Shown here one piece after another: positions 1-31,104 of a stretch of 31,104 bases of DNA; within the stretch, counting starts at the first letter, position 1, and each line of letters opens with the position of its first letter. Under the pieces are notes generated by a model, which searched no databases, had not been told where the DNA came from, and saw only the letters and a program-made list of their open reading frames with translations. This stretch comes from a virus. The stretch is taken from positions 1-31,104 of IMG/VR virus record IMGVR_UViG_3300036770_001505; one strand, 5' to 3'. Both the position numbers and the translations under genes were made by a program.

Positions 1-536
1 ATAGCTGGCATCGTTGTATGGGTTGTAATATGCAAAGGATTATCAAATACTAAACCAGCACGTCTACGACTACCATACTTGTCAAATATTTTTTCCATTT
101 CGCGCGTCATAACTTGCGCAAGATTTGCTGTTTGACTACCTAACTTATAAACGAATGAACATACACCTTCAGCTGTTGTTTGTGGTGCTGTGCCTACTCC
201 AGCAGCGTTACTATGAAATGATAGAAATAATGCTTTTTGATTTAACTGGCTATATATTTGATTAGCATTGTCAGTTCGTTCTTTAAGGTTATTATCTTTG
301 AAAGGGTGGAATACCGGAATGCAGTGAAAACCTTCAGCGGTTGCAAGTGTTATGAATTCGTTTGCTATCTGTCTATTAAAGTGACCTTCATAGAACCAAC
401 CATTATAATGGTACGCTTTACCGTTTGTGTGTAAGGTCTTTTTTCCTATCGTAGCAGGTGTTAAATATTCTTTTGTCATAGGGTCTAAGCCACCGTGACC
501 TGCATCGATAAATAGAACTGTTTGTTTTTTTGCCAT
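1..536 (-). CDS. N-acetylmuramoyl-L-alanine amidase (Amidase_3), C-terminus cut by window edge
   Basis: Phage endolysin-type amidase that would cleave the bond between N-acetylmuramic acid and L-alanine in peptidoglycan. It starts at the ATG at 534-536 and stays open to the left edge, giving 178 visible residues. The family zinc-site pattern is present: FIDAGHGG with His14, YEGHFNRQIA with Glu50, and FLSFHSNA with His108. The catalytic Glu near the C-terminus of this family would lie beyond the edge. There is no signal peptide, so access to the wall would depend on a holin such as the one at 9253-9717. The gene has its own promoter (556-586) and follows a terminator (625-667), so it is transcribed separately from the accessory genes to its right. 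The family call is firm; completeness cannot be judged. Confidence 0.93.
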   Translation of the reverse strand, partial: MAKKQTVLFIDAGHGGLDPMTKEYLTPATIGKKTLHTNGKAYHYNGWFYEGHFNRQIANEFITLATAEGFHCIPVFHPFKDNNLKERTDNANQIYSQLNQKALFLSFHSNAAGVGTAPQTTAEGVCSFVYKLGSQTANLAQVMTREMEKIFDKYGSRRRAGLVFDNPLHITTHTTMPA

Positions 537-555
537 AATTGTACGTTATTTGAAA

Positions 556-586
556 CAAAAATATATAAAAAGTTTATAATATCAAA
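556..586 (-). promoter_or_regulatory. Bacteroidota-type promoter for the amidase gene
   Basis: On the minus strand TTTG (583-586) is followed after 19 bases by TATTTTTG (556-563), matching the Bacteroidota -33/-7 consensus TTTG and TAnnTTTG. The predicted transcription start is near 549, about a dozen bases before the amidase ATG. It sits just downstream of a terminator, which supports an independent unit. Confidence 0.7.
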
Positions 587-597
587 CAAATTTGTTT
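584..597. repeat. Perfect 14-bp palindrome over the amidase promoter
   Basis: AAACAAATTTGTTT is its own reverse complement and overlaps the -33 element of the amidase promoter. The position suits an operator, but short AT palindromes arise by chance in such DNA. Confidence 0.4.
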
Positions 598-624
598 ATA
601 TTTGACACAATGTGTGTTTGTGTG

Positions 625-667
625 AAAAAAAGATGCCACTTCTCCGCTCTGGATTGGTGGCATTCTT
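625..667 (-). terminator. Rho-independent terminator ending the accessory gene group
   Basis: On the minus strand ATGCCAC (657-663 against 633-639) pairs perfectly. The stem extends by AAG/CTT past one bulged base and is followed by a run of T (complement of 624-631). It begins next to the stop codon of the gene at 669-908. The stem also has a T run on the plus-strand side, so it could work both ways. Confidence 0.8.
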
Positions 668-668
668 T

Positions 669-908
669 TTAGTGTTCAAAGGTTATATTATGGTCATCGA
701 TAATAAACCAGAATTTTTGAAATACTTTCTCTAATACTTCATATCTATCCATTTCAGTATTAGTATCCAGTTCCCACTCTAAACCTTTTTTAGCATTCTT
801 GAAGTCATATAATGCCCAATAATAATCTGAAGCCTTAGTTGCCATTTTAAAGTGCATATTGTCGTCTTTGTCGAAGTCGGATAAGTCATATTCAAGTGTA
901 GCTTTCAT
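669..908 (-). CDS. Small conserved Bacteroidota phage protein, unknown function
   Basis: A 79-aa acidic protein beginning MKATLEYDL, rich in Asp, Lys and aromatic residues and predicted mostly helical. Small proteins with this opening (MKA-hydrophobic-EF/Y-L) and a helical body recur in phages and prophages of Bacteroidota, but I know no function for them. It has no membrane segment, cysteine pair or enzymatic motif. It is the last gene before the terminator at 625-667. The 97-bp gap upstream (909-1005) holds a weak hairpin (GGCT-GTATA-AGCC) and no convincing promoter, so it is probably read through from the Mom-like gene. Confidence 0.7.
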   Translation of the reverse strand: MKATLEYDLSDFDKDDNMHFKMATKASDYYWALYDFKNAKKGLEWELDTNTEMDRYEVLEKVFQKFWFIIDDHNITFEH

Positions 909-1005
909 AGTTTTAAATTTATAAATTAAATTATTTTATCAGGCTTATACAGCCAAATTAGTAATATATGCGCATTGCGATTAGCCATTATTTAGCCACA
1001 AGTGC

Positions 1006-1809
1006 TTAGTTCGGTTTACTAAACAACGTTGGTGCTTCATTCTCTTTTTCTTTTCTTTTTTCTTCCCATTCTTTTTCTATCAATTTAATTTCGTTAGTGC
1101 ATTTTGGGCAAGTGTACCACTCATTAAACCTTTTATCAAACACTTTATTTACACCACCACAACATTCTGGTATGTGTGTTTCTGTAACTTGTGGTCTATT
1201 TTCTTCATTTAAAAGTATTTTAAGAGTTTTATCTAACAAATAACAATATCTATGCTTGGTGGCTCTAGGTAGCCAAACACCTCTTAAATGTTTTGTTTTT
1301 CCCCTTGGATTTAATCTGCCATCAGCACAATAAAAATCTGTTTTTTTATCTGTTTGCCCGTAGTATTTAAAATTACATACTTGGTAAATGCTACCTACGT
1401 GCTTACTACTATCTGCCAATGTCGTCACAGCTCTTACTTTTTCTCTTCTTAATATTTTTATGCTATTGCCTAATAAATAGCTTGTTGAATTACTGCCATT
1501 TAATTCTGGCAACAAACATAATCTGGTAAGCTCTATAATATCTGTATTTTCATTCTTCATCCCGAACCAACTTTTTACAGCAGAAATACCTTGTGGTAGC
1601 CCGTATATGGCAACACCAACTAAATCGTTATACAAAAACATACCTATCCAGAATTTTGGAAATGGGTGTACGGCATCGCCTAAGTAGTGGTATTTTGCAA
1701 CAAATGAGTTAGCTGTATTTTTACTCACTTCTTTAATAGTAAAAATGCTTTTTGCTTTCACATCTCTATTTTTAAACTTTTCTATTAGGCTATAATCTAT
1801 CATACACAT
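1006..1809 (-). CDS. Mom-like DNA adenine modification protein with C-terminal zinc ribbon
   Basis: A 267-aa protein resembling the phage Mu Mom family, GNAT-fold enzymes that convert adenine in DNA to an acetamido-adenine and so block restriction enzymes. Visible family blocks are KYHYLG (His41-Tyr42), IYGLP (69-72), ELTRLCLLPE with Arg96, SYLLGNSIKIL (110-120), and ADSSKHVGSIYQVCNFKYYG with Asp133, His137 and Tyr142. The order and spacing match the residues I recall as important in Mu Mom. After residue 205 there is an added segment with Cys216-Cys217 and CPKC (Cys234, Cys237), likely a zinc ribbon, then a Lys/Glu-rich tail. In Mu a separate zinc-finger protein, Com, activates mom translation; here a zinc module is fused instead. 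Met3 at 1803 is an alternative start. The family assignment is good; chemistry and target are inferred. Confidence 0.75.
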   Translation of the reverse strand: MCMIDYSLIEKFKNRDVKAKSIFTIKEVSKNTANSFVAKYHYLGDAVHPFPKFWIGMFLYNDLVGVAIYGLPQGISAVKSWFGMKNENTDIIELTRLCLLPELNGSNSTSYLLGNSIKILRREKVRAVTTLADSSKHVGSIYQVCNFKYYGQTDKKTDFYCADGRLNPRGKTKHLRGVWLPRATKHRYCYLLDKTLKILLNEENRPQVTETHIPECCGGVNKVFDKRFNEWYTCPKCTNEIKLIEKEWEEKRKEKENEAPTLFSKPN

Positions 1810-2023
1810 CCTTAATTTCGTTATTTTTTAAATCCGAATAAGCAAGCCTAATCCCCTCAATGGAGTAAACGGCATCAGAGCCAATATAAAATATATTTTT
1901 ATCTCTAGCTTTAACAGGTTCTGAAAGATGATGAACAGGTACTTGGTCAAATTTATCCTCTTGTACAAGTGTTCCTTGGTTTTCAACATACTTTCTAATT
2001 TCTTGCAACATAGTATTTCTCAT
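1790..2023 (-). CDS. Hypothetical 77-aa protein upstream of the Mom-like gene
   Basis: The frame is open from 2098, but I place the start at the ATG at 2021-2023. That ATG follows an AT-rich leader typical of this genome and avoids a long overlap with the gene at 2040-2258. An ATG at 2047 is also possible. The product starts MRNTMLQEIRKYVENQ and has a mixed alpha/beta look (HHLSEPVKARDKNIFYIGSDAVYSIEGIRL). No family is recognised. Its end overlaps the Mom-like gene by 20 bases, so the two are probably translationally coupled. Whether it acts with the Mom-like protein, as Com does in Mu, is untested; it has no cysteines and so is not a zinc finger. Confidence 0.6.
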   Translation of the reverse strand: MRNTMLQEIRKYVENQGTLVQEDKFDQVPVHHLSEPVKARDKNIFYIGSDAVYSIEGIRLAYSDLKNNEIKDVYDRL

Positions 2024-2039
2024 ATTTTTAATTTTATAA

Positions 2040-2258
2040 TTAAACATAGTTTTGTTCAAAATATTGTTCTCCATTTCTAAGATTGCGCTCTTCGACATCT
2101 ATTGCCCTTTGTTCATAAGCCTTAATAAGTTGTTCGCGTTCTAAGGTTTGAAGTTCCATTATTTTATCTGCTAATCGCATACATAGAACATCGTAAGGCA
2201 TTGTATGCTGTGCTTTTTTATAGTACGCTATTAACTCACCTAATGCTGTTTGTTTCAT
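2040..2258 (-). CDS. Small MKQTA-type phage protein, paralogue of the gene at 29936
   Basis: A 72-aa, probably all-helical protein: MKQTALGELIAYYKK, then LEREQLIKAYEQ, then GEQYFEQNYV. It shares its layout with the 69-aa protein at 29936-30145 (MKQTA start, M/LExxQ-I/L-xxA in the middle, AE/GE-xYY/YF-xExx-Y near the end). This small family is common in Bacteroidota phages and has no known function. Having one copy beside the terminase genes and one in the accessory block points to duplication or separate acquisition. The start overlaps the end of the 118-aa gene at 2236 by 23 bases. Confidence 0.7.
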   Translation of the reverse strand: MKQTALGELIAYYKKAQHTMPYDVLCMRLADKIMELQTLEREQLIKAYEQRAIDVEERNLRNGEQYFEQNYV

Positions 2259-2592
2259 CTGTTGCTTGTTTTACGGTTTCAAAAGCCAGTTCGTTGACTT
2301 TTTCTAAAAATGGTTCTATCTTATCCAATGGTATATGCGCCAAACACGCCATAGTTTCCACCATTGCACCTACGTTCTCAAAGTTGGTATCTACTAATCT
2401 TTTGCGTTTGTCAACATCTAAGTGAAGTTGCATACTATTCAAAAAGTTTTCGATGTATATTTTTAAACCTTTGTACTTTACTTTGCTTTGTGGTGGCATA
2501 GTAGCTGGATTGAGTTCTGCTATTGCATATCGGACACAATTAAGTGAGGAAATTAAAAGCCAAATATCCGCGAGTTTTTTTCTATTGTCCAT
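2236..2592 (-). CDS. Hypothetical 118-aa helical protein
   Basis: A soluble, mainly helical protein (MDNRKKLADIWLLISSLNCVRYAIAE at the start) with a proline-containing loop, NPATMPPQSK, near residue 30. It has no recognised domain, signal peptide or metal site. It overlaps both neighbours (11 bases with the 88-aa gene upstream, 23 with the 72-aa gene downstream), so it belongs to the block driven from the promoter at 2887-2936. No function can be proposed. Confidence 0.65.
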   Translation of the reverse strand: MDNRKKLADIWLLISSLNCVRYAIAELNPATMPPQSKVKYKGLKIYIENFLNSMQLHLDVDKRKRLVDTNFENVGAMVETMACLAHIPLDKIEPFLEKVNELAFETVKQATDETNSIR

Positions 2593-2848
2593 AATATTCT
2601 TTTAAATCGTCAAATAATGTATCCTCATAGTAGTTAGAATCCGTTTCAACAATTAAGTTAAAATAGTTAATTAAAGCATCAGATGGTTCTGGATTGATTA
2701 AATAAATTGAATTGTCGATAAGTCTATCAATTAGCTTATCTAAAAATTCGTTTGATAGGATGCCAGAATAGTAAAGCTTTTGGTACTCCTTAATTAGCAA
2801 ATAGTTTTTGTAAACCTGCTTGTTAATTGCTTCTTGTTTGTGTGTCAT
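2582..2848 (-). CDS. Hypothetical 88-aa protein, first gene of the accessory block
   Basis: An acidic, helical protein (MTHKQEAINKQVYKNYLLIKEYQ...) ending EDTLFDDLKEYYGQ. The N-terminal half could form a short coiled coil. I recognise no family. It is the first gene after the promoter at 2887-2936, with a leader of about 40 bases rich in ACACAC. As the promoter-proximal gene it should be expressed early, before the Mom-like protein. Confidence 0.65.
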   Translation of the reverse strand: MTHKQEAINKQVYKNYLLIKEYQKLYYSGILSNEFLDKLIDRLIDNSIYLINPEPSDALINYFNLIVETDSNYYEDTLFDDLKEYYGQ

Positions 2849-2886
2849 AATTGTGTGTTTTGTGTGTGTAAAAATAAATTGATAGA

Positions 2887-2936
2887 CAAATTTAAAAAGA
2901 CTTATTTACATTATATAACTTTTGTTATCTTTTTTT
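2887..2936 (-). promoter_or_regulatory. Promoter module shared with 9139-9188
   Basis: On the minus strand a 20-base block AAAAAAAGATAACAAAAGTT (2917-2936) is followed after 22 bases by the -7 element TAAATTTG (2887-2894). The same block, spacing and -7 element occur at 9139-9188. The -33 TTTG is degenerate here (TTAT at 2915-2918), so a factor bound to the block may compensate. The block touches the RuvC-like stop codon. Confidence 0.65.
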
Positions 2937-3400
2937 TAATAATTTTTTGAAATAGCCAGTAAAACCAGCTTAAAAGCGTCTCTTTTGTCTTGCTCTGACA
3001 CTAATCCTTTGTAATTATTTACCTCTGAAAATTGAGTTAGTAATACTTTTGCCGTTTCCTTAGTCATCTTATCGCCCTTTTGCTTAGGACTTAACTCAAT
3101 TACATTGTAATTACATTTTTTAAGATAGTCACAAGTTAACTGGCTGACTGCCTGATTCATACCTACGTTCCTTGACTTTCTGGCCACGATGTTTTTATTC
3201 CCTCGCATATCAAAACTAAGGTTCTGTAGGTTGCTATTCTCAACGCAAAAAAGATATTCGCCCTCTGGTAGACTTGTAACGTAGAAAATAAAGTCTGTAA
3301 ACTCCATTACAATAAAGTCAAGACTATTGTCTTCAGTATCGTGTAGGCAAAGAGCGAATCCATTTTTCCGCATTGCAGGGTCTATTCCTATAATGACCAT
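2936..3400 (-). CDS. RuvC-like Holliday junction resolvase
   Basis: A 154-aa RNase H-fold nuclease that would resolve branched DNA formed in phage replication and recombination. The acidic catalytic residues are all visible: Asp7 in IIGIDPAMRKNG, Glu54 in VENSN, and Asp138/Asp141 in EQDKRDAF. The segment RKSRNVGMNQAVSQLTCDYLKK (74-95) matches the DNA-binding/dimer helix of this family, and SPKQKGDKMTKE (104-115) the following loop. The length is close to bacterial RuvC. It overlaps the upstream 73-aa gene by 13 bases. With the ERF protein (7617) and the DnaD-like protein (4946) it forms a replication and recombination set. There is no sign of truncation. Confidence 0.88.
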   Translation of the reverse strand: MVIIGIDPAMRKNGFALCLHDTEDNSLDFIVMEFTDFIFYVTSLPEGEYLFCVENSNLQNLSFDMRGNKNIVARKSRNVGMNQAVSQLTCDYLKKCNYNVIELSPKQKGDKMTKETAKVLLTQFSEVNNYKGLVSEQDKRDAFKLVLLAISKNY

Positions 3401-3609
3401 TCCTTAAGTATTATAGGATTACGATTAGCGTACATTTTTAACCTATCTTGTAGTTCAAAGTCATAACAGGTTATTTTCATTCGCTTTGCCTCTAATGGTT
3501 TGTAATGGTCTGGCTTATCATCAATTTCTATTTGTACTTTAACTTTGCCTTTGACTATTAATTTAGGTACATCAGCAGTAAATTTAATTTGGATGTTGTT
3601 GAATGTCAT
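3388..3609 (-). CDS. Hypothetical 73-aa protein
   Basis: A basic, beta-rich small protein starting MTFNNIQIKFTADVPKLIVKGKVKVQIEID. The alternating hydrophobic/charged strands in the first 30 residues suggest a small barrel or OB-like fold, but no family is recognised. It lies between the glucosaminidase gene (26-base overlap) and the RuvC-like gene (13-base overlap), so translation of all three is probably coupled. Its neighbours suggest nucleic acid work, which remains a guess. Confidence 0.65.
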   Translation of the reverse strand: MTFNNIQIKFTADVPKLIVKGKVKVQIEIDDKPDHYKPLEAKRMKITCYDFELQDRLKMYANRNPIILKEWSL

Positions 3610-4063
3610 ATTTATATAATTTGCTTTGTTTAATAATTTGCGTTATAATATTCCAATAGTTTACTTCTCCGTATCCTTTTAATTTTGACCAATGAGTATA
3701 GTCTTTAAAACATACTTTGTTGTAATGCTGGTTTAAAAACTTTGCGTGGTCGATATAGGATTCAATAACACTATCATAAGCCCTCCATTTGATACCTCGC
3801 CTGTCGGTATAATATTTTCCTTTGTAGGCATTCTTATAATACTTTATACCAAAGTGGTTATTTGAGTTTTGTGCTATGTTTGAGCGACCGCCTCCAGATT
3901 CCTGAATAGCTTGTGCAAATTGTATTGATACAGGTATGCCGTATTTCATTTCACAATATAAAGATATTGGATAATATTTGTACATATATTCCTTATTATT
4001 TTTAGGTTCTATATCTGAAGTTAAGGATAATAGAAAGTACATTAAGAACATTTTGTAAATCAT
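3584..4063 (-). CDS. Exported GH73-type glucosaminidase (FlgJ-like muramidase)
   Basis: A 159-aa peptidoglycan hydrolase of the glycoside hydrolase 73 type, cutting the glycan chain. The catalytic block QFAQAIQESGGGRSNIA carries Glu55; NSNNHFGIKYY (67-76) and RAYDSVIESYIDHAKFL (94-110) are the other conserved family blocks. The N-terminus MIYKMFLMYFLLSLTSDIEP has a short hydrophobic stretch (residues 5-15) that looks like a signal peptide or signal-anchor, so it may reach the periplasm without the holin. Met5 is an alternative start. It is placed among replication genes, away from the holin and amidase. It could be a second endolysin, or help superinfection exclusion or wall remodelling. Confidence 0.85.
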   Translation of the reverse strand: MIYKMFLMYFLLSLTSDIEPKNNKEYMYKYYPISLYCEMKYGIPVSIQFAQAIQESGGGRSNIAQNSNNHFGIKYYKNAYKGKYYTDRRGIKWRAYDSVIESYIDHAKFLNQHYNKVCFKDYTHWSKLKGYGEVNYWNIITQIIKQSKLYKYDIQQHPN

Positions 4064-4085
4064 TTTGTAAAGTTTTAAGTTAACA

Positions 4086-4184
4086 AATACGTGTACTTTG
4101 TCAAGTAATACGTTTACTACGTTTCATAGTTCTATTGTCAGGTTTAACCTTATTAAAGCGATACGTTTAATAAATACGTTTACT
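4086..4184. repeat. Cluster of five TACGTTTA-type direct repeats (possible iterons or operators)
   Basis: The gap between the replication partner gene and the glucosaminidase gene holds AATACGTGTACT (4086-4097), AATACGTTTACT (4107-4118), a weaker ACTACGTTTCAT (4116-4127), GATACGTTTAAT (4160-4171) and AATACGTTTACT (4173-4184), all in the same orientation. The last copy overlaps the stop codon of the 285-aa gene. Clustered direct repeats next to replication genes resemble origin iterons or repressor sites. A short inverted repeat, TACTT-TGTC-AAGTA (4094-4107), lies inside. Confidence 0.6.
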
Positions 4185-5037
4185 TTAAAAATTCCCAAAC
4201 GAATAGCTTAGTATAAATTACTTCAGCCTTTTGTTGAAGTGTCTGGTCGGTTCTGTTTTCTAAACTTTTAAGTTGAAGTCTGGCAGATTTTGCCTCGTAA
4301 AAGTCCTCAAAGCTACCAGCCGTTTTTCTTAACCTTTTTAGAACTATATCTTTGGCATCATTCCAAAGTTGACGCCTGCGAACTTCAGGTAGTTCAACTA
4401 TTTTTTGGTCAACTAATATCTTTGCCCAGTACATCCAAAGTTCATCCCAGTGTTTATAGTCAAGTTGTAAACCTTTTTGTTTTTTGTTAAGTTGTTCTTT
4501 GAATTGAGCGATTACTTTTTGACGCGCTAAATAGTTTTTGTGTTCCACTTCACTCCAGAAAGTATCCCCAGCTACGTTTTTTTCGTGTTCGCTAATTACT
4601 TTATTCATTACGTTATTACGCTTTGACTTGTAAGCTGAAAGTATATCGCCTAACATAGATATATTGAACTGACCATAGTAGGCTTTCATATCTACTTTCT
4701 CAAACTTGTTAGCAGAAGCCATTTCAAAAGCCTGTTTGATTTCGATTGCTCCAAGTTCGCCGTAATAGTTATAAATAAATTGTATTGCTTCAACCATTAC
4801 TGTTTCGTTAAATTCACTTTTGCGAATGCCACAATACAATTCTGCGCAAATTGGTAGTGCTATTGATAGTGAGGATAGGATGTCATCTTTACTCATATTT
4901 CGGATAGGACTTTCATATCCTAAAATCATAGTTTTGATTTCAGACTTACTTTCTGAAAGTTTGTTCTGCACGTTTTCTAATGTTAGAAATAAAGAGTTCC
5001 CTACCTGCATCTGTGTTTGCGTAATTTCCTTTGTCAT
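4180..5037 (-). CDS. Putative replication-associated protein, partner of the DnaD-like gene
   Basis: A soluble, mostly helical protein of up to 285 aa. It includes FIYNYYGELGAIEIKQAFEMAS (about 88-109) and FNISMLGDILSAYKSKRNNVMNKV (about 124-147). Proteins of this type follow the replication initiator in many Bacteroidota phages, but I know no biochemical role. It has no Walker motif, so it is not an obvious helicase loader of the DnaC type. The start is uncertain: the ATG at 5037 makes a 92-base overlap with the upstream gene, while the ATG at 4929 (Met37) would leave a 16-base gap. The first 36 residues read as plausible protein, so I keep the long form. The stop codon lies in the repeat cluster at 4086-4184. 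Confidence 0.7.
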   Translation of the reverse strand: MTKEITQTQMQVGNSLFLTLENVQNKLSESKSEIKTMILGYESPIRNMSKDDILSSLSIALPICAELYCGIRKSEFNETVMVEAIQFIYNYYGELGAIEIKQAFEMASANKFEKVDMKAYYGQFNISMLGDILSAYKSKRNNVMNKVISEHEKNVAGDTFWSEVEHKNYLARQKVIAQFKEQLNKKQKGLQLDYKHWDELWMYWAKILVDQKIVELPEVRRRQLWNDAKDIVLKRLRKTAGSFEDFYEAKSARLQLKSLENRTDQTLQQKAEVIYTKLFVWEFLK

Positions 5038-5851
5038 CGATTAATGGTTTTTGTGTTTGTGATAAATTATTTTCTATTTGGATTTGTGATTGTGTAAGAT
5101 ACTTCTCAAAATTAGACTTTCGGAATATTGTCTCTGGTATTAAGTATCTCATAAATTCAGTACCTTTCCATTCGTTGTACTTTGACTCAATAACTTTGAT
5201 ACATTCTTCCAGCGTTGAGCCATCATCTAAACGTTCTTTGATTAACTTGTATGCGCCATAACGCAAAAGTAAAGATTTAGACTTAGGAATCTTATATTTC
5301 GCTTTGGTTTTTTCTGTAAGGAGTTCTAATATCTGACTGGTCTCAAAATAATATTTCACATCCTCAACTGAATCTTCAATTTTTTCAACAAAAGAACTTT
5401 CTTTATTTATATTTATATTATCATTATTTATATTCTTATTATTTATATTCTTTATTATGCTCCCTTTGGTAGTATCAAGTTGCGCCGTTTGGGAGTAACT
5501 TGGTGAACCCTTTTGGCTTATCAAGTTAAATAGGTTTGTAACTTCTTGTTCAGCAATTAAATAGTGTGTTACTGCTGGTAAACCTTTTAGTTTAGTTTGA
5601 ACTAAACCAGCGTCAACTAATATCTTAATACATCTTAATTGAACCTTTGCTGAAAGGGTTGTCTGTTCCTCAATTTGTTCACGCGTTCTAAAAAACCATT
5701 CTGAATATTCCAATTCCTTTTGGTTATTCCAATACAATTGTGAACCTGCAAGATCTGCAAATAAAGTAGCAGCTTCTAAACCTACTTTCCTTGCCAATGC
5801 TTTATTAACTGTTAAATAGGAATTTGAACTAAGTAATTCTAATATGTTCAT
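4946..5851 (-). CDS. DnaD-like phage replication initiator / replisome organizer
   Basis: A 301-aa protein with an N-terminal winged-helix region (1-100: NKALARKVGLEAATLFADLAG, FFRTREQIEEQTTLS, IKILVDAGLVQTKLKG), an Asn-rich flexible linker (about 131-150), and a C-terminal segment (about 165-255) ending RYLIPETIFRKSNFEKYL. The last motif matches the C-terminal domain of phage replisome organizers (Phg_2220_C type, pattern LxPxTLFxxxFExYL). Such proteins bind the origin and help load the helicase. The protein starts at its first ATG, just below the HNH gene. The repeat cluster at 4086-4184 is a candidate binding site. Its last 31 residues are coded in DNA also open in the next gene's frame. 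Confidence 0.82.
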   Translation of the reverse strand: MNILELLSSNSYLTVNKALARKVGLEAATLFADLAGSQLYWNNQKELEYSEWFFRTREQIEEQTTLSAKVQLRCIKILVDAGLVQTKLKGLPAVTHYLIAEQEVTNLFNLISQKGSPSYSQTAQLDTTKGSIIKNINNKNINNDNININKESSFVEKIEDSVEDVKYYFETSQILELLTEKTKAKYKIPKSKSLLLRYGAYKLIKERLDDGSTLEECIKVIESKYNEWKGTEFMRYLIPETIFRKSNFEKYLTQSQIQIENNLSQTQKPLIDDKGNYANTDAGRELFISNIRKRAEQTFRK

Positions 5852-5854
5852 ATT

Positions 5855-6334
5855 TTAATCTTTAAAATTTAAATGTGCAAATTCGCCAAAGTATTTTTTT
5901 GCTTGTTCATCATATGCTTTAGCAGCATCAATAGGATTATCAAAAATTTTAAAAAAAACTCTTTTATATTTAAAATATAATTGTGATATATATTTTGAAT
6001 TTTTAAAATTAACGACACCTTTATAACCTGTTTTATTTCTTTTTGATAATTTTTTATTTAAAGTATTGTTTGAATTAGTACATACTCTTAAATTTATTTT
6101 TCTATTATCAAGTCTATCATTGTTTATATGATCTATTTGTAAATTATCAATATTTATATTATTTATATTCATAATATATCTATGTAAATAAATCATTTTT
6201 TTATTTATATAAGCACTTACATAAATTTTTTTTGAATTATAATACCATTTGTATTTTAATAATTTTTCATAATCATCATCATCAACTAATGTATAAATAT
6301 TACTATAAATACCTGTCATAAATAATTTTTTCAT
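5855..6334 (-). CDS. HNH endonuclease with AP2 DNA-binding domain (free-standing homing type)
   Basis: The start is the ATG at 6332-6334; upstream codons are open only from a TTG. The 159-aa product has an HNH nuclease core: IYLHRYIM with the first His, then QIDHINNDRLDNRKINLRVCTNSNN with Asp-His and Asn. An AP2-type domain follows, GYKGVVNFKNSKYISQL ... AAKAYDEQAKKYFGEFAHLNF. Such proteins cut unmodified DNA at a target site and spread their own gene. The coding sequence is strikingly poorer in G+C than its neighbours (long AAT/ATA/TTT runs), in keeping with a recent mobile insertion. It is wedged 3 bases upstream of the DnaD-like gene and is preceded by a folded RNA element (6341-6440) that may control its translation. 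Confidence 0.88.
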   Translation of the reverse strand: MKKLFMTGIYSNIYTLVDDDDYEKLLKYKWYYNSKKIYVSAYINKKMIYLHRYIMNINNINIDNLQIDHINNDRLDNRKINLRVCTNSNNTLNKKLSKRNKTGYKGVVNFKNSKYISQLYFKYKRVFFKIFDNPIDAAKAYDEQAKKYFGEFAHLNFKD

Positions 6335-6340
6335 ATATAT

Positions 6341-6440
6341 AAAATAAATTAGCCCAAACAAACTTAGTGTAGGAGCAGTACACTAAATCTGAATGGGCTT
6401 GATAACCTATTTATTTTTACTTATTTTAACTACTGCTCCT
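6341..6440 (-). ncRNA. Structured leader RNA with pseudoknot before the HNH gene
   Basis: In the minus-strand transcript three nested stems stack: 6409-6417 with 6341-6349 (9 bp), 6394-6399 with 6351-6356 (AGCCCA/TGGGCT), and 6379-6386 with 6364-6371 (TTAGTGTA/TACACTAA). The 7-base apical loop CTGCTCC (6372-6378) is fully complementary to upstream GGAGCAG (6433-6439), and that pairing extends to a perfect 10-bp inverted repeat (6371-6380 with 6431-6440). Loop pairing would make a pseudoknot; the 10-bp form would partly compete with the apical stem. The base of the element is only 6 bases from the HNH start codon. All pairings were read from the sequence; function is inferred. Confidence 0.6.
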
Positions 6441-6460
6441 AATTAAAATAAGATTCCGTC

Positions 6461-6492
6461 TGAATTGATAGTTAAAAATAACAACTATTTCA
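6461..6492. repeat. Imperfect inverted repeat upstream of the structured leader
   Basis: TGAA (6461-6464) pairs with TTCA (6489-6492) and ATAGTT (6468-6473) with AACTAT (6483-6488), around a 9-base loop with one 3-base bulge. It lies between the triple-HTH gene and the HNH leader and may be a weak processing or stop signal. It is not followed by a T run on the minus strand. Confidence 0.4.
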
Positions 6493-6512
6493 GATATAAG
6501 CAAATTTTAATA

Positions 6513-7262
6513 CTACTTTTTAAAATATTTTTTACGCTCCAGACTTTCATTCAAAGCCTTTTTACAAGCATCAATACTATCATAAGTCCTATTGCTTATC
6601 CTTGAGTCACAGACCAATCCTTTATTGTTCTCGCAATGGTATATCCACTCACCGTTTAACTCTATCAATTCAATGTACATAGTTCTACTTTTAATAGTGC
6701 CAATGAATTTATAAACATTTTGCCCATCCATACCAGTATGGGAGAATGTGAAAGGAACTGCAAATAAGTCAGTATAATTTTTGTATCTAATATCGTAGAT
6801 ACTTCCCTTCTTACTTCTTATCTGTTTACGCTTAAGGTTATTTTCTTTGATTATCTTTTTTAAAGAGTAACCAGTTAACCCATATTTTTGTAATATATCA
6901 GCTATTAACATATCGTTATTATAGTCCTCGATTACGCCTTCAACAATTTTACCATTCAAAGCCTTTATCTTTATATTACGTATAACCTCCCTACATTTTT
7001 CAGTATTTTTAAAGATAGTAGATTTGGTTACATTATACTTTTTAGCCAAGTCATCAAATGATATACCAGCTAAATAGTCTTTAACGATATTAGCCTTATC
7101 GGTTTTACTTAATAACTTTCTTGGCGTGTGAACATCAGCAAGTATAACACAAATTGAGGACATAGAACAACCATACTTATCAAATAGTTGTTTTTTCCCT
7201 AAACCGTTTTTGTAATCTTCGATAACTTGTTGTCTTAAGCTATCTGTTAATTTAATATACAT
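6513..7262 (-). CDS. Putative DNA-binding protein with three tandem helix-turn-helix repeats
   Basis: The start is the ATG at 7260-7262, two codons inside a TTG-initiated frame, giving 249 aa. The first 140 residues contain three repeats of resolvase-like HTH units. The first reads LRQQVIEDYKNGLGKKQLFDKYGCSMSSI, the second ANIVKDYLAGISFDDLAKKYNVTKSTIF, the third EGVIEDYNNDMLIADILQKYGLTGYSLKKII. Each has the VIxDYxxG - L-x-KYG/N - S-x-x-I pattern. The C-terminal 100 residues (FSHTGMDGQNVYKFIGTIKSRTMYIELIEL ...) look like a separate alpha/beta domain of unknown kind. The build suggests a sequence-specific regulator or origin-binding protein. It sits in the early region between small regulators and the HNH gene. 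Confidence 0.7.
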   Translation of the reverse strand: MYIKLTDSLRQQVIEDYKNGLGKKQLFDKYGCSMSSICVILADVHTPRKLLSKTDKANIVKDYLAGISFDDLAKKYNVTKSTIFKNTEKCREVIRNIKIKALNGKIVEGVIEDYNNDMLIADILQKYGLTGYSLKKIIKENNLKRKQIRSKKGSIYDIRYKNYTDLFAVPFTFSHTGMDGQNVYKFIGTIKSRTMYIELIELNGEWIYHCENNKGLVCDSRISNRTYDSIDACKKALNESLERKKYFKK

Positions 7263-7329
7263 CTTCAAACTGTTTAAACCACCAACAAAATAATATTACT
7301 ATAATCAAAGCTAAAATTATATCAGTCAT
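7252..7329 (-). CDS. Possible 25-aa single-span membrane peptide
   Basis: A short frame starting at the ATG at 7327-7329 overlaps the stop of the 67-aa gene (AATGACTGA) and ends inside the start of the triple-HTH gene. It reads MTDIILALIIVILFCWWFKQ followed by an acidic end (FEDVY). This is an uninterrupted hydrophobic helix with a charged tail, an unlikely composition for random non-coding DNA. The tight coupling to both neighbours favours a real gene. It could be a tiny phage membrane protein; no family is known to me. Confidence 0.4.
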   Translation of the reverse strand: MTDIILALIIVILFCWWFKQFEDVY

Positions 7330-7525
7330 TTTTGTTCTTGTCTATAAAGTTAATAATATCGATTAGCGTCTCTATACTCTTTGGATTTTTCTTAGACCAC
7401 GTTTTACGGAATCCGACATCGGTCATATCAATACTACTATAAAAATCTTTTATCTTAATATTGTTCTCTTTGCAGTATTCCATTATCTGGTCATAGATAA
7501 GTTTTTTACTCTTTATATCTATCAT
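7322..7525 (-). CDS. Small XRE-like HTH protein
   Basis: A 67-aa protein, MIDIKSKKLIYDQIMEYCKENNIKIKDFYSSIDMTDVGFRKTWSKKNPKSIETLIDII. The arrangement (IxxYCKExxIxxxxFYxSIxMTxxGFRKTW ... SIETLxxIIxxI) resembles the short XRE-type helix-turn-helix regulators of Bacteroidota phages and prophages. Those proteins usually continue into a YPEINxxWLLTGxG motif, which is missing here, so this is a short form ending IDKNKND. It is probably an early regulator. Its stop overlaps the start of the small membrane peptide frame. The 91-bp gap upstream holds a long imperfect hairpin (7569-7600) but no convincing promoter. Confidence 0.65.
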   Translation of the reverse strand: MIDIKSKKLIYDQIMEYCKENNIKIKDFYSSIDMTDVGFRKTWSKKNPKSIETLIDIINFIDKNKND

Positions 7526-7568
7526 AAAATCTTTGATTTGTGCTATTTAAAATTTAAAACTATATATA

Positions 7569-7600
7569 CCTATCGAAAAGTAATTATCTTTTAAAATAGG
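7569..7600. repeat. Imperfect hairpin between the ERF gene and the small HTH gene
   Basis: CCTAT/ATAGG (7569-7573 with 7596-7600) and AAAAG/CTTTT (7576-7580 with 7588-7592) pair around a 7-base loop, separated by a small internal loop. It could be an operator for the adjacent HTH protein or an mRNA processing site. There is no T run after it on the minus strand, so it is not a standard terminator. Confidence 0.4.
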
Positions 7601-7616
7601 CTTGTTTTTGTAACGA

Positions 7617-8219
7617 TTAGAACCTATTTTGTAGTTCACCATCAATCCATTGTAACTGACCACTATTCAAATCGTACAATTGTGTAATTTTGTCACGCCT
7701 TGAAAGGTCTTCAGCTATCCAGTCAACTAACTTATTAAGCTGGGCAGTAGTTTCAACTTTCTTTTTTACCGCTTTTGTCAATTGTTCCTTTTGGATAGGG
7801 CTATTATTGGCATCAGTATCGACATCGACACTAATTTGTAGTAACGCTCCAAGTGAGTAACGCTTTGCATAAGTAATGCCACCTCCTAATTCTTGAAGTG
7901 CATTTGTACCCTTATTACCATTCATAGGATTGAACGGCATATTAGCACCTAAATACTGACCGCTTGAATGATATAATACCGTAGTCATATATTCTCCAGC
8001 CAATTGTTGTACCACTACCAAACCACAATCCGAAAGTAAGGGTCTAATAACGTGTAACAAGTTGTCTAAACTTACATATTGATTTCTCAAATGTTCGTTC
8101 TTAGCATCCTTTTTAAGACTTGCTTTGTCAAATGCTATTTGGAATTTTAGTAGTGCTGGAATAAGTTCCGTAATTTGTTCGCTCTGGAAGTAATCCGCGT
8201 TTAAGTGTGTTGTGTTCAT
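7617..8219 (-). CDS. erf: ERF-family single-strand DNA annealing protein
   Basis: A 200-aa recombinase of the ERF family, which anneals complementary single strands in phage recombination and genome circularisation. The family core is clear: LLKFQIAFDKASLKKDAKN (23-41), YVSLDNLLHVIRPLLSDCGLVVVQQ (48-72), and the signature LQELGGGITYAKRYSLGALLQISVDVDTDAN (108-138). The C-terminal 60 residues are a variable tail, usual for the family. The two genes upstream are small and unknown; the 2-base gap to the 92-aa gene suggests one transcript from the promoter at 9139-9188. It partners functionally with the SSB-like DUF3127 protein (30326) and the RuvC-like nuclease (2936). Confidence 0.92.
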   Translation of the reverse strand: MNTTHLNADYFQSEQITELIPALLKFQIAFDKASLKKDAKNEHLRNQYVSLDNLLHVIRPLLSDCGLVVVQQLAGEYMTTVLYHSSGQYLGANMPFNPMNGNKGTNALQELGGGITYAKRYSLGALLQISVDVDTDANNSPIQKEQLTKAVKKKVETTAQLNKLVDWIAEDLSRRDKITQLYDLNSGQLQWIDGELQNRF

Positions 8220-8221
8220 TT

Positions 8222-8500
8222 TTAATATGGTTTAATGTTATAAAGAATGTAATTTACCCAGTCACGGTGAACATCGTTAAATAAGTCATTAACTTCAAGT
8301 TCAAACTGTCTATAAGACTGCATACCTAAAATGTGAGCAACAAAGTCAAGGTTTTCAACTTCAACTCCATCAATATAGATTTCGTGAATAACCCAAAAGT
8401 CAGGTTCGCCCTGTTCGTATCTGGTAGCCTTGTAACCTTTCTCAAATTCAGCAGTCACTAATACCTCGTGACCGTTTTCGATAAATGTGTGTGAGTGCAT
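8222..8500 (-). CDS. Hypothetical 92-aa protein, related to its upstream neighbour
   Basis: An acidic protein with a beta-strand-rich start (HTFIENGHEVLVTAEFEKGYK) and the segment DFWVIHEIYIDGVEVENLDFVAHILGMQSYRQFELEVNDLF. That segment lines up with FDFQSIHIDDIFFPDVDDALLILGLSVNQFTNIVLNRF in the 70-aa protein encoded just upstream, so the two are probably distant paralogues. Small proteins with this plan (a strand pair, an I-xIDG/D turn, then a DxLxILG helix) are frequent in Bacteroidota phages. No function is known. It is in the early operon before the ERF gene. Confidence 0.65.
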   Translation of the reverse strand: MHSHTFIENGHEVLVTAEFEKGYKATRYEQGEPDFWVIHEIYIDGVEVENLDFVAHILGMQSYRQFELEVNDLFNDVHRDWVNYILYNIKPY

Positions 8501-8510
8501 AATGTGTAAT

Positions 8511-8723
8511 TTAATTAAGTGAAAAAAATCGATTTAAAACTATATTTGTAAACTGATTAACTGATAAACCTAATATCAATAAAGCATCGTCAACATCTGG
8601 AAAAAATATATCGTCAATGTGAATACTTTGAAAGTCAAAAGTGTGCTTGTCGGTTTCAGTATTGTATTCGTGAAATACTTCCATAGTGACCTTGCAGTTA
8701 TTAACGTAGAAATCAAAAATCAT
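8511..8723 (-). CDS. Hypothetical 70-aa protein, paralogue of the 92-aa protein
   Basis: It starts MIFDFYVNNCKVTMEVFHEY and continues into FDFQSIHIDDIFFPDVDDALLILGLSVNQF, matching the layout of the 92-aa protein at 8222-8500. It ends FSLN without the longer helical tail of that neighbour. The start overlaps the small 41-aa frame by 11 bases, so the early genes are translationally coupled. No enzymatic motif is visible. Confidence 0.65.
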   Translation of the reverse strand: MIFDFYVNNCKVTMEVFHEYNTETDKHTFDFQSIHIDDIFFPDVDDALLILGLSVNQFTNIVLNRFFSLN

Positions 8724-8838
8724 TGCAGTACATTTGTAATTCGTAGTATTCAGCTTCTGTCATTTCTGCATAATAAGCCTCAACTTCTAATTGGTGATAT
8801 AATTCGTTTAGTTGCTCTTCTGTGTATTGCGTTTCCAT
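8713..8838 (-). CDS. Hypothetical 41-aa acidic peptide
   Basis: A short frame from the ATG at 8836-8838 to TGA at 8713-8715: METQYTEEQLNELYHQLEVE followed by AYYAEMTEAEYYELQMYCND and Phe. It is acidic and helical with regular Leu/Tyr spacing. It fills the gap between the 88-aa and 70-aa genes exactly, overlapping the latter by 11 bases, and leaves only 8 bases to the upstream gene. The packing and the protein-like composition support it as a real gene. No family is recognised. Confidence 0.6.
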   Translation of the reverse strand: METQYTEEQLNELYHQLEVEAYYAEMTEAEYYELQMYCNDF

Positions 8839-8846
8839 GTTTTAAA

Positions 8847-9113
8847 TTAAAATTTATTAAAAGTTAAAAAATCATTGTATGTTTCATCATGTAGGTCATC
8901 ATCTCCATCAGCATAATAACTATCGTTAAACTGATTAGCCATATCTCCATTTAATTTAAATTCAACTTTCTTTTTGCCAAGTGCTTCTTTTATTACGATA
9001 TTATTTAAGTTTCTTAATATCATTTTTAAAGTATTTTTTGCATGGCTTTCAGTCATATCATCGACTAATATTTTTTTACCTTCTTTTGTAGTCCAATATA
9101 TTTGTTCTTTCAT
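8847..9113 (-). CDS. Hypothetical 88-aa protein, first gene of the early operon
   Basis: A protein beginning MKEQIYWTTKEGKKILVDDMTESHAKNTLKMILRN, with a strand pair, a helix, and an acidic end (YYADGDDDLHDETYNDFLTF). The opening W-T-KEGxxIxVDDMxxxHxxNTL-M-LR resembles small proteins common in phages of Bacteroidota; no function is known for them. It is the first gene behind the promoter module at 9139-9188, so it should be among the earliest made. Confidence 0.7.
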   Translation of the reverse strand: MKEQIYWTTKEGKKILVDDMTESHAKNTLKMILRNLNNIVIKEALGKKKVEFKLNGDMANQFNDSYYADGDDDLHDETYNDFLTFNKF

Positions 9114-9138
9114 ATCTTACTTTGTTTAAAAGTGTTCA

Positions 9139-9188
9139 CAAATTTAAAACTAATATTTTTAATTACCAAACTTTTGTTATCTTTTTTT
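9139..9188 (-). promoter_or_regulatory. Early promoter module, twin of 2887-2936
   Basis: On the minus strand AAAAAAAGATAACAAAAGTT (9169-9188) overlaps a -33 TTTG (9167-9170). After 20 bases comes the -7 element TAAATTTG (9139-9146). The spacing between block and -7 element (22 bases) is identical to the copy at 2887-2936. It lies directly after the late-operon terminator and before the early genes, the expected place for an early promoter. Confidence 0.75.
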
Positions 9189-9197
9189 AAAAATAAA

Positions 9198-9229
9198 TAA
9201 AAAAAAGGATAGCCTTACGGGGCTACCCT
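9198..9229 (-). terminator. Strong rho-independent terminator after the holin gene
   Basis: On the minus strand AGGGTAGCC (9221-9229) pairs with GGCTATCCT (9206-9214) over 9 bp with one G-U pair and a 6-base loop CCGTAA. A run of T follows directly. It ends the head/fibre/holin transcript and insulates the early promoter that follows. Confidence 0.92.
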
Positions 9230-9252
9230 ATCAATTAAACACGGTCTATATC

Positions 9253-9717
9253 TTATATTTCTTTATCCTCGTTCTTATTCTTAAGGTCGTTCTTTATGTC
9301 ATTAGCCTTACCTATCAATTCCTTAAGACTTTGAAATATACTCTTACCTCTGACTATCGTATAACTCTCATCTATGGAAGTAAACTCAATAAATATGAAT
9401 ACTAAAGTTAATGCTTTTGTCAGAAAATAGTCAATATTTATAAATGTTTTTACAAATTCGTTTAGAATAAACTTATCCATTAAAAAAAACAATACGATAA
9501 GCGCTACATAAGTAATTGACTTTTGAACTAAGCCTACTCTCAATTTCTTACTTGTCCATTTTAAACCAGTCTTTTTGACCCTCCAGTAAGCTATTGCAGT
9601 ATCGAATAATACAAAGCTAATCACGGTCAAAATAACTCCGTGAATAGGAGCAAAGAATGTTATGAGTGTAAGTATTACCGTATGTAGTACGTTTAAAATA
9701 TCGTTTAATAATTTCAT
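9253..9717 (-). CDS. Phage holin (holin 4 type)
   Basis: A 154-aa membrane protein that would form the inner-membrane lesion timing lysis. Hydrophobic segments lie at about 10-40, 66-84 and 98-115, with a charged C-terminal tail (KNDLKNKNEDKEI). The pattern DTAIAYWRVKKTGLKWTSKKLRVGLVQKSITYVALIVL (39-76) and the later FTSIDESYTIV (112-122) match the holin 4 family (KLRxGLxxK ... ExxSIDE). It is the last gene of the head and fibre operon. The amidase at the left edge lacks an export signal and would depend on this holin. Confidence 0.85.
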   Translation of the reverse strand: MKLLNDILNVLHTVILTLITFFAPIHGVILTVISFVLFDTAIAYWRVKKTGLKWTSKKLRVGLVQKSITYVALIVLFFLMDKFILNEFVKTFINIDYFLTKALTLVFIFIEFTSIDESYTIVRGKSIFQSLKELIGKANDIKNDLKNKNEDKEI

Positions 9718-9718
9718 T

Positions 9719-10468
9719 TTAGTCTAATCTTTTATATTTTAAAATCGAACCCTTCCACGTTCTCGCAGTTGTAGAACCAGAATTTAATGCAAATTTGAAA
9801 TTTAATACAGCATCAGCTGAAGCGTAAAATCCAAAATTAACAGTAGCGGTAACTATACCTGATACATTTGGAATACTACCAGTATTTTGACCAATTACTA
9901 CACTATTTGTAACGTTTGTACTTGTAGCTATTATAGCAGTAACAGTAGCTGAATTTGAAGCATTACGACAAACAATATTGCCTACTCCATTTATAGTTCC
10001 TGATGTCACACCAAATGCAAATTTGTAATCATTCAATGAACTATCTGAACTTGTAGCCAATGTCATTTCTATTAAATAATTCCCACCAGCAACAACGTTA
10101 AATTGTAAATCTGAATCATTTGTTAATGTTGTATTATTAACATCCTGATTTGCACTTTTTACAATAATACTATATCCATCACTTGGAACAACTGGTGAGC
10201 TCCCACCTACTTCAAAAAAAAAATCAGAACTTAATAACGTAGCTAATTGATAAGCATCTCCATTGAAAGGAATAGCACTTGCAGGTTCTACCTGAGTGTT
10301 ATCAATCTGGTCAGCAAAGATAGAAGTCCATTGATTGTAACCATACTTAATAACTATCTCATTAGAACTTACTACATCCAAAGCATTAACACTAACAAAT
10401 GCTTTTAAGATATTTCCAGCCGTGTCAGTCAATACTACATTTCCAGTCGATTGTTTTACTATATTCAT
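9719..10468 (-). CDS. Fibre-like / receptor-binding candidate A (duplicated N-terminal domain)
   Basis: A 249-aa protein. Residues 1-88 are about half identical to the same region of the next gene (MNIVKQSTGNVVLTDTAGN ... IVIKYGYNQWTSI ... QVEPASAIPFNGDAYQLATLL). The rest differs: a Ser/Thr/Asn-rich beta domain with QFNVVAGGNYLIEMTLATS and DYKFAFGV, like jelly-roll (C1q/TNF-like) heads of phage fibres. The shared domain is likely the virion anchor, the variable domain the binding head. The domain junction (residues 83-85, Phe-Phe-Phe) is coded by a run of ten T. It is a single base from the holin gene and 11 from its paralogue. Confidence 0.7.
   Translation of the reverse strand: MNIVKQSTGNVVLTDTAGNILKAFVSVNALDVVSSNEIVIKYGYNQWTSIFADQIDNTQVEPASAIPFNGDAYQLATLLSSDFFFEVGGSSPVVPSDGYSIIVKSANQDVNNTTLTNDSDLQFNVVAGGNYLIEMTLATSSDSSLNDYKFAFGVTSGTINGVGNIVCRNASNSATVTAIIATSTNVTNSVVIGQNTGSIPNVSGIVTATVNFGFYASADAVLNFKFALNSGSTTARTWKGSILKYKRLD
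10214..10223 (-). repeat. T10 tract at the domain junction of fibre-like protein A
   Basis: Ten consecutive T on the coding strand encode Phe83-85. A -1 shift on the tract gives TGA at once and a +1 shift gives AAG TAG, so either slip truncates the protein after its shared N-terminal domain. Confidence 0.8.
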
Positions 10469-10479
10469 TTTATCTATTT

Positions 10480-11151
10480 TTAATTTACCATATAAGTTCC
10501 TGCAATATGAAAGTTATCTGTCGTATCTAACACAAAAGGTTGTTGATGCGTAAACGGTTCATCCCTACCACTTGTACCAATATAATTCAAAGTCAAAACC
10601 TTACTACCATTGTCAACGTGACCACTTATTGAATACTGCCTTGCCGTTGAAGTATCGTGAATACATCCATCTCTTAACTGATAATTACAACAAGCCTCAA
10701 AAGGTAATTCAACATAATACTGACCAGTACCAAAGTTAGTTATATTATCAAAGTCAACTTGTATTTCAAAATGTACTACATTACCTATCTTAACATAACT
10801 ACCACTAAACATAGGCGCACCGCTAAACGTTGGCTGTATTCCACCTATCGTGCCGCCATTGACAGTAAAGTTAGTCTTTTGGCTGATACTTAACTCAAAA
10901 AAAAAAGAGCCTGATAATAAGCTAATCAAATCATTTGCATCTCCATTGAATGCCACCAATCCTGCTGGTTCTATTTGAGTATTATCTACATTACTTACAA
11001 TGATAGATGTCCATTGATTGAAACCGTACTTAATTATTATCTCATTATCATTAACTAACTCTAAGCTATTGACATTTATCAAAACCTTTGTAGCGTTTCC
11101 ACTTGCATCAGTCAGAATAACGTTCCCACTTGCAGTTTTAATTATATTCAT
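10480..11151 (-). CDS. Fibre-like / receptor-binding candidate B (duplicated N-terminal domain)
   Basis: A 223-aa protein with the same N-terminal domain as its downstream neighbour (MNIIKTASGNVILTDASGN ... IIIKYGFNQWTSI ... QIEPAGLVAFNGDANDLISLL). It has an unrelated C-terminal beta-rich domain containing PTFSGAPMFSGSYVKIGNVVHFEIQVDFDN and GQYYVELPFEACCNY. That block resembles beta domains at the tips of phage tail fibres. Tandem copies of one anchor with two heads suggest two host ligands or an older duplication followed by domain swapping. The junction is again coded by T10 at the same codons (83-85). The gene starts one base after the connector gene, in the head operon. Confidence 0.7.
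   Translation of the reverse strand: MNIIKTASGNVILTDASGNATKVLINVNSLELVNDNEIIIKYGFNQWTSIIVSNVDNTQIEPAGLVAFNGDANDLISLLSGSFFFELSISQKTNFTVNGGTIGGIQPTFSGAPMFSGSYVKIGNVVHFEIQVDFDNITNFGTGQYYVELPFEACCNYQLRDGCIHDTSTARQYSISGHVDNGSKVLTLNYIGTSGRDEPFTHQQPFVLDTTDNFHIAGTYMVN
10897..10906 (-). repeat. T10 tract at the domain junction of fibre-like protein B
   Basis: Ten T on the coding strand encode Phe83-85, the same codon positions as in the paralogue. A -1 shift reads TGA immediately; a +1 shift reads AGT TAA. Slippage in either direction would leave only the shared N-terminal domain. Confidence 0.8.
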
Positions 11152-11152
11152 T

Positions 11153-11791
11153 TTAGTATAATATTATATTTGTTGAATTGTTTTTACGTGTTCTGCAAGT
11201 TCTACAGTAGAACCCTGCTCTTAAAAAATAACCGCACTCGTGACCATAACCGCAACCGCAATTATCATCATTCTCACAGCTATAGCAATCGCAATGTTTA
11301 GAATCAAACAAAGGCAAAGTATTCTTGTTATCACAAAGGTATTTTTCTATTAATGGTTTTAAATTATCTATCTTTTGTAGGGTATTATCCTGCATAAACT
11401 TAACCGATGCCAGACCACCATTTGTAGCAAACTCACTATCATTTGTAAAGATACCTTTACTACTAACTTGAAACGTTAAATAAGGTAGTGCCTCGTAGTA
11501 AATAACATAACCTAAGTATCTTAAAACGTAGGTAGTCCATAATGATTCATAGGCTGGATTGGTAGGAAACTTTTGAACAATAGGACCAGCATCTGGATTG
11601 TAATTACTTACATTCGCATTTTGATTAGCTACCATGTCATTATACAAAGCTGTTCCCAAAATAGGAACTAAAAAACGTTCCTCAGCACTTTGTATGTGAG
11701 GACTGATAATGTTAATATCAAAACGTGTATTAACTGGAGCGGCTCTATATATGCCTGTATTAACTACTTCTTGTGGTTTAATTAAACTCAT
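11153..11791 (-). CDS. Head-tail connector-like protein (DUF6712 type) with Cys-rich tail
   Basis: A 212-aa protein directly after the portal gene (one-base overlap), the usual place of a head-tail adaptor. SAEERFLVPILGTALYNDMVAN (35-56) and WTTYVLRYLGYVIYYEALPYLTFQVSSKGIF (85-115) match the Bacteroidota phage family I know as DUF6712, which has the helical gp6-like connector build. The C-terminal 45 residues are unusual, with about eight cysteines including CDCYSC, CGCGYGHEC and CRTC. This could be a zinc-binding knuckle or disulphide-bonded tail. The family and position suit a connector; the role of the Cys-rich part is unknown. Confidence 0.72.
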   Translation of the reverse strand: MSLIKPQEVVNTGIYRAAPVNTRFDINIISPHIQSAEERFLVPILGTALYNDMVANQNANVSNYNPDAGPIVQKFPTNPAYESLWTTYVLRYLGYVIYYEALPYLTFQVSSKGIFTNDSEFATNGGLASVKFMQDNTLQKIDNLKPLIEKYLCDNKNTLPLFDSKHCDCYSCENDDNCGCGYGHECGYFLRAGFYCRTCRTRKNNSTNIILY

Positions 11792-13209
11792 TATGCGCCA
11801 AGTTTTTGTTCAGGTAAAGGTTGTGTATCTAAGCCAGTATTTTCTTTCTGTAAAGGTTGGAATCCTAATTCCGCTCTTTGTTCATCCATTGTCAATACTG
11901 ACTTAATATCTAAATCTCCAGCAAAAGAGACTGGCATAGGTTTAGCAATATCCAAAGCTATATTAGACCAATTCTTACCAAAGAATGTAGCTGCATCCTG
12001 AATAACTGGATTTAAAAACTTAGTTAAAAATAGTCTTTGTGTCGGTCTAATTACCGTATTGTAAACAATATCAAACTCACTTCTTATTTGTTGATTAGAA
12101 CCTAAGCTACCTGATGTTCTAAGACCAGTCAAACTCATAGTCCAACGATGAGCCGATATGATAGCTTGTTGTGCAATGGTTTGTAATTGCATAAATTCAC
12201 CATCATAGCTATTATTTAAAATTTGAACATCTGACTTATAAGAGTTATCTCTTAAAGCCTGAATAAACATCTTAGAATTGTTTCCAGTACCGGTAAAACA
12301 ATCGCGCATCGCCCTTACTACTTCTTGTGCCTCCTCTTGGTTAGTCGAACCGTATAAAGATATAATTGCACTCGGTGTGAAACCGTTTTCAAACTTACTT
12401 TGATTGAACTTAGGAATACGATATTCTAACTCAGACCATATCTTTGCACTTACCCAGTCAGGAATACCCCAGTAAACCAATGTAGGTTCGTAGTTCTTTA
12501 AGTGTATAATAGATTTTTCAACACCATCAAACTTTTCAAAGTGTGGGAACAAAGGTAAATCAATAGGGTCTTTAGGAGTTATTACATAATGTTCCTCAAA
12601 CTCGGAACTTATGCCTATATGAGTAGGGTATAATTCATCCTTGTCAGCTTTTTTAGGTCTGCACCAAGTAATAGGTAGCAAACGCATTGTATATTTTAAC
12701 GTTTTACCTACCTTAATTCGCTGCAATTCGATAAAAGCGTTACCAAAACTTGCAAAGTCTTTGAAAATTTTTCCGCTAAGTTCCTCGATACTTTCATTCT
12801 CAAAATTAACATTAGACAAAAAGTCGTTTATTTCTTGTTCTTGCTCTATCGTTATTGTCTGGTTTTCTAATCTTTGTTCTTTAAGGCTTGATAGCACACT
12901 AAGAGAAGAAGCAGGTACGCTATAAAACCCATCCCCTAAACTATAATTAACTTTTTGCTGAATGATTGATGCCGTTGTTGGCGAATTATTACAGATAGCT
13001 TGAATCCTATCTAAACGCCAAAGGTCGTACGTATTAAATGGTAAATACTCTACGACTGTTGTATCGAGAAATTCCTTTGTAGGTTCTCTAAATATATCAT
13101 CAACTAAAAAAGGGCGAACGCCAAGTTGAACACCAGTCCACGCGTGTACTTTGTTCGAGGTGGTAGGATTCGCTTGGACTCTATTCGCCCTCAGGTTTGA
13201 TTTCTTCAT
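11791..13209 (-). CDS. Portal protein
   Basis: A 472-aa portal, the dodecameric channel through which DNA enters and leaves the capsid. Recognisable segments are WRLDRIQAICNNSPTTASIIQQKVNYSLGDGF (64-95), a central region with MRLLPITWCRPKK and YWGIPDWVSAKIW, and ALRDNSYKSDVQILNN. Also present is RTSGSLGSNQQIRSEFDIVYNTVIRPTQRLFLTKFLNPVI, typical of the stem and wing of Bacteroidota phage portals. The length is normal. It overlaps the upstream 66-aa gene by 29 bases. It lies downstream of the capsid gene, the reverse of the common portal-protease-capsid order. Confidence 0.85.
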   Translation of the reverse strand: MKKSNLRANRVQANPTTSNKVHAWTGVQLGVRPFLVDDIFREPTKEFLDTTVVEYLPFNTYDLWRLDRIQAICNNSPTTASIIQQKVNYSLGDGFYSVPASSLSVLSSLKEQRLENQTITIEQEQEINDFLSNVNFENESIEELSGKIFKDFASFGNAFIELQRIKVGKTLKYTMRLLPITWCRPKKADKDELYPTHIGISSEFEEHYVITPKDPIDLPLFPHFEKFDGVEKSIIHLKNYEPTLVYWGIPDWVSAKIWSELEYRIPKFNQSKFENGFTPSAIISLYGSTNQEEAQEVVRAMRDCFTGTGNNSKMFIQALRDNSYKSDVQILNNSYDGEFMQLQTIAQQAIISAHRWTMSLTGLRTSGSLGSNQQIRSEFDIVYNTVIRPTQRLFLTKFLNPVIQDAATFFGKNWSNIALDIAKPMPVSFAGDLDIKSVLTMDEQRAELGFQPLQKENTGLDTQPLPEQKLGA

Positions 13210-13381
13210 ATTCTAAATTATCTACTTGTTTGTTTTTTACTTTTTTTTTGTCAACAATTATAGCCTCGTGACCTAAATGGTAAAGATGCTCCAACTGTTC
13301 TTGAGTTGCCTCGTTTAAGTTAACCTTAAATTTTGAACAAACAACAAAACAATTTAAGAATTTTTCGTCTACTTTAAACAT
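13181..13381 (-). CDS. Hypothetical 66-aa protein before the portal gene
   Basis: A basic/acidic mixed protein, MFKVDEKFLNCFVVCSKFKVNLNEATQEQLEHLYHLGHEAIIVDKKKVKNK, ending EEIKPEGE. The core NLNEATQEQLEHLYHLGHE resembles a small helical domain seen in head-completion or assembly proteins of Bacteroidota phages; I cannot name a function. It overlaps the portal start by 29 bases and follows a terminator-like hairpin (13395-13419), so it may begin a separately controlled portal transcript. Confidence 0.6.
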   Translation of the reverse strand: MFKVDEKFLNCFVVCSKFKVNLNEATQEQLEHLYHLGHEAIIVDKKKVKNKQVDNLEYEEIKPEGE

Positions 13382-13394
13382 ATCTTTTAATTTT

Positions 13395-13419
13395 AAAAAG
13401 GGTGGCTGTTACACCACCC
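13395..13419 (-). terminator. Terminator between the tube-like gene and the portal block
   Basis: On the minus strand GGGTGG (13414-13419) pairs with CCACCC (13400-13405) around an 8-base loop, followed by TTTTT. This may be a partial terminator that lowers portal expression relative to capsid and tube proteins, since no strong promoter is seen before the portal block. Confidence 0.8.
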
Positions 13420-13446
13420 CCGATATATAACGAACAAAGCAAGAGA

Positions 13447-13980
13447 TTAAACTGGAATAACAACCGCAGGGTCCACTGGCCATGCTAATTCAGTACCGCG
13501 AGAAACCAAAGTGATAGACGCTTGGTTTTGGTCATTGATAGCTGTTCCTGTTGTAGTTTCGAACGCTGTTAATTGAGCAGGGAAGTGAACACCAGCAGTT
13601 GACAAAGATTGAGGCACACCCCAAATCCAACGTGAACCATTATTCTCTTCGTGAATAACGATAAATCCACAACAACAATCTTTTAATTCATCGATTGCCT
13701 CTTTAACATCTTGAGCGTGACAAGGGAAAACGCCAGTCAAAGTTTGTGTCACAACCGTGTTACAATTTGTTCTTTCACCAGTTTCAACCCAAGAACCAGT
13801 TTCCTGATAAGGAGTGAACTCATAGAACTTTGTAAGACCTGTCATAGTAATTGCAGTCAATTCACCAGAAGTGAATGTAAGTGTTGCTACATCTCCAAGA
13901 CTTGCTAACCAGAACTTATTCAGACCGCCTGAGCAACTTGTAGAACAACTAACACTATATCCAGAAGTTAAACAACTCAT
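13447..13980 (-). CDS. Virion structural protein, tail tube-like
   Basis: A 177-aa beta-rich protein between the capsid and portal genes. The start MSCLTSGYSVSCSTSCSGGLNKFWLASLGDVATLTF resembles the Cys-containing opening (MxCxxSGYxxxCxxxxGG-xxxxxxxLxxVxxxT) of abundant structural proteins in Bacteroidota phages, often annotated as tail tube or major tail proteins. The middle has HAQDVKEAIDELKDCCCGFIVIHEENNGSRWIWG, and the late AINDQNQASITLVSRG resembles the closing strands of a tube fold. Hairpins on both sides (14013-14032 and 13395-13419) would stabilise a short abundant mRNA, in line with a major virion protein. The tube role is inferred. Confidence 0.6.
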   Translation of the reverse strand: MSCLTSGYSVSCSTSCSGGLNKFWLASLGDVATLTFTSGELTAITMTGLTKFYEFTPYQETGSWVETGERTNCNTVVTQTLTGVFPCHAQDVKEAIDELKDCCCGFIVIHEENNGSRWIWGVPQSLSTAGVHFPAQLTAFETTTGTAINDQNQASITLVSRGTELAWPVDPAVVIPV

Positions 13981-14012
13981 ATATATTTAGTTTATTATTA
14001 TTAATTAATATA

Positions 14013-14032
14013 GGGGGTATATTTCAACCCCC
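14013..14032. repeat. GC hairpin after the capsid gene
   Basis: GGGGG (14013-14017) pairs with CCCCC (14028-14032) around a 10-base AT loop, just after the capsid stop codon. On the minus strand it is followed by TATATTAATT and not by a T run, so it more likely protects or processes the capsid mRNA than ends it. Confidence 0.65.
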
Positions 14033-14038
14033 ATTTTT

Positions 14039-15028
14039 TTAGTATGCTACGGTAATCAATTCGTTATGCTTATAGTTGAAGCCTAAGTAGAATTTGATTT
14101 TAGCTTTCAATTTTTCAGTTTCCCAATCCTGCCAAGCTTGAACTTGGTTAAGTGGAGAAGTGACATCAGTTCCCATTACTAAGTTATCTCTCTTAGTGTA
14201 AAGAACGTAGTTAGCATCGTTGATACCTTGGTATGCAGAAGCATAACCCTGCCAATCGTACATAGGCTTAACTTCGATACCATTGAACGTTAATCTGGAA
14301 GTTCCATTCATTAACAATTCAAGATGCATATTTGAAGAGATACCGTTGTTTTGTAAGTCTTGTAGGTATTGTCTATAAACGTTAGCAGAAACTAACATTA
14401 CTTTCTCAGCTTCAGGAACTGCACTAAGAACGTTAGAAGCATTTTCCCAAACCGCAGTCAATAGGTCGATACCGTCACCAGCTCCCAAAGGAACACCAGA
14501 GTTAGAGTTGATATAAGGAACTAAGTTAAGAGCAACCAAGTTAGGGATGTAAACAGACCACATACCATCTACGATATTAACATCGTTGTTTGCACTTGAC
14601 TTGTCACCAAAGAAAGAAAGAAGTAGGGCTTGTTTACGAACTGCCTGTTGCATTCTTGTCAACAATAAATCCATAAAGATAGTACCTTCAAGGTTATCTA
14701 TTTGAGTACCTTTTTTAAGTAGTTGCTTATAAACTGTATCTTTGAATTCATCAAAACAAAGTTCAACGTTTGCCTTTACGAATTCAGTTTCGATACATCT
14801 TTCGAAGATAGACATAGAACCTTTTGGAGTCCATCCACAACCATCTCCAAGTTGTAGGATATTTTCCATTGCACCTACATAACCGATGTTTTGCTTCTTG
14901 TTAACAAGTAACATCGTGTCAAAAATCTCATCTACTTCAGCATCAAAAAATACTGGTTTTAGCAAAAGTTCTTGAGCCTGTTCGCCAATCAAATTGATAT
15001 TGAACTGACCGTTTTCATATATAGCCAT
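14039..15028 (-). CDS. Major capsid protein
   Basis: A 329-aa protein, the normal size for an HK97-fold capsid subunit of a siphovirus. It follows the protease and Ig-like genes and precedes the tube-like gene. The sequence has the mixed alpha/beta build of Bacteroidota phage capsids: FDEFKDTVYKQLLKKGTQIDNLEGTIFMDLLLTRMQQAVRKQALLLSFFGD (a long helical run), EAEKVMLVSANVYRQYLQDL, NGIEVKPMYDW, and the late KIKFYLGFNYKHNELITVAY. The leader is AT-rich (TTTAAAAATAATATT before ATG), as for strongly expressed Bacteroidota genes. There is no N-terminal extension large enough to act as an internal scaffold, which fits a separate scaffold. Confidence 0.8.
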   Translation of the reverse strand: MAIYENGQFNINLIGEQAQELLLKPVFFDAEVDEIFDTMLLVNKKQNIGYVGAMENILQLGDGCGWTPKGSMSIFERCIETEFVKANVELCFDEFKDTVYKQLLKKGTQIDNLEGTIFMDLLLTRMQQAVRKQALLLSFFGDKSSANNDVNIVDGMWSVYIPNLVALNLVPYINSNSGVPLGAGDGIDLLTAVWENASNVLSAVPEAEKVMLVSANVYRQYLQDLQNNGISSNMHLELLMNGTSRLTFNGIEVKPMYDWQGYASAYQGINDANYVLYTKRDNLVMGTDVTSPLNQVQAWQDWETEKLKAKIKFYLGFNYKHNELITVAY

Positions 15029-15061
15029 AATATTATTTTTAAAGTTTAAATGTTAATTAAA

Positions 15062-15871
15062 TTAAGCCAAAGTGTAATCAATTGTAATTACATAAGGGTC
15101 ATTACTTGCATCACTATTTACAGTAATATCACCAGTGTAACTACCTGCAATTCCTGAAGTGTCAACCGTACCACTTAAAGTTACTGTCTGATTAGGGTAA
15201 ACCACACCAGCAAAGTTTGGTAAGTCAAAACTTAGAACGTCACCAGTGAAAGATACCGAGCTAATAGTCAAAACAGATTGACCAACGTTTTTATAAACAA
15301 CTGTAAACTTCTCGAATGTACCTCCAGCAACAAAGCTACCTAAGTCATAAGAGCCACCAGATGCAACTGAAGTTGTTCCATCAGCTTCAAAACCAGCAAT
15401 AACTGGAGCGTAAAGAGTAGTAGTGTTAATAGTAACCGCACCTACAAAAGAATTGTAAGGGAACGTGTATTCAACGATACAAGGGCAGTCAACAGAAGCA
15501 TTGTCTAATACCTCAATAACAACAGATACAGTCCAAACAACTGATACATCTAAACCAGCTACATCAACAGAAAGTGAACTAACAGTTCCAGTTCCTACCG
15601 CAGTAGCAAAGTTTCCAAGTCCATCAGTAACTACAACTTTCACATAACGTGAATCAATACTTGAAGTAGGAGCAGAAAATGAAATGTCAAAAGTGTTAGA
15701 TACACCTTCGTAGCCATACTCAGCAACTAAAGCTAAGTCAGTTCCGCAACAACCAGTTTGCTTAATCTTTAAGATTTCAGCATTGGCAGGGTTTGCAAGT
15801 GGATTAGTTCTATTGAAAAAGAATTCTTGACTATTTCCCTCTGCATAAAAGTTTTCTTTATTAAAAGCCAT
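15062..15871 (-). CDS. Ig-like virion protein, candidate capsid decoration or head fibre
   Basis: A 269-aa Ser/Thr/Val-rich beta protein between the protease and capsid genes, a position typical of decoration proteins. The N-terminal part (1-40) carries GNSQEFFFNRTNPLANPANAEILKIKQTGCCG. The middle has a beta domain with DSRYVKVVVTDGLGNFATA. Residues about 155-269 form an Ig-like domain of the HYDIN/ASPM kind: GSYDLGSFVAGGTFEKFTVVYKNVGQSVLTISSVSF, then VYPNQTVTLSGTVDTSGIAGSYTGDITVNSDASNDPYVITIDY. Ig-like domains on phage heads often bind carbohydrate or mucus. There is no signal peptide, so it acts in the virion. Which surface it decorates is an inference. Confidence 0.65.
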   Translation of the reverse strand: MAFNKENFYAEGNSQEFFFNRTNPLANPANAEILKIKQTGCCGTDLALVAEYGYEGVSNTFDISFSAPTSSIDSRYVKVVVTDGLGNFATAVGTGTVSSLSVDVAGLDVSVVWTVSVVIEVLDNASVDCPCIVEYTFPYNSFVGAVTINTTTLYAPVIAGFEADGTTSVASGGSYDLGSFVAGGTFEKFTVVYKNVGQSVLTISSVSFTGDVLSFDLPNFAGVVYPNQTVTLSGTVDTSGIAGSYTGDITVNSDASNDPYVITIDYTLA

Positions 15872-15882
15872 TTTTTTAGAGT

Positions 15883-16329
15883 TTATTTATTTAACAATGA
15901 TTTGATAAACGTAGACGCTTGGATAATCTGTTCTTGAGTAAATTTATTCTTAACAGATATACCTGCGCTTTCAGATTTGTAACTAATTTTAGCAAAGGCT
16001 TTAGCTTTAGTTTCCTCAAGTTCTTTTTCTTTGCTTTCAATTACGGTTTCTTTTTCCTCCATATCGGATTCCATAGATTTGATTTTTTCTTTCATACCAG
16101 CCATCTCAGTTGACATAGCTTCTTTTTCAGCTTCAAGTTCAGCGATTTTCTTTTTGTACCATTCGATTTTCTCTTCTGGAGTGTAATCGTCAAAACTTTT
16201 TTCAATTTCAATTTCCATCTCTTCAGCCTTTGGCTCTTCAATAACTGTCATATCTTTCTCTTCGACAATTTCAGCTTTGAAACCAAAAACAGATGCGATG
16301 TTCTGAAGTAGACTTTTTTTGTCGTTCAT
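15883..16329 (-). other. Possible nested scaffold product from an internal start (Met313)
   Basis: The ATG at 16327-16329, in frame in the protease gene, is preceded by an AT-rich stretch (CCTAAAATTAAAAACAGT) much like the leaders before other genes here. It would yield a 148-aa protein starting MNDKKSLLQNIASVFGF and consisting of the coiled coil and C-terminal helix. This matches lambda Nu3, which is nested in the protease gene. Only sequence context supports it. Confidence 0.4.
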
Positions 16330-17265
16330 ACTGTTTTTAATTTTAGGAATGTTTTTAAATTTAGATTCAGCGCGTACCTTATTGAATACCGCCTCGTAGT
16401 TTTTATAATCAGGTATTTGTGCCTCATCCATTATGTAGTCAGCAAAACCATAGTCTACCGCTTCCTGCGCTGTTAACCACGTTTCCTCTGCCATCATATT
16501 TCTTACATATTCTTTAGTGTCCTCAATGCTATTATTGATTAACTTGCCTTTGCTTTCCATTTGTGTCGTATAGATGTTAACCATTTGTTCATCTACTCTG
16601 TTAAGCAATTCGACAGTCTTTGATATTTGCTTTGCGTTTCCTTCAGCACCAGACCACGCTGAGTGAATCATAAAAAAGCTATTAGATGTAAGTATTTTTT
16701 CATCAGCCGCTAAGAATACAACCGTTGCAGCACTTGCCACAATACCAATTCCCTTTGCAGTTGTTTTACCTTTGTAGCTACTAATCATTGCCGCCATAGT
16801 CAAACCTTCAAAGTATGAACCGCCTTCAGATGCAATGTTAAAAGTAACATCCAAACCGTTTGCGTTTTCAAGTTCAGCTTTCAAACTCTGAGCGTTCGCC
16901 TCTGTATATTGGTCTATCGCTCCGATTATGTCTATTTCTGTCATATTCTTTACCGCTTCTTTGTCTATTTGTTCTGATTTTCTAATTGCCCAATCTATCC
17001 CCTCAGTACCGCCCCAAGCGTCCCACATTAAACCGCCACATCCTTCGTTATATGGTACATCCTTATTTTGTCTATGCCTATTGAATGATGCCATACGTTT
17101 AACCGTATCAACTGATATTGATTCTCCTTTTGCTAATTGGTTCGCTCTCGCCCAACCGACTGGAGTACCGCAGTCATTCTTATTGTCGGTTTCCTCTCTA
17201 AACTTCAAAGCACGTTTAGCGTTCTCACTTGCAGCCTTTGGGTAATCGTTATAAGTATCAGCCAT
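15883..17265 (-). CDS. ClpP-like prohead protease fused to a coiled-coil scaffold-like domain
   Basis: A 460-aa three-part protein. Residues 8-100 (YPKAASENAKRALKFREE, GTPVGWARANQLAKGESIS, TVKRMASFNRHRQN, GGLMWDAWGG) form a small domain common in phage protease and portal-associated proteins. Residues 108-280 are a ClpP-type serine protease: IASEGGSYFEGL, nucleophile Ser178 in GIVASAATVVFLAADE, His201 in FFMIHSAWSG, and the closing WLTAQEAVDYGFADYI. Residues 355-425 are a charged coiled coil (EKIEWYKKKIAELEAEKEAM ...), with a helical end. Protease plus C-terminal scaffold in one frame is the lambda C/Nu3 plan. Met313 may start a separate scaffold. The gene follows a terminator and opens the head operon. 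Confidence 0.85.
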   Translation of the reverse strand: MADTYNDYPKAASENAKRALKFREETDNKNDCGTPVGWARANQLAKGESISVDTVKRMASFNRHRQNKDVPYNEGCGGLMWDAWGGTEGIDWAIRKSEQIDKEAVKNMTEIDIIGAIDQYTEANAQSLKAELENANGLDVTFNIASEGGSYFEGLTMAAMISSYKGKTTAKGIGIVASAATVVFLAADEKILTSNSFFMIHSAWSGAEGNAKQISKTVELLNRVDEQMVNIYTTQMESKGKLINNSIEDTKEYVRNMMAEETWLTAQEAVDYGFADYIMDEAQIPDYKNYEAVFNKVRAESKFKNIPKIKNSMNDKKSLLQNIASVFGFKAEIVEEKDMTVIEEPKAEEMEIEIEKSFDDYTPEEKIEWYKKKIAELEAEKEAMSTEMAGMKEKIKSMESDMEEKETVIESKEKELEETKAKAFAKISYKSESAGISVKNKFTQEQIIQASTFIKSLLNK

Positions 17266-17317
17266 ACCACAAAATTAAATTTGGTATATTCTAAAAAATA
17301 ATGATTTGTGTAAATAC

Positions 17318-17345
17318 AAAAAACCGCTGCAAAAACTTGCAAGGG
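17318..17345 (-). terminator. Terminator between the tail block and the head block
   Basis: On the minus strand CCCTTGCAA (17337-17345) pairs with TTGCAGCGG (17324-17332) over 9 positions with one mismatch and one G-U pair. The loop is 4 bases and TTTTTTG follows. It separates the small genes after the tape measure from the protease operon. The 109-bp gap also holds TAATTTTG just before the protease ATG, but no matching -33 element. Confidence 0.65.
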
Positions 17346-17374
17346 TCAATCACTAACTAAAACAAAAATGGAGA

Positions 17375-17605
17375 CTAAATTTTTTCTATCTCTTCCTTTA
17401 CTCTATGCCAATAATCCAGCTTAGGAAAGAAGTTAAATAACGATGTCGAATAAGGGTTGGTGTCAATAACTAAGTCAACTGCTATCATAGCATTTTGTTT
17501 AGCTATCGTAGTGCAAAGTATTTCACATCCACAATCAGTATCTTCGTTTATTAAAACGTTCTTATAGATGCTTACCAATAGTTCAGCTTTGTCTTTTGCT
17601 GTCAT
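17375..17605 (-). CDS. Small conserved phage protein (MTAKDKAELL type)
   Basis: A 76-aa helical protein of a family very common in Bacteroidota phages: MTAKDKAELLVSIYKNVL at the start, AKQNAMIAVDLVID in the middle and YWHRVKEEIEKI at the end. Function is unknown. The 66-aa protein at 26383-26583 has the same plan (MNPKDTAYEIYMRYK ... VNEMIDFFE ... FYNEVKRELINLW), so the phage carries two copies. It is the last gene before the terminator and overlaps the upstream gene by 4 bases. Confidence 0.75.
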   Translation of the reverse strand: MTAKDKAELLVSIYKNVLINEDTDCGCEILCTTIAKQNAMIAVDLVIDTNPYSTSLFNFFPKLDYWHRVKEEIEKI

Positions 17606-17802
17606 AGTCCAAAGATATTTTTAAACTCATCAGGGAATCCATCAAAAGCATCTTTAATATCGTTACTTTTATCGGCTTCTATCTTATGAAATATTATCTT
17701 GTCTTTAATAATATTCTTTACCTCAATAGTATCTCTGGCATCGACTACGGTTTTCATTTTCTTACCGTATAGTTCAAAGTAAACAGTATATTTTTTAGCC
17801 AT
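17602..17802 (-). CDS. Small conserved phage protein (KYTVYFELYGKKMKT type)
   Basis: A 66-aa alpha/beta protein: MAKKYTVYFELYGKKMKTVV, then ARDTIEVKNIIKDKIIFHKIEAD and an acidic C-terminus ending FKNIFGL. Short proteins with this opening and the I-FHKIE motif recur in Bacteroidota phages with no assigned role. The fold looks like a small two-strand/one-helix unit. It is coupled to neighbours by overlaps of 1 and 4 bases. Confidence 0.7.
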   Translation of the reverse strand: MAKKYTVYFELYGKKMKTVVDARDTIEVKNIIKDKIIFHKIEADKSNDIKDAFDGFPDEFKNIFGL

Positions 17803-18023
17803 TACTCAATAGGTTTTTTGTGGAATAAATCAAATATTTGTTCTTTGTTTTTACCCCAGTACATACCGCAGTCAATCTTAATTTTATCGCCTTTGGTTTC
17901 ATTAACATAAAACGGTACGTTAGCGAAGTAAGATTGACGGTAAGCGTTATCGTTTGCCGTAAATCTGTAGCATTGTTTTTTGACTGGACATCCAGTTCCT
18001 TTACATTTTGATATATCTGCCAT
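17802..18023 (-). CDS. Small Cys-rich conserved phage protein, probable metal binder
   Basis: A 73-aa protein with four cysteines in a recurrent pattern: SKCKGTGCPVKKQCYRFTA at 5-23 and the later KIDCGMYW. This CxxxxCPxxxxCYR ... C arrangement is typical of a family widespread in Bacteroidota phages and prophages. It looks like a zinc or iron-sulphur site, though the role is unknown. YRQSYFANVPFYV lies between the two parts. It is packed between two other small genes after the tape measure. Confidence 0.72.
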   Translation of the reverse strand: MADISKCKGTGCPVKKQCYRFTANDNAYRQSYFANVPFYVNETKGDKIKIDCGMYWGKNKEQIFDLFHKKPIE

Positions 18024-18024
18024 T

Positions 18025-18360
18025 TTAAAATTCTATTTTGTTTGGATGAAAGTAAGCATAATGATTAGCTAAAATACTATAAATACCTTTAACATCTAAA
18101 GGGTAATCCTTAGCCATTTGTTCAACTGCCTTTTGTTTAGAACCGTAATTTTCTAAATATTCAGGATATTTAAAGATGATAACATACCGATGTACTATTG
18201 ACTGTCTGACAATATTGTGCCTAATCAAATAGCTGATAACATTCTCAATACTTACATCTTGTTTTTTACGCTCCAAAGTTTCGACAATCTCACCTTGTAA
18301 CATATCAATAAAATTCTTATTACACTTTTTACGCCTCTTGCTATTTACGTTGTCTACCAT
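18025..18360 (-). CDS. Hypothetical 111-aa protein with HTH-like C-terminus
   Basis: A basic helical protein: MVDNVNSKRRKKCNKNFIDMLQGEIVETLERKKQDVS, then VISYLIRHNIVRQSIVHRYVIIFKYPEYL, then KQKAVEQMAKDYPLDVKGIYSIL. The last stretch fits a helix-turn-helix, with the DYPLDV turn in the middle, so it may bind DNA. A late regulator or an assembly helper are both possible. It overlaps the 80-aa gene upstream by 7 bases. Confidence 0.6.
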   Translation of the reverse strand: MVDNVNSKRRKKCNKNFIDMLQGEIVETLERKKQDVSIENVISYLIRHNIVRQSIVHRYVIIFKYPEYLENYGSKQKAVEQMAKDYPLDVKGIYSILANHYAYFHPNKIEF

Positions 18361-18596
18361 TCGTGAACTATGTTTTTAAAGTAAGCAATAACTTTACCGA
18401 TACAACTCGGACATTTTATATCCTGCTGAATTTTGCCCTGTACTGATTCGCCTTGTCGCATAGTATATATAAACCTATAATAGTAATTGAATAGCGTCTG
18501 GCGGTCTTTAATAGGCATATAAAGCATAGTCTTTTGACGCTCCATAATTGCCTTTACTTCTTGTCGGTATTGTTCTGGAATCTCTCTAATGTACAT
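18354..18596 (-). CDS. Hypothetical 80-aa protein with CPSC knuckle
   Basis: An aromatic, helical protein MYIREIPEQYRQEVKAIMERQKTMLYMPIKDRQTLFNYYYRFI, ending with KCPSCIGKVIAYFKNIVHEW. The CxxC knuckle near residue 62 is half of a zinc site; the rest could come from a dimer or the late His. The same build occurs in small genes near the tail region of Bacteroidota phages. It starts 2 bases after the tape measure stop. Confidence 0.62.
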   Translation of the reverse strand: MYIREIPEQYRQEVKAIMERQKTMLYMPIKDRQTLFNYYYRFIYTMRQGESVQGKIQQDIKCPSCIGKVIAYFKNIVHEW

Positions 18597-18598
18597 AG

Positions 18599-21493
18599 TT
18601 AAAATGTTGAATTTGCTTTAATCGTTTTTTTATCGTTTCTACTCTTTTCGACTTCATAGTCTGTGGTCGCAGTATATACAACTGTTAACCTATCTATTCT
18701 TTGATTGGTAGCCTTAACCATCTCATCCATTAAGTTAACTCTCATTTGCTCTGTGGCAATACTATTATTAGCATTTGATATAAGCGAAGTCGGTGCGCCT
18801 ACTAACCCACCGTTCGCAAAGTTTGGTATTTGTGCTTTCTTTAAAGTAGAGTAACCTATGCGCCTTTGTTGGCTTTCGTTTAGGACTATTTCGCCAGTCT
18901 TTAACGTTGCAAGTACATTATCGCCGTTCGATAGTGGTTTGATATTACCTCTACTTGTAACCCTGCCACCGTTAGCGAATTGAACGATGTCATCACCCTT
19001 ACCTACAACCCCACCTTTTGCCAATGGTTGAGCCGCAATAATAGCAGTCTGAGCCGCACCAGCTATACCTACTGCAATAGCGTCAAATATTTGCGCACCA
19101 GTTGCAAGTTTTAAAGGATTACCTCCAGCAGTTAAAGCCGCAGTAACCGCTAAAGCCGTGTTAATAATACTTTGAATTATAGCTATCGCCTTTGCTTTTT
19201 TAGCTGCTTCCTTCTCAGCTTGTTCCCTCTCTTTAGCTATTGCTTTAGCGTTTTCCTTTTCATTTCTTAGTTGTTGCTCTAAGTACCTACGCTCTAAACC
19301 AGTAGCATTTTGTAAGCGTTCCTCTAATTCGCTTTGTATTTGTTCATTCGCTTCAGCATCCTTTTCTAAGCGTTTTAATCTCGCTTCGTCACCAGCCTGA
19401 ATAAGACTTGAAACCGTATCAAAAGCTAATTGAGTATATTTAGTAGCATTATCAATATCTTTTTGTAATTGAGCCTTTCTTTTTTCTCCATCTTCCTTTT
19501 CCTTTTGTGTTCTTTTTTCAGCTTCAGCATTCGCATTCTTAGTTCTATCCGCATCCAACTTAGCCAAATCTGCATTTAATTTGATGTTTTGGCTGAGTAT
19601 AGTATCTTTCTCATCTTGAGTTAAACCCTCTATTGTATTGATTTTGTAAGTGTTAAGGTCTATCTCATCTTGAATTCTTTGGCGTTCTAAATTTAAAATA
19701 TCTTCTTGATATTGTTTGTTAATCTCTTCTAATTTATCTTTATTATTTCCAGCAGCAATTACCTGCTCATTATATGCCTGTTCTAATAAATTACGTTGGT
19801 TTTCATAGTTCCTTTGTTCAACAATCTTTATTGCATCAAACTCTTTTTTCTTTAATTCAATAAGTTTGTCAGATTGGTCTTTATTTATTTTCTCAATCTC
19901 TTTATCCGCTTGTAATTCAATTGCAGTTTTTAGTTTAGCAGTTTCATCAGCTGCTTTTTGCTCTTCAGCTTTGATAGTATCATTTAAGGTCTTAACCTCT
20001 TTGGCATTTGCACCATAAAGTTTAATAGCTTCATTTAACCTTTCTTGATTAGCTTTCTTTTGTTCTGTTAAAGTCTTTTGAATACTCTCAAGTTCTTTTT
20101 GTGTATTTTGTTCTGCTAATTGTCTACGCTTTTCAAACTCATCCTCTAATAAATTTGTAATAATAGTATTGGTTTTTTCAGTAATAGTTTTTTGAAGTTG
20201 CAATGCAGCCTCTTGCAACTTTAACTCATCCTCTTGGAATTTCTTTCTTGCATCAGCTATTTCTTTTTGTTTAGCTAATTGCTCTTCATAAGCCTTTCTT
20301 TGTTGTTCTTGAATAGCTTTATCCTCTGCCTTAATAGCATTTTTAGCTTCTACAATTTGAGCATTAAGTTCCTTAGTCTTATTAAAATTATCTGTTTGTA
20401 CTTTTATTTTTTCGGCTTCTAATTGAGCCTCTTCATTTAAAGCATCCTTATTACTTTTTGATAATGAATTTTGTGCTTTTTTAATTTCAAATTTTTGTGT
20501 AGCAATATCCTCGTTTGCTTTTAAAATTAGCTTTTCCTTAGCAACCGCCTCTTCTAAAAACTTTAACCTTTCAGCATTTGTGAAATTATCTTTTTGAGCA
20601 GCCTTGTTTCTAAGTTCAGCAATGTCGCGTTCTATCTTTGCCTGTTCAGTTAAGTTTTTTCTAACTTGCAAGTCCAAAGCATCTTGTTGTTTTGCTAATT
20701 GTGCCGCCTTATTAGCTACCTTACTAAGCCTTGTTTCTGCTCCACCTAAATAGTTTATAAGATTATTTACTCCAGTTCCTATTCCATCAATAATTTTAAA
20801 GATAGCACCCCCAACCGTTGAAACTACATCACTAATAACACCAAATACTGAACTAAAAACCGCGCTTAATCTACGTAAAGCATTCTGCCCCTCTTCACTA
20901 CTTGTAAAGAATGTTTTTAATGCCATTACAATAGCACCAATAGCAGCAATAACTAAACCTATTGGTCCAAGCATAAAACGAACTGCCACACCAATACTTT
21001 GAAATAAACCTATTGCTGCCTTTGCAGGTGCACCCAAAGCACCCATTGAACTTGCAGCTTTGTCAAAAGCACTACCATAGTTCCCTACATTACGTTGAAA
21101 CTGTCCGACACTTGCATCAGTATCCTTTAATTGTTTGTCTAAGGCTTGTATTTGTTTAAGTAAATCCTGACCGCCCTTAGTTGCACCTTGACCACTTACC
21201 GCAAGGTCTTTATATTCCTTTCTAAGCCTATTTAATTTGTTGCTCAATTGGTCATAAGCCCCCAATGCTCCAGATGTTTCCTTAAATGATTTATTAAGGT
21301 CATCCTGTTGCTTTTTAATACCTGCTTGTTCAGCCTTTAATTTAGCTAATTTTTGAGCGGTCTGAGTATATTCCTCCGTTCCAACTGTTAATCCATTAAG
21401 TGATTTTTGAGTGTCCTTAATAGCTTGGTTTAATTGGTCTATATTTTGAACGCCATCTATATTTATACTAAAGCCTACTACTGTATTTGCCAT
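18599..21493 (-). CDS. Tail tape measure protein
   Basis: A 964-aa protein that sets tail length and may help pass DNA across the envelope. The start MANTVVGFSINIDGVQNIDQLNQAIKDTQ and DASVGQFQRNVGNYGSAFDKA (126-146) are typical of Bacteroidota phage tape measures. A hydrophobic segment lies at about 165-196. A very long charged coiled coil (about 250-720, Gln/Lys/Glu-rich) follows. The C-terminal region has a second hydrophobic stretch (ALAVTAALTAGGNPLKLA ... GIAGAAQTAIIAAQPLAKGGVVG) and repeated FANGG motifs. At about 1.5 angstrom per residue the tail would be near 145 nm. It directly follows two large tail proteins. Confidence 0.93.
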   Translation of the reverse strand: MANTVVGFSINIDGVQNIDQLNQAIKDTQKSLNGLTVGTEEYTQTAQKLAKLKAEQAGIKKQQDDLNKSFKETSGALGAYDQLSNKLNRLRKEYKDLAVSGQGATKGGQDLLKQIQALDKQLKDTDASVGQFQRNVGNYGSAFDKAASSMGALGAPAKAAIGLFQSIGVAVRFMLGPIGLVIAAIGAIVMALKTFFTSSEEGQNALRRLSAVFSSVFGVISDVVSTVGGAIFKIIDGIGTGVNNLINYLGGAETRLSKVANKAAQLAKQQDALDLQVRKNLTEQAKIERDIAELRNKAAQKDNFTNAERLKFLEEAVAKEKLILKANEDIATQKFEIKKAQNSLSKSNKDALNEEAQLEAEKIKVQTDNFNKTKELNAQIVEAKNAIKAEDKAIQEQQRKAYEEQLAKQKEIADARKKFQEDELKLQEAALQLQKTITEKTNTIITNLLEDEFEKRRQLAEQNTQKELESIQKTLTEQKKANQERLNEAIKLYGANAKEVKTLNDTIKAEEQKAADETAKLKTAIELQADKEIEKINKDQSDKLIELKKKEFDAIKIVEQRNYENQRNLLEQAYNEQVIAAGNNKDKLEEINKQYQEDILNLERQRIQDEIDLNTYKINTIEGLTQDEKDTILSQNIKLNADLAKLDADRTKNANAEAEKRTQKEKEDGEKRKAQLQKDIDNATKYTQLAFDTVSSLIQAGDEARLKRLEKDAEANEQIQSELEERLQNATGLERRYLEQQLRNEKENAKAIAKEREQAEKEAAKKAKAIAIIQSIINTALAVTAALTAGGNPLKLATGAQIFDAIAVGIAGAAQTAIIAAQPLAKGGVVGKGDDIVQFANGGRVTSRGNIKPLSNGDNVLATLKTGEIVLNESQQRRIGYSTLKKAQIPNFANGGLVGAPTSLISNANNSIATEQMRVNLMDEMVKATNQRIDRLTVVYTATTDYEVEKSRNDKKTIKANSTF

Positions 21494-21494
21494 T

Positions 21495-23639
21495 TTATAC
21501 GTTTAATTTTCCTATGATTAAAGAATTTGTTATCTGTGTCGCTTCCGTTCCATCGCCCAAGTCATCATATATCAAATAAGTCTTTGTCGAATCAGTACTC
21601 GTTACTGAATAACTATTTACCTCTTGCAAAATATAGTTATCACCATGTATCTGTATTTTCTTAGTAAAGTCCAATTCACGAACCATTAAAGCATCCCAAA
21701 ATATATAACATTCTACTTCCTTACCGCTTTGCCTACGAACAAAGTCACCTAAGTAAAAACGCTCTAATAACCCTTGTACATAGTTTCCGTTTACCGTTTC
21801 ACTGCCAAAGCTTAGGCTTATAAAATTACCTGTTATACTATTGTAGTCAACCATATAGGCAACTGGACATTTTGTTTGAACTACTGAAGTTCCATTATAT
21901 ACATTTATAGAACCATATAAATCCAAAGTTATGTCATCTGTAAAAAGTATTCTCGGCATTATATCGTAATTAGCTTCAGCACTTATAGTATTCTCTAAAT
22001 AATTGTCATTCCAAATAATTGGAATTATAGGAGTTTTGGTAGTATCAACACCTTGAATTGTACTATCTGCAATACATAAAGTTGTACTAAAAAAAGGATT
22101 TTCAATAACCTCTTCATCTTTTTGGAATCTATTTGAAGCAAAGGTAAATCTGGCTTGGTGCAAAGCTATATCTTCAACTCCATTGATAGCCTCCAATGTA
22201 GGGTCATTACTATCATACTGCCAACTTAATTTAACAAGTTCTTGAATGTCCGACCTACTATAAACCTCACCGCCTTTACTCAAATCGACATCCTCTGTAA
22301 AGTCAATAAAGCCGTTATCGTAAAAACCACTTTCGGCATTCATTACACTTGGGTTGCTACTTTGGTTTAAGTAATTGTTAGCAGGTTCTATAAGTATAGA
22401 TTTATTGTCGACATCTGTTTGGAATGTAAGGTTAAAAGCATGAGCCAAACCTTTGATAAAGTCTAAGCTATTCCATTCTTTATTTATGAAATATCGGAAA
22501 TCTATTGTAGTACCGTTTAAAACTTGAGCCTCACCAGTTATACTATAATTTATAACAACATCAGCAGTACCTCCACCTCCACCTCCACCAGCACCATCAA
22601 GCAACCAAACAACATCACCAGCATTTAAATTTAAAATAAGTTCACCTTTTAATTGTGTATCTGTTGTGTAAGGTTGTGGTCCAAATAAATTAAAACTTCC
22701 TATTACTCCACCAGCAATAGTTCCATTTACATATATTGCCATTGTCATTCCATAGGCAATAGTAATATTAGTTATATCAGCACTATATTCAAATAAGTAA
22801 AAACCAGTTTGTGGTACTATGTATTCGTTATTTATTGTGTCATAAGGATTAGGTCCAATTAAAGGAGCTACTGTTTGTGTTAATACTGTTATACCACCAC
22901 TTGAATAATTTATACCACCACCAACTCCCTCAATGTTTAAATAGTCTATTCCAAATTGCTCATCATTTATTTTGTCACTTAATGGAATAGGCATTATCAA
23001 TTTCTCAAAGGATGCCAAACTAAAAAAGTTACTATTGTAAGTATATCCTATATCAGAGAATATCCTATCCACAATCGACTTAATAAACAAAGCTGGAGTA
23101 TATTCTAAGTAATCAACCTGACCCGATATTAACCAGTCCTTCCATTTAATAAGGATATATTTAAACGTATCGCCATTTGGGTATGAATAATAAGTAGCGG
23201 CATCAATATTAGTATAGTCGTGGGTATGAGTACCATAGTCGTATTGATACAAAAACTTATTCTTTAATTGTTGTACCCAGTCTACATTGTTTCCATAAAA
23301 AGAAACCTTATAGTTCTGTCCCTTCCAATAGTAAAAGTCTTGGTCTATTGTAACACTTGTCAACTGTGCCAAACCGCTAAAGAAAGGTAAGCCATCAACC
23401 TCTATATAGGCAGGTAAAAACTTTTGTTCCTTAACGGTGTCCTCACTAACATCATAGAACCTGCTAAAGATTAAATCGTTATTCTTTGTCGCTGGAAGTT
23501 CAAAGCTATATTCAGAACGTGAGCCAGTATTGACTGCAATTCCTTGTCTATCCTTTAAAGCATAGGTAAGGTTAAGGTTTAAATCCTTTTCAGGTAGGTC
23601 ACAAATTTGATTGTCTATATATATTCTAATATTACTCAT
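21495..23639 (-). CDS. Large tail protein with inserted jelly-roll domain
   Basis: A 714-aa tail-tip or baseplate protein of Bacteroidota phages. The N-terminal block (IRIYIDNQICDLPEKDLNLNLTYALKD, SEYSFELPATKNNDLIF) and the C-terminal region with FYLGDFVRRQSGKEVECYIFWD belong to the conserved framework. Between about 270 and 370 sits a C1q/TNF-like jelly roll: EYIVPQTGFYLFEYSADIT, MAIYVNGTIAG, LKGELILNLNAGDVVWLLDG. It is followed by a run of seven glycines coded by a hexamer repeat (22569-22589). Jelly rolls of this kind often bind surface glycans. It shares a one-base overlap with the upstream tail gene and lies just before the tape measure. Confidence 0.75.
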   Translation of the reverse strand: MSNIRIYIDNQICDLPEKDLNLNLTYALKDRQGIAVNTGSRSEYSFELPATKNNDLIFSRFYDVSEDTVKEQKFLPAYIEVDGLPFFSGLAQLTSVTIDQDFYYWKGQNYKVSFYGNNVDWVQQLKNKFLYQYDYGTHTHDYTNIDAATYYSYPNGDTFKYILIKWKDWLISGQVDYLEYTPALFIKSIVDRIFSDIGYTYNSNFFSLASFEKLIMPIPLSDKINDEQFGIDYLNIEGVGGGINYSSGGITVLTQTVAPLIGPNPYDTINNEYIVPQTGFYLFEYSADITNITIAYGMTMAIYVNGTIAGGVIGSFNLFGPQPYTTDTQLKGELILNLNAGDVVWLLDGAGGGGGGGTADVVINYSITGEAQVLNGTTIDFRYFINKEWNSLDFIKGLAHAFNLTFQTDVDNKSILIEPANNYLNQSSNPSVMNAESGFYDNGFIDFTEDVDLSKGGEVYSRSDIQELVKLSWQYDSNDPTLEAINGVEDIALHQARFTFASNRFQKDEEVIENPFFSTTLCIADSTIQGVDTTKTPIIPIIWNDNYLENTISAEANYDIMPRILFTDDITLDLYGSINVYNGTSVVQTKCPVAYMVDYNSITGNFISLSFGSETVNGNYVQGLLERFYLGDFVRRQSGKEVECYIFWDALMVRELDFTKKIQIHGDNYILQEVNSYSVTSTDSTKTYLIYDDLGDGTEATQITNSLIIGKLNV
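22569..22589. repeat. Hexanucleotide repeat (ACCTCC x3.5) coding a glycine run
   Basis: Three and a half copies of ACCTCC (GGAGGT on the coding strand) encode part of the seven-glycine linker that ends the jelly-roll insert of the 714-aa tail protein. Copy number could vary in units of two glycines without breaking the frame. Confidence 0.75.
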
Positions 23640-24940
23640 TAATTTTGTTGTACGCTTATGTTATTAGATTCGATAAACTTAATGGTCACGTTTATAAGTT
23701 CGTTCGTTTCCTCAATCTTAATAGAACTATCTGTAATTACAACAGATATTAAACCGACTGAAGTTTCCATATATACCTCTGGCGAACTAAGTAATTCTGC
23801 TAACCATTCGCCCCAGCTAACATCATAAAATGTACTTTCGACTTCATATTCCTTAGTAGCGTTTTGTTGTATCTTAAACCTACCTTTATCAAACGTATAA
23901 CTTGATGGTGCAGTAGTAATCCAAGTCTGAGCCTTTTGTGCCAAACTTGAACTATTAGATTCCGATACTATCTTTTTATTAGTGAAAGTATAGGCATCAG
24001 AACCGCCTAATCTATTAAGCCAATGTAAGCGTACTTTATTAGCGCAACAGTCAACCATTTTAAACATATACTTAACGCCTTGCAAAGTAAATGTACTCGG
24101 TGCTATTAGGTTTCCTACTTGTACTGAATAGTAGTAACCGACTGGCATACCTGCTAAACTTAAAGGTACTGTCGGATTAGAATATGTAAATTGTGTTAAC
24201 TGTGGAATACCTACGCCTATTGTTCGCGGTGTCAATGTACTATTTGGTGTCATAGTCACAAAGCCTGAATCAACTATTGCTTGATTTGCATCATATACAA
24301 TAACTCTCAAAGCATTCGTTCCTGCAGTTGGTATATATGACATATTTAAGTTATCGAACTTACATATAGGAATAGGGTTGTTTGTTGTTACAAGTGCTTG
24401 TGGGGCGACATAAGGTAAATTAGTAAGCCAATACCTATCGTAAACATTTGGTAAAGTAGGGTAGTCAATAACATAATTGTCAAGTCCCATATATTCGCCA
24501 GTTTGCCTCGTGCCTATTGTAGCATAATTACCGCTTAAAGTAATATCAATAACTGGTGAGCCGCCACTTTCCAACTGTGTAAGTACGTTTGTTGTAGGGT
24601 CATTGTAAAAATACTCTACTAAAATAAATACGTTCGTATGGCAGTCACTATTTAAGACATCATAACTCGTATTCAATGTATTTGGAAATACAGTAGTCAA
24701 AGTCTTTGGGTTTGGAGCTGATACACTTTGTAAAATCTTTGATACATCAAATTCAAAATAGTAATCAGTTCCAGATACATAGGCTGGAGATTTTTTTATC
24801 GTAGTAGTCAAAGTAATACCGTCTACATAAATTTGAGCAATTGCCAAAACTAAAGGATTCGGAGCAGTCTGATATGTTACAAATAGGTTTGGTCTATATT
24901 GTGAATTTGGCGTGTACGGTGGGGTATAAACTACTGGCAT
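23639..24940 (-). CDS. Tail protein, 433 aa
   Basis: A beta-rich virion protein of the tail module. The segment MFKMVDCCANKVRLHWLNRLGGSDAYTFTNKK (292-323) is characteristic of a structural protein found in many Bacteroidota phages (the R-x-HWLNRLGG-DAYxF block), followed by a region about modified amino termini and strands. It starts MPVVYTPPYTPNSQYRPNLFVTYQ. It has no signal peptide or coiled coil. It overlaps each neighbour by one base, so it is strongly coupled to the 714-aa gene. Position suggests the distal tail or baseplate; exact role unknown. Confidence 0.65.
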   Translation of the reverse strand: MPVVYTPPYTPNSQYRPNLFVTYQTAPNPLVLAIAQIYVDGITLTTTIKKSPAYVSGTDYYFEFDVSKILQSVSAPNPKTLTTVFPNTLNTSYDVLNSDCHTNVFILVEYFYNDPTTNVLTQLESGGSPVIDITLSGNYATIGTRQTGEYMGLDNYVIDYPTLPNVYDRYWLTNLPYVAPQALVTTNNPIPICKFDNLNMSYIPTAGTNALRVIVYDANQAIVDSGFVTMTPNSTLTPRTIGVGIPQLTQFTYSNPTVPLSLAGMPVGYYYSVQVGNLIAPSTFTLQGVKYMFKMVDCCANKVRLHWLNRLGGSDAYTFTNKKIVSESNSSSLAQKAQTWITTAPSSYTFDKGRFKIQQNATKEYEVESTFYDVSWGEWLAELLSSPEVYMETSVGLISVVITDSSIKIEETNELINVTIKFIESNNISVQQN

Positions 24941-25254
24941 TATGGTTTAGGGTTTAGGTAGTTATTCAATTCCTCGTCCTCAATAGATAAAGCATCAAAG
25001 TTAGTAACCCAACTATCAGCAGTTGTATATTCAATTAGTAACGATTTAATGCTTACCCTCTTAAATGCTAACTGTAAACTGTAATCAGCCTCAGAATATT
25101 TCAACTCATATTTACTTGGAATCAATACCGTTTCATATTGCTTCTCATATTGTGAATCCCAAACTGTTACAACAAAATATTTGATAGTTAAAATATACTC
25201 TACAATTATTTCGTTTAGTTGATTTGCTTGTTCTGTAGCTTGTTCAAATGTCAT
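24940..25254 (-). CDS. Hypothetical 104-aa protein of the tail block
   Basis: A small alpha/beta protein: MTFEQATEQANQLNEIIVEYILTIKYFVVTVWDSQYEKQY, then strands (TVLIPSKYELKYSEADYSLQLAFKRVSI), then an acidic end. I recognise no family. It lies between the gp10-like gene (4-base overlap) and the 433-aa tail gene (one-base overlap). It may be an adaptor or chaperone used in tail assembly. Confidence 0.62.
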   Translation of the reverse strand: MTFEQATEQANQLNEIIVEYILTIKYFVVTVWDSQYEKQYETVLIPSKYELKYSEADYSLQLAFKRVSIKSLLIEYTTADSWVTNFDALSIEDEELNNYLNPKP

Positions 25255-25805
25255 TTTATATTTACTTTTAAGTTTTTAGAATTTGATTTACTTATCTCTG
25301 CAAATGATTGTATCATAATACCGTTTATAACTTCTCCGAATACTTTGTTTATTGTTTCAACAACTTTTGGATTAGCATTCTCTAAGCCTATACCTATCCA
25401 GTTCAATTTATTACCCATTGCTCTGCTCCCTTTCGTTGGCATTCCTTCGGCTTTCATTTTTTTAGCAATAGCAAAAGCAACTCCTTCAGCTTCTTTACCA
25501 GACTTGCCCAATTTCTTTTGAGCGAACTTTATCAATCCATCAATAAACTTACTTGACTTTGCACCGCTACCTTGTCTGTATGGAATCCTATCTGGTGTCA
25601 CTCCATAGTTTAAAACCATACCATACTCAAGAAAGCTATACTCAATCAATACTTTTGTCGCTTCAGCCTTTACCTCGTATTGTATCGACTTTGATAGATT
25701 TCCATCCATCTTATGCCCTTGCGCTTCAAGTTCGTTCCTGACCGCTATCAATACAATTTCACCTACTTGGTTACCCAACATTTCAAAAGCTTGTTCTGCT
25801 GTCAT
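25251..25805 (-). CDS. HK97 gp10-like / virion morphogenesis protein
   Basis: A 184-aa protein resembling the gp10-like group of phage neck and tail-completion proteins. It starts MTAEQAFEMLGNQVGEIVLIAVRNEL, then GNLSKSIQYEVKAEATKVLIEYSFLEYGMVLNYGV and later AFAIAKKMKAEGMPTKGSRAMGNKLNWIGIGLE. The final block (A-AI-KKM-xEG-PTKGS) recurs in morphogenesis proteins that have it near the C-terminus. It follows the 193-aa completion-like gene by one base. The overall type is supported, the precise partner is not. Confidence 0.62.
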   Translation of the reverse strand: MTAEQAFEMLGNQVGEIVLIAVRNELEAQGHKMDGNLSKSIQYEVKAEATKVLIEYSFLEYGMVLNYGVTPDRIPYRQGSGAKSSKFIDGLIKFAQKKLGKSGKEAEGVAFAIAKKMKAEGMPTKGSRAMGNKLNWIGIGLENANPKVVETINKVFGEVINGIMIQSFAEISKSNSKNLKVNIK

Positions 25806-26386
25806 TATATCTCTTGTTCTAAGTCTTTAATCGGAGGTGGTACATCATTGAAATCACCAGTTAATAAACTAATATCAGCTGGATATATAGGGCAGTCCCA
25901 AATATACCAAATAGTAAAACCACAATCCAACAATACTAAGCTATTATTGTGGGCGTCACTCAAATAGTCTATTGAGATAGGAGTAGTTATTCCACATTGA
26001 TAATCTTTAGTCCTGCCTATCCTATTGAACTCACTAAATATGTTAACGGCTAAATCTTCAAGGTCACTTTGTACCTCAATAATTGAACGCTGGTTAACAC
26101 TTGCATCGTTATTATAGTATTGTAAGTCTGAGAATATCACTCTACATTGTAGCGTTCCTTTTACAGACTTCTCCTTAATTTCTACTGATGCGGTAGGATA
26201 TAGTAATTGAACACTCGGATAAACAACTCCGACAGTATTCTGACCAGTCCAATTGTTTTGAACGTTCGTATTTACATCACTATACCAACCATAATGATAA
26301 AAGCCAACCCTACTCGATTGAGGATTAGCTTGATTTATTGCTAAACAAATCTGGTTAAAAAGATTTGATATTTGTACTAATTTCAT
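25805..26386 (-). CDS. Tail completion/terminator-like protein
   Basis: A 193-aa protein just before the gp10-like gene, the usual place of a tail terminator or neck protein. It has an N-terminal helix (MKLVQISNLFNQICLAINQA) and the pattern VGVVYPSVQLLYPTASVEIKEKSVKGTLQCRVIFSD. IEVQSDLEDLAVNIFSEFNRIG follows. This strand-strand-helix order with a central EVQSDLEDLA helix matches small completion proteins of Bacteroidota phages. The C-terminal PPPIKDLEQEI tail is likely flexible. The call rests on position and fold impression. Confidence 0.5.
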   Translation of the reverse strand: MKLVQISNLFNQICLAINQANPQSSRVGFYHYGWYSDVNTNVQNNWTGQNTVGVVYPSVQLLYPTASVEIKEKSVKGTLQCRVIFSDLQYYNNDASVNQRSIIEVQSDLEDLAVNIFSEFNRIGRTKDYQCGITTPISIDYLSDAHNNSLVLLDCGFTIWYIWDCPIYPADISLLTGDFNDVPPPIKDLEQEI

Positions 26387-26583
26387 TTCTCGTTATTATG
26401 CCATAAGTTAATAAGTTCTCTCTTTACCTCGTTATAAAATTCTATCTCGTTTTTATCTATAAAGACCTCAAAGAAATCAATCATTTCGTTTACATAAAAC
26501 AGGCATTTATCTAAGTCGCTAAACAACTCATTTTCGCCTTTATATCTCATATAAATTTCATAAGCCGTATCCTTTGGGTTCAT
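26383..26583 (-). CDS. Small conserved phage protein, paralogue of the gene at 17375
   Basis: A 66-aa helical protein: MNPKDTAYEIYMRYKGENELFSDLDKCLFYVNEMIDFFE, ending FYNEVKRELINLWHNNEK. It shows the plan of the 76-aa protein at 17375-17605 (MxxKDxAxxL/I ... central VxxxI/V ... YW/Y-xxVKxEI/LxxI/L) but without the longer middle. Its start overlaps the previous frame's stop by 4 bases (ATGA), typical of coupled genes. Function unknown. Confidence 0.68.
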   Translation of the reverse strand: MNPKDTAYEIYMRYKGENELFSDLDKCLFYVNEMIDFFEVFIDKNEIEFYNEVKRELINLWHNNEK

Positions 26584-26864
26584 CGTTTTTTCATTAACAC
26601 TTCTTGATATCTTTGTTGGTATTCGCTTTCAGCTGCCACACTACTAAGATAGGTAAACGCTTCGTATAAGTTAGCAAGTTCCGCACTTCGCATCGGTGTT
26701 TCATCTGGTCTGTTAAATATACCGCTTTCAGCTATCTGTTTTATTGTCAAGTACCAACCGAATCCATCATTTAGTTTATCAATTCCTGCCTTAACTGCAT
26801 CAAAGTCTGCGCGTTTGTATAGGTTAGCAAACTTAGTCGCAATACTTCGATTCGCCTCAACAAA
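26580..26864 (-). CDS. -1 frame extension of the chaperone-like gene (GT-like part)
   Basis: This frame is open from about 26915 to the stop at 26580 and overlaps the preceding gene by 94 bases past the slip site. It has no ATG before residue 70 of the longest reading; the only upstream start is a TTG at 26898-26900 with no ribosome site, and a TGA lies not far before it. Yet it reads as a convincing protein: ANRSIATKFANLYKRADFDAVKAG, FGWYLTIKQIAESGIF, NLYEAFTYLSSVAAESEYQQRYQEVL. The simplest reading is -1 frameshifting from the upstream gene at 26862-26870. This adds 94 residues and makes a 319-aa fusion, as in tail chaperone pairs G/GT. Proof is lacking. Confidence 0.65.
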   Translation of the reverse strand, partial: FVEANRSIATKFANLYKRADFDAVKAGIDKLNDGFGWYLTIKQIAESGIFNRPDETPMRSAELANLYEAFTYLSSVAAESEYQQRYQEVLMKKR

Positions 26865-27538
26865 AAAAAAGCTACCCTCCAGCAATCTAACAAGTTCCAA
26901 GATAAGAATAAATTTTCACGTTTTAACAACTTATCGGAATATTGCTCATCTTTTTTTCGTACAAGTACACACATCATTTTTGCAAGTGCCTTCCATTCGC
27001 CGTTCTCTACCTTTGACAGGTTAGCTTGAAATTGTGCCGCTTCAGCAAATTCTATAACGGTACTGTCACTCATAAACCTTTCAGGCAAATACCAAACTTC
27101 TCCATTTACTTCCAATACGTTTGAATATTCGACTTCTGGCAGTTGGTTAAATATCTTTGTAGTGTGAATGTATAAACCTGTCAAATGGTCTACTCGCATA
27201 CCTTCGCCACCATCCTGACCTAAAATAAACGGTACTGATAAACCACTAAAAAAAGATATTACTCTTGCATAGTAAGGGAATACTTGTTGATATTGAACAA
27301 CGTCATCAATAACCGAAGTAGCTTCGTCAAGTTCTTTACGTGCAAGTTCTAAGCCCTTATTATCTTTCAGTTCAATAGCTTCAGCAATCTTAATGTTAGC
27401 CGCGTCAATATCCTTTAATACTTTTGGCTTTGTGCTTTCAACAAATTCTAAGTATTCTAAGTATTGTTTCAAGGTCACATCTGAAAGTGATTCAGGATAC
27501 TCAAATGCTTGTCCGTTATCTGTCTTAAACTTAATCAT
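26771..27538 (-). CDS. Candidate tail assembly chaperone (0-frame, G-like part)
   Basis: The start is the ATG at 27536-27538 (MIKFKTDNGQAFEYPESLSDVTLKQYLEYLEFVE), 8 bases before the upstream stop; earlier codons are open but overlap the neighbour by 74 bases. The product is 255 aa and ends LLRRIEVLRLSLLTYTNAQT and ten further residues. Its first block resembles short tail-chaperone type openings, with the rest helical (YARVISFFSGLSVPFILGQDGGEGMRV; WYLPERFMSDSTVIEFAEAAQFQANLSKVENGEWKALAKMMCVLVRKKDEQYS). The gene follows a small protein gene in the tail operon about 5 kb before the tape measure. A T9 run at 26862-26870 lets ribosomes shift to the -1 frame. Confidence 0.65.
   Translation of the reverse strand: MIKFKTDNGQAFEYPESLSDVTLKQYLEYLEFVESTKPKVLKDIDAANIKIAEAIELKDNKGLELARKELDEATSVIDDVVQYQQVFPYYARVISFFSGLSVPFILGQDGGEGMRVDHLTGLYIHTTKIFNQLPEVEYSNVLEVNGEVWYLPERFMSDSTVIEFAEAAQFQANLSKVENGEWKALAKMMCVLVRKKDEQYSDKLLKRENLFLSWNLLDCWRVAFFLLRRIEVLRLSLLTYTNAQTLMQLRQELIN
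26862..26870 (-). promoter_or_regulatory. Predicted -1 ribosomal frameshift site (T TTT TTT)
   Basis: In the 0 frame the coding strand reads GCT TTT TTT TTG, containing the slippery heptamer T TTT TTT. Slipping back one base gives TTT GTT GAG GCG, entering the 26580-26864 frame. A purine-rich GGAGGG (26875-26880) stands a few bases upstream and could act as the SD-like stimulator known from dnaX. Confidence 0.65.
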
Positions 27539-27875
27539 TCTCAAATGGTGGTTTGTTAGTGCGTTTGAATCTCTTTGGCTTGTCTTCGGAAGTTGCAAGT
27601 ACATTGGTTGGCTCTTCTGCTTCGATAATCTCTTCTCTAATCTGTTTAGCCTCTAATAAAGACACTCGCTTGTCCTCAATGATTTGGCTTGTTGACTTTG
27701 GCTGTGGAGCAAGGATACCGCCCTTTGAGTTAGTAACTGGTTTGAATCTATTACCATTGTTGTTATTCAATATCCTTTGGATTTGTTGAAGTAAACTTTT
27801 AGCTTGGTAGTTAGTTGGGTACTTTGCCAAAATAGGTAAAATCTCTGCAATCTGTTTTAAATCTTCGTTTGTCAT
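27531..27875 (-). CDS. Hypothetical 114-aa protein, first gene of the tail operon
   Basis: A helical N-terminus (MTNEDLKQIAEILPILAKYPTNYQAKSLLQQIQRI) is followed by an Asn-rich loop, and then a charged, likely disordered C-terminal half ending RFKRTNKPPFEND. No family is recognised. It begins about 20 bases after a predicted transcription start (promoter 27903-27932) and overlaps the chaperone-like gene by 8 bases. It could be a small tail-assembly factor. Confidence 0.6.
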   Translation of the reverse strand: MTNEDLKQIAEILPILAKYPTNYQAKSLLQQIQRILNNNNGNRFKPVTNSKGGILAPQPKSTSQIIEDKRVSLLEAKQIREEIIEAEEPTNVLATSEDKPKRFKRTNKPPFEND

Positions 27876-27902
27876 AATTCAAAATTTGTAAAGTAAATTG
27901 TT

Positions 27903-27932
27903 CAAAATATGTAAAATGAAATGCTATTTCAA
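27903..27932 (-). promoter_or_regulatory. Candidate tail-operon promoter
   Basis: On the minus strand TTG (27930-27932) is followed after 20 bases by TATTTTG (27903-27909), a near match to the Bacteroidota -33/-7 pattern (one base short of TAnnTTTG). It lies in the largest gap of the right half (27876-27993), between the terminase and tail blocks. Confidence 0.5.
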
Positions 27933-27962
27933 TTGTACGTTTTTGCATATAAAATGCTATTT
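27918..27962. repeat. Two operator-like repeats around the tail promoter
   Basis: AAATGCTATTT occurs twice in direct orientation, at 27919-27929 and 27952-27962 (33 bases apart). The first copy is a symmetric GAAAT-GCT-ATTTC inside the promoter spacer. The second lies upstream of the -33 element. The arrangement suits a dimeric regulator controlling late genes. Confidence 0.5.
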
Positions 27963-27993
27963 ATAAGTAATATTTATATGTAGTTAAATATAG

Positions 27994-29181
27994 TTATCCA
28001 AATGCTAATAAACCCTTACCTTTATTTGCTGCTAACATACCCAAAGCCCAGTAACGTGTAGCATCCCAAGTATGGTTAAAAGCATCAATAGGCTGGTTTG
28101 TTCTATTTCCACTTCGCTCTTCTTTCCACTTATAAGCCTTTGCCTCTTTAATAAAGTTTATAGAATCCTTAGTTATGTTAATCGTTCCGTATTGCTTAAG
28201 TAAACTAATTGAATAACTTATTGAATCTGGTCCTTTGTCCGCTGGTCTTATATTCCAACCGTATAATTTTAATTCCTGAATACTTTTTGGGTCAGCACTA
28301 TCAGCAAATATAATACTATTTTTTGATATATTGTTACTTCTCAACAAGTTGTTAATGTCTGAGTTCGTTAAGCCCTTTTGATAAATAACTTCCCTTGTAT
28401 ATATTTGCCCATCAGATATTCCACAATGAATTAAAGTAGTAGGGTCATTGGTAAAACCAAAGTCTAAACCAAAAGCCTCCTTATTCAGATATTGTGGCAT
28501 TGAATCGACTATTTTGTAATCAAATACTAAGCCTTCTATTTTCCCAGTTTGCCCTAAACCGTAAACGCGCCATAGTTGAGGGTCTTGAAATTGTAAACGC
28601 TCAATACTTTCAGTTATGCTTTCAGATATAAAAGGATTGTGTTTATAGTTTGATATAAAGTAAGCAACGTTTGGAAGTTTCAAAACTTTTTCGTGAACCC
28701 AAAATTCAGCATTTGGATTGTAGTCTATGTAAGTTCTATAAGATGTTCTTAAATCTAATTCAGCATAGATACTATAATCAATACCGTTCGCCTCGTTTAC
28801 AAATAGAACATTACGCTTACCGTTCTTTGCATCCTGACTACTTTCATAACTTGTAAATTCTATTATCGAACCGTTTTTAAAATGGTATATCTTGTCTGAG
28901 CCGTTCCAACGGTCTATCATTGATTGAATAGCTATTGATGTACTTACAATATTTGAAGCATCTCTTATTGCACCTCTCTTTAAGTTTGGTATATCCTGAC
29001 CGACTACCGTAATTACAAAACGTGAGTTTTCTATTGCTAACTTGAATAGAACTTGTAATATAGAATAAGTCTTTGAACTGGATGAGCCACCCTGATTAAC
29101 GCAAATTATTTTCTTATTACTATCTACATTCGCGTATCTTTCAGGTTCGGCATTCCATAAAAAAACTGGTGTTGTTTGCAT
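27994..29181 (-). CDS. terL: Terminase large subunit (packaging ATPase/nuclease)
   Basis: A 395-aa packaging motor. The ATPase part shows a Walker A-like QGGSSSSKT (30-38), Walker B VLFVNEAN (125-132), and the coupling motif YIDYNPNAEFWVH (151-163). The nuclease part has FGLDFGFTNDPTTL (238-250, Asp240), IIFADSADPKSI (290-301, Asp294) and PIDAFNHTWDATRYW (364-378, Asp366), the acidic metal-binding set of the RNase H-like terminase nuclease. The length is somewhat short but complete for the PBSX-like type. It overlaps the small subunit gene by one base and is followed by the tail promoter region. Confidence 0.92.
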   Translation of the reverse strand: MQTTPVFLWNAEPERYANVDSNKKIICVNQGGSSSSKTYSILQVLFKLAIENSRFVITVVGQDIPNLKRGAIRDASNIVSTSIAIQSMIDRWNGSDKIYHFKNGSIIEFTSYESSQDAKNGKRNVLFVNEANGIDYSIYAELDLRTSYRTYIDYNPNAEFWVHEKVLKLPNVAYFISNYKHNPFISESITESIERLQFQDPQLWRVYGLGQTGKIEGLVFDYKIVDSMPQYLNKEAFGLDFGFTNDPTTLIHCGISDGQIYTREVIYQKGLTNSDINNLLRSNNISKNSIIFADSADPKSIQELKLYGWNIRPADKGPDSISYSISLLKQYGTINITKDSINFIKEAKAYKWKEERSGNRTNQPIDAFNHTWDATRYWALGMLAANKGKGLLAFG

Positions 29182-29507
29182 TATTCAGGTTGAAAAGGTT
29201 TATTTTCCTTTGCCTCTATTACATCAATTTTAAATTCTATTTTCTCGCCTTCCGCTCCAGTTATCTCGGTCTTTTGTGTTGCTTTACCATAGTAGTAATC
29301 CAAAAGCATTTGTGATGCCTTTAAATCGCCTTTAACAGCCTTAGAAAGTAATACTTTAAATATAGCATCAACTCCAGTAATACCGTTTTTCTCCTCACCC
29401 AAAGTTTTCTCAATAAGTTCTTTGATTGGTGGAAGTTTTTTAGGTCTGCCATTAGGGTTTCCAGTTTGACCTTTTTTATATGGTTTTAAATTTTCAGGAT
29501 TTGGCAT
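29181..29507 (-). CDS. Terminase small subunit (DUF5681 type)
   Basis: A 108-aa protein with the conserved N-terminal motif LKPYKKGQTGNPNGRPKK (7-24), the GNPxGRPKG block of the DUF5681 group. This group is seen beside large terminases and presumed to bind the packaging site. The following LPPIKELIEKTLGEEKNG and LLSKAVKGDLKASQMLLDYYYGK form helices typical of this family. It ends in a charged tail. The direct one-base overlap with the large terminase gene confirms the role. Confidence 0.85.
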   Translation of the reverse strand: MPNPENLKPYKKGQTGNPNGRPKKLPPIKELIEKTLGEEKNGITGVDAIFKVLLSKAVKGDLKASQMLLDYYYGKATQKTEITGAEGEKIEFKIDVIEAKENKPFQPE

Positions 29508-29509
29508 AA

Positions 29510-29914
29510 TTATTCATAAATATATTTTCCTACCCATTGAATACCTATTTTAGTTTTATACTCAAAATTAATAGGCATCTTTGGTTGTTGTATGGATTGA
29601 ATAAATCTTGCCTTTAACCATCCATCAACATAAATTGCATTATAATAGGTTTCAGGATAAATTTTATCAGCCAACTTCTCAACCTCATCTTCAAGTGTTG
29701 GTAATAAACCCACACCATCCAATATTGGTGAGTTATTGAGTGGCAAATGTGCAATGATTTTTTTATTATCATCCCATTTATTAGGTGTTACAATATAGTT
29801 AGAAGTATATATACATAATTCTTCATCATTGTCATAAAAATAATCACCTACTTTAATCTCTGAATCATCTACAACAAGTAGATAGTTTTCTGTACGAATT
29901 ATTTTGTGTTTCAT
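29510..29914 (-). CDS. Conserved Bacteroidota phage protein, unknown function
   Basis: A 134-aa protein: MKHKIIRTENYLLVVDDSEIKVGDYFYDNDEELCIYTS, then KKIIAHLPLNNSPILDGVGLLPTLEDEVEKLADKIYPE and a C-terminal ARFIQSIQQPKMPINFEYKTKIG. The KKIIAHLPLNNSPILDGV-LLP block is a known recurrent motif in small phage and prophage proteins of Bacteroidota, found near packaging or replication genes. It has no known role. The first 40 residues look like a small beta domain. Confidence 0.75.
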   Translation of the reverse strand: MKHKIIRTENYLLVVDDSEIKVGDYFYDNDEELCIYTSNYIVTPNKWDDNKKIIAHLPLNNSPILDGVGLLPTLEDEVEKLADKIYPETYYNAIYVDGWLKARFIQSIQQPKMPINFEYKTKIGIQWVGKYIYE

Positions 29915-29935
29915 ATTATGTATATCTCTGTTTTT

Positions 29936-30145
29936 TCACTGTTTAGAATTATAAACTTCATTATAATATATCTCAGCTAATTCTTTATCATCATTTATAT
30001 ATTCACTAAAACAAGTAGCATCCATTATCTGTTGCTTCTCCATTTCTAATGCTTGGTTAAAAAGCCCTATAAATTGCATCTTTTGTTCGTGAGTAAAATG
30101 AATAGATAATGCCTCTTGTAAAAATAATACTGCTGTCTGTTTCAT
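29936..30145 (-). CDS. Small MKQTA-type phage protein, paralogue of the gene at 2040
   Basis: A 69-aa helical protein: MKQTAVLFLQEALSIHF, then FNQALEMEKQQIMDATCF, then ELAEIYYNEVYNSKQ. The block ALEMEKQQIxDA ... AExYYNExY is very common in Bacteroidota phages and prophages with no assigned function. The related gene at 2040-2258 has the same start and ending plan. Its start codon overlaps the stop of the small gene upstream (TAATG), so they are coupled. Confidence 0.8.
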   Translation of the reverse strand: MKQTAVLFLQEALSIHFTHEQKMQFIGLFNQALEMEKQQIMDATCFSEYINDDKELAEIYYNEVYNSKQ

Positions 30146-30324
30146 TATTTCTTTTTTTCTTTCTTTGCTTGGTACTCTTCTTGTCTCGTTTGCTCAAATG
30201 ATAGTGTACATACAGCATATCTCTGACCAGCTATTTTGTATTCGTTTGTCATTACATCATCCGCCATACAACGGTTAATAAATTCGAGTTTACGTTCGTT
30301 CTTTTTAGGCTTAGGAATAGGCAT
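30145..30324 (-). CDS. Small conserved phage protein with KKNExxxEFINRCM motif
   Basis: A 59-aa protein from the ATG at 30322-30324 to TAA at 30145: MPIPKPKKNERKLEFINRCM, then ADDVMTNEYKIAGQRYAVCT and a Lys/Glu-rich end. This is the small domain also seen at the start of phage prohead proteases and as a separate protein beside phage head genes (pattern PxPxxxExxxxFIxRCMxDxxMxxE-xxQRxAVC). The two conserved Cys (19 and 39) may bind metal. It ends in TAATG overlap with the next gene and starts one base after the DUF3127 gene. Confidence 0.78.
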   Translation of the reverse strand: MPIPKPKKNERKLEFINRCMADDVMTNEYKIAGQRYAVCTLSFEQTRQEEYQAKKEKKK

Positions 30325-30325
30325 A

Positions 30326-30652
30326 TTAAAAAGGTAAATTATCGTTATTAGAATTATTGTCGGTCACTTGGTTTGATTGTTGCTTCTTGTTATAGTCAGT
30401 ATTGATATTATAGGCTACTAAGTTAGTATATACTTTTCCATTATACTGTCTGCCCTTTACATTAAATACAACTTCAATTTCTTCGTTTAGGTTCACATAC
30501 TTTAACTTTTGGATATGGTCGCCAAATATGTCAAATTTAGCATAGTTCTCCCATTGGGTTGTACTGTCTTTGATTACAAATTCTTGTTTTGTAGTCTTAC
30601 CTACATTTTGAATCTCACTTTTTTCGATTAGTTGTCCTTTAAATTTGTACAT
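30326..30652 (-). CDS. DUF3127 single-strand DNA-binding-like protein
   Basis: A 108-aa OB-fold type protein of the DUF3127 family of Bacteroidota: MYKFKGQLIEKSEIQNVGKTTKQEFVIKDS, then YAKFDIFGDHIQKLKYVNLNEEIEVVFNVKGRQYNGKVYTNLVAYNI. An Asn/Gln-rich linker leads to the final NDNLPF. That end is very like the acidic hydrophobic tip of bacterial SSB (DDLPF), which recruits partner proteins. It probably coats single-stranded DNA or tunes replication. ERF and RuvC-like genes in the same genome suggest a recombination set. Confidence 0.82.
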   Translation of the reverse strand: MYKFKGQLIEKSEIQNVGKTTKQEFVIKDSTTQWENYAKFDIFGDHIQKLKYVNLNEEIEVVFNVKGRQYNGKVYTNLVAYNINTDYNKKQQSNQVTDNNSNNDNLPF

Positions 30653-30672
30653 TGCTTTGTTTGTTTAATTGT

Positions 30673-31104
30673 TTAAAATGGTGTTTCGTTATCTATCTTT
30701 TGTCCGCACGTCGGACAAGTTACATTAGTTACTTTTGTATTGTCTTTTTGTTCTATTTCGCTTTCTGTTTCACTCTCAAAGTCGGTATAGTCATAACCCC
30801 AATCAACTAAATCAGCCACATCCCACTCATTCGCCAAAGCATCCACATCATCACTACCAAAACTTATATTATCCTTTATTATGATAGCCTTTATTTGTTT
30901 AATAGTGTACGTATCTGGAATAACTTTACATGGTAGTTGTTCGATGTTCAATTCCTTTGACGCCCTATATCTCATGTTACCACAAAGAACGATATATTTT
31001 TCACCTTGTTTGTAAACTATCAGTTCTCGCGCTCCCAAAAACTCTGGATTGTCTTGAATAGACTTAACCAGCTTCTCGAATCTTTCATTACGAATAAAAC
31101 GTGG
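30673..31104 (-). CDS. ParB-like nuclease-domain protein, N-terminus cut by window edge
   Basis: The frame is open from the right edge, giving 143 visible residues. They begin PRFIRNERFEKLVKSIQDNP, and continue with LGARELIVYKQGEKYIVLCGNMRYRASKELNIEQLPCKVIP and IIIKDNISFGSDDVDALANEWDVADLVDWGYD. This is the phage ParB/Srx-type domain (NPRxI ... GNMRxRAxxEL ... IIIKDNxxFGxxDxDxLANEWD). A zinc knuckle-like CPTCGQK lies near the end. In phages this domain often precedes a DNA methylase or acts with packaging genes; which is the case cannot be told. The true start lies outside the window. Confidence 0.85.
   Translation of the reverse strand, partial: PRFIRNERFEKLVKSIQDNPEFLGARELIVYKQGEKYIVLCGNMRYRASKELNIEQLPCKVIPDTYTIKQIKAIIIKDNISFGSDDVDALANEWDVADLVDWGYDYTDFESETESEIEQKDNTKVTNVTCPTCGQKIDNETPF

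Follow-up and report, generated by a model that had tools for sequence, protein, structure and literature searches.

A conserved -1 frameshift gene, probably encoding a lambda G/GT-like tail chaperone, in phages and prophages of Bacteroidota

In phage lambda the tail assembly chaperone gpG binds the tape measure protein, while the T part of gpGT binds the major tail protein (PMC5009743). The usual order of such genes places G/GT after the major tail protein gene and directly before the tape measure gene. Another described route into a second frame is transcriptional slippage at T9 or A9 runs of bacterial genes (PMC5009743). Here we analysed a 31,104-nucleotide stretch of viral DNA (IMG/VR record IMGVR_UViG_3300036770_001505; hereafter the window), for which an original prediction had proposed a -1 programmed frameshift giving a tail chaperone-like fusion of 319 aa.

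Arrangement of the two frames in the window

All features described here lie on the minus strand, which the original prediction had not stated. The 0-frame ORF (26771-27538) encodes a gpG-like product of 255 aa with whole-length homologues at 74-95% identity, and contains a T9 run (26862-26870) that reads GCT TTT TTT TTG in frame 0 and AGC TTT TTT TTT GTT in frame -1. This run supplies an in-frame slippery heptamer, T_TTT_TTT, at 26870-26864, in a phase that is kept in ~115 loci. Past the slip site the -1 frame carries a gpT-like domain of 94 codons (26583-26864; 83-98% identity in homologues) and stays open up to its stop at 26582-26580, and a shift at the heptamer would yield the predicted 319-aa, gpGT-like fusion (26580-27538), with FF-F-V-E across the junction, while unshifted reading runs through a tail of 30 codons and a stop (26771-26863). 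The first ATG of the -1 frame lies 57 codons past the slip, which bears out the earlier remark that this frame lacks ATG over most of its length; a TTG is present at 26900, together with other TTGs. We found T_TTT_TTT in frame at eight sites in the ORFs of the window, and seven of these, including one at 27254 in this very gene, meet a -1 stop within 2-3 codons; the T9 site alone opens onto 96 open -1 codons.

The terminase large subunit gene (27994-29181; phrog_5653, E 1.8e-31), which we used as a synteny anchor, lies upstream and is followed by a 114-aa gene and then the frameshift gene, with six genes between the latter and the tape measure gene 5.1 kb downstream (18599-21493; phrog_20660, E 3e-8). 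We consider it probable that the 255-aa ORF and its -1 extension form one gene that makes two proteins by -1 programmed ribosomal frameshifting, in the manner of a lambda G/GT chaperone. In such a mechanism most ribosomes would read past the T run as far as the 0-frame stop, giving the short protein. What we infer to be a minority, whose P and A sites both hold tRNA-Phe on TTT, would move back by one base at T_TTT_TTT, and the result would be the 319-aa form, longer by a domain of ~94 residues. On the model of lambda gpG/gpGT, the task of the short form would be to coat the tape measure protein, and that of the added domain to bring in tail-tube subunits, for which the 433-aa product of 23639-24940 is a candidate.

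Elsewhere in the window two adjacent genes (9719-10468 and 10480-11151) share an N-terminal 87 aa at 57% identity and then diverge. Each has a T10 run (10223 and 10906) at codon 82, close to where the common part ends. This pair looks like a fibre-type domain swap, and the runs are possibly a slippage or recombination hot spot.

Relatives of the gene and the frame under selection

A tblastn search of the window proteins against named phages gave no match, and further relatives were reached through the adjoining terminase large subunit gene, with 80 viral contigs and 80 bacterial-genome loci examined. We found this 0/-1 pair in 46 viral-contig entries and in 69 of the 80 bacterial-genome loci, right behind a related terminase gene or a short way downstream of it; many of the loci are Mucilaginibacter prophages and hence not independent, and seven more sites, including cases behind inserted genes, were located by hand. 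At 50% identity the fused proteins form 19 clusters (thus below 50% between clusters), and at 40% they form 14; according to the genome records the hosts are Bacteroidota, mainly Mucilaginibacter but also Hymenobacter, Chitinophaga and Pelobium, as prophages. Four viral contigs have homologues of the window gene (95, 74 and 74% identity, and one fragment); they share its T9 and its 0-frame stop, and their -1 frame is open only past the T run; the T9, its phase, the position of the 0-frame stop and the -1 domain are preserved at ~50-95% identity of the 0-frame product. Across the ~115 loci the slippery run is conserved and no conserved start codon is found in the -1 frame, many loci lacking any upstream of the conserved domain. 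These were the features of homologues on which the original prediction had staked itself, and to judge from the start codons the second ORF would be made only as a fusion. Exceptions are the GC-rich loci L100, L106 and L197 (the last from Hymenobacter wooponensis), which have the 0/-1 pair but only T_TTT_ATC at the expected place, and which count against our best explanation.

A position ~5 kb ahead of the tape measure with several genes between had been called unusual. The distance stands; however, just after the terminase is the standard place of this gene in these phages. The phages in which the gene is a single ORF, the Bacteroides-type ones among them, have much the same order after the terminase as the window, namely this gene, then a terminator-like and a neck-like gene, a pair of large genes and, where the record extends that far, the tape measure gene, the terminator and neck labels being weak ones that come from annotation notes of the relatives and low-scoring PHROG matches.

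Nonlabens phage P12024S, an isolate, likewise carries the gene just after its terminase, with T9 and a -1 domain in the next frame, and its neck-like and tape-measure-like genes are ordered as in the window. A fusion in this phage would read ILFFLSFR across the junction. Its fused protein scores 56 bits against the fused profile and the 0-frame part alone 36 bits.

Several loci depart from the common pattern. In L060, L064, L065, L067 and L084 several genes, by eye glycosyltransferase- or methyltransferase-like, are inserted between terminase and chaperone-like pair. Very many Mucilaginibacter species (L120-L186, L198) carry a related terminase and chaperone-like locus, usually with one match per genome, and this locus could possibly be a domesticated or gene-transfer-agent-like element. 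In five Mucilaginibacter and related loci (L129, L138, L145, L159, L174) the 0-frame gene ends at the slip site, mostly as GCA TAG or similar, the -1 domain is absent and a coiled-coil-like reading frame follows; here the extension seems to have been lost or displaced. Flavobacterium phage 6H (L201) has, at 10048-10927 on the minus strand, a 191-aa gene resembling the 0-frame family, followed by an unannotated gap of ~300 bases whose -1 frame encodes a C-terminal domain of similar appearance. We left it uncounted although both halves are there, as a TAG stands right after T_TTT_TTC, through either a sequence error or another mechanism. In the part of the Flavobacterium phage FpV9 genome that was read there is no recognisable copy of the gene.

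Pairwise counts over 30-64 codons, with dS saturated in several pairs, show that past the 0-frame stop the -1 frame has a dN far below its dS (dN/dS 0.07/1.83 for the window and L003, 0.04/0.55 for a Hymenobacter pair and 0.20/1.53 for a Mucilaginibacter pair), and dN is likewise well below dS where the overlap is read in the -1 frame. In the 0-frame tail, by contrast, dN is not below dS in the closer pairs (0.32/0.21 for the window and L003; 0.25/0.19, 0.25/0.14 and 0.25/0.12 for three prophage pairs), and protein-level selection is not detected there; more distant window-group pairs give a less clear picture of the tail. These data argue that the frame in use changes at the run. Moreover, conservation of the -1 protein starts exactly at the FF of the run, and relatives in which the two halves are naturally one ORF match the fused profile (116 sequences) to either side of the shift point. 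In L056 and L112 the match is a single domain that spans the junction (147-265, E 7e-15; 97-259, E 4e-14), and in the Bacteroides-type ORFs L013, L016, L026 and L039 it comes in two pieces. The Bacteroides family gave nothing significant against a profile of four near-identical sequences and is clear only with the 116-sequence one. The frameshift is thus conserved in related phages with selection on the second frame, and we hold with high confidence that the frame change is used.

Predicted fold of the products

An AlphaFold model of the 0-frame product, built with 32 relatives, reached a pLDDT of 88. Its residues 138-236 (26831-27127) are predicted to form a domain that resembles, weakly, the HK97 tail assembly chaperone 2ob9 (VIA-align Z 5.6, rmsd 3.6, 84 of 104 residues, 16% identity). 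Among the matches listed, 2ob9 is both the sole phage tail chaperone and the sole one confined to these residues, the stronger PDB matches falling in the N-terminal helices and being unrelated proteins; a Z of 5.6 is nevertheless within the range of common helical arrangements, which counts against our reading, as do the distance from the tape measure gene and the lack of a family match. Neither half matched a tail-chaperone family in Pfam, PHROG or NCBIfam, such families being very divergent, and a PDB search with a model of the Bacteroides single-ORF protein returned nothing convincing. Among viral predicted structures the window model matches only uncharacterised phage proteins, one of them from Nonlabens phage P12024S, a match tied to gene 38 of that phage solely by the equal length of 175 aa. 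Tail chaperone is the likely role of the product and the likeliest of those considered, as had been proposed from the outset, with the gene arrangement and the one weak structural match pointing to it.

Nature of the shift and comparison with known systems

That the two frames are an artefact, with a true T10 and one ORF misread through a homopolymer error of sequencing or assembly, would be a natural suspicion, such runs being error prone. However, the same T count and frame recur in independent metagenomes, isolate genomes and the genome of an isolated phage, and the frame changes in the same way in lineages that have T7 or T6C; with this many independent loci sharing the arrangement we regard such an error as excluded. 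A reading as two genes, with a TTG or reinitiation providing the second with a start of its own, is also very hard to uphold: TTGs do occur close to the run in the -1 frame, both in the window and in several relatives, and P12024S is annotated in this way, with its -1 domain as a separate gene of 55 aa and an ATG inside the -1 ORF, but start positions are not conserved, the many loci with no start upstream of the conserved domain would have none to use, and neither the onset of -1 conservation at the FF of the run nor the existence of single-ORF relatives fits two genes. A further reading accepts the -1 frameshift and takes the products to be virion or head-tail joining proteins in two isoforms, as with T7 10A/10B. 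Its appeal lies in the position of the gene between terminase and terminator- and neck-like genes, away from the tape measure gene, and in the lack of a family match to known chaperones; the size and order of the parts (a short helical protein with a -1 extension of ~90 aa), the conservation of the shift and the fold match to the HK97 chaperone speak against it, and we think it rather unlikely.

What slips at the run can be judged from its length. Runs of T7 (50), T8 (6) and T9 (7) occur in the Mucilaginibacter cluster, all of them in the phase NNT TTT TTT, and in L064, L065, L067 and L084 the slip site is T_TTT_TTC, with six Ts only. Transcriptional slippage calls for about nine or more identical bases in any codon phase, which these T7 and T6C lineages with their fixed phase do not offer. 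The in-frame heptamer T_TTT_TT(T/C) is constant while the T run varies (T6C, T7, T8, T9), as tandem slippage of two tRNAs requires; this favours the ribosome over RNA polymerase, and we infer that the slippage is very probably ribosomal. We had at first favoured the polymerase on account of the constant T9 in two phases, and reversed this in view of the Mucilaginibacter series and the T_TTT_TTC sites. In the T9 lineages, including the phage of the window, the polymerase might still slip on the run and leave some mRNAs with T10, translated directly into the -1 frame, and so set the ratio of the tail proteins, alone or together with the ribosome. The run is exactly T9, never T8 or T10, in 17 of the 19 clusters and in two codon phases, which is longer than the heptamer needs, and slippage at T9 runs is known from other bacteria; a run held at nine Ts would be explained if longer or shorter ones gave the wrong ratio. 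The T7 of most Mucilaginibacter loci, in its fixed phase, and the T_TTT_TTC sites are poor sites for a polymerase and yet keep the heptamer, and we consider polymerase slippage in the T9 lineages, whether alone or as a contribution, unlikely. Were it to occur, one gene family would have moved between two recoding mechanisms.

The constancy of T9 also weighs against our best explanation, as does the want of a ribosomal stimulator, which in turn favours the polymerase. A GGAGGG upstream of the run (26875-26880) had been offered as such an element, a suggestion that we do not uphold: Shine-Dalgarno-like motifs 4-18 bases upstream were found in 0 of 51 Mucilaginibacter and 2 of 33 other loci, below control, and the motif is thus not a conserved element. 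Bacteroidia ribosomes generally do not recognise Shine-Dalgarno sequences (PMC9976891), so that it is probably irrelevant, although the prfB +1 frameshift of Bacteroidia does retain one (PMC8710568). A conserved downstream RNA structure or stem-loop was sought in the relatives and not found. As Bacteroidota ribosomes initiate without Shine-Dalgarno pairing, they may also shift without that stimulator.

Our search of the open PubMed Central literature found no report of this gene family, which appears to be a large, undescribed group of frameshifted genes in phages and prophages of Bacteroidota, not annotated as such. It offers a likely tail-chaperone assignment for genes now listed as of unknown function, in a place where annotators would not look. 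With T6C, T7, T8 and T9 sites side by side in one family, nature has in effect set ribosomal against transcriptional slippage, and the mechanism can be tested in P12024S and the Mucilaginibacter prophages.

Similar to transcriptional slippage at T9/A9 runs of bacterial genes (PMC5009743), a T9 run here opens a second frame; however, several lineages have only T7 or T6C and keep the codon phase. The single-ORF proteins of Bacteroides phages (phrog_28240; MT836763, BS-TP3) share with the window gene the place after terminase and the order of the genes that follow, and the fused profile matches both their halves, but they are one continuous ORF of ~180 aa that does not need a frameshift, and they are of unknown function in PHROGs. 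The predicted fold weakly resembles the HK97 chaperone 2ob9, with a Z below the level that proves kinship, and a helical part at the N-terminus of the window protein is additional to it. By analogy the gene likely works like lambda G/GT, with which it may share descent. It differs from gpG/gpGT in having no sequence similarity to known families, in its place just behind the terminase large subunit gene, six genes away from the tape measure gene that G/GT usually adjoins, and in its T_TTT_TT(T/C) site, its lack of a detected Shine-Dalgarno-like or stem-loop stimulator and its Bacteroidota hosts. With gpG/gpGT and its counterparts in long-tailed phages it shares a second ORF that has no conserved start of its own and a shift that is conserved despite divergence of the proteins.
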